Shown piece after piece: positions 1-64,000 of a stretch of DNA of 64,000 nt. Position numbers and translations under genes: made by a program. Positions within the stretch are counted from its first letter, which is position 1. Each line of letters opens with the position of its first letter. This DNA is from a cyanobacterium endosymbiont of Rhopalodia gibberula. Its GTDB lineage: Bacteria; Cyanobacteriota; Cyanobacteriia; Cyanobacteriales; Microcystaceae. The stretch spans positions 2,827,740 through 2,891,739 of the forward strand of contig NZ_AP018341.1 in the NCBI RefSeq assembly GCF_003574135.1. The letters run 5' to 3'. Under the pieces are notes generated by a model. That model was not told the origin of the DNA, did no database searches, and saw only the letters and a program-made list of their open reading frames with translations.

Positions 1-25
1 TTATTAACAATGAAGGATTAACCCC

Positions 26-337
26 ATGTTAGACACAATCAACTCTCTTCTTAACCGTCATCCCCAAAAAATTAACGCTAACGTTGAAATTTATACTTGG
101 CTAATTTGTCCTTTTTGTATTCGTGCAAAATTCCTTTTATGGTGGAAAGGGGTTAACTTTACTGAATATAAAATTGATGGTGACGAAGCAGCTAGAGATA
201 AGATGTCACAAAGATCTAACGGAAAGCGTAGTGTTCCTCAAATATTTATTAATAATAAACATATTGGAGGTTGTGATGTGCTTTATGCCCTCAACGAGAC
301 TGATAAATTAGATGCTCTTTTAGCTGTCACCCTTTGA
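26..337 (+). CDS. grxC: Glutaredoxin (GrxC type)
   Basis: Small dithiol glutaredoxin of 103 residues that would reduce disulfides or glutathionylated proteins in the cytosol using glutathione. The active site CPFC is at residues 28-31, after a beta-strand of the type VEIYTW. The conserved cis-proline motif SVPQIF and the GG(C)D glutathione-binding motif follow in the expected order. Length is slightly above the usual 85-90 residues because of about 18 extra N-terminal residues. A purine-rich GAAGGA about ten bases upstream supports the ATG at 26. Glutathione synthetase (gshB) is intact at 42.3 kb, so the thiol system appears functional. Identification as a class I glutaredoxin is firm; the exact paralogue is less certain. 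Confidence 0.9.
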   Translation: MLDTINSLLNRHPQKINANVEIYTWLICPFCIRAKFLLWWKGVNFTEYKIDGDEAARDKMSQRSNGKRSVPQIFINNKHIGGCDVLYALNETDKLDALLAVTL

Positions 338-458
338 GTTCATCCTATTAGGTGAAGCGGCAAGAGAACAAAAGCTGAGATATTGTGAACATGTGGAAGT
401 AAAAGCCCCCAACTCTAATTATCTCATCACCACGAGAGACAAAAGTAGCGGAAAATAA
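336..458 (+). other. Unidentified coding-like open stretch after grxC
   Basis: A 40-codon open stretch, one frame off the glutaredoxin stop, reads like protein (it includes EAAREQKLRYCEHVEVK) and ends in TAA. It has no start codon of its own. It may be the fossil of a gene that followed grxC. I do not recognise it. The rest of the interval up to the hairpin at 614 shows nothing clear. Confidence 0.25.
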
Positions 459-613
459 AAGTGATATGCTCCCTTCATTTGGAGACGAGCGGCTTTGTGT
501 TCAATTCATGATTTTACCGCTGTTATAGCTGTAATTACGAGGAAGCCTCCTTGTAAATTTAATCCTAAAGTTTTTAGATTTCCTCCCTCCTCGGATGGAA
601 CCAGTGACCTCAT

Positions 614-639
614 CCACCCTGTCCTAATCGACAGGGTGG
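614..639 (+). terminator. Hairpin downstream of grxC, possible terminator
   Basis: A perfect 10-bp stem (CCACCCTGTC / GACAGGGTGG) encloses a 6-base loop and is followed by CTTCTTATATT, only weakly T-rich. It lies about 280 bases after grxC and could end a transcript from the plus strand. Confidence 0.45.
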
Positions 640-1233
640 CTTCTTATATTGATAATTAAAGAAACAGAAATACAATAGGGATAAGGTGTATTAAAGAGTC
701 AAACTAGTAATAAGGAAGTAAGATCAAATAAGTCTAAAATAGAAGAGTAGTTCAAGAAAACCACTCACTCGGTGCCGGCTTGCCTATAAAATTCAGCTAA
801 AAAATTGCAGATTTGGTAAAACTATCTGTCATAAGATGCAATTAGAAAAATAATTTCTAGATAGATTATTTTAGAAAGAGAAGGATTGCGATCTTCTCCA
901 AGAAGTGGAATAAAAAAAATTTAAATAGCCGATAACTATGTAAGATATAAGAAAAACAGGGAGAAGTTAAATAAAGTTTCGAAAGAATCTGTAAGATTCC
1001 AAAAAAAGGGGCTATACATAGAAAATAACAAAAGTGAGGATGAAACTTGATCCATGTATTAAAAAAACAAAAGCCAAAAAAGTAGAATAATTCCAGATAA
1101 ATAAGCAGATAAGCAAAAAAATACCGCAAAGACAAAGGAATAGATACAATAAATTGTTCTTGATAATAACTCGGTGTATATAAGTGGTTTAGTCAACTCC
1201 AAACTGAAACAATAGAAACAAAGAGAATTATAT

Positions 1234-1362
1234 CTACTTTATGTACCAACTTATAGTCCAGAATTAAATATATATAGAGGAGAAATAACATTTAATAAAA
1301 GCTCATGAAATTCCGGAAGGATATTTGAGGATGAATATGATTTAGTCGCTCTTCCTGCTTAA
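1234..1362 (+). pseudogene. Possible DDE transposase C-terminal remnant
   Basis: One frame reads YVPTYSPELN followed by 14 more codons, a TGA at 1306-1308, and then another open stretch to a TAA at 1360. The motif (L)PxYSPELNxIE is a hallmark of the C-terminal part of IS630-like DDE transposases, which supports an insertion-sequence fossil. The expected Glu after PELN is no longer in place, and no terminal repeats were recognised. The rest of the interval 640-1390 is AT-rich with no other recognisable gene; the hydrophobic minus-strand reading frame at 866-1135 looks like a by-product of composition. Confidence 0.4.
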
Positions 1363-1389
1363 CTTATTTTTATTGTAACTAAACTTGAA

Positions 1390-1752
1390 TTAAATTTTCT
1401 TCTGTTTGTTTTTTGGTCACTAATAACCTATTTTCTAGGACGGTAAGTCGGAAGAGAACCCACGTACTTGAAAGGTACGAACAAATCCTTATAGGGAAAT
1501 TTCGTAGGGAGATAGGGAATGAATTGGAGAACCATCAAAAATTACTTCTCTCTGGTCAAGATAGATAAAGTTAAAAAGTAAGTTAAATAAGATAGTTTGA
1601 CCAGCACCGTTTGGTCCAATCAACCCCGTAATGCTCCCAGTTGGTACTTCAAGATGAGCATCATTAACGGCACACAGATCCCTAAAACTTTTATATAAGT
1701 TATATAAGTAGCTTGCCTTAAGTAAAAGTTGATCAGATTGATGAATAGTCAT
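1390..1752 (-). pseudogene. Branched-chain amino-acid ABC transporter ATPase, broken (livG-like)
   Basis: The N-terminal part of a LivG/UrtD-type ATP-binding subunit of a neutral or branched-chain amino-acid importer. From the ATG at 1752 the frame shows the expected start of an ABC domain, but the Walker A reads GPNGAGQT (residues 46-53): the invariant Lys is replaced by Gln. A TAA at 1489-1491 interrupts the frame. Beyond it the same frame continues with VRTFQV and a degraded LS..SVLEN-like stretch containing further stops (TAG at 1435-1437). The signature motif, Walker B and the rest are gone. A broken permease of the same transporter class lies at 25.6 kb. The loss of both points to loss of amino-acid import. 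Confidence 0.85.
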
Positions 1753-3023
1753 TAGCCTATCTTTGAGTCGCCGAAATTTGAGAGATAGATCTGTTCACTG
1801 CCCGGTAATAACAAAAAAACATATGTATTTTTTTGCTCTCGGTATATTTTATGATAATCATAAAATCTTATATTTTGTAGAGTGTTAAGAGTTATGCATT
1901 GATAAATCACATCAAATATGAGTTGTTTGAAATGTATAAAGTTATTCAATAAAAACAATGTTAAAAAAAAAAGAGACTATATTTGAGTTTAAAAAAATCT
2001 AATATTAAATTATAATAAACTGAAAAATCTAATTATATTTGGATTTAAAACTAGTTATCAACTCACTCTTTAAACCCTGTTAACTTTCTAAAAGCTACCA
2101 AAACACTGATAAGTAAATCTTACTGCTTTAGTACCTAGTAATTGTAGTCAATAATTAATCGTAAATAATTTTTATTGAGCGTTATTTAACGAAACAAATA
2201 ATCTCTTACCAACATCGGTACTTAAAAAGTATTGACTTTTATGCAAATTATTTCATTTCTTTCAAATAAAATAGTTAAAAGGAAATGATGTTTATGATAG
2301 GTCTATGTAAATTAGATTAATTAATCATTTTGATGGTTTTATATTTATTCTCTAACTAGAAATAGTCGATAATTTTCCTCAAAGTCGCATTACTGTAAAG
2401 TGTTTTAATAACTATATCCTCAGTACTAAAAGTTTTATCTATAAGTTCAATATCGTGTTTGATTTCATTGTATAAATAAACAGGTTAATAACCCTCTCTT
2501 CGCCAGAAATAATTTACGCTCTTATAAGATTTTTTTGTTAAACATATTGTATAAATAATGACAGCCTGAATATTGAAATTTAGCGAAGACTAAGTGTAAA
2601 AGTCTAAATTTAACTTGGAAGGTGATTTTCTTGTAGTAGTTGTGTCAACCATGTTCTGTTCTGACTATTATCTCTGTCATACTAGTTTTCTGCTCTCGAT
2701 CTTTAGTAATTGCTTTATACTTTCAGACTGACTAAATTTATACATCTAAGTTAGATATCCAATGTGTAACTCCATCTAAGAGTTGCACATCTGGTTAATT
2801 TTGAGATGGAATTAATTAATTTTTTATACATGCTCTAACTCATCAGATGAAATCCTATAATTATTTCCAATGTTTGTATCTAAGTATGGAAGGAGCCGAT
2901 TATATCTCCCATAAATAATCTATCGTAAACACATTTATAGTAGAATCAAAGACTAAGGATTTCAATGAGTAAATCCATTGTTATCACATTGTCTCTCTAA
3001 TCTTAAACACCAAAACTTTTACT
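1753..3023. other. Gene-free AT-rich interval
   Basis: About 1.27 kb between the livG remnant and the cyclophilin gene. Stops occur frequently in all frames. One 68-codon minus-strand frame (1752-1958) has no recognisable motif. No RNA gene or repeat was seen. Probably fully decayed sequence. Confidence 0.6.
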
Positions 3024-3518
3024 ATGGCGAATCCAACTGTATTTTTTGATATTGAAATTGATGGAAATAAGACTGGCCGTATAGAATTTGAACTCTTTGC
3101 TGATGTTGTGCCTAAAACTGCTGAGAACTTCCGTCAATTATGTACCACAGAAGCCGGTTTTGGGTACAAAAATAGTACTTTCCATCGCATTATTCCTAAC
3201 TTTATGTGTCAAGGGGGTGATTTTACCCGAGGTGATGGCACAGGAGGTAAATCAATTTACGGTATATCCTTTAAGGATGAAAACTTTCAACTTAAGCATA
3301 CTGAACCTGGAATTTTGTCTATGGCTAATGCCGGGCCTGATACCAATGGCTCTCAATTTTTTATTTGTACTATCCCTTGTAACTGGTTAGATGGTAAACA
3401 CGTCGTTTTTGGAAAAGTATCCAAAGGATATGAAATCGTAGAAATAATGGAAAAAGTAGGAACTGATGAAGGACGGACAACAGCAAAAGTCGTTATTACT
3501 GATTGTGGCGAACTTTAA
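3024..3518 (+). CDS. ppiB: Peptidyl-prolyl cis-trans isomerase, cyclophilin type
   Basis: A single-domain cytosolic cyclophilin of 164 residues that isomerises X-Pro peptide bonds during folding. The family landmarks are all present: the FHR(I)[11 protein letters not shown] segment carrying the catalytic Arg, the [11 protein letters not shown](C)T stretch, and [12 protein letters not shown] near the C-terminus. The segment after [10 protein letters not shown] matches the eukaryote-like/cyanobacterial cyclophilin type. There is no signal peptide, so it acts in the cytosol. Full length with no damage. A 19-bp tandem repeat and a strong hairpin follow the stop codon and may end the transcript. 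Confidence 0.95.
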
Positions 3519-3578
3519 CAAAAAAATGTCAAATTAAAGTAGAGACCGAAGGTCATTTGTCCCTAAAGTTAATGTAGT

Positions 3579-3616
3579 GTTTCAAGGTTATCAAAAGGTT
3601 TCAAGGTTATCAAAAG
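3579..3616. repeat. 19-bp tandem duplication
   Basis: Two exact adjacent copies (3579-3597 and 3598-3616) of the unit GTTTCAAGGTTATCAAAAG, just before the hairpin at 3618. This is consistent with slippage in non-coding DNA. Confidence 0.9.
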
Positions 3617-3617
3617 T

Positions 3618-3644
3618 GATAAGGTGGGAATCGCCCACCTTATC
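3618..3644. terminator. GGTGGG-type hairpin between ppiB and shc
   Basis: Perfect 11-bp stem (3618-3628 with 3634-3644) around a 5-base loop, in the gap between the convergent ppiB (plus) and shc (minus) genes. It could terminate both transcripts, although the T-run is weak (TATCTTGC). Its core GGTGGG..CCCACC recurs at 45509 and 59059. Confidence 0.6.
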
Positions 3645-3664
3645 TTGCAACCTCATTTGAAGTA

Positions 3665-5596
3665 CTACATTTGGGATGACAGATAATTATAACGGCCCAG
3701 GGCCATTAATGGAAAATAATGGCGGTAAAGATGATAACGGATATAGAAATGACACGGAAACCCCGTTCCAGTGAACTCGGCTTCTTCCCAGGTTCCCTCA
3801 GCCGTTTGGCTCGCTAGTAAATAGTTAATACCCCTTTTTATAGCATCGGTGGCAAAAGTCCCTAATGCTTTCCCCGTATCCAATAATCCAATTAAGGCCC
3901 AAGCGGTCTGGGAGGCAGTGCTAACCCCTATTCCTTTGAGGGAAGGATCATTATAACTCCAACAGGTTTCACCCCATCCTCCATCAGTATTTTGACAACT
4001 GACTAGCCAGTTAACGGCTTTTTCCATCTGGGGTTTATGAGTATCCGCAGCGATGACCGCTAAAGCAGATAATACTCCACTGGTTCCATAAATATAATTT
4101 ACGCCCCACCGTCCAAACCAGCTACCATCAGCTTCTTGTTCCTTATCTAAATAAGTTAAAGCTTTTTGAACGCGATCACCGTCGATTTCCAAGCCACAAG
4201 ACCCCAACATTTCTAACACCCTGGCAGTGATATCAGCCGTATTGGGATCGATCATAGCTTTTAAGTCTCCATAGGGAATCTCATTGATCCAATTTTTATC
4301 ATTATCCACATCAAAAGCTGCCCAACCTCCAGGCTTACATTGCATAGTTGCTATCCATTCCACACAACGATTAATAGCAGCTTGTTTGCGATTTTCGTCG
4401 GGCAATTTAACGCCATGTAAAGCCATGACTATAACCCCAGAATCATCGATATCTGGATAGAAACGGTTCTTAAATTCAAAAGACCAGCCCCCCGGTTTTC
4501 CTTGGGAATTTTTAATTGCCCAATCTCCATAGTCAAGAACTTGTTGATTGAGTAGCCATTCACCTCCTTTAACTAAAGCTTGATGATCCGGGTTTAACCC
4601 TGATTCAACTAAAGCTCTTAACGCCCAACCCGTATCCCAAACAGGAGAAACACAAGCTTGAACACGATAGGTTTCTTTCTCTTCAATAGAAAAACGATCA
4701 ATGGCTTCAAATCCTCTTTGAACACAGGGATCAGCTACATCATAATTAAGTACCCGAAAAGCAATTAATGAGTTGACCATTGGGGGCATAATTCCTCCCC
4801 AATCTCCGCTTTCTTGTTGATGGTTTAAAATCCATCGTTCCGAGGCTTGAAGACTTTTTTTATAGAAGGGAACTAAATTATTTTTTCTACTCCATTTAAA
4901 TACTTTATCTAAAATCAGAAAAATATCCGACCAGTTTTTATTACTAGGCAAAATATATTTTACATTTTTAATCCCCTCAGTATATAATTCATTGAGTGTA
5001 AAATCTTTATTAATTTGAAAAACAGGCTTTTCATTAAAAACAATTAATAAGGGAACTGTACTTTCTCTAGCCCAACTAGACATCTCATAAATATTGAAGA
5101 AGAAATTATTAGGAAGCAGCATAATCCAAGGAGGAATAGAAGGAATTCCTCGCCAGTCATAACAGCCAATTAAAGCTAGATGAAACTTGGTAAAAATCCT
5201 GGTTTTACTAATACCCCCTTTACTAAGAATAAAGTTCTTAGCTCGAATTAATGCAGGATCTTCTTGAGAAACTCCTAATAAACGCAAAGCCATATAGGCC
5301 TCAACAGAAGTGCTAATTTCTCCACCGTCACCATAAAAAAGTTCCCATCCTCCCTGTTTATTTTGTTGACGACGGAGATAGGTTTCTATTTTATGGAGAG
5401 GAAGAGTTGTGTCAGTTCCCCAAATTTTATACAGTAGAACAGTTTCGGCTGTTAGAGTAATATTCGATTCAAGTTCCCCCCACCAATACCCGTCAGGATA
5501 TTGTAGGGAAAGTAAATAGTCTTGGCTAGCCAAGATAGCCTTGCTAAGGTTTAATGGGTTAATTTCAACCGATGACACACTCTCTTGTATCTGCAT
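3665..5596 (-). CDS. shc: Squalene-hopene cyclase
   Basis: Cyclises squalene to hopene/hopanol, the sterol-like membrane lipids of many N2-fixing cyanobacteria. The protein acts as a monotopic membrane enzyme. The 643-residue protein is full length for the family. The catalytic acid motif DxDD appears as DIDD at residues 382-385. Repeated QW motifs (for example QQNKQGGWELFYG, QESGDWGG, CQNTDGGWGETC, SQTAEGTWEE) occur along both alpha-barrel domains. It is convergent with ppiB, with a hairpin between them. There is no interruption, so hopanoid synthesis appears retained in a genome that is losing other functions. The ATG at 5596 gives the expected N-terminus. Confidence 0.96.
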   Translation of the reverse strand: MQIQESVSSVEINPLNLSKAILASQDYLLSLQYPDGYWWGELESNITLTAETVLLYKIWGTDTTLPLHKIETYLRRQQNKQGGWELFYGDGGEISTSVEAYMALRLLGVSQEDPALIRAKNFILSKGGISKTRIFTKFHLALIGCYDWRGIPSIPPWIMLLPNNFFFNIYEMSSWARESTVPLLIVFNEKPVFQINKDFTLNELYTEGIKNVKYILPSNKNWSDIFLILDKVFKWSRKNNLVPFYKKSLQASERWILNHQQESGDWGGIMPPMVNSLIAFRVLNYDVADPCVQRGFEAIDRFSIEEKETYRVQACVSPVWDTGWALRALVESGLNPDHQALVKGGEWLLNQQVLDYGDWAIKNSQGKPGGWSFEFKNRFYPDIDDSGVIVMALHGVKLPDENRKQAAINRCVEWIATMQCKPGGWAAFDVDNDKNWINEIPYGDLKAMIDPNTADITARVLEMLGSCGLEIDGDRVQKALTYLDKEQEADGSWFGRWGVNYIYGTSGVLSALAVIAADTHKPQMEKAVNWLVSCQNTDGGWGETCWSYNDPSLKGIGVSTASQTAWALIGLLDTGKALGTFATDAIKRGINYLLASQTAEGTWEEAEFTGTGFPCHFYIRYHLYRHYFPLMALGRYNYLSSQM

Positions 5597-5912
5597 TTAT
5601 GTTCTGTTTTACTCCTCGATTGTCCCTCTAGATTATAGCTAGTTTAATATTTTCTTAAGTCACTATAGATAGCTTGTCTAAAGTCAACTAGATACAGTCT
5701 ACTCCTTGCAAAAGCAGATCTGGTATCAGAAGCTGATTTGGACTATGAAATATTGGAAAACCAAGCATTTTATACTGAGAAGACAGATTGTCTCAAAAGT
5801 TATCTAAGGTTTTCGATAAATTTTCGTCGAGGATTTTTAGGAAAGTCTCAGAGAACTCGGTACACTCACAATTAATAGTTAGTTTCAATTTATATTGTGG
5901 TCAATAAGTATT

Positions 5913-6479
5913 ATGATGTATTTTTGGTTTAAAGCCTTTCACCTTATTGGTATTGTGGTTTGGTTTGCAGGATTATTTTATTTAGTCCGTTTGTTTGTCT
6001 ATCATGTGGAAGCTTCTCAACAACCTGAACCTGCTCAAACTATCCTTAAAACTCAATACGAAATTATGGAGAAACGTCTCTATAAGATCATCACCACGCC
6101 AGGAATGATAATGACAGTGACTATGGCTATTGGTTTGATTTTTACAAAACCTGAAATTTTAAAGTTAGGATGGTTACATATTAAGTTAGCTTTCGTCGCC
6201 CTGCTTTTAGCTTATCATTTCTTTTGTGGCTGGATTATGAAACGGTTAGAGAAAAAAGAATGTCAATGGACAGGTCAACAGTTTCGCACTTTCAATGAAG
6301 CTCCAACCATATTATTGGTCATAATTATTTTACTGGCAGTTTTTAAAAAAAGTTTACCATTGTACTTGACTACTTTACTAGTTTTTACTCTTATTATTAT
6401 AATAACTACTTCAATTCAACTTTATGCGAAGAAACGTAATCGTAATCAAGAAGAAATGCAAAAAGCAACGCAAAAATAA
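5913..6479 (+). CDS. hemJ: Protoporphyrinogen IX oxidase HemJ
   Basis: An integral membrane enzyme that oxidises protoporphyrinogen IX to protoporphyrin IX, the last common step toward heme and chlorophyll; this is the cyanobacterial isofunctional replacement of HemG/HemY. The product is about 188 residues with four to five hydrophobic segments. It carries the N-terminal WFKAFHLIGIVVWFAGLFY motif with the heme-liganding His and the late motif TGQQFRTFNEAPTILL. The open frame reaches a TTG at 5895, but the ATG at 5913 matches the family N-terminus. Heme would still be needed for respiration and nitrogenase protection even without chlorophyll. The C-terminus is basic and intact. Confidence 0.92.
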   Translation: MMYFWFKAFHLIGIVVWFAGLFYLVRLFVYHVEASQQPEPAQTILKTQYEIMEKRLYKIITTPGMIMTVTMAIGLIFTKPEILKLGWLHIKLAFVALLLAYHFFCGWIMKRLEKKECQWTGQQFRTFNEAPTILLVIIILLAVFKKSLPLYLTTLLVFTLIIIITTSIQLYAKKRNRNQEEMQKATQK

Positions 6480-8040
6480 GTAGGAGTAACGAGAATAAAA
6501 AGTCTTTAAGTTGTTGAAAATTAGTAAAAAATCTATTATCGCAAGATAGGGTATAAAAATCTCTCTCTTTTCATTCATATTCTTAGTTGTTCTGATTTTT
6601 TTAACCTCTATAAATCATCATTTTTAGTAAACAAAAAAAATTTTTTTATAAAAAATTACCATACAAATCAAGTACAAGGTAAGTAAACCATATTTTTGAT
6701 AAAAGAATTAGTTAGACTTTGTAAAACTGACTCTAATCACTAAAATATTTGTTATTTTTAGTGTTTTTTCTTAAAAATATGGGGTTAACATCAATAGTTT
6801 AGGATTTTCTCTAAAAGTTACTTATAAGCAATATTTGAGTAGATTATAAAATGTAAAAAGTTTAAAAAATTATCCTAAAATTAGTGTCAACCTTAGTCAC
6901 TATTTAACTAATTTCTCTAGACTCCTAGAAGTCCATACCCTTTCTATACTTATTGACTTCCCTTCTTAGGCAGGTTAGGTTATGGATAGGATAGATACTT
7001 TAACTGATTAATAAAATTTAATCTTGTAAGCTTTCTTTGATTTAAACAATTTACAGTCACTTGAAAATCAATTTTAGATTAAACATTTAAGAAATTGAAG
7101 TGTTTAGAATCGTTTTATTAACTTTTTTGTTAGGTTAATTGATTGTATCTTTTCACCTAAAATAATCTCTATTGATTTAGGTGAAAAGGTAAGTCAACTT
7201 TACTTTTTGCTGTTTTAAAACAACAATTGTAGTTTTTATTATTGGCAATTACTATTTTATATAAGGGTTAATTTTGTCACTCTCTAACTTAGATATTGAG
7301 AATAACAACCGTGTTTTCAGATGTCGTAAAACTCACATTCTGATTAAGATTATTTGTTCGACAATATAGTTTCTTATCTAAAGTTCAAAAAATAACTATA
7401 TTTTCTACCAACAAAATAAGGATTTAAAATAATATAAGTTTTTACTAGTTTCTCAACCGTGGACTCTAGGAAGGTCTTTGGGATATGAAAAAAATCTAAT
7501 AATTCCATATTTAGTCAAATTTTAGTTTTCATGATTATCTATAATTAAAACTGAGCTCTTCGTCTTATTAGTTTCCAAATGGTAGTCTTCGAGCTATAAA
7601 TGAGTGAAAAGAATCGAACCGCAGGGGAACAACCACTACAATGTTTTAGTGTCGGGATGAAAATATTACTCAGGACTTTACCACGAAGCTAGAAGAGCTA
7701 GAACAGAATAAATCTAATCAATATATAAAAACAGGCTTGCGAATACAAAAGATAAACCCCACCGCTCCAGCTAGTAGAGATATACGTCCCTAGGTTGAGC
7801 TAGCTACACAATGTAATAATGTTAAAAAGCTCAAAGCGAGTAAAAAAGTTTTTCTGGTGGTTAAAAAACGATGTATCTACAGCTGATGGATAGTCGGCAA
7901 TGTTCACTGTGGAGACATCTGGATGGGAGTAGATAAATGTCAACATTCTCTATATAGACAAAGACTGATAAAACAATAATATCTTATTGCGAGGTGGAGA
8001 AGCCTGTGCTGTACGTCTATGCGACTTGTCGAGAGAAATA
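6480..8040. other. Long AT-rich gap with no surviving gene
   Basis: About 1.56 kb. A perfect inverted repeat lies at 7149-7188. From about 7600 to 8000 the composition is less AT-rich, and short coding-like strings occur (an ATG at 7599 opens MSEKNRTAGEQPLQ and runs some 30 codons), suggesting a fossil gene that I cannot identify. A string resembling a tRNA T-arm near 7612 does not fold into a tRNA. Confidence 0.5.
7149..7188. repeat. Isolated 13-bp inverted repeat
   Basis: Perfect 13-bp arms (CTTTTCACCTAAA / TTTAGGTGAAAAG) with a 14-base spacer, in the middle of a gene-free gap. It may be an old terminator or the end of a lost element. Confidence 0.6.
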
Positions 8041-10041
8041 TCACCCAGTTAGTGAAAACTTTTGGCCATCGATGGTTCCTGTCAAAGGAGAACTAGCACT
8101 AGCATACTCTTTAACAGGAATACAACCTCCCAAATAAGCTAAACGTCCGGCTTCAATCGCCATTCCCATTGCCTTTGCCATTTCCACAGGATTTTTAGAC
8201 AAAGCGATCGCACTATTAATTAACACTGCATCAGCTCCTAATTCCATCACTTTTGCTGCTTCACTGGGAGTCCTTATCCCTGCATCAACTACTACGGGGA
8301 CTTTCGCTTCTTGGATAATAATAGTGATGTTAGCTTCGTTGCGAATACCCTGACCAGAACCAATTGGGGAAGCTAAGGGCATCACTGTAGCACATCCTAT
8401 CTCTTCGAGACGTTTGGCTAATAGGGGATCAGCGTTAATATAGGGAAGTACTGCAAACCCTTCTTTGACTAAGATTTCAGCTGCTTGCAAAGTCCCGATG
8501 GGATCAGGTAGCAAATATTTAGCATCTGGGATCACTTCTAGCTTGACGAAGTTATTATCTTCTTGTCCCAATAATTTTGCCATTTCTCGTCCTAACCTGG
8601 CTACTCGGATAGCTTCTTGGGCTGTTTTACACCCTGCAGTATTGGGCAACATCCAGGTTTTGCCCCAGTCTAAGGCTTCGGCTAATCCTTCATGTCCAGG
8701 GGCTTTAGTTTGCACTCGTCTAACAGCTACGGTGACAATTTGACAACCACTAGCAGCCACACTATTTTGCATACTTGCAATGTTAGAATATTTCCCTGTT
8801 CCTGTCATTAAACGTGAATGAAAGTTGCGCCCGGCAATCATTAAGTCATCGTGGGTAGGGGAAGAAAGTTCTCGATAGGATAATGATCCGTTAGTTCCAT
8901 TGAGGGGAGTTGGAGAAGTTGGATTAAAAGCTGTCATAATTACAGGAGTAGAAGTAGGTCGACTGTAGAAACGATCACTCCGAAAAGCATCGAGAATAGG
9001 ATCAGACTTCTGGTTAATAATCAAATTACTAATTAAGGAGGCGGTTATAGGAGCTAGTAAAATGCCATTACGATGGTGTCCTGTTGCTAAAATTAGGTTA
9101 TCACAAGAACTTTGACCTAAAATTGGCAATTCATCTGGAGTTACTGGGCGATAGCCCCACCAAAATTCCTGAATTGGCCAATTAGCTAATTCAGGATAAA
9201 GTCGGATCGCCCTGGTTAGTAAGGTCTCAATGCCTTGAGGAGTATTTTGGGGAGTCCAACCTACCTCTTCAGAGGTTGCACCAATAATTAAACGACCATT
9301 ACGTCGGGGGACAAGGTAGGTAGCTGGACCATACAATACTCGTTGTAAAGGAAAAGGTTCTTCGGATTGTCGGGGCATAGTGATAGACAACATTTGTCCC
9401 TTTACTGGGCGAACAGGCAAAGGAAGAATTTGACTAGCCCAAGATCCACTAGCGATAACGTAAGTTTCCGCTTTAATTTCTCCCTCAGTCGTTAAAACAC
9501 TAGTTACCTTGCCTTGTTTTTGTTGAACAGTTTGAACAGTTACTCCATTGCGGACGTTAACGCCTAATTGCTGGGCTGCTTTGCCTAGAGCTTCTATCAC
9601 TTTGCAGTTGTCTACTTGACCATCTTCGGGATACCACCATCCTCCGACGACATCATTTCCTAACCCTGGTTGATGAAAACGAATAGCGGTTTCGTCTAAC
9701 CACTGGGCAGTAGCGGTATTACGCAAATACTCAGAGGGGGGATCATAGACAGGGGCGATAATACCGCAAGGATTGTATCCTAGATCGAGTCCAGTAAGGT
9801 CTTGAATTTTGCGAACCCATTCAGGGTATAGCCAGCGAGACTTAATACATAAATTCAGGAAAGGGCCTGGAGTTAGGGCTTCTGCATGGGGAGCCAACAT
9901 TCCCGCAGCCGCCTGGCTTGCCGTTTTGGAAGAATTTCGGTTGAGGAGGGTGACAGACGCGCCTTTTAGTCTAAGGTCCACAGCGATGGACAAGCCAATA
10001 ATGCCACCGCCAATAATAAGAATGTTGTTGGTTGGGTTCAT
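8041..10041 (-). CDS. thiO/thiG: Fused glycine oxidase / thiazole synthase (ThiO-ThiG)
   Basis: A bifunctional enzyme for the thiazole half of thiamine. The N-terminal FAD-dependent ThiO domain (about 1-365) oxidises glycine to iminoglycine. The C-terminal ThiG domain (about 395-660) condenses this with deoxyxylulose phosphate and the ThiS thiocarboxylate. The dinucleotide-binding motif GGGIIG is at residues 11-16, and [13 protein letters not shown] closes the ThiO domain. ThiG shows the Schiff-base Lys at residue 500 (NFVKLEV), the LPYINADP segment and the [14 protein letters not shown] phosphate-binding region. The fused form is known from cyanobacteria. The linker (366-395) is Ser/Thr/Pro-rich. 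The ORF is intact across 666 residues. Confidence 0.95.
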
Positions 10042-10159
10042 GTGTTATTCCGTAATTTCACCCCTTCTTTACTTAATTATAGAGTTTGACATCCCAACTT
10101 AACCGTAAGACAGCTGTAATTTTTAAGCCTCACGATTTAGGTTTCTGCTTCGGTACAAC

Positions 10160-10560
10160 TCCATGTACTCACAAAGAGCCTAATAGACTAACGTTCGTCC
10201 CACAGACCATTCTTTCAAGCCCTGCGGTTTTTATGTGTTGAAATCTATAACGGGAAAATTCCTGTATTTTTTGATTCCAGAGATGCTTATACTCATTACT
10301 CTATCCTCTTTTCCCGATCCACTGATTTATCTTAGTGTCCAGTTTAACTGGACTTAGCTCTAAAGGACTATCTAAATCTATCGTCTCGGGTAAGTCGCTT
10401 GACCACTTAACATTGTAATATAAAGCTATCGTTCTACGACAAAGCTTCTACCCAAATTTTCTGATAAGAAGAAGATGATTACCTTTTTCATTTCTAGACG
10501 AGTTGAACGAAATTGCTTCGCCTAAATGGGAAGTATTGACATAGAAGCAGAGATGGTACT
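10160..10560 (-). pseudogene. Unidentified gene fossil
   Basis: Between thiO/thiG and ictB, the minus strand contains protein-like stretches in shifting frames. The clearest covers about 10305-10408, 34 codons with no stop, and contains the string DLPETIDLDSPLELSPVKLD. Further stretches downstream (GLKEWSVGRTLV in another frame) suggest one gene broken by frameshifts. I cannot name the family. The rest of the 10042-10734 gap is AT-rich and empty. Confidence 0.4.
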
Positions 10561-10734
10561 CTTAATGGTTATTAAAACGTATTTATAAATTTGTTCTAGA
10601 ATGAATTTTTGCTAAGAACAAACATAATATACTAAATCTATCAGCGCGTTGACAAAAAAACTTGTCAAATAGTAGTAAGTGTCTTATAGATAAATGTTCA
10701 CTATACAGACGGCAATAAAATAATTTAAGAGACA

Positions 10735-12114
10735 TTATTTTATTGCTTGTTCTTTTGTTTTAAATTGATACTGACTAGCAATCAAAGCCACTACAAACCA
10801 CCACAAGGTATTAACTTGAGGACGATACCAAACTGTGTCGACTAACCCTTGAGCCAAAATACCAGCCATAGCTGCGGTTGCCGCTATTAACCAAAAGCCT
10901 TGGATATTACGTTTTAAACGTAACCTTTGTATTTGTTGAACCCCTTGATTAAAGATAACCACAATTAACCAAAGAAAAATTCCTAAGCCAATTAATCCCA
11001 TTTCTACTGCCGTTTCCAAGAAGATGGAATAAGCACTCAGAGCACTATATCTAGGACTCATATAACGAGGATAAACAATATTAAAAGCTCCATTTCCCGG
11101 ACCAATACCCGTTAGGGGATAATCTCGTATCATATCGATCACTCCCATCCAAACGTTCATCCGAAAATTATTACTACTATCTTCACGTCCAGCGAAAATA
11201 CTCATAACTCGTAACCGTAAAGGTTCTATCGTCATCACTGTAACCAGAATAAATCCCGTAAATCCTCCTAATACTATAGTTAATAGCCATTTACGCCATA
11301 AATTAGGTAAAAATTTCCAAAACCATAGGAAAAGCAATAACAGAAAGACCACTAACAAGGCTATCATGCCAATCCATCCACCCCTGCTGCCTGTAAAATA
11401 CAGACAAGCAGAATTAGTTAAAACCATGGTGATTGCTAGAGTTTTCGGTAACCAACCTCGCCAGACAAAACATGCCCCAATACTCAGGGCGATTGCAGGA
11501 AATAAATAGGCACAAAGTAAATTAGGATTACCTAAATAACTATAAACGCGAGTTGCTTGTGCTAATTCAGAGGTCGGATCATTCCAGGTAGCTAGCTGTT
11601 CAACTCCAAAAAAATTTTGTCTTACTCCATAGGAACTGACCACTAAGCCAATTAGTAAAACAACAGTAATTAGCCAGTTAGTAATACGAGGTGATCGTAG
11701 AATTCGCGCACATATTTCAAAAAATAAAAGGTATAGACTCAATTTAATTAATCCTGATAATGCAATTGCTTTGACTGGAGAAAATGCTACTGCAATAGCA
11801 GCAATTCCCCAATACAACATCACCATCAGATGAATAGGAGTAACTCCTGGAGATCCCTGATCAGATATGGTTAATATTCCCCAATACCCAGCTAAAGCTA
11901 TTAACCAAACCCCAATTAAACTGGTGGTAATAAAGGGTCCAAAAATAAAGACAATACTAATAAGTAATGCACCAAGAGGTTCTCCCCATTTTAAGAGCAA
12001 ACTTCCCTCTCGCCATTGACTCAATAAACCGACAGTGCGATATAAATAACTGCCACTAAGCCATTGATATGGAGAGAAACAGGAGAAAGTCAATCGATTC
12101 CAAACAGAATTCAT
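10735..12114 (-). CDS. ictB: IctB-like O-antigen ligase family membrane protein
   Basis: A polytopic membrane protein of 459 residues with about ten hydrophobic segments, very close in layout to the cyanobacterial IctB protein. Shared landmarks are the N-terminal YLYRTVGLLSQWR region, ELAQATRVYSYLGNPNLL, TGSRGGWIG, and the FAGREDSSNNFRMNVW / GIGPGNGAFN pair typical of the O-antigen ligase/polymerase (Wzy_C) domain. IctB was first linked to inorganic-carbon accumulation, though its biochemical role is unsettled. The Wzy_C domain instead suggests polysaccharide ligation. The gene is intact here although other carbon-fixation-related functions in the window (glcD) are dead, which favours a role beyond CO2 uptake. 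Confidence 0.9.
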   Translation of the reverse strand: MNSVWNRLTFSCFSPYQWLSGSYLYRTVGLLSQWREGSLLLKWGEPLGALLISIVFIFGPFITTSLIGVWLIALAGYWGILTISDQGSPGVTPIHLMVMLYWGIAAIAVAFSPVKAIALSGLIKLSLYLLFFEICARILRSPRITNWLITVVLLIGLVVSSYGVRQNFFGVEQLATWNDPTSELAQATRVYSYLGNPNLLCAYLFPAIALSIGACFVWRGWLPKTLAITMVLTNSACLYFTGSRGGWIGMIALLVVFLLLLFLWFWKFLPNLWRKWLLTIVLGGFTGFILVTVMTIEPLRLRVMSIFAGREDSSNNFRMNVWMGVIDMIRDYPLTGIGPGNGAFNIVYPRYMSPRYSALSAYSIFLETAVEMGLIGLGIFLWLIVVIFNQGVQQIQRLRLKRNIQGFWLIAATAAMAGILAQGLVDTVWYRPQVNTLWWFVVALIASQYQFKTKEQAIK

Positions 12115-12918
12115 AGATATTAACCAGTAATTGCAGATTTTTTTATTTATCTAAGACGAAATTGATGATTGCCAACTCTCTTAAGGGTTGAATATAAATC
12201 AAATATAATTAACTAACCTTTTAATTTAGTTTAATTATACAACTATAGGTTATTGAAGACGAAATCAGTAGAATTTAAGTTGCGAAATATTATAGTATAG
12301 TAACTTATATCCAATAAAAATTACTTGATCTCTTATAGAGAATGGAGGTTATGATAGACTATTTTATGATTTAATAACGCTTTATGACTTCCTATCTATA
12401 CAATAGTGATTTTAGACAAAAATATTATATTTATTTCTTAAACGCTAAGTTAATCAAATATTGAAGTAGCTTTAATTTAAAAATTAAAATTAATAAAAAA
12501 ACATTAACAAATTACTTCTGGATAAGTCGATGGATAATTATTTATTTTGTCAGAAATTAGATTAGCAGTTTTGCTTAAATTGTTTTCATTATAAAATGAT
12601 AGATAAATGGTTGAATTATAAACATTAACTTAAGACAAAGGGCTCACCAAAAGTAAAATGTTTTATTTCACTTTAAAAATTTAAAAAATAGTTATCATTA
12701 AAACAAATAAAAACCTTTACTAACAAAAAATTATGAATCATAGAAAGATACTGAATTAGCTCCTGTAAAGATATATCTAAGAGTTCATCATATAGACTAT
12801 CAATGAGCTACTCTACGAGATAGAGGATCACTAGGTCAATTATCTCATCGAGTAGAAGTTATCATCCTGAAAATAGCAATAATTCTATATTTGCGATAGT
12901 ATTTAACGAGATTCCACA
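12115..12918. other. AT-rich gap, nothing recognised
   Basis: About 800 bases between the divergent ictB and the VanX-like gene. No frame of protein-like composition, no strong hairpin and no RNA gene was seen. It should contain the promoters of both flanking genes, but no convincing -10/-35 pair could be fixed by eye. Confidence 0.5.
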
Positions 12919-13686
12919 GTGAAGTCATGGTGTTTTATTCTAAAAATTTTTTATTTTCGCTTATTTTTAACCATTACCAACAGTAAATCAGTGAATATTA
13001 AGCCTTATCACAGCATTTCTATACAAGATTGTGAGGAACCTTTAGTTACTATTCCTCTCGAAAAATTCTCTATAGAATCACCCCATCCCTATGAAAAACT
13101 AGGAGCAATTTACCAAGGAAAATCTCCCTATTATTTACGTCAAGGGGTTTTGGATGCTTTATTAAAAGCTCAAACTCATTTACATCAAGAATATCCAGGA
13201 TGGAACATACAAATTTTTGATGCCTATCGACCTGTACAAGTGCAACAATTTATGGTTGATTACACTTTTAATCTAGTTATTAAAGAACAAAAGTTAATTC
13301 GAGAAAACTTAACCCTTCAGCAACAACAAACTATTTGGGAAAAAGTATATCAAATTTGGGCAATTCCCAGTGATGATCATGCGACTCCTCCTCCCCATAG
13401 TACCGGGGCTGCTATTGATATTACCTTAGTTGATAATCAAGGAAATTCTCTCAATATGGGGGGAGAAATTGATGAACTATCAGGGCGTTCACACCCTAAT
13501 TATTATATTAATAATAATTCTAAAACAGAAAGAACCTATCATAAGCGACGAGAAATTTTGAAGAAAATTATGACTAAAGCCGGATTTTGTCGTCATCCTA
13601 GGGAATGGTGGCATTTTTCTTTAGGCGACCAAATTTGGGCTTGGCAAAAAGGTAAGTCTATAGCTCATTATGGTAGAATTACATAA
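12919..13686 (+). CDS. D-alanyl-D-alanine dipeptidase (VanX-like, peptidase M15D)
   Basis: A zinc dipeptidase that would split D-Ala-D-Ala or related peptidoglycan peptides. The SxHxxGxAxD-type motif appears as PPHSTGAAIDI, carrying the His and Asp zinc ligands. The distal WWH motif (REWWHFSLGD) gives the catalytic Glu region and the third ligand. IFDAYRPVQVQQ carries the conserved Arg that stabilises the transition state. The frame opens with GTG at 12919, giving a hydrophobic basic N-terminus that could be a signal or anchor. A second GTG at 12991, just before NIKPYHSI, matches the usual family N-terminus and may be the true start. There is no frame damage. Confidence 0.88.
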   Translation: MKSWCFILKIFYFRLFLTITNSKSVNIKPYHSISIQDCEEPLVTIPLEKFSIESPHPYEKLGAIYQGKSPYYLRQGVLDALLKAQTHLHQEYPGWNIQIFDAYRPVQVQQFMVDYTFNLVIKEQKLIRENLTLQQQQTIWEKVYQIWAIPSDDHATPPPHSTGAAIDITLVDNQGNSLNMGGEIDELSGRSHPNYYINNNSKTERTYHKRREILKKIMTKAGFCRHPREWWHFSLGDQIWAWQKGKSIAHYGRIT

Positions 13687-14274
13687 AATAAGGATTAAGC
13701 ATCCTGAAGTTTTCAGTATATCTTAACTTAGGTCTTAAGGTGTAAATTAAATCTTCTTAGGAAAGATTTTAATAAATATGTAAATTGATACTAAAACAAC
13801 TATTAGATTGGATACCCAAAGGAAAGTATTAGCACCCCTAATACTTAAATTAAACAAATTTAAAAAATTCTCAAACAATTTTGGTTTGGGAAAGTTTCAT
13901 TTCTAGATATAGACATTGTTTGAGAATTGCATGATAACTACTGTATATTTTTTATCGTTATAGATAAGTTGTTTTTAGCAGAAACTGAATAGGTAAGTGT
14001 GTAGTATCTACTGTAAAAATATAAAAACCGTGAGTCAAATACCCATAATGGTAACTTAACTGATCAGAGTAAATCTTAAAAAGATCAACGGTTATTTAAA
14101 ATACAAAAGAATAAATTCAATTTTTTTTAAAAAAAACAGAAATTAAAAAACTATTCCAAACATAAATCCAGACACTGATGGGAATTTGAACAACAGAAGT
14201 TAGCAGTGGATACATTTCCATTAGCATTTTACCTGTTTGTGATTACAGACGAACCCTAACTATCACTGTGAACT
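13687..14274. other. Gene-free gap with an inverted repeat
   Basis: The only structure seen is a perfect 14-bp inverted repeat, AATTCTCAAACAAT at 13866-13879 and its complement at 13915-13928, with a 35-base spacer. It lies between convergent genes. No coding fossil was recognised. Confidence 0.55.
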
Positions 14275-14913
14275 TCAAGAAGATACTTGATAGCGGAACA
14301 TCTCCTTAATTACTAATCCAGGGTTAATATATTGATCTCCATGTTTTAATCCCCAATGTAGATGAGAGCCAGTAGTTCGGCCAGTCATCCCGACACGACC
14401 AATTCTTACCCCTGCTGGAATTTCTTGACCTTGCCAAATAATAATTCCCCCATCTCGATCTATTAAATAACGTCCCTGAGGAGTGTCTTCGATTGATCCC
14501 ATCAAATGGCAGTAAATATGTTGCCACTGTCCTGATTGAATTTTAATCATAGTTCCACAAGCAGTATGGTCAGATAAACTTATCACTCGACCTGTCCACC
14601 AATTTCGCACATAACTACCCAAGGGGGCAGCCATATCTAACCCTCGATGAAATTGAGTTTCTCCAGTAATGGGAGATGTACGATAACCATATCCAGAGGT
14701 GTATGTTTGAAAGTTTTCCACTGGGAATGAGGCATATTGCCAAATATTTCTAGAAGTGATTATTGGAACATGTTGTGCTTTTAATGGAGACTGTCCTAAC
14801 CATTCAAAACCTAAACAGGTTATAAACCCCATCAAAGCTAACAAAATTGGACAAGACTGTCGGAAACGAAAAATATTGAGCTTTCGCCTAACAAACCTGA
14901 TGATCTTGATCAT
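14275..14913 (-). CDS. M23 (LytM/peptidase M23) zinc endopeptidase
   Basis: A predicted periplasmic peptidoglycan hydrolase of about 212 residues. An N-terminal basic segment and a hydrophobic stretch (ILLALMGFITCLGF) form a signal peptide or anchor. The M23 domain follows, starting at TSGYGYR, with the zinc motif HRGLDMA and the late HLHWG containing the catalytic His and a ligand; the GxxxGRTTGSHLHW context is typical. The open frame extends to a GTG at 14925, but the ATG at 14913 gives a cleaner signal peptide. Likely role: cell-wall remodelling during division. Intact, unlike many neighbours. Confidence 0.9.
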   Translation of the reverse strand: MIKIIRFVRRKLNIFRFRQSCPILLALMGFITCLGFEWLGQSPLKAQHVPIITSRNIWQYASFPVENFQTYTSGYGYRTSPITGETQFHRGLDMAAPLGSYVRNWWTGRVISLSDHTACGTMIKIQSGQWQHIYCHLMGSIEDTPQGRYLIDRDGGIIIWQGQEIPAGVRIGRVGMTGRTTGSHLHWGLKHGDQYINPGLVIKEMFRYQVSS

Positions 14914-14925
14914 GTCACTACTCAC

Positions 14926-15381
14926 ACTTTATATTACTAAGATTGTCATTGTGGTATTATTTTTGCATGATAATCGTTTTTGTTATTAATTTGATCATTG
15001 ATCACAGTAGTTGATTGTAAATCATCCTAAGTCATTGTGATGATTGTTTAAGACTTTAATGAGTTTTGTTAAAACCAAAAACTAATATTTAAGTGATCAT
15101 CTTCTTATTCAATTTTTCCTGAATGTGGTAATGATTGCTAATGATCTATTGAAGAATAAAATCACTGGTTTAATCTTACTGAACAATAGCTCTATCTCTC
15201 AACATAAAAAAAAATTTATAAACTCCAGCACAGCACAAAAATTACAGAATATTTTTTATACTTATCTATATAGAAACATCCCCTTTTTAGACACAGGAGA
15301 ACTCTGTTAATGAGAAAATGTTGATATCTATGGCGTACGGCATTTATTTCCTTGGGACGGCTCAGTGTATGAAAAGTAAAG
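14926..15381. other. Intergenic gap between M23 peptidase and uvrC
   Basis: About 450 bases. A 61-codon plus-strand frame at 15125-15310 has low-complexity composition and no ribosome-binding site or motif, so I do not call it a gene. No structure was recognised. Confidence 0.45.
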
Positions 15382-17241
15382 TTAATGAGGATGAAAATAA
15401 TTATAAATTTCTTTAGCTAAGGCTTTTCCAATACCAGAAACTTGTTGTAATTCTTCTATAGACGCTTCCCGAATATAACCAATAGAATGAAAATAGACTA
15501 ACAGATGTTTTTGACGTTCAAATCCTAACCCTGGAATTTCATCTAATCGTGATCGCCGACTTGTTTTTAGTCTTTGTTGACGATGAAAACTAACAGCAAA
15601 ACGGTGCGCTTCATCCCGGACTCTCCTTAATAAAAGAACCCCAGGTTGTTCCGAGTTAGTTATTAATGGTTTAGACTTCCTAGGAAGAAAAATTTCTTCT
15701 TTTTGTTTAGCTAAACTTACCACCTGGAATTCTTCCATTAGGTTTAATTCTTCCAATACAGCTACAACAGCTGAAAGTTGACCTTTTCCTCCATCAATCA
15801 TAATTACATTGGGACGATTTTCACTCTCAGATTGATAATTACGAAAGCGGCGATTAATAACTTCAGCCATACTAACAAAATCATCAGAATGACCAATTTT
15901 TACCGTAGGACTTTTAATTTTAAAATGTCGATAATGTTGTTTAGCAGGAATTCCATCGATAAAAACCACTTGAGAAGCAACCGCATTTGATCCTTGAATA
16001 TGGGAAATATCATACCCTTCGATACGTCTTGGTAACTCTGGTAAACCTAACACTTGTGTGAGATCTTCCATCGCCGTTAGATTTTGTTCTATTGTTCGTT
16101 GAGTCCGTTTTAACTCATAGTTTGCATTTCGTTCTACCATATCAATTAATTGGGCTTTTAATTGCCGTTTAGGAACAGTAATAGATACTTTTTTTCCCTT
16201 ACGTTCACTTAACCATTTCTCCAAAATCTCCATTTCTGGCAACTTATATTGAACAATAATTTCAGTAGGAATTTCTACTCCATCCGCTTGCCAGTAATGT
16301 TCTTCAAAAACCCGTTGTAAAATTGCTCCAGGAATTCCTGAATCAGCATCTGTAAAAAAACCTAACCGTCCTACTAGACGACCAGCACGAATTTGGAATA
16401 ATTGAATGCAACAATGTTTAGCATCGCTGGACAAAGCAATAGCGTCTCGTGATACAGTATCATCAGGTAATGAAACTTTTTGAGCTACTGTCAATGTATT
16501 TATTGCTTTAAGTTGATCTCGAATAGCAGCAGCTTTTTCGAAGTTTAATTTAACTGCTTCTTTTTCCATTTGATGTTCAAGAGTTGCTATTAATTCTGCC
16601 GTCCTCCCCTGAAAAATCATCGCTATCTTTTCTACAATTTTATTGTAATCTTCAGTAGAAATTAATCCTTGACAAACCCCGGGACATTTTCCAAGTTCAT
16701 AGTTAAGACAAGGACGATCTTTAAAAAGAGGTTTAGGACGCTGACGTAAGGGAAAAACTTGTTTAACTAAACGTAGGGTATATCGTAACAAATGAGTGTC
16801 TACATAAGGACCATAATAGCGATCACGTTCCTTGTTTAATCGTCGTTTACGGGTAATAAAAATACGGGGATACTCTTCCGACCAAGTAATGCAAACGTAA
16901 GGATATTTCTTATCATCTTTAAGTAGAACATTGAAATATGGTTGATGCCGTTTGATCAGGTTCGCTTCTAAGGCTAATGCTTCAGCTTCTGTATCAGTGA
17001 CAATAAACTCAATATCGGTCACTTGTTGAAGCATCAAAGCAATGCGAGGACTGTGGGATTGGGATTGTTGGAAATAGGAACGAACCCGTGATCGCAGTTT
17101 TTTTGACTTTCCAATATAAAGAATATCTCCATCTTCATTACGCATTAGATAGATCCCTGGTTCAGAAGGAAGTTCCTTCAGACGAGTTTCTAAAGTATCA
17201 TTATTTGATAGTAACGGTACAATTGTGGACAATATGGACAC
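15382..17241 (-). CDS. uvrC: Excinuclease ABC subunit C
   Basis: A nucleotide-excision-repair nuclease that makes both incisions around a lesion in complex with UvrB. Order of parts: GIY-YIG nuclease domain (about residues 25-105; [11 protein letters not shown]...YIGKSK), Cys-rich segment ([13 protein letters not shown]), UVR motif for UvrB binding, RNase H-like endonuclease domain ([19 protein letters not shown]), and C-terminal helix-hairpin-helix pair ([19 protein letters not shown]). At 619 residues it is complete. The first codon is GTG at 17241, only one base after an AGGAG motif. A TTG nine bases further in (17232) has ideal 8-base spacing and may be the true start. Confidence 0.96.
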
Positions 17242-17496
17242 TCCTTTTTTCTAAAAAAAGTTTAATAAAAAAGTAAAGCATTTATAATAAAAAGTAAAAA
17301 TACAGTGTTGCCATTTAAGTCTTAGAACCAAATATCTTAGTTTGTACATTAAGTTCACAGTTACCGCTTCAGCGCTAAAAGACTAACTACAACCCTGAAT
17401 TCTAACTCACCATTTTAGCTAAAATATTGCTTATACAGCCTGATACCAATTCCTAAAAAAGTCTAACAGCTACTAAAACTCGTTAATTTTCTATCA

Positions 17497-18330
17497 ATGG
17501 TGAATTGTAAATATCTAAACAAAACTGGTATTCGCTACTTACTTTTAACTATCATCGCCCTAGGAATGCTTTTTCCTCTCTTCTGGTTATTAAGTACTGC
17601 ATTCAAATCTCCCACAGAAGATATTTTTACCGTTTCCTGGCAATTACTTCCACAAAACCCTACCTGGGATAATTTTCTATCAGTTTGGCAAATTTACCCT
17701 TTTGGACGCTATTTATTTAACAGTACCGTCGTTGCTATTTTAACCGTTAGCTTAAACCTATTATTTTGTTCTCTGGCTGCTTATCCCCTCGCTAGACTAG
17801 ATTTTAAAGGACGAGATCTTTTATTTGCAGTTATTGTAGCCACTATTATGATTCCCTTTCAAATTGTGATGATTCCTTTGTATATTCTGACAGTACAATT
17901 AGGACTTCGCAACACTTATCTCGGAATTATATTCCCCAATTTAGCCTCAGCATTTGGTATTTTTCTGTTACGTCAAGCATTCCAAGGAGTTCCCAAAGAA
18001 TTAGAAGAAGCCGCCCGTATTGATGGCTGTTCAGAATTCGACATTTGGTGGCATATTATGATTTCTGCGGTACGTCCAGCTTTAGTTACTCTGGCTATTT
18101 TTGTCTTTATTGGGGCTTGGAGTGACTTTTTATGGCCATTAATTATTCTTGATAGCCCTGAACATTATACTCTCCCTCTAGGCGTTGCTAAGTTAGCCAG
18201 TGCTTTAGATCTCGACTGGCGGTTAATTGCAGCCGGTTCAATCATTTCTATTGTCCCAGCTTTATTATTATTCGTATTTTTGCAAAAATACATCATTCCC
18301 ACTGATGTAGGAAGTGGGATGAAAGGATGA
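17497..18330 (+). CDS. Carbohydrate ABC transporter permease (MalG family)
   Basis: The inner-membrane permease of a CUT1-type sugar importer, 277 residues with six predicted membrane segments. The EAA loop that docks the ATPase is clear (EEAARIDGCSEFDIWWHIM), and the family signature segments around FKSPTEDIF and MIPFQIVMIPLYI are present. No partner permease, ATPase or binding protein lies in the window, so those must be elsewhere if the system works. In a host-fed symbiont an intact sugar or sugar-alcohol importer would be a plausible carbon entry route, and the dead GPH sugar carrier at 51.6 kb makes this one more significant. Substrate cannot be read from sequence. No clear Shine-Dalgarno is visible before the ATG. 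Confidence 0.88.
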   Translation: MVNCKYLNKTGIRYLLLTIIALGMLFPLFWLLSTAFKSPTEDIFTVSWQLLPQNPTWDNFLSVWQIYPFGRYLFNSTVVAILTVSLNLLFCSLAAYPLARLDFKGRDLLFAVIVATIMIPFQIVMIPLYILTVQLGLRNTYLGIIFPNLASAFGIFLLRQAFQGVPKELEEAARIDGCSEFDIWWHIMISAVRPALVTLAIFVFIGAWSDFLWPLIILDSPEHYTLPLGVAKLASALDLDWRLIAAGSIISIVPALLLFVFLQKYIIPTDVGSGMKG

Positions 18331-19604
18331 TAGAGTCAGGCAATCTGTGATACGCTTATCATTCCTGATTTTAGGTAGTTATCTCCGATTTCGTAGAGGC
18401 TCGGACACCTAATTTATTTAATACCTATGACTTAACGTAAGATACCACATAAGATGGAGTAGAGCATTAGCTATATGATTCGAGTCAGAAAACTTACTGA
18501 GCAACTGCACTAATAATAGAAATCTCCTCAATACAGCTTTAGAGATATGGTTACAAGTAACCTACCTAATGAATGTAGAACAACCTAAAACATTTCCAAA
18601 AACTGCTGAGTCCTTGAAGTTCCAACGTGACTTAGATTGGTTAGAAAAAATTGACCAATATCTGTATTGGAAAACTATTTCTGATAATGACTGAAGTTTT
18701 TTTTGAATACTTCTTTTTATGATAGTTTTATATTCTGTGATTGATCAAAATCATATGCAGGCTATTGAACTAAGCAATGAAATTGATACTAACAAAATTT
18801 AGTTACAAATTAGGCAATCTTACTGAAAATATGTAATATGTACACTTTTTCCTAGAAAATATTGAAACTAATCTTAGTAAGAGGAAGCCAAATTTAGAGA
18901 GTTCTCATTTAATTTTGCTATATTCGTCGATTTTACGGATTTATGAAAAGAGCTGTAAGCATATAGTTATTCAATATCACTTGACTCATAAATATGTATT
19001 AATGTTAATACTAATAAATGTTTTTTATAAATCATGTAATTTTATAAATTAAAAAACTAATAATACTATTTTTTTGACTCATGACTTAAGAATTAAATAT
19101 TTGTAATTTTTTATTATTACATATTCAGGATGCTTATATAAAAAATTGTCGTTCATATTCTCTATATAAAAAAGTTTTGCCGTTAATAGGTCATAAAATT
19201 CCAGACCTGCGGTAGATATTTTTGTATTTTATTAACATTTATTTCTCGATAAAATAAATTAAAAATTCTTAATTTACTATTAACATTTATGTATGTCTAT
19301 TGTGGGAGATATAACTTCCTATTTGAGAATAGTAAGTGAAAATTTATGGTAGGAAGTATTAGTCTTAATCCTCTATTTTATGTTTGTTCTTGCTATCATC
19401 ATGACAGAACAAATACTCTCTAAAAGAATATGTTCAACTCGTCGATTTAATTATAATGATAAATTTCTATTTTTTTGTAACTTGTTGGTACTTTTTACTA
19501 TCTTTAATTTAAGTAAAACTAAGATGATATTTCTTGTCAAGATATAAAAAAGACTAGTCCTTTTTATTCAATCTATAATTTTTTCTGTAAAAATTTCTAT
19601 ATTT
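18331..19604. other. Gap with one small possible ORF
   Basis: About 1.27 kb. Apart from the short reading frame at 18569-18694 the interval is AT-rich with dense stops. No hairpin or RNA gene was recognised. Confidence 0.45.
18569..18694 (+). CDS. Possible 41-residue protein or gene fragment
   Basis: An ATG-started frame with protein-like composition, ending in AESLKFQRDLDWLEKIDQY plus 11 further residues. The same frame stays open about 30 codons upstream without a good start (ALEIWLQVTYL). That suggests either a larger truncated gene or a small protein. There is no Shine-Dalgarno and the family is not recognised. Confidence 0.3.
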   Translation: MNVEQPKTFPKTAESLKFQRDLDWLEKIDQYLYWKTISDND

Positions 19605-20858
19605 CTATATTAATTTACAAATCTTCTCCAAATGTTCAACAATTTTTGTGGCTATCTCTCTTTTTCCTATCATCTTTTGAGGCAGCTCATTTTGAGTAAC
19701 TAAATAAGCAATATGTCCCTGTTTACTTCTCATTTCTTCTCCTCGGTTAGCAACCACAACCTGATACCCTTTTTTGATTCTAGCACTAGCAAGTTCTATT
19801 AAAGCTTCATGGCTCACTTGTTCTTGATATTTAAATGTCACCATATAGAGATCAGGAAACTTTTGTCTAACTTCTTCAATCACTTTAATGGTCGGAATCA
19901 GCTTAATACTTTTTAACTTTTCTCCACTAGTAATTTTGCCAAATATAGTTTTCTTCGGTTGATAGTCAGCAACTGCTGCAGAAAAAATTCCAAAAACATA
20001 GTTTTTGTTGCTTAATTTTTTTATCACTAATTCTAAATAATCTTGATAAGTTTTGATAATTTGATATGGTAAATAATCAGGGGGGGTGTAAGAGCTTTCT
20101 CCATGAATTAGATTTATATCTGCCCCTTTCAAGTATAATTCCTTAGCAATTATTACACCTAACTGTCCCGTAAAGTGATTAGTTAAACGACGGATATTAT
20201 CAATAGGAACTGGTGTTGGTCCACCTGTAACTAAGACAGGGATATTTTTGAGAGGAGAATTATTAATTAGACGGCAAACTTCTACTACAATATCTTGTTC
20301 ATGAGGGATATTATTCTTACCATAATCTTGTCTGGGTGGCATAATTTTTACCCCTAAATTATATAAGAATTTCAAGGATTCTGTTAAAATAGAATTGTGT
20401 AGACTACCGTGCATAGTGGGAACAATCATAATCTTAGTTTTCCCTTGTTCCATGCGTCCTAAAGCAGATGCTAAGGTGGAGGTAATCACCCCATCGGCAA
20501 TACCGTAACGCATTTTATTAATAGTATTATAGGTAGCAGGAGCCACAAGATAGGCAGTAAAGGGAGCGCGATCACTTAAATGTTCAGCCACTGATGTTAA
20601 CTTAGTAACAATGGGGTTATTAGTACTCCATTCTAGAGCATCTAAAGTAACATATCGAGTTGCTTCTTTGGAGACAAAAGCAGAAACACTAGCCCCTTCT
20701 CGACGCAAAGCACGTGCAATCAAAGGGGTTTTCATAGCAGCTATTCCACCAGTAATCAATAAGGCAATGTTTTGTCCGAGGAGATTATTTCCTACCAAAG
20801 GAACGTCATGATCTCCCAAGTCAGAAGATGGAGGTATACTAAAATCCCAGTCTTTCAT
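19605..20858 (-). CDS. coaBC: CoaBC: phosphopantothenoylcysteine synthetase/decarboxylase
   Basis: A bifunctional enzyme of coenzyme A synthesis. The N-terminal flavodoxin-like CoaC domain (about 28-195) decarboxylates phosphopantothenoylcysteine. The C-terminal CoaB domain (about 200-415) ligates cysteine to phosphopantothenate. Visible features: ITGGIAAMK near the N-terminus, conserved His at 93 (AEHL), the flavin-site segment APATYN, and in CoaB TGGPTPVPID plus AAVADYQPKK. The usual PxMNxxMW substrate motif of CoaC reads PTMHGSLHN (147 onward), a variant, so the domain may be divergent. It lies 45 bases downstream of DUF3727 on the same strand and is probably cotranscribed with it. Confidence 0.85.
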   Translation of the reverse strand: MKDWDFSIPPSSDLGDHDVPLVGNNLLGQNIALLITGGIAAMKTPLIARALRREGASVSAFVSKEATRYVTLDALEWSTNNPIVTKLTSVAEHLSDRAPFTAYLVAPATYNTINKMRYGIADGVITSTLASALGRMEQGKTKIMIVPTMHGSLHNSILTESLKFLYNLGVKIMPPRQDYGKNNIPHEQDIVVEVCRLINNSPLKNIPVLVTGGPTPVPIDNIRRLTNHFTGQLGVIIAKELYLKGADINLIHGESSYTPPDYLPYQIIKTYQDYLELVIKKLSNKNYVFGIFSAAVADYQPKKTIFGKITSGEKLKSIKLIPTIKVIEEVRQKFPDLYMVTFKYQEQVSHEALIELASARIKKGYQVVVANRGEEMRSKQGHIAYLVTQNELPQKMIGKREIATKIVEHLEKICKLI

Positions 20859-20903
20859 ACACTTATCGGTTAGACTATTGGATATTAACTCTTATATTAT
20901 CGA

Positions 20904-21485
20904 CTATTCCGTATCATCAAATAATAACTCCTCCAAAATAGGCTGCATTTGCTGATCATCAGGAGAGACTAAAGATATTTGTCCAAGTAAGTCATATTTA
21001 GCCAAAAATAACAAAGGAGCAAGAGGAGTATAAACGGAATATCTTTGATTTTTGTGATAGAATCCAGCCAAAAACTGTAGTTCTTCTGAGTCTAAGGGTT
21101 GCTCTTCAGTATCTAATTCAAGGTTCAGAATACCATCATCTTCAATGGGAGGTAATTCTCCTTTAACCGTTAAAGTAAAAGCGGTAAAACTTAAAGCTAA
21201 ATCCAATTCAGCTAAAACAGCCCTAGCATCAGGAAAAATTTCCTGGATTTCTACTTTGTCTTCTAAAAGAACAACATTGGTGTCTTCGTCTTCCTCCTCT
21301 GATCGCCCATCCCAGGCCAAAATAACAACAGGAATATCGACGGGCATAAGAAGGATATAAGTCCCATCTTCTGCCTCCAGGGCGTTTTCTACATAACATT
21401 CTAAAGTGCGACCCTCGTTATCAGTTAGGGTAACACTATCAATTTCTTCTGGCTCGTTTTCTGAACTAAATTGGAACGAGGACAT
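20904..21485 (-). CDS. DUF3727/DUF1292-type conserved cyanobacterial protein
   Basis: An acidic 193-residue soluble protein of unknown function conserved in cyanobacteria and plastids. The N-terminal half resembles DUF1292 (TLTDNEGRTLECYVE...DGTYILLMPVDIPV), and the C-terminal part holds a conserved Y-P-L-(A/D)P-type stretch (YSVYTPLAPLLFLAKYD). There is no signal peptide or membrane span. It lies directly upstream of coaBC in the same direction. Full length, with no disruption. Confidence 0.8.
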   Translation of the reverse strand: MSSFQFSSENEPEEIDSVTLTDNEGRTLECYVENALEAEDGTYILLMPVDIPVVILAWDGRSEEEDEDTNVVLLEDKVEIQEIFPDARAVLAELDLALSFTAFTLTVKGELPPIEDDGILNLELDTEEQPLDSEELQFLAGFYHKNQRYSVYTPLAPLLFLAKYDLLGQISLVSPDDQQMQPILEELLFDDTE

Positions 21486-21550
21486 GGTCTTGAATAGGAC
21501 TGTGATAGTTGATCAGAATATCACACAATGTCATTAGTTATTGACAAGAA

Positions 21551-22366
21551 TTAACTTAGATAAGTGTCCAACCAGCCAGTTTTATAAAGATACTTAAATC
21601 CCTCAATATCTGTCAAATTATACTGTAACGGGGTAATGGTAATGTAATTGTGTTGAATTCCTTGGACGTCTGTAGGAATATCTGATGGAAGATGGAGATG
21701 TTCAGGTTGTTCAATTTCAGTAACTAACTCCCCAGCCAACCAATAATAGCTTTTTCCCCTAGGATCAATACGCTGTTCAAATTGCTCCACATAGCGGCGT
21801 AACCCTTGACGGGTGATCATAACACCGGCGATCACATCTTGGGAAACTGGAGGAATATTCACATTTAAAAGAGTTGCTTTCGGTAATGGATGACTAACTA
21901 ATTGCTGGACTAAGGTACAAGCAAAATTAGCTCCCGGTTGAAATTCTTTTGAAGAAAAACTAGCTAAACTTATAGCAATACTAGGAATTCCTTCGATCGC
22001 TCCCTCCATAGCCGCTGAAACTGTCCCCGAATACAATACATCGGTACCTAAGTTAGATCCGTGATTAATTCCTGAAATCACCACATCAGGAAGGCTCTTA
22101 AACACAGCATTGAGAGCAAATTTAACGCAGTCTGAGGGAGTTCCTGAACAAGACCAAGCGACCACTTGGGGATGAAAAAGGTTTTCCACCACCTCAGCAC
22201 GAATCGGGTGGTGAAGGGTTAACCCATGACCAGTTGCTGAGCGTTCGCGGTCAGGACAAACCACCGTTACCTCATGGCCTGCCTGGGATAGAGTATTTGC
22301 TAAGGTGCGAATACCTTTAGAGAAAATACCATCATCATTACAGATCAGTAGTTTTAAAGATTCCAT
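21551..22366 (-). CDS. surE: 5'/3'-nucleotidase SurE
   Basis: A metal-dependent phosphatase acting on nucleoside monophosphates. The N-terminal metal-binding ICNDDG motif, the [14 protein letters not shown] segment, the [11 protein letters not shown] stretch and [20 protein letters not shown] are all present. The frame can open at a TTG (22372), but the ATG at 22366 immediately precedes [12 protein letters not shown] and is the likely start. It is divergent from pheS, a neighbourhood I recall from other cyanobacteria. The roughly 270-residue length is normal for cyanobacterial SurE. Confidence 0.94.
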
Positions 22367-22558
22367 GATCAAACTTGAAAAGGAGAAAAGAAAGGCAAAA
22401 AGTAAAACTTGAGCACAACAATTGAGACATTTATCTTAACTATAATCCTCTCATCAGGTTTCAGTGTGATAATGATTTAAGTGAGATTGAAACAAGAGTA
22501 AGGACAAAACTTCGATACACTAATGTGTAGATGTCAAAACATTTCCCAAATGAATTTT

Positions 22559-22590
22559 GACTGCTAACTTCTGACTGCTAACTTCTGACT
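22559..22590. repeat. 14-bp tandem repeat just upstream of pheS
   Basis: The unit GACTGCTAACTTCT is repeated twice exactly, plus a partial third copy, ending ten bases before the pheS start. It occupies the place where a ribosome-binding site would be expected. Confidence 0.8.
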
Positions 22591-22598
22591 TTATTCCC

Positions 22599-23603
22599 AT
22601 GACTACAACTTCTAACACCTTAGAATTGGAATTACAAACTCTACAGGACGAAGCACAAGAGGCGATCACGTCCATTACAGATTTGGAAGATCTCGAACAA
22701 CTTCGCATTAACTATCTAGGGAAAAAGGGGAAAATTTCCAGAATTTTGCGGGGAATGGGTAAATTAAGTAAGGAAGAACGTCCCCGTGTTGGGTCCTTGG
22801 CTAATGAAGTCAAAGAAGCTTTACAAACTAATCTTGACCGACAACGTCAAACCCTACAAGTTGCTCAAATTCAAGCTCAACTTGTTGTAGAAACTCTTGA
22901 TGTGACTATGCCTGGGGTCAGTCGTCCTCTAGGTCGTCTTCATCCTCTTAATAGCACTGTTGATCGAATGTTAGATATTTTTGTCGGTTTAGGGTACGGT
23001 GTAGCTACCGGGCCCCATTTAGAAACGGATTATTATAATTTTGAGGCGTTGAATATTCCCTCCGATCATCCTGCGAGGGATATGCAAGATACATTCTTTT
23101 TAGCTGACGGTCGTTTGTTACGAACCCACACCTCTCCCGTACAAATTCGCTACATGGAGACTCATGAACCTCCTATCCGTATTGTGGCTCCTGGATGTGT
23201 TTATCGTCGGGATACGGTGGATGCAACCCATTCAGCAGTGTTCCATCAAGTGGAGATTTTGACCGTAGACAAAGGGTTAACTTTTACCAATTTAAAAGGT
23301 ACTATCAAAGAGTTTTTAAAACAGATGTTTGGAAAAGAATTACCTGTTAAATTCCGTGCTAGTTATTTTCCTTTTACAGAACCTTCAGCAGAAGTGGATG
23401 TACAGTGGCAAGGGAAATGGTTAGAAGTGATGGGATGCGGCATGGTTGATCCTAATGTACTCAAATCTGTGGGTTATGATCCAGAGGTTTATACAGGGTT
23501 TGCTGCTGGTTTAGGAGTCGAAAGATTTGCCATGGTATTACACAAAATTGATGATATTCGCCGTTTCTATAGTAGTGATATGCGGTTTTTATCACAATTT
23601 TAA
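22599..23603 (+). CDS. pheS: Phenylalanyl-tRNA synthetase alpha subunit
   Basis: The catalytic subunit of the alpha2-beta2 PheRS that charges tRNA-Phe. The N-terminal coiled coil (about 1-90) is followed by the class II core. Motif 2 is visible as [15 protein letters not shown] (the Arg and Asp contact ATP and tRNA), along with the FHQVE segment and the motif 3 region [10 protein letters not shown] with its ATP-binding Arg. The 334-residue length is standard. No pheT is present in the window, so the beta subunit is encoded elsewhere. Essential and intact. Confidence 0.97.
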
Positions 23604-25569
23604 CAGTAAATAATAAATAGTCATTAATAGTATTTTTAAAATGATGGTATGCTTTGTTATTTTGTCAGGCTTTGTTTGTTATTATTTATTACGTTTAAGT
23701 CGATAGCTCTAAATAAAGGTCAAAAAAACAAATTATTTTAATTTACATCCCTATGTTTAGGCAATTAGAGTTAAATTTGTATTGCTTAGATTGATATCTT
23801 TGGGATTAACTCTTTTAAACAAAATTTTATTTAAATAAATAGGCTAAATTCTATTTATCTTCAAACATCTTTTTGACAATTTTATTCGACGCTATTTACC
23901 GTTTATAAAATATTTATCTATTTTTCTTTTTTTACTTTATTAAATAAATTCAATTGGTTCTATTAAACTTGTTATATAACAATCAAAAATATAAAAAAAA
24001 GTTTGATTAATAATCATAGAATTTTTAAGAAAAATAGTAAATATATGTACATAATTATAGTAGATTTTATCTTTAAACTAAATTGTAATAGATTTAGTCT
24101 TTTCACTTAGTATCAAATACTTAACTGAATTTAATAAATGATATTTTTTTTTAGAAACACTCACAATTACTTGTTGCAAGATTATAAATGATATCGGGGT
24201 AGTTTTATTTATCGAAAAAATAGATTTGACAGTAACTTGTATCTATTATGGTTCAACTACCAGGAAACTTCATCAGAATAATGAATTAACTATGAGAGAT
24301 TTACTTTGAGTAGAGAAAATCGTATATATCAGGATCAATTATCGTATTTTACAATCACATCGTAAAATATAATATGATTAATGCAGAAAAAATAACAATG
24401 ACTAAAATCTATTCTTTTCCAGTTTTTATAAAGTTAACAAAATTTTTATAAAAAAAATCAATTAAAGTTTTTAAAGTCCAGTAATATAAAGCTTTGCTAT
24501 TTTCTCTAAGTTTCAACAGATATCGATAAAAATCTATAACAGAGTCTGTAGCTTCAAATTTTTTAAAAATTAACTTCCAGATAATTTTTATTAACCAGTA
24601 ATCAAGGTTCTACAGATTTGCTAAAGCTAAACTCTGCGTTAGGTAAATCACTTATTGCATAGAGGTTGTCTCCCATCTCTTGATTTTAGGGATTTATTAT
24701 CCATACTTTCGTCGATGGTGTAATCTTTGGCTTTTTCTAGGAAAATATTGAGATGGTTGACTATAATGATTTATTTTTTGATATATAAAACAAGTGTGCT
24801 GTAAATTTTCATTAAAATTGTTGCTGCTACCCTAATAATTGCAATGGTAATATTACATAGACTACATTCAACCCAATGAAATAAATATCGATAAATGTCG
24901 TTATTAAAAATAATAAGCAGAAAAAGTTTCTTAGATTAAAATTTACTATTTATATTCATCTATGATGTTTTAAAAAATCATAGCACTAGTATATAATTTT
25001 GCTGTAAAAACTAGAAGTATTCAACTGAAATATACCTTTTTGCTTGAAAAAGTTCTATATTAATGCTGGCTATTATCATAAACAACAACCACTTTTTGAA
25101 TCATTTTTTCCTTAATTTAATCAAACAAATTAAGAACGTTGATTATAATTATAATTTATCATTGAACCAACGAAAATTTTCGTGTTATGTTTATAACATT
25201 CTAAATGTTCCACAAACTAGACAAATATCACTATAGTCACTGAATATAATAGTCATCATAAATTATGAGAGACTTCATTAATGGAAAATAGCTGAATTTC
25301 ATCAATTCCCAAATTATTTTTAAGATGGTCTAAGCAATTAATTATTTTTTATAAATCTCCCTATACATACCCATTAGCATCATTAAAAGTTGAAAGATCA
25401 ACCTAATAATTCTACCAGTTTTATATATTGAGTTGAGTTATAATGTTTTTGATAGTAATCTTAACTATCTGAGGGAATGTATTATTTTTTTTCAAAAAAA
25501 GTACTTGGGGACGAACTAAGAGAATGACAATCATAATTATAAAGATACCCCTCATTTATATTCTGAACC
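23604..25569. other. Nearly 2 kb AT-rich gap, nothing recognised
   Basis: Between pheS and the livH pseudogene. Stops are frequent in all six frames, with long A/T runs. No hairpin of note, repeat or RNA gene was found. Most likely a graveyard of genes decayed beyond recognition. Confidence 0.55.
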
Positions 25570-26335
25570 TAGCTAAGGAATACTAACACTTAATTCTTGA
25601 ACAATACCAACCACTAATCCACCAAGAATAGCCCCATAAGGATCACCAATTCCTCCTAAAATAACTGAGGCAAACATAGGCAAAATTATGAACCATCCCA
25701 TAGTCGGTTTAATAGTAAAAATTGTCTATACATGACTCCTCCCAAAGAGTCCATCCCTCCCATAATTACCAAAGTCTAAAGAACTACTTTTTCTATATTA
25801 ATCTCTGATACCCTTGCTAAGTTTATATTATTGGCTACCGCTCGCATTACCTTACCAAGTTTAGTCTTTTGTAAGAGAAAATGAAGAACTGTAACAGCCA
25901 CAACGACTAACCCCATTACTATTAGTCGATATCGTTCAAATTTAATTCCTAAAAACTCTTGAGCAGGAACAAGAAGAAGTTGATAGCTTTGATTGTTCCT
26001 CCCCAAAGCATTAAAATTCTGTTGTGAATAAACAATGCTAAGTGAATAGAAATAACAATCAAAGTGGTGGAAGTCGCGCGGCAATTACGCATTGGTTTTT
26101 ACAGTAGATATTCCGCGATGATCATAGCAACAATGGTTCCAGCGGACCCTATAATTATCGAAACCTACAAATTAAGCCCGCCAATTTTGGCTACCCAAGT
26201 CAAATAAGCCCCCAATGTCATAAAATCAACGTGGGCAAAGTTAGATAGTCGCAAAATTACCTAAGTGAGAGTTAAACCCACTGCAGTGAGAGCAATGATA
26301 CTTCCAATAATTAGTCCGTTAAAAATTCAGTTGGG
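25570..26335 (-). pseudogene. Branched-chain amino-acid ABC permease, broken (livH-like)
   Basis: Read on the minus strand, the sequence follows a LivH-type permease from near the start (NGLIIGSIIALTAVGLTLT, then LRLSNFAHVDFMTLGAYLTW) through RLIVMGLVVVAV, KTKLGKVMRAVANNINLARV and on to FASVILGGIGDPYGAILGG and QELSVSIP. The homology needs at least three frame changes and crosses several in-frame stops, for example after LTLT, in IGGLNL and at KVVL. No functional product is possible. With the livG-like remnant at 1.4 kb this shows that a neutral or branched-chain amino-acid importer has been lost. The order of homologous segments is preserved, so decay is by point mutation and small indels, not rearrangement. 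Confidence 0.9.
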
Positions 26336-26424
26336 GTATTTCTATAGACTCCTAAATGATAATTTACTATGATTCCATATCATGTCATATTTAGGCAACT
26401 TGGTTGACATACTCTACTTCCTGA

Positions 26425-26650
26425 GGTGAGTGGATTCTCCAAATGTCACTGTTCTAGATTCATGGCTCAACTAGCTTCGCTTAAATTGAAATCTTCTTTT
26501 GTCTTTAACCTTGAGGCAATCCTCTCCGCAGACGTTTACCCCATCTCAGGAGCCTGTTCTTGTATATCCTACGATGCTATTCAAAACCAGATACTTGGTG
26601 CTTAGAGTTTTTACCGGTACAAGCTTTTGGACACAGAACGCTAGAACTCC
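26425..26650 (-). pseudogene. TnpB (IS200/IS605 family) C-terminal remnant
   Basis: On the minus strand a frame reads ...IVGYTRTGS, stop, DGVNVCGEDCLKVKDK, stop, then SHESRTVTFGEST. TnpB/OrfB proteins of cyanobacterial IS200/IS605 elements end with a similar VGYTGT..(N)ACGD stretch just after the zinc finger. Only this end remains; no RuvC core or TnpA is present. It lies immediately downstream of the FAD oxidoreductase gene, whose last codons it nearly touches. Confidence 0.55.
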
Positions 26651-26693
26651 AGCTTTTACAGCGAAAGTAAAGATTAAAAGACTAAGACTTCTA

Positions 26694-28172
26694 CTATTTA
26701 ACCGTAAAAATTTGTAAAGGGTAAGAATCAGCAACTAAAGTTTCTGCTTGTTCCTTTACCTCTTTCAAATTTGTCGAATCAAACGCTATTTTAGGAGAAG
26801 ATTCTTCGAAGTTAATCAAGGTTTTAATACGCTGATAGGCTTGGTAGGCAACAGTGGGAAAAAAAGAGAATTTACCAGGAAGAACACATAAATAATTACT
26901 TTCAGCATTGGACTCAATCCAATAACTATAACGCCTTTTTTGATCTTCTTCACTAATAAATTCAGTTTTCATACATTCATAACTAAAAAGCTGACGACTA
27001 TATAGTTTTTCTTGACCAAAATAACGCTCTGCTAATTCTAGAATAGGTTCAATATCAATATCTTCTGGTTCTTCATCTCTCATATAACCTGAATTAGCTA
27101 ACATTGAGTAGATGAATTTTTGGTTACCCTTTTCCCTTTGCTGAACAAAATGATTGAAATGAAAGCGATTTTTCGTAGACATTCTGACAAAATTATTATC
27201 CACTAAAGCTGGATAGGCTACCACCATGGCACTTCGACTTCGCTTTAGTCTAGCTCTTATCTGCAAGTCGGCTAAAAAAGATTCAAATTCTTCCCCAACT
27301 GTAAAAATAAACAACTTAGCCTTCAGTCGTTTAGATAGTCCTTGTTTAGTTTTACAAATCAAACTTTTCAAACGAATCGGACCGTAGCGATCCATTAAAA
27401 GTCTATCGATGGTAACCCCCATTTCAAACGCTACTCCCTGATTTAGACAACTTGCTACTAAATCTTTGAGAATTCTACTTGTGTTCATCGAACAATCCAG
27501 AGTGTGGAGAACTTCATAATTAGAGGGCTTTATTCCATAAGAATCATCAAAGTGAGAACAAAGATTATGAATAGTTTTATTTGATTGACGCAAAGAACAA
27601 GAGATTCCTTCGTGATTTTCTACTTGGGCGTAACTGGGAGCAATACAACTATTATTATTTTTCCAATTATGTTGTTTTCCATAGGCAATCTCTAACCGAC
27701 CTAAAACTCTATTTAGTTGAATATTAATCTGTACTGTATCACTTTTCAAACGAGATGAACTGATTTCTGGTGCATCAGCTTGAGGGTGAATAATATGTAC
27801 TGGTTGAGCATTAAACCATCCTTGGGAATTAGGGATAATAGTTGGACTGTAAAAATTAGAAGATTTCTCAGTTAAATTAATATTACAGTTTTCCGAAAAA
27901 TAGGGACTATAAAAATTGATTATATCTTCTACTCCATTGACACAATTAATAAAAGTTTGGGCATCGTCTTGACCAGAATATAAAGCCCCTGTATGAAACC
28001 ATCCTTCTAATTTACCCGATGCTAAGTTACCTAATTTAAGAGATTTTTCTAAAACTTTAATAGTTAAATTACTATGACGAGAGAGAAATTCAGTTATAGC
28101 AATTCCAGCAATACCACCTCCAACAACAACGACATCAACATATTCTATTTCAGATGCTTGAATTGAATCCAT
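26694..28172 (-). CDS. FAD-dependent oxidoreductase (DAO-like)
   Basis: A 492-residue protein that starts with a Rossmann dinucleotide motif (VVVVGGGIAGIAITEFL, residues about 14-30), followed by an acidic strand end (KVLEKS) as in D-amino-acid-oxidase/glycerol-3-phosphate-dehydrogenase-type flavoproteins. A GWFHTGALYSG segment could shape the active site. There is no signal peptide. The substrate is not recognisable. The gene appears complete, with ATG start and TAA end, amid heavily decayed surroundings. The 3' end abuts a tnpB remnant, so slight alteration of the last residues is possible. Confidence 0.7.
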   Translation of the reverse strand: MDSIQASEIEYVDVVVVGGGIAGIAITEFLSRHSNLTIKVLEKSLKLGNLASGKLEGWFHTGALYSGQDDAQTFINCVNGVEDIINFYSPYFSENCNINLTEKSSNFYSPTIIPNSQGWFNAQPVHIIHPQADAPEISSSRLKSDTVQINIQLNRVLGRLEIAYGKQHNWKNNNSCIAPSYAQVENHEGISCSLRQSNKTIHNLCSHFDDSYGIKPSNYEVLHTLDCSMNTSRILKDLVASCLNQGVAFEMGVTIDRLLMDRYGPIRLKSLICKTKQGLSKRLKAKLFIFTVGEEFESFLADLQIRARLKRSRSAMVVAYPALVDNNFVRMSTKNRFHFNHFVQQREKGNQKFIYSMLANSGYMRDEEPEDIDIEPILELAERYFGQEKLYSRQLFSYECMKTEFISEEDQKRRYSYWIESNAESNYLCVLPGKFSFFPTVAYQAYQRIKTLINFEESSPKIAFDSTNLKEVKEQAETLVADSYPLQIFTVK

Positions 28173-28264
28173 AAGTTTATTTTACTAATCTATTTTATAC
28201 GACTGTTAACGGGCTTAGATAAGGCTTGATAAATTGTTGCTAAAGTTTTCATATCTTTAACCAT

Positions 28265-28815
28265 TTATTCATGAACCAAAACTGGTATTTGGACTTCATT
28301 ACCTAGATTAATTTTAGAACTGTTAGGCTATGTGGCAGTCAGATCATTAGGTAATCGGGAGCCTATGTGATTGTAACATTGATTCTTTCTAAACTTTTTG
28401 GGATATTGTGATTTAACTGAGTTAGAAATTCACTATTAGGATATACTGGTTCAATCCCTGAACTTGCTAAGATGCTGACGCTTAATGTTTCATTATTTTA
28501 GATGCAGAAGTATTAAGATGTTAAACTTGCTTGACTTTTACAAAGTATTGGAGATAATAGAGTGTCACAACTTACCCCATTCTAAATAGAATTAAATCTA
28601 TAAATACTTTTGGGCTAAAAGCACCACTAATATAGTTTACTATTTATTGGGCTAAATATTCTAGATGATCATCTCCGTTATTGGGTTTTAAATTCAAAAA
28701 GTATATTGACTACTCTATTTTGCTAAAATAGTCAATCTTAGTGTTAAATATGGCTAAGGTACCGTGTAGTTCATGAATTAGTAAAATAGAGTTAGGTTGA
28801 TGAGAGTTTATTGTC
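28265..28815 (-). pseudogene. Alpha/beta-hydrolase lipase, broken
   Basis: The minus strand carries a recognisable cyanobacterial lipase/acetyltransferase-type alpha/beta hydrolase. It reads SILLIHELHGTLAIF (oxyanion-region LLVHGLHG in intact relatives), then LNLKPNNGDDHLEYLAQ, a stop, FIDLILFRMG where the nucleophile elbow GFSMGG is expected, then YYLQ, and a tail matching ..PNSEFLTQLN and EVQIPVLVHE in shifted frames. There are several stops and at least two frameshifts. The nucleophile Ser position reads Arg. The former product was probably an esterase or lipase of unknown substrate. Confidence 0.8.
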
Positions 28816-29911
28816 ATGACAATAGCTAAATACTTGATATCTAATGTTATTTTAATTAAGCTAGTCCTAGTTATAACTTTTTTTAAAAAGTGTACGTCTA
28901 TCTATATTAGACCATCTTCTTTTAAACTTAGATAATTTAATAGAATTATTGTTGTATATTTTACTCATATTAAAAATAATAACACTTTCCAAAAACAATA
29001 AATATCCTTTCTTGATTTTTTTTTAAATAGAAACTAATCTCTTATCAAAAGAGACATTTAGAGGATATACTCATAAAGTATTATTTTTTTTGTTATTATG
29101 ATTTATCGGTAATAATTACTTTAATTTTGTTTTACTTTTTCGCAATTTTGATTTTTTAGTAGACTCCATTTCAATAGAAATACCTACAATTAATAATATT
29201 GTTGCGCTATTAATAGCATTTTTTTTACTTAAAGCTAGATCCTAAGTATAGATTAAATCAGGTAATTCAAAAAAAGTTACTATAATATTAATGTACTTTT
29301 AAGCTTTTTTTATTATTTTAAATTTATTGTTTCTTTTGGTCATTATTATTCAAGCTTCTTTAAGCAGAGTAATTTATACAGAGCTATAAAGAATATTAGT
29401 TGTTGATGGATTTTTTTTTTATAAAGTTACATAAAATAGGTTATTTTTTTTCATTCAGGTTTAAATAATTTATCAAACCAGCTTTATTAAAAGTTATTTT
29501 TCTCAGTTATTAAATCAATATATAATTAGTTTTCTAAATAAGATCGTTCCTGTTTAAAGTTGAACCACTGAAAAACTTATTCGATATATTTTATTGTCTC
29601 AAATAAAGATAAGTCAAACAATTAGCTAGGTTAAAAATTTTGAATTGTCTTAGATAATTTATCTGAGTACCTGATTATATATTAAATTCTTAATGATTTT
29701 ATCAGTGACTTTCTATTTGATGCAATTACTGTAATAGGAGTTAAAAAACTAATAAAAGAAATAAAACAACTTTATTGAAATACCACTCAAGTAAGAAAAT
29801 TGTTAAATATTTTTTTTAATGTTATTTGAGTAAATAAGCAAAATTTCAGAACTAGCTATAATGTTATAGTACATCAGTAATCATATCACTTCTCCAATTA
29901 GTCTCATCAAG
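28816..29911. other. AT-rich gap, nothing recognised
   Basis: About 1.1 kb with extreme A/T content and long T-runs between the lipase pseudogene and the glycosyltransferase. No frame of protein-like composition and no hairpin stands out. Confidence 0.5.
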
Positions 29912-32410
29912 ATGAACATCAAAAAACTATTCCTAAGCCCCACTCAAGAATGGATGATACTAGGACTAATTTGGTTGATCAGTAGTCTGAGTGATCATAT
30001 CTGGCTAATTTTAGATCATTCTATTCCCCCTTGGGATCAAAGTAATCATTTAACTAAGTCTCTCCAATATCTCTACGCATTGGAATCTCCACACTTTTTT
30101 GATGGTGAATGGTGGCGAAATTTTTGGATGATATCATCAAAATATCCTCCGTTAACCTATATTATTGCTGCTTTATTTCAAAAGGTTTTTGGAGTTGGTA
30201 ATGATACTGCATTAATCACTAATTTACTTTATAACAGCATCTTGATTTTTGCAGTTTATACATTAGGTAAAATTCTATTTAATCATCAAATCGGCTTGTG
30301 GGGAGCCGGTTTATCGATGTTATTTCCTAGATTATATCAAAGTCGTTTACAATTTTTGATTGATACTCCATTAATGACATTGACAGTTCTGTCTTTTTGT
30401 TGTTTAACTTTTTGGAAACTCCAGAAAATTTCTTATAAACAATGGCTATGGACAGTTATCTTTGGAATCTGTTGGGGATTTGCATTATTGACAAAACAAA
30501 GTGTCATGTTTTTCTTGTTTACTCCTTTACTATGGCTAGTAACAAGCTACATCTTTAAATGTAAGTGGGAAAGAATATTACAATTGATGATTAGTTTTAT
30601 CATATCTAGTATTATTTGGTTTCCCTGGTATCGAACCAATTGGATTTATTTATTTAGCACAATTCGTAATTCTAATACAATTCCTGCCTCTTATGAAGGA
30701 GATCCTCCTCTTAACACCCTAGCAGCCTGGACTTATTATTGGCAAGATTTACCTTCGGCAGTCACTTGGATATTACTAGTGGTTCCTTTAGTTGGTTTAA
30801 TATTAAATGGATTAGGAAAATTTCCTAAAAGTAAACAAGAAATAGAAATAAATAAACTAAGACAAGGAATTATCTGGTTAGCGATTTATTTTATCGGTTC
30901 ATATTTAATTTGTTCAGCTCTTTTTAACAAAGATACTCGCTATATTATGTCTTATCTACCAATTTTAGCGATATTTTTAGCTTACGGGTTAGTTCAGTGG
31001 AGAGGAAAATGGGAACCTGTTAGATGGACAACTTTAGGACTTGTATTCGTGGTTATGTGTACAAATTTGTTTCCTATTCCTGGGACGGATAAACTTACTT
31101 TAACGTTAAGTTCAGGAGGATTATTCCGTCCCTATCTTAATAGAGATATTCCTAATACTGAACTCATCAGAACTGTACAGAAAATAAGTCCTTATCAGAT
31201 ATCTAATTTGGGGGTTATTGTTAATACAGATTTTTTTAATCATAATACTCTTAATTATTATGGACAAGTGGCTAATTTTCAAGTTCATGGCCGAGAATTA
31301 GGAAATAAAGAAGAAGACATACAACAAGACCAAAAATATTTTGATTGGTTTGTTACTAAAACAGGAGATAATGGATTTGCTAGAAAACCCCAATTAGCTC
31401 TAGCTAAGAAACTAGAAACTGATACAAATTTTTTAACTGTTAAAACTTGGAATCTATCTGATAAAAATATTTTAACTTTATACCATCGTAAACTCCCATC
31501 TGTAATCGTCAAAAAGAACTCAAATATATCTAATAAAGTTAATTTAGATAGAGTTAAAATCCCCCAAAGGATTCCTTCAGGGTTTCCTATTCCTATTACT
31601 TATGAATGGTCAGGATCTTGGAAAGAATTAAAATCAGGTTTACTTTTATTAAACTGGGAACTTATAGAAGAAAAAGAAAAACAAACAAAAAAATCAACTA
31701 AGCTTTGGATACATGATCATGGAATTGGAGGAGGAATGTTGTCTGGAAATTATCCAGACGAACAAAACTTTAAAGTTATTGAAAATTTAGGGATGATGGT
31801 TCCTAAAGATTTGCCTTCAGGAGATTATCAGTTGACAGGAATATATCTCAATCGTAATACTGGAGAAACTTATCCGATCGTTGTCTCTGATGTTAATATC
31901 ACCATCGATAATAATGCTTCTCCTATCTCTTCATTTCCATTAGATTTAGTCACAAGATTAAGACAACTTTCCTTAAATTTAGCTCAAGGAATAGAGGGAC
32001 TTGACCCTATTTTTGATCAAGTTGATCGGATTAACCAATATGACCCAATTCAAGATTATCTTAAACAAGCAGAAGAATCATTAACTTATCGCTTAAATCA
32101 TCACCCAGGAAAATATGAACTAGACTGGACTTATGGGTTAGTATTATCCCGTGTTTTACAAGAAAATCCTAAAGGTGCGATCACTGCTTTAAGACAACTA
32201 ATTAAACTTGCTCCCAATAACCCCTATCACCATGCCTATCTGGCGTTTGTTTATCTCTATAATTGGCAACCAAAGGCTGCAGAAACTTCGTTAAGATCTG
32301 CTCTCGGACTTAAACCTAATACCGAAGAATTCCAAATATTATACGGTATTTCAGCTATAATGCAGGGCAATTTTTTTAAAGGATGGCTTATCTTATCACC
32401 GTTACTTTAA
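29912..32410 (+). CDS. Glycosyltransferase family 39-like membrane protein with C-terminal TPR
   Basis: An 832-residue integral membrane protein. The N-terminal half (about 1-400) has ten or more hydrophobic helices of the ArnT/PMT (GT39) fold. An early periplasmic loop holds the acidic motif IPPWDQSNH, where GT39 enzymes keep catalytic or metal-binding Asp, and a later segment reads YPPLTYIIAALF. A soluble middle part (about 480-690) follows, then two to three TPR-like repeats (about 715-832; ALRQLIKLAPNNPYHHAYLA). It probably transfers sugar from a polyprenyl phosphate to an envelope acceptor; the acceptor is unknown. The ORF is intact. Confidence 0.8.
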   Translation: MNIKKLFLSPTQEWMILGLIWLISSLSDHIWLILDHSIPPWDQSNHLTKSLQYLYALESPHFFDGEWWRNFWMISSKYPPLTYIIAALFQKVFGVGNDTALITNLLYNSILIFAVYTLGKILFNHQIGLWGAGLSMLFPRLYQSRLQFLIDTPLMTLTVLSFCCLTFWKLQKISYKQWLWTVIFGICWGFALLTKQSVMFFLFTPLLWLVTSYIFKCKWERILQLMISFIISSIIWFPWYRTNWIYLFSTIRNSNTIPASYEGDPPLNTLAAWTYYWQDLPSAVTWILLVVPLVGLILNGLGKFPKSKQEIEINKLRQGIIWLAIYFIGSYLICSALFNKDTRYIMSYLPILAIFLAYGLVQWRGKWEPVRWTTLGLVFVVMCTNLFPIPGTDKLTLTLSSGGLFRPYLNRDIPNTELIRTVQKISPYQISNLGVIVNTDFFNHNTLNYYGQVANFQVHGRELGNKEEDIQQDQKYFDWFVTKTGDNGFARKPQLALAKKLETDTNFLTVKTWNLSDKNILTLYHRKLPSVIVKKNSNISNKVNLDRVKIPQRIPSGFPIPITYEWSGSWKELKSGLLLLNWELIEEKEKQTKKSTKLWIHDHGIGGGMLSGNYPDEQNFKVIENLGMMVPKDLPSGDYQLTGIYLNRNTGETYPIVVSDVNITIDNNASPISSFPLDLVTRLRQLSLNLAQGIEGLDPIFDQVDRINQYDPIQDYLKQAEESLTYRLNHHPGKYELDWTYGLVLSRVLQENPKGAITALRQLIKLAPNNPYHHAYLAFVYLYNWQPKAAETSLRSALGLKPNTEEFQILYGISAIMQGNFFKGWLILSPLL

Positions 32411-33013
32411 ATTTATTCAAATGAATTCAAATCAAGATATAACAAATAAATTCTATAGTTTTGTATGTTATGATAATATCCTTTTTAAGCTTGATTATTA
32501 AATAACTATTCTATAGTAATTATGAAAAATTTTTCTTACAGTTACTAGCTAGATTTTCCAGAAAGCTATAGTTCTAAGTTCAATAATTTAGGTTTAGTAT
32601 TTAAAGAAATTTGAATTGTTGTAGTGTATTTCATACAGTCAAACACTAAGCCTTGTGCCTTTTCTCTAAATAATTGCTAAATGTATATATAGTAAATATA
32701 AATTGTTTAGACGTTTTTATTTATATTTATACTCTATATTAATATATTTTTTAGTCTAAAGAGTATTAGAGCCTTGAAGTGATAAAAATAACCAAAGTTA
32801 ATCTATATAAAAAAGTAAAATATAAAAAATATTGACCTGGATAAGTGGCAGTCATGAAATCGAACTTAAACTTACAAGAATTAATTTGTCAACAATAATA
32901 ACAATAATTAGTATGGTAATATAAGTGACTATTATCGCATTTTATGCAAAGATAGTATAAAATACAATTTTAATTATTCCAACAACAGAAAGACATAATT
33001 GTAACATTAATTG
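32411..33013. other. AT-rich gap, nothing recognised
   Basis: About 600 bases between the two convergent glycosyltransferase genes. No coding fossil and no strong stem was seen. Confidence 0.5.
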
Positions 33014-34018
33014 TTATAAAAATAAACTATTACACACTTTTCTTATCTTCTCCCAAACTTTTTTAAAAAATAATTTAGTAAATTTTAACTTAGTTAACGT
33101 CTGAATATCATTACTATACTGAGGCTTGCTGTCAAAAAATAAATTGATATCCTCTAAAATTAATTCTAAGCGCTTAATAATATTGTCTGCTCGATACTCA
33201 GATAATACCTGTTCTAACAGAATCATCTTATTTGAAGAATTAATGGTCTTTAAGATTCTTTGCACATCATAAATCGTTGAATATCCTGCAATTTTATAAC
33301 AATTGAAACCAGGATCTAAATAATCGGATAATCCACCATTAACACTCGAAAATACCTGACAACCACAAGCTAAGGCTTCCATTGGCTGTAATCCAAACCC
33401 TTCACTTATCCCTTGTTGTGCCCAATATTCTGCCGAATCGTAAAGATATACTTTTGTTCGATTAAACAATTGACTCAAATCTTTAACATATGAATCAACA
33501 ACAAAAACTTTGCAATGTTTTTTTAACTCAGGAACTAACTGTTTAATTAGATATTCCGAGGATTTTCTAGCTTGAACTAAAACATCAATATCCCGTTCAA
33601 TATGCAAGTTAGTAAACTCATTAGAAATTTGATTAGGTAAATAATAAATCAGAGAATTAGGAGCTTTTTGTCCCCAATAACCCATTGTATTTCGACTAAC
33701 TGTTATGATGGGAACACTTGGAGGTAATATGAAATTATACCCTGCACTATGAGCATGATAAACGATATGGTAATTCTTTAATTTGTCCGCTAAACTAGGA
33801 ACATCAAAACCCCAACTTATTACAAATATGACATTTTCAAGTGATTTTGCTGGAAAAATATCATCAAGAAATAATGTTTCTGGTTCTCGTTGACGATAGG
33901 TAACCAATTGTGATTTACAGATTTGCTGCGCTAGGTTAAAGGTTTTTAATTCAGCCCATAGTCCACCACAAGCAAATTTACCACCCGTCCCTGGAACTAA
34001 AAAATAAAGCTTTCTCAT
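33014..34018 (-). CDS. Glycosyltransferase (GT1/GT4-like)
   Basis: A 334-residue GT-B fold glycosyltransferase. The N-terminal domain begins MRKLYFLVPGTGGKFACGG. The C-terminal nucleotide-sugar domain has the family signature EGFGLQPMEALACGCQVFSS, with the E-x7-E type pair that contacts the donor. There is no membrane span, so it likely acts at the cytoplasmic face on polysaccharide or lipid-linked acceptors. Its neighbour is a GT39-like enzyme, suggesting a remnant of an envelope-glycan locus. The C-terminal 40 residues are Lys- and Phe-rich and less conserved in appearance. Substrate not predictable. Confidence 0.82.
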   Translation of the reverse strand: MRKLYFLVPGTGGKFACGGLWAELKTFNLAQQICKSQLVTYRQREPETLFLDDIFPAKSLENVIFVISWGFDVPSLADKLKNYHIVYHAHSAGYNFILPPSVPIITVSRNTMGYWGQKAPNSLIYYLPNQISNEFTNLHIERDIDVLVQARKSSEYLIKQLVPELKKHCKVFVVDSYVKDLSQLFNRTKVYLYDSAEYWAQQGISEGFGLQPMEALACGCQVFSSVNGGLSDYLDPGFNCYKIAGYSTIYDVQRILKTINSSNKMILLEQVLSEYRADNIIKRLELILEDINLFFDSKPQYSNDIQTLTKLKFTKLFFKKVWEKIRKVCNSLFL

Positions 34019-35824
34019 TAGAATTATTGATTGTTGAAATTGTTAATTAACAATGAAATCAAGAAGGAGAATATACATAATGGTACGAGAGCAAGTAGTC
34101 ACACACTATTAAAGTTGAACATAAATCAAGCTACATTGTAATAACAACAGTTTTCGGTTTTTTAGTTACCCTTCTTAATATAAAGCATTTTGTTTATCGA
34201 TATCTGACTATTTATCGTTTTTCTTAAGGCAATTGTTTTAAGATTTTTAGGAGTTATGTATTGACATATAAACTTACATATGAGATATCTGAAAACAGAA
34301 CATAAAGCAATTACCGAAAATTGAGAGTGTAAAATTGTTAGGATGGAGTAGAACGTCAAGACAAGATACAGATCTCATAACTTTTAGAAAAAAATTAACA
34401 GACAAGTGTCATTTAGAGTTATGTAACTGGTATTTTACTTCCTAAAACCAATATCTGGTCTGTAATCGTCTGTCCGAAATGTTTGATTATGTGTCTCATG
34501 AAAGCATAAACTATTTCTGACTAAGGGTTAAGTTATGAGTCTGTTCATTTATTAAATGAAGTTAAACAAGATATTAATTTTATAGGTTAAATTTTAAGTG
34601 TAGATAATACAGTGATTCAAACACTTTACAGTAATACCGACTTAAGATGAATTGTAGGCTATTTTTGATTACGGAATAAATATAAAACTACTTACTAAAG
34701 AAATTAGCCTACTTGCTTTATATTCCCCCTATCAGTCTGGAGTCTTATTGACTTTTAATTTATAGATTGATTTTATAAAAGAGGAAATAATTTCTCTGTA
34801 AGTGAGTATTTTAAACTTATTGTGTCAGAAAATATAAAGCAATTTTAATTATTTTTTAGGGTTTAAAAAATAATTAAATTAAAGTTAATAAAAATTAAAA
34901 ACTTAACTAATAATTAATTTTTAATTCAAATGGGATTATCTATTGAAGTTAATGATAACTTTATTTACATCTATTTTAGATACAGTTTAGTTTCTTTATT
35001 TTTTTTAGAATTGGTTAATATTAAATATTTTTTAGTTAGTTAAATATATAAGAATTATTTTGTTTATTCCAGACCATATATAACTTCTACTTGTTTTTAA
35101 AATATTTACTAACCTAAAGTATTAGGGAGTTAAATGAATAACTATAAAAAACTATTTTATTTACATTAAGAAAACTGTTAAACTCTTAGCTGTGATGATG
35201 AAATGTTGAGACCAGTAGGATGAAGACAAAATTTGTCAGTATAGCTGGTGGACATCACTGATTTGATGTCAGCAAATTATTGGGGACTCAAAGCAATTCT
35301 AAACCAACGATTGTTTATTTAAAGATTTATGTAGAAACTAGTCACAATAACATTGAGCAACTCAAGTAACAACGCTACAAAAATCTTATATAAAGAATTA
35401 TTTAAATTAAAAACTTATACAAAATATTGATAGTGAAACTAATAAATATAGTCTAAAATTAATAGGTCTAAATAAGTTTAATTGTAGCAAACAGATTAAG
35501 CGTATAATTTTCACGCATTAGGATAAATTTTGATGTATTGAATCTTATTTAGTTTTTACTGTATGTGAAATTTTGGGCATACAAGTGATTATTTACGTAC
35601 AGTAAAGACGAGTCTCTAGTTAACAAAAAACTTACCGCATTTAAAGCTAGACTTTATGGCACTCAAAACACTACAAATGCAGATAAGCAAGTGTAAACTC
35701 CAATGTACAAAAAAATATTTAGAACGAAGACCACCCTTAAAGGCAGCAGGCTTTATTTTTAGGAGCTTTAGTCACTGTGCAAACTAATCACACTGAGATT
35801 CTTAAGTTATACGTGGTCGACTTA
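34019..35824. other. Long decayed gap with transposase traces
   Basis: About 1.8 kb between the glycosyltransferase and glmM. A possible transposase fossil lies at 34558-34770. A stretch near 35190-35400 has moderate protein-like strings (for example LMSANYWGLKAILNQRLFI) broken by stops and not identified. Near 34064 an AGAAGGAG precedes an ATG that opens only nine codons. No intact gene is present. Confidence 0.5.
34558..34770 (+). pseudogene. Possible DDE transposase remnant
   Basis: The plus strand reads ...KQDINFIG, stop, ILSVDNTVIQTLYSNTDLR, stop, IVGYF, then ISLLALYSPYQSG in another frame. This resembles the first catalytic-Asp region of IS701/IS4-like transposases (xDDTxxxK.Y...L..Y...H). 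The resemblance is partial and the rest is gone. Confidence 0.35.
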
Positions 35825-37282
35825 TTAATTTACTAAATATCGCTCGACAACCTTCACTAAATACTCAACCCACTCATGAGCATCTTTAGCACTTACTGAT
35901 TCTACCATGACTCTAATTAAGGGTTCTGTCCCAGAAGGACGAACTAAAACCCGACCAACATTTCCCATCTCTGTTTCTGCTTGGGTGATGGCTTCTCTCA
36001 ACGGAATACATTCTTGCCAAAAATGACGCCGATCGCGGTCCTCCACACGAACATTACGTAAAATTTGAGGATAGGTTTGGAAACTGTTATCTACTAGGGT
36101 GGCTAAAGACTCTTCAGACTGACAAACTAAAGCTGCTAGGTGAAGGGCAGTTTGTACCCCATCCCCAGACACTCCGTAATGATGACAAATAATGTGGCCT
36201 GACTGTTCACCCCCAAGCATCGCTCCAGTTTCCCACATTTTGGTTTGAACATAGCGATCACCTACAGATGTCCGCATAAATTTACCCCCTAAGTTTTCCC
36301 AAGCTCTTTCAAATCCTAGGTTAGCCATCACTGTTCCCACTAAAAGATTATTAGGCAGTTTTCCTTTTTGAAGAAGATATTTTCCCCACAGATATAGAAT
36401 ATAGTCACCATCAACTACCCTTCCTTGACTATCGACAGCCATTACCCGATCTGCATCTCCATCAAAAGCAAATCCTAAATCAGCCTGATGTTTCTTGACT
36501 GCCTGTTTGAGTAAATCAAGATGAGTTGAGCCACAATTAACATTGATGCAATTGCCATTAGGGTAATCGTGTAAACATATTACCTGCGCCCCTAGTGATT
36601 TAAAAGCCTGGACAGCCACATTTACCGATGCCCCCCAAGCCAAATCTAAAACTACTCGCATTCCCTGTAAATCTAGACTTTGCGGGAGAGTACTTTGTAA
36701 AAATTGGCAATATTTATCTACTAAATCTGGCTGATAGTAGGTTTTTCCCCATTCTCGAGGATGCTCTAATGGTAAGGAGAGATTACCACGTAACCATTCT
36801 TCAATCTGTTGTGTTAATACTTGACTTAGTTTTGTCCCTTCATGGTTAAAGAATTTAATCCCATTATCCTCAGGAGGGTTATGGCTTGCAGAGATCATAA
36901 TTCCACCCACTGCGTCACTGGTGCGTGTCAGATAAGAAACACAAGGAGTAGGACACAAACCTAATTGCCAGACTTCTAGACCGGCAGAAGTCAACCCAGC
37001 AGCCATAGCCATGGCCAACATATCGCTAGAGTTTCGGGAATCTTGCCCAATGATCACCGGACCTGAAGTGACCCGATTCACTTTCAATACTTGTCCTGCC
37101 CGAAATCCAAGTTGAAGGACAAAAGGGGCAGTTAACAAGTCACCTGCTTTACCACGAATGCCATCGGTTCCAAATAAGGGGCTATTGGGGAGATGGGCGC
37201 ATTGTCCCAAGAAACCTGGGTTTATGGTGGCACTGACACGATCCATCCAATTGTTTCCATTACGAGATAGAGAACTTACCAT
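35825..37282 (-). CDS. glmM: Phosphoglucosamine mutase
   Basis: Converts glucosamine-6-phosphate to glucosamine-1-phosphate on the way to UDP-GlcNAc for peptidoglycan and envelope sugars. The protein has the four-domain alpha-D-phosphohexomutase layout: substrate loop [11 protein letters not shown] near the N-terminus, phosphoserine loop [16 protein letters not shown], metal-binding DGDADR (in [14 protein letters not shown]), sugar-specificity loop GGEQSGH and phosphate-binding loop [13 protein letters not shown]. The frame extends upstream to an ATG at 37354, but the ATG at 37282 (MVSSLSRN) matches the usual cyanobacterial N-terminus. All catalytic motifs are intact. Confidence 0.95.
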
Positions 37283-37619
37283 TTTGTCTATTTCCTCACA
37301 CAACACACTCACTTTTAAAGAATATACCCTATTTGTCAATAGGGAAGGATTCACTTTTTTTTATAAGTAAATTTAATCATTACCATCTATACTGAACGTT
37401 GATGGCTGGTTTAATGTTCCAAAAATGAATTAAGTAGTCAAAAGTTGTCACCTTTTATTTCCGTATCTATTGTGTCTGTGCTCACGTCCTAGAATTTAGA
37501 CAAAAAAGGGATAGTGCTTTTTTAGCTTAAAATTAAACGGGTGTGCGCAGCATTATAATCGGATAACTTTCCCGAATACTAATAATTCAAAATTTATTGA
37601 CCCTCACTGTGTCCGAAAC

Positions 37620-38610
37620 TAAAAAAAATGGAAACTGCTCATCAAAGCCTTTAAAACAGCTATAGGTAAGGATGGAGTCGTCCAGCGCAAAGAAGAACTT
37701 ATTACCTACAAATTCGATGAATTAACTCGTTATCGTCAACGGACTGCTGTAGTTGTTCTACATCAAACCACTGAAGAAATGGCTGCTGCCAGTAAAAATT
37801 TGCCATAATTATTAAATTCTCTGGATGACTAGAGAAGCGGGAACAAGGTTATTAGGGGGCATTACCGGCTAGAAAATGCATAAGCTTATATTATTTATTT
37901 AGTGCAGATACTATTTCAGCCAGCATGGAAATTATGAATAACCATTCTATTGATGTGGTAGCAGATCTAGTAGCCACTAAGTGTTGTTCCAGGGATGCTG
38001 AAGTGATTTTGTTAGTGGAACTGGATAGGCTAAGCGTAGAATCTACTGTGAATAAAGAACAGAGCGTCCAAATTTGTCGGCAAGATAAAGCTAGAGGGAT
38101 AGCCTCCTCTAACTAATAATGTAGAAAGCAGTCTAAAATTTTGGAGAGGACGAAAAGTGCTCTTTGCTACGATGGGTAGGATTAATCTTAGTTATTCTGT
38201 TCAGGAAGGGGTAATTCCTCGGACTAAATTAGTGGAAGTGTTGCGATAAATTGGTTAATTAAGAAAAAATAAGGGTTATTAAATTGCTAATATTTTTTGT
38301 GCTGCAGATAGCCACTTAACATCTATCAGTTCTTGATGATAATGCTGTAGTAGGAGCATGAGAATAAGTAGAAGAATTAGGGGAAGAAATCCTTAAATTA
38401 TGTGTGGAGTCTGAGAAAAGTTTATCAGAAGAATACTGTATTGGAACCTACAAAAACTGTTACATATCTTAATATTTTTAATCAAAATGGTTTAGAAACC
38501 ATACGTAATAGATATACAAAGTATTTAATCCCAATAATTTAACTAACCCTAGTAAAGTTTTTCCTACTATCCAAAATTATTAAGAAACAGCTAATGCTAA
38601 ACTATAAGCG
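37620..38610 (+). pseudogene. glcD: Glycolate oxidase subunit GlcD, broken
   Basis: The former FAD subunit of glycolate dehydrogenase, a photorespiratory enzyme. The N-terminus is clear (DGVVQRKEELITY, LTRYRQRTAVVVL), and an AGTRLLGGITG string stands for AGTGLSGG. Then roughly 180 to 200 residues of the FAD domain are missing, and the C-terminal half resumes at MNNHSIDVVADLVATKC. It continues through LLVELDRLSVESTVNKEQ, GVIPRTKLVEVL, DDNAVVGA and VEELGEEILKLCVESE to NLTNPSKVFPTIQNY-like residues in shifted frames. Stops and frameshifts are numerous. It combines a large internal deletion with point decay, so it is certainly non-functional. Its loss fits absence of Rubisco-driven glycolate formation. 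Confidence 0.92.
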
Positions 38611-38705
38611 TTCGAAGGGGTGAAATTCTATTTAAAAATTATTGGTCAATTATTCTCCCAACTCACGGGTAGCTTCATCTTTGTTCAACTATTGACTTAA
38701 TTAAT

Positions 38706-39098
38706 ATGCTGGGAAATTTTCAAGAAAGTCATTTACGCATCGCTGTTGATGTCAATGAAAGTACTATTGGTAATAGTTTACTAAAAACGAAAAATCTCCG
38801 TAAATGGATCATTCCTCAAACTCTATCCTCTGAACTTCCTGATACCTTAGAAGCAGGAATAGTCTTTACTAGTTGGCTGGGATTCGTTTCCATCCACCAT
38901 CAAGTAGAAATTGCTAATAAAAACAGCTTACGACTAATACTAAGTCAAGGAATTGATGGCTATCATGAATGGATTTGGGGCGATGGCTGGGTGCAATCTA
39001 GATTAGAAGGAATTTCTCTTTTACCTCTTAAATTAGGACAAACTTTTGATTTACTGAAATTACGTCAGTTTGTCTTAACTCAAGAACAAATTTTTTGA
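38706..39098 (+). CDS. Hypothetical protein, possibly truncated
   Basis: A 130-residue frame with ordinary protein composition (for example IPQTLSSELPDTLEAGIVF and GIDGYHEWIWGDGWVQSRLE). I do not recognise a family. It follows the glcD pseudogene and there is no good ribosome-binding site before the ATG, so it may be the surviving part of a longer gene. The downstream interval is decayed coding sequence, which favours a shortened or dying gene. There is no membrane span or signal peptide. Confidence 0.5.
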   Translation: MLGNFQESHLRIAVDVNESTIGNSLLKTKNLRKWIIPQTLSSELPDTLEAGIVFTSWLGFVSIHHQVEIANKNSLRLILSQGIDGYHEWIWGDGWVQSRLEGISLLPLKLGQTFDLLKLRQFVLTQEQIF

Positions 39099-39487
39099 TA
39101 AAAAGGAGTCCTAATTCGAGTAGGGTGGCGATGTCTTAGACTGGCAAGATTCCAGTTCATCCTTTAGTGTAACCCTAACAATAGGATTAGGGACGATAGA
39201 AACCTTGAGCTAGGGTTGTAGAGGGATAAGGTAAGCTGACATCAGCAGCTACCATTAAGCTTACAGTTGATATTTGTCGAAGCCATTTTAATATTGACAT
39301 CATTTCCACAGGAGCAGATAGAAGTCGTAGAGAATCAGTTTTAATCGATTAAGGATTTAAAAAACAACTGAAATATCGGAATTCTTTAACCCCAAAAAAT
39401 CTATGGCTTAGAATCAAAGAAAATTGCTATAATTCCAGAAGATACTGAAATCAACAATGTTCTTAATAAGTTAGTGCGAGTTGGGCT
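39099..39487 (+). pseudogene. Unidentified gene fossil before leuA
   Basis: Several protein-like strings lie in changing frames: GGDVLDWQDSSSSFSVTL, then GADRSRRESVLID, stop, GFKKQLKYRNSLTPKN, and finally [20 protein letters not shown] ending in GL and a stop whose TGA overlaps the leuA ATG. This looks like a single gene ended just at leuA. I cannot name it. Confidence 0.45.
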
Positions 39488-41086
39488 ATGAGTAATTACT
39501 CTGACCGGATTATTATTTTTGACACAACTCTACGAGATGGGGAACAGTCCCCCGGCGCAAGTTTAACGGTTGAAGAAAAACTAACTATCGCTCGATCGCT
39601 CGCACGACTTGGAGTCGACATTATTGAAGCAGGATTTCCTTACGCTAGTCCTGGGGACTTTGAAGCAGTTCAAAAAATTGCCAAAACTGTAGGAACCGAG
39701 ACTGGACCTATCATCTGTGGGTTAGCCAGAGCAACCAAGAAGGATATTAAAGCAGCTGGGGAAGCTCTTAAACCTGCTGTAAAAGCTCGTATACATACTT
39801 TTCTAGCCACCTCAGATATTCACCTCGAATACAAACTCAAAAAAACTCGCCAGGAAGTCTTAGCTATTGTTCCTGAAATGGTAGCTTACGCTAAAACCTT
39901 TGTGGATGATGTAGAGTTTTCTCCTGAAGATGCAGGACGAAGTGACCCTGAATTTTTGTATCAAGTCCTCGAAAAAGCGATCTTAGCTGGTGCAACGACC
40001 CTTAATATCCCTGATACAGTCGGTTATACAACTCCCAGTGAATTTGGTGCATTAATTAGCGGTATTAGAGAAAATGTCCCCAATATTGATCGTGCTATTA
40101 TCTCTGTTCACGGCCACAATGATCTAGGGTTAGCAGTGGCTAATTTTCTCGAAGCAGTTAAGAATGGAGCTAGACAGCTTGAATGTACCATTAATGGGAT
40201 CGGAGAACGGGCTGGTAATGCTGCGTTAGAAGAATTGGTGATGGCTTTGCACGTGCGCCGTCAATATTTCAATCCTTTCTTCGGTCGTTCCCCCGACTCT
40301 ACTGAACCTCTGACCCAAATTCACACTAAAGAAATTTACCGTACGTCTCGTCTCGTCTCCCAATTAACTGGAATGATGGTACAACCTAATAAGGCAATTG
40401 TAGGAACTAATGCTTTTGCCCATGAGTCGGGAATCCATCAAGATGGAGTACTCAAACACAAGTTAACCTATGAGATTATGGATGCAGAATCCATCGGGTT
40501 AACCCACAATCAGATTGTCCTGGGCAAGCTATCAGGACGTAATGCTTTCCGTAGTTATTTGAAGGAATTAGGGTTTGAATTATCAGATACAGAAATTAAT
40601 AACGCTTTTTTACGGTTTAAGGAAGTGGCCGATAAAAAGAAAAAAATTACTGACTGGGACTTAGCAGCGATCATTAACGACGAAATTCAACAAGCCCCCG
40701 AATTATTCCGTTTAGAATTTGTCCAGGTATCCTGTGGGGATCATTCTGTCCCCACGGCTACTGTTACCCTAAGGACTCCTAATGGTCAGGAATTAACTGA
40801 TGCAGCCATTGGGACCGGTCCTATAGATGCGGTTTACAAAGCTATTAACCGTGTGGTTAATGTTCCTAATGAGTTAATTGAGTTTTCTGTAAAATCAGTT
40901 ACTGCTGGAATTGATGCCATAGGGGAAGTTACAATTCGCCTAAGCCATGAAGATCGCATCTATTTAGGATATGCAGCCAATACTGATATTATTACTGCTT
41001 CGGCACGAGCTTATATTAGTGCCTTGAATCATCTTTATGGTGCAATTCAGCAGAAGTCACAAATGACACTAAAAAATCGGAATTAG
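39488..41086 (+). CDS. leuA: 2-isopropylmalate synthase
   Basis: The first committed enzyme of leucine synthesis: condenses 2-oxoisovalerate with acetyl-CoA. The N-terminal TIM-barrel domain has [13 protein letters not shown] (metal Asp and catalytic Arg), [15 protein letters not shown] (metal His pair) and NGIGERAGN. The central region has HESGIHQDG. The C-terminal LeuA-dimer regulatory domain (about 390-520) is present, so leucine feedback control is probably retained. At 532 residues it is full length. Its ATG overlaps the stop of a decayed upstream gene. Intact leucine synthesis is consistent with loss of the branched-chain importer seen elsewhere in the window. Confidence 0.97.
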
Positions 41087-41198
41087 GCATCGTTTGGAAT
41101 GGAGAACCCCCGACTTTTGAAAATTCAGAGTTTCCTTATCCCCCATATGTTTCTTATTTTGAGGATATGATGTTCTTGGATCAAATCTAAAGTAAATC

Positions 41199-42092
41199 AT
41201 GATTAAAGCAAAAATAGGTGTCCTAGGTGGTAGTGGTTTATACCAAATAGATGCTCTCCAAGATGTCCAAGAAGTCCACCTTGATACTCCTTTTGGTTCC
41301 CCTTCCGACGCTTATATTTTAGGAACTATTGAAGGAACTCCTGTAGCCTTTCTCGCTCGTCATGGACGAAATCATCATTTAATTCCATCAGAATTGCCTT
41401 TTCGCGCAAATATCCACGGTATGAAACAATTAGGGGTAGAATATCTTATCTCAGCTTCTGCTGTAGGATCACTCAAAGCTGAAATTAAACCCCGTGATTT
41501 GATTATTCCTGATCAATTCATTGATCGTACCCGTAACCGAATTTCTACCTTTTTCGGGGAAGGATTGGTCGCTCATATTGGTTTTGGACATCCTGTTTGT
41601 AACCAATTAGCCGCTATATTAGGGGATGCAGTGGAAAGTCTTAACTTACCTGACACTACCTTACACAGAGGGGGTACCTATGTTTGCATAGAAGGGCCAG
41701 CCTTTTCTACTATTGCTGAATCTAACCTCTATCGTAGTTGGGGCGCGTCCATTATTGGAATGACTAATTTAACCGAAGCGAAACTCACTAGAGAAGCAGA
41801 AATTGCCTATGCTACCCTAGCATTAGTTACGGATTATGATTGCTGGCACCCGGACCATGATCATGTCACCGTTGAGATAATCATTAACAATTTAAACCAC
41901 AATGCTGTTAATGCCCAAAAGGTTATTGTAGAAACAGTAAGAAGGTTGAGTGAAAGTCCGCCAGTATCCGAAGCCCATAATGCTTTGGAATATGCGGGGT
42001 TGACTCCTTGGGATAAAATTCCACCGAAAACTCAAGAAAAGTTAGCAGTATTAATTCAAAAATATTTACTGAGGGATAATAGATTAATTTAG
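41199..42092 (+). CDS. mtnP: S-methyl-5'-thioadenosine phosphorylase
   Basis: Splits methylthioadenosine into adenine and methylthioribose-1-phosphate for methionine salvage. The 297-residue protein starts [11 protein letters not shown] (phosphate-binding loop), with [23 protein letters not shown], then [18 protein letters not shown] and the [15 protein letters not shown] substrate loop characteristic of MTAP in the PNP family. The catalytic Asp lies in TDYDCWH. Full length and undamaged. It is 110 bases after leuA on the same strand; whether the two are cotranscribed is unclear. Confidence 0.94.
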
Positions 42093-42252
42093 GTATAGAA
42101 CTTTTCTTTTGAAGGAAAAAACTAACTATCTTAATAATCCTCTCTTTTTTTAAAAGAGGTAATTGTTTCGTTGTTTATCATAAATTGTTGAAAACACTAA
42201 CCTAATAGATGGCGATATCTTTAGTGCTCCCTATTCCCTATTTTCTGTACAA

Positions 42253-43212
42253 ATGAAATTTGCTTTTGTTATTGATTCCCTACCTCAGTTAGATCCCGGT
42301 CACGACAGCACAGTAGCTATCATGGAAGCAGCCCAAACAGCTGGTCATGAAGTTTGGGTAACACAAGTCCATCAACTTAGTGTTATTGAAGGGAAGTCCT
42401 GGGCAATTTTATCTAAAGTTCAGTTAACCCCCGTTAAATTACAAGGTCAAAAGTGGGTAGCGGTTCCCAATTGGTATCAAATCTCGGAGACACTTTTAAA
42501 GTGTCTAGAAGACATGGATGTAATTTTCATGAGGAAAGACCCACCGGTTACCGTTCGCTATTTCTATGCTACCTACATTTTAGAGTTAATTAATCCTGAA
42601 AAAACTTTAGTGATTAATTCTCCTCAAGGATTACGCGAAGCTAATGAAAAAATGTACACTCTGCAGTTTTATTCAAAAATGCCAGAAACCATTGTCAGTT
42701 TAGATAAGACAATTATTCGTAAGTTTGTAGAAGAAAAACAATTAGCAATTCTCAAACCTTTGGGAGGAAAAGCAGGGGAAGGAATTTTACTGTTAGATTC
42801 TAGTGACCGCAATTTTAATTCTCTAATTGAAGTCAGTACTTTTTATGGGCAAGAAGCTGTGATGGTACAGCGTTTTATCCCTGAAGCAAAGGATGGGGAT
42901 AAACGAATTATCCTCCTTAATGGTCAACCTATTGGGGCAGTTAATCGAATTCCGACAGGTAAAGAATTTCGGGGAAATATGGCCGTTGGAGGAAGAAGCG
43001 AAAAAACGGAAGTTACCTCCAGAGAATTAGAAATTTGTGAGGTTTTAGGTCCACGATTACGAAAAAACGGTTTGTATTTTGTTGGGATTGATGTTATCGG
43101 TGGTTATCTAACAGAAATCAACGTTACCAGTCCAACTGGTATTAGAGAGATTGATCGTCTGGATAACACTAATTTAGGAAAAAAAATAATTAATTGGCTA
43201 GAGACGAAATAA
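42253..43212 (+). CDS. gshB: Glutathione synthetase (prokaryotic type)
   Basis: ATP-grasp enzyme that joins gamma-glutamylcysteine and glycine. The 319-residue length is typical. Landmarks are the N-terminal domain ending MRKDPPVT, the central NSPQGLREANEKMY, the ATP-grasp loop LKPLGGKAGEGI, and the C-terminal metal- and nucleotide-binding FVGIDVIGGYLTEINVTSPTG. Together with the glutaredoxin at the start of the window it supports a working glutathione system, useful against oxidative damage near nitrogenase. The start ATG follows an AT-rich leader without a strong Shine-Dalgarno. Confidence 0.96.
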   Translation: MKFAFVIDSLPQLDPGHDSTVAIMEAAQTAGHEVWVTQVHQLSVIEGKSWAILSKVQLTPVKLQGQKWVAVPNWYQISETLLKCLEDMDVIFMRKDPPVTVRYFYATYILELINPEKTLVINSPQGLREANEKMYTLQFYSKMPETIVSLDKTIIRKFVEEKQLAILKPLGGKAGEGILLLDSSDRNFNSLIEVSTFYGQEAVMVQRFIPEAKDGDKRIILLNGQPIGAVNRIPTGKEFRGNMAVGGRSEKTEVTSRELEICEVLGPRLRKNGLYFVGIDVIGGYLTEINVTSPTGIREIDRLDNTNLGKKIINWLETK

Positions 43213-43288
43213 TTATCAATATTGAGTGGATATCAGGAATCTATTTAATTTGAACTTATGGAGAAGTCACTAAAGATCATTATTGACG

Positions 43289-43630
43289 ATGGCATCTTTA
43301 GGTATGTTACCTGCTTTATTGCGTGCCATGTGTACTTGTACTTGGTATTTTTTGCTCCCCTATTTTTCACTTTACAAGCAGTCATAACAGTTGTTGGTAA
43401 TTGTACTTTTTCTGATGCTGTTTGATGGATTTAGCGTTGTTTTTGTCAAGATATCATAAATTGATGATCATTAATAGTTTATTGGTCATTTCGTTTTAGG
43501 GTTTTTGTGGTTTCTTACTCGTTCTCAAAAAACGCCGAAGTTAGCTTTTATGTACTTTTGACATTTGCAGCTATGATAATTCCGGCTGAAATTCATGCTG
43601 GAATCAGCTGTAAAGAAGCTCTTGGCTAAG
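43289..43630 (+). pseudogene. Unidentified membrane-protein fossil
   Basis: An ATG opens MASLGMLPALLRAMC, then shifted frames read FFTLQAVITVVGNC, FVLGFLWFLTRSQKTPK and LLTFAAMIIPAEIHAGI, with stops between. Together they look like one small polytopic membrane protein broken by frameshifts. Family not recognised. The rest of the gap to 43942 is AT-rich; a hydrophobic 60-codon frame at 43748 is probably composition noise. Confidence 0.45.
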
Positions 43631-43942
43631 ATTAATTGATTACATGGTAGTGCAGAATCTTTTTTAAGTAACTCTAATATTTTAGTTATTTTGGGATTTT
43701 GTCAATAAATTGTTGAATACAAGAAAAATAATCGAGTCAACACTTAGTTGAACTGCAAGATTCGATTAATTATCATCCCTATGATAATTTTGGTAATTTT
43801 TTTGTTGAGAAAACTATCTAGATTTTGGATTACCGTTCGTGTATTTGTTTTCTTAAACTTTAATGTTCATAACGGCAATAGAACTATTTATTCTTGCTAT
43901 AGTAGTCTCGAGTGGTTTGCTTCAAAATGAAGACCTTTCCTT

Positions 43943-44821
43943 ATGTTCCATAACTGTTTAATTTGTACTGACTTCACCGACGGCTTACATCGCCTAGTTA
44001 ACTTTATTCCCCCTCTAGCTAGTAGCGGACTCAAACGTATCGTATTTTTACACAGTATCTCGGTTTGGCAATCGGAAAAAGTTGCCCGGGTTGACGAAGA
44101 CAAAATTGCTAAGGCAAAACAACTCCTTGCACCTTCCCTAGAAGAAGTTCCCGACGGTGTAGAAGTTAAAGTTGAAGTTCTCTCAGGACAACCCAAAGAT
44201 GTAATTTTACGACTAATTGACACCTATGACATCGATATTGTGCTCACAGGGATGCCTATCCGCAGTGCAATAGAAGCAAAAATATTTGGAAGTCACACTC
44301 TAGAATTAGTTAAATCAACCTCAACACCTTTAATGATTTTACGTCCTCAGTTAATCTCCACTTATACTTGTGAAGAATTAGCCTTACGTTGTCAGCATAT
44401 GTGGCGTTACTTGCTGATTCCCTACAATGGGGAACAATCTGGGGAATATTTGCTTGAAGAACTTAAAAATCATCTAGAAGACTATCCTGACAGTTCTTGT
44501 GAACAATGCTTGCTACTATGGGTGATTGATGATGGGGAACGCACGGAAGAAATTACAAAATATCATTACAGGGAAGCCCACGACAAACTAAACAAAGTCA
44601 AAGCAGAATTGGAAAAACTAAATGTAACCGTTAAAACTAAAGTTACCCAAGGAAACCCATTAGTAGAAATCCTCGATACTGCCTTAAACTTTGATATTAG
44701 CGCGATCGCTATTGCTTCCGATTATCGCAACACTATCTTAGAATGGACAAACCCCAGTTTAGCTAACGAGGTTCTTCGCCGTAGTTGGTTTCCGGTGTTG
44801 TTTTTTTCCCCTAAAAAATAA
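43943..44821 (+). CDS. Tandem universal stress protein (UspA) domains
   Basis: Two UspA domains in one 292-residue protein (about 1-140 and 148-292). The first opens FHNCLICTDFTDG and includes DIDIVLTGMP; the second opens YLLIPYNGEQSGEYLLEEL and ends DISAIAIASDYRN...RSWFPVLFF. The ATP-binding G-x2-G-x9-G(S/T) motif is not convincing in the first domain, so nucleotide binding is uncertain. A cytosolic stress-linked protein; specific role unknown. Followed after 65 bases by DUF3611 on the same strand. Confidence 0.88.
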   Translation: MFHNCLICTDFTDGLHRLVNFIPPLASSGLKRIVFLHSISVWQSEKVARVDEDKIAKAKQLLAPSLEEVPDGVEVKVEVLSGQPKDVILRLIDTYDIDIVLTGMPIRSAIEAKIFGSHTLELVKSTSTPLMILRPQLISTYTCEELALRCQHMWRYLLIPYNGEQSGEYLLEELKNHLEDYPDSSCEQCLLLWVIDDGERTEEITKYHYREAHDKLNKVKAELEKLNVTVKTKVTQGNPLVEILDTALNFDISAIAIASDYRNTILEWTNPSLANEVLRRSWFPVLFFSPKK

Positions 44822-44886
44822 AATTTCTCTTTTGTCCTTTTCTCCCTTTTGAGTCAACAGTGCCTTGAAAAGATAATAACAGTCCC

Positions 44887-45453
44887 ATGAACGACAACCG
44901 CAAAAACCCAGCAATTAGCAGTCCCTTACCTGAGGCTATGTTAGAAGCTTCTTCAACTTTAAAATGGTGGGGATGGCGTAGCTTTTGGATGCAAATTGTC
45001 CTCGGTATTATCTCTCTGTTAGCCCTTGGAACTGGTTCATTAGGGGAAGGAGAAAAAAACCCTGGTACGGGATTTGGTATATTTTTCGCTATTTGTGGGC
45101 TAGTCGTTCTCGGAATTAGCATTTATTTTTCCTTTCGTTATACCAAAATTGCTGATCTCTTGCAGAGTTCTGATCCAACCCATCGTCCAAAACGAACCGA
45201 TACCGTCCAAGTGATTCGGTGGGGTTTAATTATTAACCTAATCGGAATGCTATTGTCGTTAGTTGGCACTCAATCTGTTGTCGGTAATGTTTTATTAAAA
45301 TCCGTGAGACAGACTGGAGCAGTAAGAGGAGGCGCAGGATGTTTGGTGGTAGCGGCGGATATTTTTAGTATTCAAGCTAATTCAACGGCAGTCACCGCTC
45401 ATTTTATAGGAATTGGGATCTCTTTATGGTTACTCAGTCGTATTACCAAATAG
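44887..45453 (+). CDS. DUF3611 family membrane protein
   Basis: A 188-residue membrane protein with about four hydrophobic helices, matching the cyanobacterial/plastid DUF3611 family. Recognisable are the early LKWWGWRSFWMQIVLGIIS segment, the FRYTKIADLL stretch, and the terminal VAADIFSIQANSTAVTAHF region before the last helix. Function is unknown; plant homologues are chloroplast-associated. Full length. A GGTGGG-type hairpin lies just after the gene and may end the transcript. Confidence 0.85.
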   Translation: MNDNRKNPAISSPLPEAMLEASSTLKWWGWRSFWMQIVLGIISLLALGTGSLGEGEKNPGTGFGIFFAICGLVVLGISIYFSFRYTKIADLLQSSDPTHRPKRTDTVQVIRWGLIINLIGMLLSLVGTQSVVGNVLLKSVRQTGAVRGGAGCLVVAADIFSIQANSTAVTAHFIGIGISLWLLSRITK

Positions 45454-45508
45454 TACTTCGGGAAGGGTAAGGGAATTTTTCTTGGTATCTAAACAAAATT
45501 AATTGCCG

Positions 45509-45525
45509 GGTGGGTATTACCCACC
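45509..45525. terminator. GGTGGG-type hairpin after DUF3611
   Basis: A 7-bp stem GGTGGGT / ACCCACC with a 3-base loop, 55 bases after the DUF3611 stop. Same core as the hairpins at 3618 and 59059. No T-run follows, so termination is uncertain. Confidence 0.5.
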
Positions 45526-45595
45526 AAAATGGTAATCATTATTCATATCATGGCTTTTGTCCAATGAATTATGAGTATTTACTTAAAAATCTACT

Positions 45596-45928
45596 ATGCA
45601 AAGAACTCGATTAAATACTTTGTTTTATAATACTCAAATCCGTCTCAATCAATTATTTACTAATCCTTGGCGGCGTATTTCTTTAAGTTTAATGAGTCTT
45701 TTCTTTGGTTTTTTTGTTGGTCAAGCTGTTTCTACAACTGCAGGACAAGAAGCCTATTGGGATATTACAATTGCTGGATTTCTAATTTTATTTACAGAAA
45801 CCATTAGTCGTATCGCTTATAGTCAGATACAAAAGTTAAAAAAAAATCTATGGCTTGACATTGTAAATATCTTTAAAATTGGCTTTGTCTATAGTCTCTA
45901 TTTTGAAGCTTTAAAACTTGCTTCATAA
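45596..45928 (+). CDS. ycf20: Ycf20/DUF565 family protein
   Basis: A 110-residue small membrane protein with the Ycf20 signature: basic N-terminus, NPWRRISLSLMSLFFGFFVGQ and VSTTAGQEAYWD, then a second hydrophobic helix and a C-terminal region LWLDIVNIFKIGFVYSLYFEALKL. In algae and plants Ycf20 proteins relate to thylakoid function and non-photochemical quenching, but the molecular role is unclear. It is intact in a genome that seems to be losing photosynthesis-linked genes, so it may have a non-photosynthetic function. Confidence 0.88.
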   Translation: MQRTRLNTLFYNTQIRLNQLFTNPWRRISLSLMSLFFGFFVGQAVSTTAGQEAYWDITIAGFLILFTETISRIAYSQIQKLKKNLWLDIVNIFKIGFVYSLYFEALKLAS

Positions 45929-46883
45929 TCATAAAATTTTTTAAAAATTAAAATTAAATACAGCTACTTATGTGAGAATTATCTAACTTTGAATAAGCAC
46001 AAGCTTTTGATATCATCCCCAAAAATATACTCGGAAAAATAATTATTCTAGGTTAGCTATGACAAAATCATAATCAACAAAAATCGAAAGTCTTGCCTTA
46101 TAAGGTTTTCAAGATTTCAAGAATTTTATTCTTATAAAAATCAAGTTCTTGGGGTTATAGGATACAATCAGAATAAAAGTAGAAGAAGTTATTAACTTCT
46201 TCTACTTTATTATTTTTACTCTAGAAAAAACTAAAAAAATTAAGATAGAATCATATCTTCTCAAGGCTGTTAAAAATGAGGTTAAACAGTTGTGTTAATA
46301 GTTAGTATGGAAAGAAAAAATCCAAGTCGATCTTATTAAGATTAAGACGATTGTGGTTATCACTTAGTATTTTAATTAGTTCGGAATAAAAAAAATAAAC
46401 ATACTGTTACTTCAAAATTTTTTAAGGAAACAAGTAAGGGGAAAAATAACTTTGACTAAAGTTATTCAACTTTTAATCCCCTATTTTCATAAAAATTCAC
46501 GTAGTAGAGAAAGGGAACAGAGTAGGATTTAAAATTATTAATCAAACAGATATTGTGTTATGTAAAGGGTAATTTATAAGAACATAAGTAGTTAATGAAA
46601 ATAGATTTTATTATCTTAATTTAGAAGTAAAATCATAAACAATTGCTTTTAAAAAAATGGGAATAGATGACTCAGAGGATGAGTAATTTGTAGATTATTT
46701 TTTTGTAATTATTAAACCCATAATTATTTATTTAATTTTTAATAAAAATTTCTAAATAAATAGATTTAGCAATAGAAATATAGACTAACTATAATACTGA
46801 AAAAACTATTGACTAACTGTAAACTCTTTGCAGAAAATCTCAATAATAAACGTCTCTAATATTTATGTTCTAAAATAGATTTT
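45929..46883. other. Gap with two strong hairpins and no gene
   Basis: About 950 bases. Holds the 15-bp terminator-like stem at 46176-46208 and a two-part stem at 46436-46481 (an AGGGG/CCCCT outer stem and a perfect 9-bp AATAACTTT/AAAGTTATT inner stem with a 4-base loop). No coding fossil was recognised. Confidence 0.5.
46176..46208 (+). terminator. Strong Rho-independent-like terminator
   Basis: Perfect 15-bp stem (AAAGTAGAAGAAGTT and complement) with a 3-base ATT loop, followed by ATTATTTTT. It sits 250 bases after ycf20 and may end its transcript or that of an unannotated RNA. The stem is symmetric enough to act on either strand. Confidence 0.65.
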
Positions 46884-47807
46884 TTATTTCTTATTTTTAG
46901 CGACATTTTGTAAAATAATCAGAGGAGTCAATTCTTTTAATTGTTCCATTTGTTTCTGATTTTTAACAAAGAATGTTCCAGCAAAACCTAAAGCATTGAC
47001 TGGAATAGATTTGTAACTTGCTTGTGATCGCTCAATAATCATCATCCATTCCCGTGTAATCAAAAGATTATAGTCTACCGTCGGTTTCTCTTTGTTTAAA
47101 GGTAGATTAATAGCCATTAATAATTTATGATAATTTTCCAGAAAAATAAGGGCGTTTTGAAAATAATTTTTTCCAGTAGTAAGGTTGATTTTGATTAAAG
47201 CATGGCTAAAATTAAAACTAGATACAAATCCAATATCTTCTTGAAAGTCAATCTCTTTTATTATTGATTCAATTGGGATTTTTTCTACTTCAGAACTTAA
47301 CGGAAAAGGAACTAATTGTAAATGTTTATGCTGTTGGCTTGCTCCCGAAAGCGTGCCACTATTATAGAATCCCAACCCATCAATCTGCAATAAACATTGA
47401 CCTAAAGCAGCAAAATCATTTAAATCTAGCCAACTTTGTTGTTCTTCAAAAACACGAGTAGTAATTAGTAAATGGTAATCAAATACATTATATTTATTCA
47501 ATAAACATACATGAGTATCTGAAAGGTTAGTGACAAATAAATCTTCTTCATAGGGAAGAAAAGGATCTACTTTTTCTTCTATCTTTTTACGTTGCTGAGT
47601 TTCTTTTTTCTGGGAAATTTCTTTTTGTAGAAAATTATCTAATATTTTAACTAAAAATCTAATATTAGCATCTTTTATGAATGCATAATTTGTTACAATA
47701 GATTGTAATGCACCACAGTTAATAGCATGATTTGTCTGAGTGATGACCTTTTCCCATAAATCTGTAGATTCAAACTCTTCTTTATCTAAATTCATACTTG
47801 TAGCCAT
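46884..47807 (-). CDS. Ap4A phosphorylase / ATP adenylyltransferase
   Basis: A HIT-superfamily (APA1/2-type) enzyme of 307 residues that would phosphorolyse diadenosine tetraphosphate to ADP and ATP, limiting alarmone build-up. The catalytic triad motif HxHxQ is visible in GASQQHKHLQLVPF. The domain is preceded by FLPYEEDLFV, NKYNVFDYHLLITTR and the GFYNSGTLSG loop that binds phosphate, and followed by a YNLLITREWMMIIERS stretch typical of the C-terminal ATP adenylyltransferase domain. Intact. The 316-base gap upstream (47808-48123) contains nothing recognised. Confidence 0.92.
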   Translation of the reverse strand: MATSMNLDKEEFESTDLWEKVITQTNHAINCGALQSIVTNYAFIKDANIRFLVKILDNFLQKEISQKKETQQRKKIEEKVDPFLPYEEDLFVTNLSDTHVCLLNKYNVFDYHLLITTRVFEEQQSWLDLNDFAALGQCLLQIDGLGFYNSGTLSGASQQHKHLQLVPFPLSSEVEKIPIESIIKEIDFQEDIGFVSSFNFSHALIKINLTTGKNYFQNALIFLENYHKLLMAINLPLNKEKPTVDYNLLITREWMMIIERSQASYKSIPVNALGFAGTFFVKNQKQMEQLKELTPLIILQNVAKNKK

Positions 47808-48123
47808 TATGTGTGAAATTACTATGAAACTAGTACAGAACTTAATTAGTTTCTTGTTTGCTCAATATCACGTTACTGGTGAAACGATTTAACTGTTTAT
47901 TAGTTAACGTACATAAAACTGATTTTAGTAAACCTACTAGGGTAAGCGACTCTTTCTAAAGCTTTCTTTGATCAAATAAACAAAATACTATACCCGTATA
48001 GGACAGCAGGGTATAAAAATACGATGGACATCTCGAGTAATTGTATATCACTTATCATTGAACTTTTATCTACCCTACAAAATATTTAAACTGGTCCACA
48101 TTTTTTTTTCGACCAATAGTCTT

Positions 48124-48951
48124 TTAAATCTCTTCATGTCTTAATAACCAAAAACCGCTATAAGTCATCGCAGAATCATCTGGCTGAACAACTAAAAAAT
48201 GTAATCCTTGGCTATCGTTTTTTCGTAATTCGTATTGTTGTGCCGCTTTAGCCATGTCTGAATCTTCAAAAGTGGCTAATATCCAGCGATCAACTAGATC
48301 TGATTCTAAAACTAACCCTCCCGATTTATCTACCTGAGTAGGAATATAGTTTAGGGCGACTGGTTTAACATCTACTAACCAACGGGCTAAATACATTGAG
48401 GTTCGACCGCCATAAATAATGATACCTGGAATCCTTACAGTGGAGGCAGGTTCTAAACTTATAGGAAGTAAAAGGTTAGGAATATCGGCAATAGGAATGG
48501 GGCAATCACTAAAAAACTCAATAAGACCTCCCCCAGGGAAAGTAACAAACTGCCATCTTTCTCCCCATAAATTCCTAGGAAGTGTTTGGGGAGGCGGTTG
48601 TTCTAATTTGACAGGATTAAAACTATTGTTAGTCCCTTGTTTTTTTAAAATTTCTTTAAGCTTGGGTGTTCGTCTTGTTGCTTCAATCTTTATACCAAAC
48701 TTGTCTGCTGCTGCAATTAATAAGTTAACTGACTGAGGTCGGAAAACTTGAATTATATCAGGTATTTCTTGTTCAATAGCGGATTCTAATTTGGAAGATA
48801 GCCAACTTAAATTAGCTTCTTTTTGTTCACAAATAGCTTGATAAATTATTTTTCCTTGATCGTCACAAATTAATAGTTGCCATTGAAACTGATGTTCTCG
48901 ATTTTGAAAAGGGGTTTTATAAAAATCTGCTTGCCACGTCTTTAAACTCAT
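48124..48951 (-). CDS. Tab2/DUF1092 family RNA-binding protein
   Basis: A protein of about 275 residues, homologous to algal and plant Tab2/ATAB2, which bind the psaB mRNA leader and promote photosystem I translation. Recognisable are WQADFYKTPFQN near the N-terminus, LPRNLWGERWQFVTFPGG, FGGR-like YGGRTSMYLARWL and the end segment GLHFLVVQPDD...YSGFWLLRH. The frame extends to an ATG at 49044, but the extra 31 residues are low-complexity and hydrophobic; the ATG at 48951 (MSLKTWQADF) matches the family. Its intact state is notable if the organism no longer photosynthesises. It may have broader RNA roles. Confidence 0.85.
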   Translation of the reverse strand: MSLKTWQADFYKTPFQNREHQFQWQLLICDDQGKIIYQAICEQKEANLSWLSSKLESAIEQEIPDIIQVFRPQSVNLLIAAADKFGIKIEATRRTPKLKEILKKQGTNNSFNPVKLEQPPPQTLPRNLWGERWQFVTFPGGGLIEFFSDCPIPIADIPNLLLPISLEPASTVRIPGIIIYGGRTSMYLARWLVDVKPVALNYIPTQVDKSGGLVLESDLVDRWILATFEDSDMAKAAQQYELRKNDSQGLHFLVVQPDDSAMTYSGFWLLRHEEI

Positions 48952-49078
48952 TGAATTGATTAAAAATAAAACTATTTGACTTTTTTGAAAGAAAAATTGC
49001 GACTCATTAGATGAGATTGTAGCATAAAGACTTATAATAAACATAATAAAAATATAGATACTATAGTAATATCAAAAG

Positions 49079-49729
49079 ATGATTAAAAATGATTTAATAT
49101 CAGAAAATATGAATGATTGGATAGAAATTGGAACAATTGTTGCACCGCAAGGATTACAAGGAGAATTAAGAGTCATTTCCAATTCAGATTTTTCAGAAAG
49201 ATTTGAAGAACCAGGAACAAGATGGTTACAGTCTCCTCAAGAGTTGTGTCCTCAAGAAGTTGAGTTAGTGAGAGGTAGGTATATACCTGGAAGAAACCTA
49301 TATGTCATTAAATTAGCCCAAGTGAAAGATCGTATCCAAGCTGAGGCGTTAAGGAATTATAAATTAGTAGTTCCTAGGAGCAATCGCCCAAAAATAAAAG
49401 AAGGAGAATATCATGTCTCAGATCTAATTAATCTAGAGGTTTATAATCAAAAAACAGGGGAACTAATTGGAAATATTACTGATATTTTATGGGCAGGCCA
49501 TGATTTATTAGAAGTCAAACTGTATCATGAAAATGTTCAAAAAGAATCGGAGCTTTCTCAGTCTCCTCCAAAAATAATCCGCTGTCAAAAACAAAAAAAT
49601 AAACCAAAAAAAGCTAAAATAGCTACTATTTTAATTCCCTTTGTATACGAAATTGTTCCTGTAGTTGACTTAGAAAATCAACGTATAGAAATCAATCCTC
49701 CAGTTGGGTTATTGGAATTAAACCAATAA
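49079..49729 (+). CDS. rimM: 16S rRNA processing protein RimM
   Basis: A ribosome maturation factor that helps assemble the head of the 30S subunit and binds S19. It comprises an N-terminal RimM barrel (IEIGTIVAPQGLQGELRV, a clear match) and a C-terminal PRC-barrel (YHVSDLINLEVYNQKTGELIG, with IPFVYEIVPVVDL near the end). An insertion of about 30 Lys- and Gln-rich residues (about 155-180) lies inside the PRC-barrel. A second ATG at 49109 (MNDWIEIG) matches the usual family start better than the one at 49079. Divergent from the Tab2-family gene. Confidence 0.93.
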   Translation: MIKNDLISENMNDWIEIGTIVAPQGLQGELRVISNSDFSERFEEPGTRWLQSPQELCPQEVELVRGRYIPGRNLYVIKLAQVKDRIQAEALRNYKLVVPRSNRPKIKEGEYHVSDLINLEVYNQKTGELIGNITDILWAGHDLLEVKLYHENVQKESELSQSPPKIIRCQKQKNKPKKAKIATILIPFVYEIVPVVDLENQRIEINPPVGLLELNQ

Positions 49730-49774
49730 CCCTTCATAAAAAAGGATTAACCTTAGTCAAGTAATTATCAATTA

Positions 49775-50644
49775 CTACTGGAGTTTTAAATAATCTCGCA
49801 AAGATTGATTCATAACATCAACAGGAACGGATTTTTGTAACCATAATTGTAGGGCTACTGCTCCTTGTCGGACTAACATCTCCAAGCCATCAATGGTTAT
49901 TAACCCTTGTTGTTGTGCATTCTTGAGGAATTGAGTGGGATTAGGCGTATAAATCAGATCATAGGCAATCGCATTTTCTGGCATTCTAGCAAAAAGTATA
50001 GACTCTATAGGAGAGTCATCAATGTTAGGAAACATTCCAATGGGAGTGGTATTAATTAATAGTTCAGTTTTCTCTATTATATCTGACAATTTATCCCAGA
50101 AATAAACGTTTAAAGCGGCTGTAAGTTGAGTATTTTTCCAACTTTGTATAAACTGACATAACTTTTGTCGATCTCGCCCCACAATGTGAATTTGAATACA
50201 TCCTAATTTGGCTAACCCTACTACTACCGCCCTAGCTGCGCCTCCATTTCCTAGAATAATTGGGGTTAGATTGGCCCAGTCTCGTTGTAATGATTGAAGA
50301 GGGGACAAAAAGCCATCTATATCAGTGTTAGTCCCTTTCCATCCTGTTTCGGTGCGCCAAACCGTGTTAACTGCACCTACCAATTTAGCCGTGGGAGTCA
50401 CTTCCGATAGGAGAGGAATAATTGCTTGCTTGTGAGGACTAGTAACATTAAATCCTACGATTCCAACACTAGCGAATCCCGCAATTGCAGTGGTTAAATC
50501 TTGGGGTTTTATAGGAAAGGGGACATAGATATAATCTACTCCCAAATGACTAATTGCTGCATTGTGTATGACTGGGGATAAGGAATGTTTTACTGGATCA
50601 CCAATAATGCCGAGTATTTTTGTTTTTCCGGTAATTCTTGACAT
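49775..50644 (-). CDS. aroE: Shikimate dehydrogenase
   Basis: NADPH-dependent reduction of 3-dehydroshikimate to shikimate in aromatic amino-acid synthesis. The substrate site shows GDPVKHSLSPVIHNAA and FNVTSPHKQAII (the catalytic Lys). The NADP-binding motif is LGNGGAARAVVVGL. DLIYTPNPTQFLKNAQQQG and GLEMLVRQGAVAL complete the C-terminal landmarks. At 289 residues it is full length. It starts 20 bases after the stop of rsmA on the same strand, so the two are likely an operon. Confidence 0.95.
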   Translation of the reverse strand: MSRITGKTKILGIIGDPVKHSLSPVIHNAAISHLGVDYIYVPFPIKPQDLTTAIAGFASVGIVGFNVTSPHKQAIIPLLSEVTPTAKLVGAVNTVWRTETGWKGTNTDIDGFLSPLQSLQRDWANLTPIILGNGGAARAVVVGLAKLGCIQIHIVGRDRQKLCQFIQSWKNTQLTAALNVYFWDKLSDIIEKTELLINTTPIGMFPNIDDSPIESILFARMPENAIAYDLIYTPNPTQFLKNAQQQGLITIDGLEMLVRQGAVALQLWLQKSVPVDVMNQSLRDYLKLQ

Positions 50645-50664
50645 ATTTTCTAATAAATAGTTGT

Positions 50665-51492
50665 TTAGTTATTCCCATTGAGTGAAGTCCAATTGTTACT
50701 TAAAATGACCCATTGTTCTAAACTTAATTCTTCTGCGCGAGCTTGGGGATTGATATTTAATTGTTCTAAGAAAAAGATTAAGCTATCATCATCAATGATA
50801 CTTTTCAAATTATTTCTTAACATTTTGCGGCGATTAGCAAATCCAACTTTAACTAGTGTCTCTAATTGTTGGGGATTAGTAACAGGAGTTTCTAGGGATT
50901 TAGGAGTCAAACGAATCACCCCAGAGTCTACTTTCGGGGGCGGATCAAAAGCTTTACTCGGAACATCACAAATATACTCACAATGAGCTAGATATTGTAT
51001 CCCAACTGATAAAGCTCCGTAGGCTTTCGTTTTAGGTTTAGCTACAATACGTTGGGCAACTTCTTTTTGAATTAATAATACGATTGTATCATATGGGGGA
51101 TAGTAGGGATTGGCAATGGTTCCAAGTAATCTTTCTAAGATGGGGGCAGTGATATTGTAGGGAATATTTGCTACTACCTTATTAAGGGGTTGAAATTTTG
51201 AAAATTGTTGTAATTGAGTGGTTAGATCTAGGGTTAATATATCTCCTTGTAATAATAGAAAATTCTTGATGTGTCCTAACTGTTTCGCTAATCGTTGACA
51301 TAAATCTCGATCCAATTCGACCGCTACGGTAGACCCAACATTTGGGATGAGACGACGAGTTAAAATTCCGGTTCCTGGCCCAATTTCTAGGAGATGATCG
51401 TTACTCTGAAGTTGAGCAGCTTGTATTATCTTTGTTAAGACTTTTTCATCACGTAACCAGTGTTGTGCAAAACGTTTACGGGTTCTAAACAT
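50665..51492 (-). CDS. rsmA: 16S rRNA dimethyladenosine transferase RsmA (KsgA)
   Basis: S-adenosylmethionine-dependent dimethylation of two adjacent adenines near the 3' end of 16S rRNA (A1518/A1519 in E. coli numbering), a late step in small-subunit biogenesis. The 275-residue protein shows FAQHWLRDEKVLTKI, the SAM-binding LLEIGPGTGILTRRL, the catalytic NIPYNITAPIL and the C-terminal RNA-binding region PKVDSGVIRL and NRRKMLRNNLK. First gene of an rsmA-aroE pair. Intact. Confidence 0.96.
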   Translation of the reverse strand: MFRTRKRFAQHWLRDEKVLTKIIQAAQLQSNDHLLEIGPGTGILTRRLIPNVGSTVAVELDRDLCQRLAKQLGHIKNFLLLQGDILTLDLTTQLQQFSKFQPLNKVVANIPYNITAPILERLLGTIANPYYPPYDTIVLLIQKEVAQRIVAKPKTKAYGALSVGIQYLAHCEYICDVPSKAFDPPPKVDSGVIRLTPKSLETPVTNPQQLETLVKVGFANRRKMLRNNLKSIIDDDSLIFFLEQLNINPQARAEELSLEQWVILSNNWTSLNGNN

Positions 51493-51611
51493 TATTTAAC
51501 GTAAAAAGTTAGAAGTAGGAAGTTGGAACTCTCTGAGTCAGGAGGATAGCCAATTTCTATGTTGCCTATTGCCTTATTTTTAAAATAAATAATTGACTAT
51601 TCATAATTCAT

Positions 51612-52115
51612 ATGACTGTCCTCAAATCAAAGAGACTCTATTCTACGACAGAATTAGCCGATGGTGTGGGATATTCTGAACCAGTAATCGCGGCTAATAT
51701 TCTTGTTCTTTATTTATTAGTATTCCTTTACCTATGTAGAGAGATCAGCGGGAATTGTGCTAATGATTGGGAAAATCCCAGATGCTATCAATAATCTGAT
51801 TTTAGTGGTTTTCAGTGATCGTACTCGTCTTCTCTAAAATTGTTATTTACCTTAGGTGTTAGGATAAATTTTACCCTTCGCTTTCCCATCCAATTCACAA
51901 TTGCCCATCTTTTGTCTTAAAAAAAAGATTACTTTTAATCAATAGTCATTGTTTATTTATTATGTCTCGATCAAGATTTTATTTAATACGCCTACACAGG
52001 GGTTAATTTAACCTAAACTGCCTTAATCCAAGAATTAATCCAACATTATAATGAATACACAAGTTTAAATAATTTTTTACTTACTTTTTCTATTGAGGGC
52101 AATATTTCCTAATAA
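51612..52115 (+). pseudogene. GPH-type sugar:cation symporter, broken
   Basis: A fossil of a major-facilitator glycoside-pentoside-hexuronide (MelB-like) carrier. The first part reads LADGVGYSEPVIAANIL followed by a hydrophobic helix, then after a frameshift AGIVLMIGKIPDAINNLILV and SDRTRL, the characteristic N-terminal region (GKxxDAxxDPxxGxxSDRT). A later frame near 52019-52111 reads TALIQELIQHYNEY and TSLNNFLLTFSIEGNIS, matching the post-helix-4 region (ALxPELTxDYNERTSLN). All other helices are missing or unreadable. The product is certainly lost. Loss of this carrier leaves the ABC-type sugar permease at 17.5 kb as the only sugar-uptake gene visible here. Confidence 0.8.
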
Positions 52116-52445
52116 ATGCTTTTAATCAGAAATACAAAGATTTACAAAGGCAACCCAATGAGAACATATATACTCCATAATTTTTCTTAGCTATAGATCG
52201 AGCGCTTTATTAGTCTGTGATTCAGGAAGTTAAAGTAACAGCCAATAAACAAGTTAAACCTCAAAAATGACTGTTTATGAACAAACAGTTATGCATAAGA
52301 TGAGAGAAGATTTACTTTTTGTTAAGATACTGAGATTGGCAAAAGAAATATGGTGCATAATTCTGTAATGCTAGCTTATCAAAAGCTAAGCTTAGAATTA
52401 ATTGAATTGTGAAATAAAATTAAAAACATCAGGACATAACTGCTC
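52116..52445. other. Upstream region of hupS
   Basis: About 330 bases. A small 7-bp stem (ACTGTTT / AAACAGT, 52270-52289) is present. I found no clear NtcA box (GTA-N8-TAC) or FNR box by eye. It should hold the hupSL promoter. Confidence 0.4.
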
Positions 52446-53408
52446 ATGACTAATGTTCTCTGGCTTCAGGGTGGTGCCTGCAGTGGGAATACTATATCTT
52501 TTCTCAACGCAGAAGAGCCTACTCTTGTAGACCTAGTTACGGATTTTGATATCAATATTCTCTGGCATCCCTCCCTAGGACTAGAATTAGGGGATAGCTT
52601 GCAACAACTCCTAAATGACTGTATTAGTGGGAAAATTGCTGTTGATATACTTGTGTTTGAGGGAACTGTTGTCAACGCCCCTCATGGAAGTGGAGAGTGG
52701 AACCGGTTTGCTGGCCGTCCTATGAAAAACTGGTTAGCAGACTTGTCTAAGGTTGCAGGGTTCGTAGTTGCAGTAGGGGACTGTGCCACCTATGGCGGTA
52801 TTCCTGCTATGGCCCCCAACCCTAGCGAGTCGGTTGGACTCCAGTTTCTCAAGCGCAAAAAAGGGGGAGCTTTAGGAGTTGAATACCGTTCTCAAGCGGG
52901 CTTACCTGTCATTAATATTCCAGGTTGTCCAGCCCATCCCGACTGGATTTCTCAAATCCTAGTCGCGGTGGCCACAGGACGAGTAGGAGATATCACTCTC
53001 GATAAATTCCATCGTCCCGAAACTTTTTTTAAGTCCTTTACCCAGACGGGTTGCACTCGTAATATGCATTTCAACTATAAATCGAGTACCCAGGAATTTG
53101 GACAGCGCACCGGATGTCTTTTCTATGACATGGGCTGTCGTGGACCTATGACTCATTCTCCTTGTAATAGAATCTTATGGAATAGAGTTTCCTCCAAAAC
53201 TCGTGTTGGAATGCCGTGTTTAGGGTGTACCGAACCTGAGTTCCCCTTCTATGATTTGAAACCAGGAACAGTGTTTAAGACTCGAACAGTCATGGGCGTT
53301 CCCAAGGACTTACCCCCGCAAGTTAACAAGAAAGATTATGCCGTAATGACAGTTATGGCTAAAAATACTAGTCCGTCTTGGGCTGATGATGATATGTTCA
53401 TTGTCTAA
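52446..53408 (+). CDS. hupS: [NiFe] uptake hydrogenase small subunit
   Basis: The iron-sulfur subunit of the H2-consuming uptake hydrogenase, which recovers electrons from hydrogen released by nitrogenase. The 320-residue protein lacks the Tat signal of proteobacterial homologues, as is normal in cyanobacteria. Cluster ligands are visible: GGACSGN near residue 10, VGDCATYGG, PGCPAHPDW (proximal cluster), CTRNMHF, GCLFYDMGCRGP and SPCNRILWN, and GMPCLGCTEPEFPF (distal and medial clusters). It is 86 bases upstream of hupL with a small hairpin between. Intact, implying active H2 recycling and so ongoing N2 fixation. Maturation genes (hyp, hupW) are not in the window. Confidence 0.97.
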   Translation: MTNVLWLQGGACSGNTISFLNAEEPTLVDLVTDFDINILWHPSLGLELGDSLQQLLNDCISGKIAVDILVFEGTVVNAPHGSGEWNRFAGRPMKNWLADLSKVAGFVVAVGDCATYGGIPAMAPNPSESVGLQFLKRKKGGALGVEYRSQAGLPVINIPGCPAHPDWISQILVAVATGRVGDITLDKFHRPETFFKSFTQTGCTRNMHFNYKSSTQEFGQRTGCLFYDMGCRGPMTHSPCNRILWNRVSSKTRVGMPCLGCTEPEFPFYDLKPGTVFKTRTVMGVPKDLPPQVNKKDYAVMTVMAKNTSPSWADDDMFIV

Positions 53409-53431
53409 AGTTTTCTTTAGAGTCGCTCTAT

Positions 53432-53449
53432 GAGCTTAGCTTTAAGCTC
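53432..53449 (+). promoter_or_regulatory. hupS-hupL intergenic hairpin
   Basis: A 7-bp stem GAGCTTA / TAAGCTC with a 4-base loop, between the hupS stop and the hupL ribosome-binding site. Hairpins in this gap have been described in other cyanobacteria and may tune mRNA stability or the subunit ratio. That role is inferred here. Confidence 0.45.
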
Positions 53450-53494
53450 GTGTTAGCTAAATGCCAATTAATTAAATTTTCTCAGGAAGCGAAT

Positions 53495-55090
53495 ATGGCA
53501 ATTAAAACATTAGAACTGTCTCCTGTTGGAAGAGTTGAAGGAGATTTGGATGTACGTGTAGATATTGAGGACGGAAGGGTAGTTAATGCCTGGACTAAAG
53601 CGGAATTGTTTCGGGGATTTGAGGTGATTTTAAAAGGAAAAGATCCTCAGTCCGGCTTGATTGTTACTCCTCGTATCTGCGGAATTTGCGGGGCATCTCA
53701 CCTCACTTGCGCTTCTTGGGCTTTGGACACAATCTGGAAAACCGAAGTTCCCCGTAACGCTATTTTAGCCAGAAATTTAGGGCAATTAGTAGAAACTATT
53801 CAAAGTCATCCCCGGCATTTTTATGCTCTTTATGCAATTGACTTAACCAACAAAAAATATAAAAATAGTCCTTTCTACGAAGAAGCCTGTAAACGTTTTA
53901 GTGCATTTACTGGAACATCGTATGAATTAGCTATTACTATCTCAGCTAAACCAGTAGAATTGTATGCCCTCTTTGGCGGACAATGGCCTCATTCTAGCTA
54001 TATGGTTCCTGGAGGCGTAATGTGTGCGCCAACTCTAACAGATGTTACACGGGGTTGGGGCATCATGGAGTATTTTCGTACTAACTGGTTAGAACCAGTT
54101 TGGTTAGGATGTTCTTTAGAACGCTATGAAAGAATTAAAACCTACGAAGATTTCCTAGAATGGTTAGAGGAGAGTCCCAATCATGCTAATTCTGACCTTG
54201 GTTTCTATTGGAGAATGGGCATAGACATTGGTTTAGATAAATATGGTCAAGGCCCTGGACGTTATCTTACCTGGGGTTATCTCCCCCACGAAGATAGATA
54301 TCAAAAACCCACCATCGAAAGTCGCAATGCTGCGGTCATTATGAAAGCAGGTGTTTATGATAGCTTTACTGATACCCATCGTATGGTAGACCATACCTTT
54401 GCTCGTGAGAATACAAGTCATGCGTGGTATGAAGAAGGAACCTCTGATGTTCATCCATTCTATCGTGAAACTAGACCAAAAGAAAAAAATACAGGGGATT
54501 ATGAGAATAAATACTCCTGGGCAACTGCAGTAAGTCACAAAGATTTAGGTCGGATGGAAGTGGGGTCTCTGGCACGTCAGTTAGTCGCAGGCGGTACAAA
54601 GGGGGAAAGCTTCCAACATTATGATGGATTAATCCTCGATATGTTCAAAAAGATGGGTGGACCCAGCATTCACTTACGAGAGTTTGCACGGATGCACGAA
54701 TCTGTTAAATTGTATCGTGAAGTAGAACGGTGTTTACGAGAATTTAAACTCAATGAACCCTGGTATATCAAACCGACTCCCAAAGATGGTCGGGGTTGGG
54801 GTGGGACCGAAGCCAGTCGTGGTGCACTATGTCACTGGGTTGAAGTAGAAAACGGTAAAATCAAGAACTATCAAGTCATTGCTCCTACTACTTGGAATGT
54901 AGGTCCCAGAGACGGAAAGAATGTCCGTGGACCTATTGAGGAAGCGTTGATAGGTATTCCTATCGAAGATTCCACAAACCCTGTTGAAGTTGGTCATGTA
55001 GCCCGTTCGTTTGATTCTTGTTTAGTATGCACGGTACACGCTCATGATGCGAAAACAGGGAAAGAATTAGCACGGTTTAGAACTTCTTAG
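53495..55090 (+). CDS. hupL: [NiFe] uptake hydrogenase large subunit
   Basis: The catalytic subunit carrying the NiFe(CN)2CO centre. The N-terminal ligand pair is in RICGICGASH and the C-terminal pair in DSCLVCTVH. The sequence continues AHDAKTGKELARFRTS, the C-terminal peptide normally removed by a dedicated endopeptidase after the His once nickel is inserted. The frame can open at 53450, but the ATG at 53495 (MAIKTLELSPVGR), preceded by AGGAAG, matches the family. The mature-type length is about 531 residues. All metal ligands are kept, so the enzyme should be functional. A 58-bp perfect palindrome lies 15 bases after the stop codon. Confidence 0.97.
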   Translation: MAIKTLELSPVGRVEGDLDVRVDIEDGRVVNAWTKAELFRGFEVILKGKDPQSGLIVTPRICGICGASHLTCASWALDTIWKTEVPRNAILARNLGQLVETIQSHPRHFYALYAIDLTNKKYKNSPFYEEACKRFSAFTGTSYELAITISAKPVELYALFGGQWPHSSYMVPGGVMCAPTLTDVTRGWGIMEYFRTNWLEPVWLGCSLERYERIKTYEDFLEWLEESPNHANSDLGFYWRMGIDIGLDKYGQGPGRYLTWGYLPHEDRYQKPTIESRNAAVIMKAGVYDSFTDTHRMVDHTFARENTSHAWYEEGTSDVHPFYRETRPKEKNTGDYENKYSWATAVSHKDLGRMEVGSLARQLVAGGTKGESFQHYDGLILDMFKKMGGPSIHLREFARMHESVKLYREVERCLREFKLNEPWYIKPTPKDGRGWGGTEASRGALCHWVEVENGKIKNYQVIAPTTWNVGPRDGKNVRGPIEEALIGIPIEDSTNPVEVGHVARSFDSCLVCTVHAHDAKTGKELARFRTS

Positions 55091-55105
55091 TAAAGGCTCA
55101 CACTC

Positions 55106-55163
55106 CCGTAGATAGCTAGTAGGTGCCTTAGACCGGTCTAAGGCACCTACTAGCTATCTACGG
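55106..55163. terminator. 58-bp perfect palindrome after hupL
   Basis: The 29 bases from 55106 to 55134 are the exact reverse complement of 55135-55163, with no spacer; the centre reads GACCGGTC. As RNA it would form a very stable stem and is well placed to end or stabilise the hupSL transcript. There is no T-run. As DNA it could extrude a cruciform. Confidence 0.75.
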
Positions 55164-55980
55164 TATATGTAAATCTAAGTTCACATTCCAATTAGGAATA
55201 ATATTTATCTAATCTACCTCACTCCCAACTAAACATAACAAACTTCCTTGAAAGTGTCCTGAGAAAAGTGACTTCCCTCATAGTCATACCTTGTTCGGCG
55301 ACAGAATCTATTGTTTCCCTTGTTTATAACAAAATTATATATATTGGCTTTTATTAATTTTACTTTGATGTATAAAGATGTAAAATGAGACATGATTAAT
55401 AGTGCAATGTAAAAGACAACTCATGAGTTGCTCGTATTCAGAAGTTTTCACAGAAAAATTTCTGAATACGAGCGGGTTCGCGGTATGATTACACCAGCGT
55501 GTTAGGAGATTGTATTGAAAACTCGCAAAGTTTTCCTGTGGTGTTAGACTGTTTTATGGTTCTACTTGGTCCACCACTAAAAATAAATGAAATGGCAAGA
55601 ACTGGTTTTTTATCTAAAAAATCAGTTCTTTGGGGTCCTTATCCTTTCTCATGAGGGGGATTCTAAGACGAGTTTGTTAATTAGAATCCTAAAACAAGCC
55701 ATTTTTGATAAATAATGATTAGAAGGATCTATAGAAAAATATTAAAGTTTTTTAGTGGATGGGTGACAGTAAGTTTTTCGATTGATCATCATTGTTTAGC
55801 ATATCGTACACCAACCTTTAATATTTTGTCCATACATAGGCTTTCACAGGGTAATGAATTCGATGATTGAACAAAGAGTGAGACGATAACCAGATAAGAT
55901 TGAAACAGACTCAACAGTTAAGATATTTGCGACCATTGAGTTGAGTGACTCTAAAAAAACAATACGGAGAAGGAGGACTT
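55164..55980. other. Gap with a cluster of three stems
   Basis: The part 55164-55430 shows nothing coding. From 55431 to 55689 three stems occur in a row: 13 bp (55431-55443 / 55460-55472), about 15 bp with one G:T pair (55597-55630), and 9 bp (55658-55666 / 55681-55689). No protein-like frame covers them. A structured non-coding RNA is possible. 55690-55960 is plain AT-rich sequence. Confidence 0.45.
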
Positions 55981-58506
55981 ATGCGTGCAGTGCTAATGGC
56001 TGGGGGATCAGGAACTCGGTTACGACCCCTAACTTGCGATCTGCCTAAGCCAATGGTTCCCATCCTAAATCGACCCATTGCCGAACATATCATTAATTTA
56101 TTAAAACGCAATAACATTCGAGAAGTCATTGCCACGCTCTACTATCTCCCGGATGTAATGCGGGACTACTTCCAAGATGGCAGTGATTTTGGGGTAGAAA
56201 TGACCTACGCGGTAGAAGATGATCAACCACTAGGAACAGCGGGTTGTGTCAAAAATATTGAAGAACTCCTTGATGATACTTTTGTAGTGATTAGTGGAGA
56301 TAGTATCACAGATTTTGATCTCCAAAAGGCGATAACTTTTCATAAACAAAAAAAATCTAAAGCCACCCTAGTCCTGACCCGCGTTCCTAACCCCGTTGAA
56401 TTTGGAGTAGTCATTATCGATAAAGACCAACGAATTAACCGTTTTTTAGAAAAACCTTCCACTAGCGAAATTTTCTCGGATACCGTCAACACTGGAACCT
56501 ATATCCTAGAACCTGAAGTTCTACAATACCTTCCTGATAATGAAGAATCGGACTTTTCTAAAGATCTCTTTCCGCTTCTCCTCGAAAAAAGTGAACCCAT
56601 ATACGGGTTTATCGCCGAGGGATACTGGTGTGATGTTGGAAATTTAGAAACTTATCGGCAAGCTCAATATGATGCTCTAGAAGGAAAAGTGATTTTAGAT
56701 TTTGCCTATGAAGAGACATCCCCTGGATTTTGGTTAGGACAAAATACTCATATTGACCCCACGGCCAAAATTACTTCCCCCGTCCTTATCGGTCACAATT
56801 GTCGCATTGGTCCGGAGGTCGTTATAGAAAAAGGAAGTGTGATCGGCGATAATGTCACCGTTGGCGCAGGGGCAGACCTAAAACGTCCCATTTTGTGGAA
56901 TGGAGTTACCATTGGAGACGAATCTTATCTAGCTGCCTGTGTCATTGCCAGAGGAACACGGGTTGATCGGCGTGCCCAAATCCTAGAAGGGGCGGTGGTG
57001 GGTGCCTTGTCCACGATTGGAGAAGAAGCCCAGATTAGCTCAAGTGTTCGTGTTTGGCCTAGCAAACGCATCGAATCGGGAGCTATCTTGAATATCAATT
57101 TGATTTGGGGCAATATAGCCCATCGCAATTTATTTGGTCAAAGAGGTGTAACAGGACTAGCCAACATCGATATTACCCCTGAATTTGCTGTTAAATTAGG
57201 GGCAGCCTACGGTTCAACCTTAAAACTTGGTTCTCAGGTCGTCGTCTCCCGTGACCAGCGTAGTGTCTCTCGTATGGTTAGCCGTTCTTTGATTGCTGGT
57301 TTGATGTCTGTGGGTATCGATATTCAAAACCTAGAAGCTACAGCCATTCCCATTACCCGTATTCTCACCCCGAAATTAGGGGTTACTGGCGGAGTTCATC
57401 TACGGGCTCATCCAGATCGCCCTGATCATATCCTCATTGAATTTTTTGATGAACAGGGGATTAATATCTCTAAATCTAAGGAAAAGAAAATTGAAGGAGC
57501 TTATCTTAAAGAAGACCTACGACGGGTAGGAATCTCGGAGATTGGTGATATGTCTTACCCCGCTCAAATTATTGAAAACTATCGCAACACTTTTGAAACC
57601 CAACTCAATGTAGAGGCACTTCGCCATAGTGGATCGAAAGTTGTTATTGACTATGTTTACGGGGTTTCAGGAGCTATTCTACCCCAACTATTGACGAAGT
57701 TTGGCTGTGATGCAGTGGTTTTGAATGCCAGTTTACGACAAACCTCGGTCTCTAACGAAGAACGAGAAGCCTTGTTACACCAACTAGGCCAAGTGGTGGA
57801 AGCAGTTACAGCTAATTTAGGAGTTCAGGTAACTGCCAATGGGGAGCAGTTTATCCTGGTGGATGAGTCAGGATTACCCATTCGCGGAGAACTGCTTACA
57901 GCATTGATGGTGAATACTATTTTTACTGCCTCTCCTCGTAGTACTGTGGTGGTCCCGGTAGAAGCATCTAGTGCCGTCGAACAAATTGCCCGCCGCCATG
58001 ATGGTAAAGTGATTCGCACTAAAGCCAACCCCACCGCTTTGATGGAAGCGTCTCAAACTAACCCTAATGTGTCTTTGGGGGGAAGTGGGGATATGGGCTT
58101 TATTTTTCCTCAACTACACCCAGGATTTGATGCAATGTTCGGTATTGCTAAATTAATAGAAATGTTGACCATTCAAGAGCGATCACTAGTACAAATTCGA
58201 GCTGAATTACCACGAGTATGCCATAAATCCTATTCAGTTCGCTGTCCTTGGAAAGTTAAAGGATCTTTGATGCGTTATCTAGTGGAAAATCACTCTCCAG
58301 AACAGCTAGAATTGATTGACGGAGTAAAAGTTATTAATCCTCAAAACGATAATTGGGTTCTTATTCTACCGGATGCAGAAGAACCTGTAGTTCACATTTT
58401 TGCTAATAGTGATGATCGTGAATGGGTAGATACGTCTATCAAAGATTACCGTCAAAAAGTTCAAAATTTTGTTGAGCAAGAACAAGGAGAAACAGTCAGT
58501 ATGTAA
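55981..58506 (+). CDS. Nucleotidyltransferase-phosphomannomutase fusion (ManC-like)
   Basis: A cyanobacterial fusion of 841 residues. Residues 1-235 form an NTP-transferase (GGSGTRLRPLT, residues 8-18; later GYWCDVGNLETY) of the mannose-1-phosphate guanylyltransferase/glucose-1-phosphate type. Residues about 245-370 form left-handed beta-helix hexapeptide repeats. About 385-830 is a phosphomannomutase/phosphoglucomutase-like region, beginning RGVTGLANIDITPEFAVKLG. Where active mutases carry the SHNP phosphoserine loop, this protein reads VVSRDQRSVSRM, so mutase activity is doubtful. The strong GGAGAAGGAGG before the ATG at 55981 fixes the start. The upstream in-frame ATG at 55945 is unlikely. 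Role: nucleotide-sugar supply for envelope polysaccharide. Confidence 0.9.
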   Translation: MRAVLMAGGSGTRLRPLTCDLPKPMVPILNRPIAEHIINLLKRNNIREVIATLYYLPDVMRDYFQDGSDFGVEMTYAVEDDQPLGTAGCVKNIEELLDDTFVVISGDSITDFDLQKAITFHKQKKSKATLVLTRVPNPVEFGVVIIDKDQRINRFLEKPSTSEIFSDTVNTGTYILEPEVLQYLPDNEESDFSKDLFPLLLEKSEPIYGFIAEGYWCDVGNLETYRQAQYDALEGKVILDFAYEETSPGFWLGQNTHIDPTAKITSPVLIGHNCRIGPEVVIEKGSVIGDNVTVGAGADLKRPILWNGVTIGDESYLAACVIARGTRVDRRAQILEGAVVGALSTIGEEAQISSSVRVWPSKRIESGAILNINLIWGNIAHRNLFGQRGVTGLANIDITPEFAVKLGAAYGSTLKLGSQVVVSRDQRSVSRMVSRSLIAGLMSVGIDIQNLEATAIPITRILTPKLGVTGGVHLRAHPDRPDHILIEFFDEQGINISKSKEKKIEGAYLKEDLRRVGISEIGDMSYPAQIIENYRNTFETQLNVEALRHSGSKVVIDYVYGVSGAILPQLLTKFGCDAVVLNASLRQTSVSNEEREALLHQLGQVVEAVTANLGVQVTANGEQFILVDESGLPIRGELLTALMVNTIFTASPRSTVVVPVEASSAVEQIARRHDGKVIRTKANPTALMEASQTNPNVSLGGSGDMGFIFPQLHPGFDAMFGIAKLIEMLTIQERSLVQIRAELPRVCHKSYSVRCPWKVKGSLMRYLVENHSPEQLELIDGVKVINPQNDNWVLILPDAEEPVVHIFANSDDREWVDTSIKDYRQKVQNFVEQEQGETVSM

Positions 58507-58570
58507 CAAATAAAAATAAGTTCAATAAAAATTCATGCTGATGATTAACGATAGTTTAGGAGTTGATTCG

Positions 58571-59023
58571 ATGAATAGTTGTGTTTTAATGATTAAAGTA
58601 ATCCGTCCCCCAGAATTACGTTATACTCAAGACGATAAAACCCCGATTGCTCAAATGTTAGCAGAGTTTACAGGGCGACGCCCAGAAGCTTCAACTTCCA
58701 CCATAAAAGTGATTGGATGGGGTAGTTTAGCGACCCAAATGCAAAATACCTACAAAGAAGGTGATTGCCTGATTATTGAAGGTCGTCTCTCGATGAGTAC
58801 CCTTGACCGTCCTGAAGGATTTAAGGAAAAACGGGTCGAGTTGGTTGCTTCCCATATTTATCCCTTAGATAGTTATTCCACTTCTCCAAGCCCTTTTACT
58901 TCTGAGGATAATGTTGTTTCTAGGGATTCTTCTCAATCTTCTACCTATCCCGAATCGGATCAGCCTTTCCCTACTCCTACCTTAACCCCTCTTCATGGAG
59001 AAGAAGATCCAATTCCTTTTTAA
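58571..59023 (+). CDS. ssb: Single-stranded DNA-binding protein
   Basis: An OB-fold protein of 150 residues that coats ssDNA in replication and repair. The core runs from SCVLMIKVIRPPELRYT through IKVIGWGSLATQMQ and the EGRLSMSTLDRPEGFKEKR strand. A Ser/Thr/Pro-rich linker follows, then the acidic tip EEDPIPF that recruits partner proteins in SSB families. The frame opens earlier at 58535, but the ATG at 58571 (MNSCVLMIK) fits the family N-terminus. It begins within 65 bases of the preceding fusion gene on the same strand and may be cotranscribed with it. A second, standard SSB may exist elsewhere; this one is somewhat divergent. Confidence 0.85.
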   Translation: MNSCVLMIKVIRPPELRYTQDDKTPIAQMLAEFTGRRPEASTSTIKVIGWGSLATQMQNTYKEGDCLIIEGRLSMSTLDRPEGFKEKRVELVASHIYPLDSYSTSPSPFTSEDNVVSRDSSQSSTYPESDQPFPTPTLTPLHGEEDPIPF

Positions 59024-59058
59024 GGATTGGCTAACTTCCTCAAGATCATTGAACTTAA

Positions 59059-59075
59059 GGTGGGCGTTGCCCACC
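59059..59075. terminator. GGTGGG-type hairpin after ssb
   Basis: 7-bp stem GGTGGGC / GCCCACC with a 3-base loop, 35 bases after the ssb stop. The third copy of the same hairpin core in the window, again just after a gene. No T-run. Confidence 0.55.
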
Positions 59076-59205
59076 AAGATTGCAACATTCTGATTCTTAT
59101 AGCAACTCCATACTTTATGAGAACTTGGCGCAAGACTTTCCGATTTGCATGAGGCAGTATTGATGTCTGTCACTAAAGGGCAAAATCACCGTGATAACAC
59201 TTTTC

Positions 59206-59262
59206 AGCTTAGAAGTTGCCAAACAACAATATATTACCTTGTTGTTTGGCAACTTCTAAGCT
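59206..59262. terminator. 24-bp perfect inverted repeat
   Basis: Arms at 59206-59229 and 59239-59262 are exact complements around a 9-base loop; TTACTTAAAAA follows. It lies between the convergent ssb (plus) and the 53-residue ORF (minus), so a bidirectional terminator is the simplest reading. Confidence 0.7.
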
Positions 59263-59383
59263 TTACTTAAAAATCCCTAACATATTTGTGCAGTTAATTT
59301 GTGTAATGTCTTGTTAATTGTTAATAGTCACAATCTATTTTTTTCTGTCGTGAGCATCTAGAGTAAATTAGTGGGGAGTCATT

Positions 59384-59413
59384 TGTGAGAATCAACAACT
59401 GTCGATTCTCACA
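59384..59413. terminator. 10-bp stem after the small minus-strand ORF
   Basis: TGTGAGAATC / GATTCTCACA with a 10-base loop, starting about 20 bases beyond the stop codon of the 53-residue minus-strand ORF. Position fits a terminator, but no T-run follows on that strand. Confidence 0.45.
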
Positions 59414-59431
59414 TTAGCTATGGGTTGACTG

Positions 59432-59593
59432 TTAAATATCCGTTCCTACTTCGGACGCTAGTCTGTATCGCATAGAAAGTTGGCGATTTTGTTGCTTTCG
59501 GCGGTCCTGGCTGATCAGAAAACGCAATTGTTCCGCAACAGACAGCAAGCTATCTTTGGACTTAAAACTAAGACAATTATTATGAGATTTCAT
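59432..59593 (-). CDS. 53-residue small basic protein, uncharacterised
   Basis: A short gene with an excellent Shine-Dalgarno (GAAGGAGG four bases before the ATG at 59593). The product is hydrophilic and basic: a Ser/Lys-rich N-terminus (MKSHNNCLSFKSKDS), a predicted amphipathic helix LLSVAEQLRFLIS, then QDRRKQQNRQLSMRYRL and a short tail. The Arg/Gln-rich half suggests RNA, DNA or protein binding. I do not recognise a named family. Base composition is less AT-rich than the surrounding gaps, and the frame is clean from start to stop, unlike nearby fossils. Stems flank it on both sides (59206 and 59384 downstream, 59837 upstream). Confidence 0.65.
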   Translation of the reverse strand: MKSHNNCLSFKSKDSLLSVAEQLRFLISQDRRKQQNRQLSMRYRLASEVGTDI

Positions 59594-59836
59594 GTCGCCT
59601 CCTTCAAATTCGTTGAGTTATCGAATGAGGCGCGTTCCTTCAGAAGCTCTCACAACTTCTTACTTCCGTCTACCAAGTAGGCAGATGAACGATTTATCCT
59701 ATCACTTAATAGCTTACCAAGTTTTTCCGAAAAATGACTAACATAAAGTAGGTTCGAAAGAAACTCATGAAGAGATAGGACAGTAACTTCAAATGTTAAA
59801 AACAGAATTTATTAAGGTCTAGTGCTACAAATGTAA
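59594..59836. other. Upstream region of the small ORF
   Basis: Should hold the promoter of the 53-residue gene. No coding fossil was recognised. Confidence 0.35.
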
Positions 59837-59887
59837 AAAGTTATCTCGATACTTACCAAATATTTTGGTAAGTATCGAGATAACTTT
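59837..59887. terminator. 24-bp perfect hairpin
   Basis: Arms 59837-59860 and 59864-59887 are exact complements with a 3-base TAT loop. On the minus strand it follows the dedA pseudogene immediately and would have been its terminator. The A-run before and T-rich bases after make it intrinsic-like in both directions. Confidence 0.7.
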
Positions 59888-59889
59888 CA

Positions 59890-60411
59890 TCAAAGATTTG
59901 GAAAAAATAACAGTGCTGTTCCATAATTGAAAGCATCTATTGTGGCAAAGTATTCCCTAATATAATAAGCAGCAGTCGTTTTCTGGAGGCTATAATAAGG
60001 CATTTTAGTAATCCCCGTCATGGGTCCATCAAAAATTCGTAACAACGCTATAAAATGTCCAAAAAATACAGCAACCACCGCATTATCACTAAATTGTGTT
60101 TCTGCTTCCTCTGATTTTTTTTGAGGAGTTCTAAACAAACGCCTAAATACTGATAAAACTGCCCAACCTCCTAACCGACCAATCCAATAGCCAAAATTAT
60201 CGCCGAGAACCGCTCCTGCAGTTGCTATGCCTACCATTGTCTAATAATTTAAATTTCCACTTCCAGCTAGGACTCCTCCGATAATGATAATAGTCTCCCC
60301 AGGAATGGGAATTCCTGCATTCTCTGAGGTAATACCGATAAACACTGCCCAGTAACCATATTGACGCGCAATTTCTTGTATGTTATCCAGCGACAACAGT
60401 CCCACAATCAT
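59890..60411 (-). pseudogene. DedA family membrane protein, broken
   Basis: From an ATG at 60411 the frame reads a normal DedA N-terminus (ARQYGYWAVFIGITSENAGI, then PIPGETIIIIGGVLAGSGN) up to a TAG at 60241-60243, where relatives have Trp (NYW). The same frame continues beyond the stop with GAVLGDNFGYWIGRLGG and later GHFIALLRIFDGPMTGITKM, the second conserved DedA block; after PYY the match fades and the protein ends early. DedA proteins are undecaprenyl-phosphate/lipid flippases or related transporters. One nonsense mutation plus a degraded C-terminus makes a working product unlikely. Confidence 0.8.
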
Positions 60412-60741
60412 CTATCTTTAACATTACCAAAGTCAACTCCACATTTAAATATCTTGATGCACTTTCGAAAAAAGTGTCAATTATTTGTACTGAACATTCT
60501 TTACGATCCAACCTCAAAGATGGAGTAACAAAAGATTAATGATACAACGTCACATACACTTGAGAAGGCTCATAATCGAGTTGCCTAGTCTCATTCTGTA
60601 ACTTACGATACGAATAAAAACTTTATAAGGCAATTGCTAGGGAACTTTTATACAAAACAAAGTAGAATACACTGCAATTCCTGACTTTTCACTAAAATTG
60701 TTGGATTTTTATAGAAAAGTTCTGTTAGAGAAAGAAAGTAG
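60412..60741. other. Gap, nothing recognised
   Basis: About 330 bases upstream of the secreted-protein remnant. No frame, stem or RNA gene was recognised. Confidence 0.4.
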
Positions 60742-61161
60742 ATGAAAGCTATCAAAAAACTCTATTGGTGTTGCTTTCTGATGGACTGGCTATGATTTTT
60801 GGAATGTACTCAGCAACCCATCTCTTCTGTTACTTTATCAGCTCAATTAGCTAACCCTGTAGAAACCTTCGAACTAATGATTCCCCAAAGTGAACTTCCA
60901 ACAACAGTAATGAATGCAGTCCGTCAGAAAGCGTCGAACCTCATTGAAATAGAAACCTCGATCCTAGAAATCGAAGTGTATGAAGCCAAGACTTGGCCAG
61001 ATAGTTGTTTAGGACTAGCCAGACCGGATGAATTTTGTACTCAAGCGTTGGTTGAAGGATGGAGGGTCGTCATGACAAATGGTTCCAAAACTTGGGTTTA
61101 TCGTACTAATGGAGATGGCAGAGTAATTCGTTTAGAATCTCAACCGCGATATTCCTCCTAA
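60742..61161 (+). pseudogene. Secreted cyanobacterial protein with disrupted signal peptide
   Basis: A frame from ATG 60742 reads MKAIKKLYWCCFLMDWL and then hits TGA at 60793. The same frame continues from 60796 for about 120 codons with a clear conserved domain (EAKTWPDSCLGLARPDEFC, then ALVEGWRVVM and KTWVYRTNGDG). The alternative frame across the break reads LLSDGLAMIFGMYSAT, a far better signal-peptide core, suggesting two compensating indels. The domain, with two Cys and the WPDxCLGL motif, is familiar from exported cyanobacterial proteins of unknown function. Only a TTG at 60799 could start the intact part, without a signal peptide. It is therefore probably non-functional, or mislocalised if made. 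Confidence 0.55.
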
Positions 61162-61532
61162 CGAATCGCGCAAGCGTACGGCGTAAGCTTTTCTACCCCG
61201 AAAGTTAAGACTTTATTGCTTCATCGCTCTTTTCTAGATAGACAATGTTGCTTTCATCTACCCTATCTAGATACCTCCACAATGCGGATATCTCCTCTAG
61301 TTTCGATGCATCCAACTAGTTTATAATAAAGGCCTCCCGCGCAGAAGCTCAATTATTTCAACAATCATTAGAACTTCCTGAAATTAACTCCTGTAGAAGG
61401 GTTGCCCCTGATAAGGTTATAGGAAGTAGAAGGGTTGCCCCTGATAGAGTTATGGCAAATAATACTGTTAACCTTTATTTAGCTTTCACTGGCTAACTTA
61501 AAAATCCATTAGGCGTCTCATAAGGAGCAATT
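61162..61532. other. Region between secreted-protein remnant and tal
   Basis: Contains the 21-bp direct repeat at 61393 and 61426. A short protein-like string (ASRAEAQLFQQSLELPEIN) near 61335-61390 suggests a fossil, not identified. Confidence 0.4.
61393..61446. repeat. 21-bp direct repeat upstream of tal
   Basis: GTAGAAGGGTTGCCCCTGATA occurs at 61393-61413 and again at 61426-61446, a 33-base period, about 90 bases before the tal start. Confidence 0.85.
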
Positions 61533-62516
61533 ATGACTAGTTTACTTGAACAATTACGTGAATTTACTATTGTTGTCGCTGATACAGGAGATATTCAAGC
61601 TATTGAAACCTTTACGCCCCGCGATGCTACCACTAACCCTTCATTGATTACGGCGGCAGCTCAAATGCCTCAATATCAGGGAATTGTGGATGATACCCTC
61701 AAACAGGCACGGACAGAATTAGGCAAAGATGTGTCAGCTTCTGATGTTGCTACGTTAGCTTTTGATCGCCTAGCAGTTTCCTTTGGTTTGAAAATTCTTA
61801 AAATTATTCCTGGACGGGTGTCCACTGAAGTAGATGCTCGTCTATCTTATGATACTGAAGCAACTCTAGAAAAAGCTCGCTATTTAATTTCTGAGTATGA
61901 AGCTAATGGAGTCTCACGTGATCGCATCTTGATTAAGATTGCGTCTACTTGGGAAGGAATTAAAGCCGCAGAAATCCTAGAAAAAGAAGGTATTCACTGT
62001 AACTTAACCCTGTTGTTTGGAATTCACCAGGCTATTGCTTGTGCAGAAGCAGGTATTACCCTAATTTCTCCCTTTGTGGGACGTATTCTTGACTGGTACA
62101 AAAAAGAAACGGGAAAAGAATATGCCCCCACTGAAGATCCCGGGGTACTTTCAGTGACCAAAATCTATAACTATTACAAGAAATTTGGCTACAAAACTGA
62201 AGTCATGGGAGCGAGTTTCCGTAATATGGGAGAAATTTCTGAGTTAGCAGGCTGTGATTTATTGACTATTTCTCCCAAACTTTTGGAACAATTACAGTCC
62301 ACAGAAGCTGAATTGCCTCGAAAACTAAATCCAGAAGTTGCAGCTAAAATGAAGATGGAGAAAATCTCTGTTGATCGAGCTACCTTTGACAAAATGCATC
62401 AAGAAAACAAGATGGCTTTTGATAAGCTCGATGAAGGAATTAAGGGTTTTACAGAGGCATTAGAAGCCTTAGAAGAGTTGTTAAAAAAACGCTTAGCCTG
62501 TCTTGAAGGTGAATAA
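61533..62516 (+). CDS. tal: Transaldolase, EF-hand tail lost
   Basis: A non-oxidative pentose-phosphate enzyme that transfers a dihydroxyacetone unit between sugar phosphates via a Lys Schiff base. The TIM barrel is complete: [13 protein letters not shown], the catalytic Lys at residue 135 ([12 protein letters not shown]), [11 protein letters not shown] and [10 protein letters not shown]. It ends at residue 327 (RLACLEGE). Cyanobacterial transaldolases commonly continue with an EF-hand calcium-binding tail; here a TAA cuts it off and the tail persists as untranslated sequence. The catalytic domain is complete, so activity should remain. The start is fixed by AAGGAG upstream of the ATG. Likely central for heterotrophic carbon flow and NADPH supply. 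Confidence 0.95.
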
Positions 62517-62660
62517 AAAGTCTGCCATGCTGCGGTTAATATTTTCTGTAATTTTGACTTAGATGGAGATAGTTTTATTACCCGTGAGAAATGGGCGATA
62601 GTCGGCTGTTTGTTTAATTTGAATCTAAGTCTATTTTTGGAGTTCACTCAGTTGGGGTGC
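62517..62660 (+). pseudogene. Former EF-hand tail of transaldolase
   Basis: In the tal frame, directly after the TAA, the sequence reads KVCHAAVNIFCNF then DLDGDSFITREK, a nearly intact EF-hand loop (62556-62591) in which position 12 is Lys instead of Glu. A second, more decayed loop follows (LFNLNLSLFLEF). Confidence 0.8.
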
Positions 62661-64000
62661 GTTACAATCGAAGTAGCGCGCCTTTGTTATTATTAAAATT
62701 GCTTCCTAGTTGATTTTAATAAATTAAATTATAGATGATCCAGAATACTAGAAAGCAAAAATTATAATGTAATAATAAACCATATAAATTATTAGTTATA
62801 ACAAACTTTTTCTTTTTTCAAAGAAAAATCTAAATACTTAAAATAAAATTAATTATGTTGATTAACAGAAAAAAAGGTGTGATTAATTTGATTAGAAAAA
62901 TTTCAAACAAATCGATTTTATTGATAAAACTAGAGAAATATTTTAAAGTAAAAAACGAATAATATTGAGGAAACTCTATATCTAGAGTTTCCAATTAAAA
63001 AGACAGTTTAACAAAGTCATAAAATTTATATATTGTTAGTTACTGAATAGCATGGAATAATTTTTTTAAATAAATTTATAGAAATAATTAATACTGATAT
63101 TGATATTAAGGATATTTAAAGTTACACTTTAAATAAGTAATAATTTAATTTTTTTTAGTATAAATAACTATTCCAAAGGTTAAATTTTATTAAAAATAAT
63201 AAATATTATAAATTATGCAACATCTTGAAATTAACTTATCTATATATTAGGTACTAATAATTATTTTATTTTGATTAAAAATTAGGAATTAAGTTTTTTA
63301 AAAAGTAAATCAAGTTATACAAACAGCTGTAAATATCTTCCAAAAGAATTTTAAAAGTTGTGTTAAATTAGAAAATATCTAAAGAGATAAAATCAAAAAG
63401 ATTGGAAGAATCTATTGCAAATTTAAATGCCACACAAAATGCGGCAGGTCTAGGAAAACCAATTTTTTTGGACCTGTTAGATAAAAATTCCAAGTATAAT
63501 TAAATTTTAAATATAAAAAAATTACTATTACTCATTAGTGCAATATTTACTAGACAATTTATGATTTAATTCTGAAAATTGTATATTTTTGTGCCAAGTC
63601 TTTATTAAGAAAAAACGATTTATAGTAGTCAATAAAATATCATAATTATGATTGATTAAATTTTTAAAATTATGATATTATTTAAATAATTAACGGTAAG
63701 TAACTACAATTTCTGTATAGATATCTAGGAACTTAACTAACTTCTGATAGACTAGTTTTTTGAAACTTTATTATTTATGAAATTTTCAAAATCAATCTAC
63801 AATTAATAAACAAAATAAAATATATACAAATATTTTATACAAAGAAATTCTGGCTGTATCGATAATATTTGATTATTATAAGTTTTCGCAAAAAATTACT
63901 TATTTTAAATTTATTCTCACTTTTTAAAAAAAAATAAATAATAAAGTAAAATCACCGTATTACTAACTATATATAGTCTATTTTTATCCAGTATTTTACA
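62661..64000. other. AT-rich terminal gap
   Basis: About 1.34 kb to the window end. A 43-codon open stretch at 63372-63503 without a start codon has protein-like composition (RLEESIANLNATQNAAGLGK, then a short tail) and may be a gene fossil. Otherwise no feature was recognised. Confidence 0.45.

Follow-up and report, generated by a model that had tools for sequence, protein, structure and literature searches.

A perfect 58-bp palindrome behind hupL of a Rhopalodia spheroid body is probably a corrected older hairpin, and belongs to a class of perfect hairpins abundant in symbiont genomes

The uptake hydrogenase genes in the cyanobacterial endosymbiont of Rhopalodia gibberula (RgSB) are followed by a long palindrome in which every base is paired, and the locus raises the question of how this structure became perfect and whether its perfection serves the operon in front of it. 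The window, meaning the whole stretch of 64,000 nucleotides that was analysed, belongs to a genome of 3,020,309 bases in a single contig; RgSB is described as having a single circular chromosome of 3.02 Mb (PMC5638926). The features concerned are listed below, with two Epithemia endosymbionts, EcSB and EtSB, as points of comparison.

52446..53408, + strand: hupS, hydrogenase small subunit (Pfam PF01058 and PF14720)
53495..55090, + strand: hupL, NiFe uptake hydrogenase large subunit (Pfam PF00374, 265 bits)
55106..55163, no strand: perfect palindrome, arms 29+29, 0-nt spacer, 0 mismatches (repeat comparison and fold)
55106..55134, + strand: left arm, 29 nt, the putative rewritten copy (outer part differs from the EcSB and EtSB left arms)
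55135..55163, + strand: right arm, 29 nt, the putative donor (CTAGCTATCTA common to the window and EtSB)
55430..55473, no strand: imperfect hairpin downstream of hupL, 19-nt arms, 95%, loop 6 (repeat comparison)
55981..58506, + strand: nucleotidyltransferase-phosphomannomutase fusion, the next same-strand gene, about 0.8 kb downstream (Pfam)
59206..59262, no strand: perfect 24-nt arms around a loop of 9, same class of hairpin as behind hupL; the EcSB counterpart is imperfect
59837..59887, no strand: perfect 24-nt arms around a loop of 3, same class again; EcSB retains the left arm and not the right

The gene at 53495..55090 is presumed to be hupL on the basis of the first-pass annotation and general knowledge; its NCBIfam matches fall under their cut-offs. 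The stop codon ends at 55090 and the palindrome starts 15 nt behind it. The annotation had described a perfect 58-bp palindrome with neither spacer nor T-run, and the two arms of 29 nt are indeed 100% complementary. No U-tract follows the stem, TATATGTAAATC comes next, and a terminator scan finds no terminator-like site there, so that the absence of a T-run stands. At the GC content of the window (0.348, pair probability 0.273), about 3e-12 such palindromes are expected by chance per 64 kb. Folded as RNA, the palindrome reaches -51.5 kcal/mol (z -10.3 versus dinucleotide shuffles), and its perfect arms are the longest both among the 18 inverted-repeat pairs of the window (arms at least 16, at most 60 nt apart) and among the 38 perfect hairpins in 400 kb of its own genome. 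It is present in a single copy that matches itself on both strands. Rfam matches at this position all lie below the gathering score, and a search for plasmid relatives gave no match.

Some features around the hairpin at 59837-59887 are recorded as well. This hairpin begins 2 nt past the stop codon of a 115-aa ORF (59890-60237, - strand) with a VTT (DedA-type) domain just under the Pfam cut-off and partial profile coverage, perhaps a gene remnant. A glutamine riboswitch (RF01739, 59629-59693, - strand, 54.2 bits versus a gathering score of 35) is followed by a 53-aa ORF (about 59432-59593, - strand) with a weak match to IF7A, the glutamine synthetase inactivation factor (21.6 bits, cut-off 70).

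The reading that we prefer, with a probability of about 0.6, is that hupSL was ancestrally followed by a transcript-end hairpin, which quasi-palindrome correction, i.e. template switching, made perfect and longer. DNA polymerase would stall at an imperfect inverted repeat, and the nascent strand, folded back on itself, would take its own first arm (or the other new strand) as template; the second arm would thereby come to match the first as an exact reverse complement. Behind hupL, the probable donor would be the right arm, and the left arm the rewritten one. As RNA, the product would still be a very stable stem marking or protecting the 3' end of the hupSL mRNA, perfection as such would not be selected for, and the identical process would yield many perfect hairpins genome-wide. 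These may persist because the non-coding DNA of the genome is large and weakly constrained.

Judged by hupL, the nearest named relatives are EcSB (97%), EtSB (94%) and Cyanobacterium sp. uoEpiScrs1 (EpiScrs, 94%). Alignment with the window reveals a homologous, imperfect hairpin behind hupL in both EcSB and EtSB, with the core GGTACTTTA/TAAAGTACC present in each. In place of the AGTAGG of the window, the left arms of EcSB and EtSB carry TTTTGG; in the right arm, the window and EtSB have CTAGCTATCTA in common. Compared with EcSB, identity is 0.55 in the left and 0.69 in the right arm of the window, versus 0.90 and 0.83 in the flanks; nine unpolarised sites are right-retained and five left-retained. 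By parsimony, the left arm would be the one rewritten, with the right as its template, but just two sites are cleanly polarised, both in agreement with this direction. For the hairpin at 59837-59887, the corresponding identities to EcSB are 0.88 (left arm) and 0.62 (right arm). In EpiScrs the corresponding position behind hupL is occupied by a strong hairpin of unrelated sequence (z -8.0). To judge from these alignments, the place and the presence of a hairpin are kept among the relatives, and the letters are not; the refuting condition named in the first-pass annotation, lack of conservation in relatives, thus receives a divided answer. A T-rich stretch (at least 6 T in the 10 bases past the stem) is found at 7 of 11 free-living hupL loci; the four spheroid bodies have 2-3 T there.

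In several free-living relatives (e.g. loci L036, L039, L040, L041 and L055) the hairpin behind hupL is GGTGGGC-N-GCCCACC. This motif has 0-2 copies per symbiont sample, and one copy is left in the window (59059-59075).

An unlikely but serious alternative is that RNA selection alone was at work, and that a U-less terminator or exonuclease block was kept and perfected by compensatory substitutions because, to our knowledge, cyanobacteria lack Rho. It is favoured by the Crocosphaera/spheroid-body/UCYN-A group: in all 17 distinct loci the best hairpin begins 1-14 nt after the hupL stop, and in 15 the fold has a z of -2 or lower against mononucleotide shuffles (24/35 of all loci). The unrelated strong stem of EpiScrs points the same way, as do two core pairs at hupL in which both bases differ from those of EcSB and EtSB. 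For the preferred reading as well, the stem at the same place in 17/17 loci makes a transcript-end hairpin plausible, as had been proposed with the idea that the palindrome protects the hupSL mRNA. The stem is located where the operon transcript should end, and by analogy it could block exonucleases. U-less hairpins in Escherichia coli are thought to do so at processed ends, and in Synechococcus a strong upstream structure is found at just 75 of 163 U-less defined ends, according to the parts of PMC13289151 consulted; a role at the 3' end is therefore plausible and unproven.

The first-pass annotation had considered perfect pairing of this length to be rarely seen in an ordinary terminator. 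For this genome rarity does not hold: perfect hairpins with 24-nt arms occur twice more within 5 kb of the palindrome, and a census of 400 kb of the window's genome (G000) and of five relatives (loop 0-12, low-complexity arms removed first, the samples representing 8-28% of each of these six main genomes) gave, for arms of at least 16, 18 and 20 nt, 38, 25 and 19 perfect hairpins in G000. The corresponding counts per 400 kb were 42, 31 and 22 in EcSB, 48, 27 and 20 in EtSB, and 43, 35 and 21 in EpiScrs. The genome G013, called UCYN-A-like here by its size class (1.4-1.5 Mb) and relationship, gave 20, 15 and 12 with a longest arm of 41, and its free-living-size sister G006 gave 0, 0 and 0 with a longest arm of 15 ('free-living' being likewise a label inferred from size, 3.7-7.8 Mb, and relationship). 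One Markov-shuffled copy per sample contained no hairpin with arms of at least 16. In smaller samples, G021 had 7, 6 and 6 perfect hairpins in 80 kb, and seven free-living genomes other than G006 combined had 1, 0 and 0 in 320 kb. Scaled to non-coding DNA (ORFs of at least 80 aa masked), the rate of G000 predicts 26.5 hairpins in the eight free-living samples, versus one seen (P 9e-11). Even a short, partial second match within the same 400 kb exists for no more than 15 of 191 hairpins, and the hairpins are therefore not copies of a repeat. Thus a search for further copies or related palindromes finds no second copy of the hupL sequence and many other perfect hairpins, perfection is not supported as a mark special to hupL, and the class of hairpins is of greater interest than the one hairpin at hupL.

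The placement of these hairpins tells against RNA selection as a general account, since most are not close to gene ends. Within 60 nt of a 3' end we find 6/37 in G000, 9/40 in EcSB, 4/48 in EtSB and 4/41 in EpiScrs (23/166 for the four spheroid bodies), versus 7-12% of random positions, and the distribution over intergenic types resembles the background. In G013, unlike the spheroid bodies, most are at gene 3' ends (10/16 within 60 nt, versus 20% at random). Hairpins inside ORFs are few, with 1/38 in G000, where ORFs cover 58% of the sample, 2/42 in EcSB, 0/48 in EtSB, 2/43 in EpiScrs and 4/20 in G013. Hairpins whose ortholog has a perfect stem of at least 12 are nearer to gene ends (8/14 versus 15/83 of the rest), which favours RNA selection for that subset. 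Taken together, the conserved minority resemble transcript ends and most of the others do not, whereas in the UCYN-A-like genome most do.

The signature of one-sided copying was then sought over all loci. Of the 171 spheroid-body hairpins with arms of at least 16, 102 have a usable ortholog in another sample; 15 of these orthologs have a perfect stem of at least 12, and the other 87 were scored as lacking one (2 of the 87 being too long to score). In these 87, the worse arm has an identity of 0.63 versus 0.72 in the flanks (p 3e-5) and the better arm 0.79 versus 0.85 (p 0.001), and the arm-to-arm difference exceeds that between the flanks (0.16 versus 0.13, p 0.019). Hairpins lacking a perfect ortholog hence evolve faster than their flanks, contrary to selection on the RNA alone. 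With gaps counted, 457 of 634 sites whose pair is broken in the relative (84 hairpins) agree with one-sided repair, versus 408 ± 7 in shuffles, and 0 of 5000 shuffles reached the observed count. When gaps are left out, the figure is 243 of 350 sites in 65 hairpins versus 234.6 ± 5.5, which is not significant (p 0.08); flank controls stay at the chance level (p 0.71), and 6/56 hairpins are strongly one-sided versus 2/71 flank controls. Polarisation by at least two relatives gives 60 of 76 sites in 24 hairpins versus 54.4 ± 2.7 (p 0.03), and 12 of these 24 hairpins are wholly one-sided; in some of these mechanism tallies, hairpins perfect in two genomes count twice. Overall the one-arm-copied signature appears modest, and at hupL itself it looks mixed. 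Counting against perfection by correction, many of the hairpins may be older perfect stems that have decayed in the relatives.

One hairpin (G001:C1:1875484 in EcSB and G003:C1:1788157 in EtSB) has perfect arms of 25-27 nt in both genomes. Both bases are changed in each of the four pairs by which the two stems differ, and no pair of the shared 25 is broken.

The cleanest sign of template switching among these tests is inversion of the loop with the inner stem kept, seen in 9 of 24 comparisons (14 not inverted, 1 tie) and, when comparisons are grouped by locus, at about 4 of the 10 loci that could be scored. At one of these the inversion is exact and spans 10 bases; the hupL palindrome has no loop to invert. 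Loop inversion supports template switching because it is predicted by that process, as set out in the consulted parts of PMC8794818 and PMC8604942, and not by compensatory substitution. RNA selection predicts neither this nor strict Watson-Crick perfection.

An assembly or amplification artefact, with one arm rewritten by fold-back during whole-genome amplification or short-read assembly, is improbable, although the RgSB DNA was REPLI-g amplified before short-read sequencing (PMC5638926). EcSB and EtSB have homologous imperfect hairpins at the hupL locus, three separately deposited spheroid-body genomes have perfect hairpins at equal density, and an artefact would show no avoidance of ORFs of the kind seen in G000. 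The fold-back objection raised at the outset is unlikely to apply, but the amplification step leaves it some weight.

Two further explanations are very unlikely. An inserted mobile or repetitive palindrome (REP- or MITE-like) might be suspected from the repeated GGTGGGC-N-GCCCACC behind hupL in free-living relatives, of which G006 has 9 copies in 400 kb, but the window palindrome is single, it matches 1 of the 388 genomes of the class (its own), and neither a target duplication nor a family was found; a mobile repeat or conserved site is on these grounds largely refuted. Binding of a dimeric protein to the palindrome as a dyad operator or cruciform, along lines that the first-pass annotation had also suggested, would suit the perfect dyad symmetry, but a sequence-specific site finds no support in letters that differ among relatives and recur in no other of the 388 genomes; moreover, the site lies behind the operon and about 0.8 kb ahead of the next gene, and typical operators are far shorter than 58 nt.

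If quasi-palindrome correction perfected the hairpins, the question remains why symbionts have so many. SbcD, MutS, RecG, RecJ and RecA are above the curated cut-off in 16/16 genomes. SbcC has a match in 16/16, above the cut-off in 13 and below it in both UCYN-A-like genomes and in G043. The main matches of all six are free of internal stops, and loss of any of them as the cause is rejected, since all were found in 16/16 genomes. The gene xseA is present in 3/16 genomes and is missing from the six symbionts and from seven others, including the hairpin-poor G006. A Y-family polymerase domain (PF00817) was found in 0/16 cyanobacteria, and the control Synechococcus elongatus has one. Among the repair genes searched none is missing in symbionts alone, and there is therefore no known cause for the excess, which would come from slackened removal within large unconstrained DNA, or else from an altered factor beyond the genes searched.

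A DNA tree of hupL from 17 genomes places the four spheroid bodies together with the free-living G006, G002 and G005 (support 99/98), and the UCYN-A-like pair falls outside this group; the tree covers one gene, has a long UCYN-A-like stem and includes G013 with its deviating composition. The hairpin-rich state therefore arose at least twice, or free-living branches lost it. As a tentative proposal, to which we give somewhat less than even odds, at least two symbiont lineages, diatom spheroid bodies and UCYN-A, separately came to accumulate long perfect palindromes all over their non-coding DNA via a hairpin-perfecting replication error, with the searched repair genes present. If true, the density of palindromes would mark, at the molecular level, a symbiont that is becoming organelle-like, and transcript ends would have been recruited from some of the new hairpins.

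The hairpins share traits with several known systems. Quasi-palindrome correction, as far as the consulted parts of PMC7202029 (E. coli reporters) and PMC8794818 (RNA hairpins) go, likewise turns imperfect repeats into perfect ones by copying one arm, with loops that can invert; there it concerns reporters and RNA genes, whereas here it would explain a standing excess in symbiont non-coding DNA, seen from species comparison alone. An intrinsic terminator would resemble the palindrome in being a stable stem 15 nt behind a stop codon, where free-living relatives also have a stem, but the window has no U-tract and a much longer stem. The REP-type 3'-end stabilising hairpins of E. coli are also stems lacking a U-tract, at mRNA ends presumed to be processed (PMC13289151, in part), whereas the window palindrome is no repeated sequence. 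Nematomorph mitochondrial genomes are, in the sections of PMC6649704 available, reduced genomes with many long perfect inverted repeats as well, but there the repeats are in coding genes, in contrast to 1/38 in an ORF here. AT-rich symbionts such as Buchnera have short inverted repeats at high frequency, a related finding by a different measure (excerpt of PMC10434271). Among the literature matches listed, no report of a perfect-palindrome excess in spheroid bodies or UCYN-A was found, which is weak evidence of absence; in one of these listings UCYN-A is mentioned by no paper. By word search, PMC12903740 and PMC2246100 contain none of 'palindrom', 'inverted repeat' and 'hairpin', PMC11131595 neither 'palindrom' nor 'hairpin', PMC5638926 no 'palindrom', and the perfect-inverted-repeat census PMC13155455 none of 'endosymbiont', 'symbio' and 'cyanobacteri'.

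For the biology of these symbionts, the finding means that the lineage seems to produce perfect stems by copying error, at a density unmatched in its free-living-size sisters. Long perfect RNA stems are commonly read as proof of function, and the hairpins described here call for caution, as pairing alone is no proof of function in reduced genomes. Template switching would also offer a route for remaking a terminator without base-by-base compensation. The hairpins provide natural material for watching hairpin birth, inversion and loss, and with four comparable spheroid-body genomes the process is directly testable.
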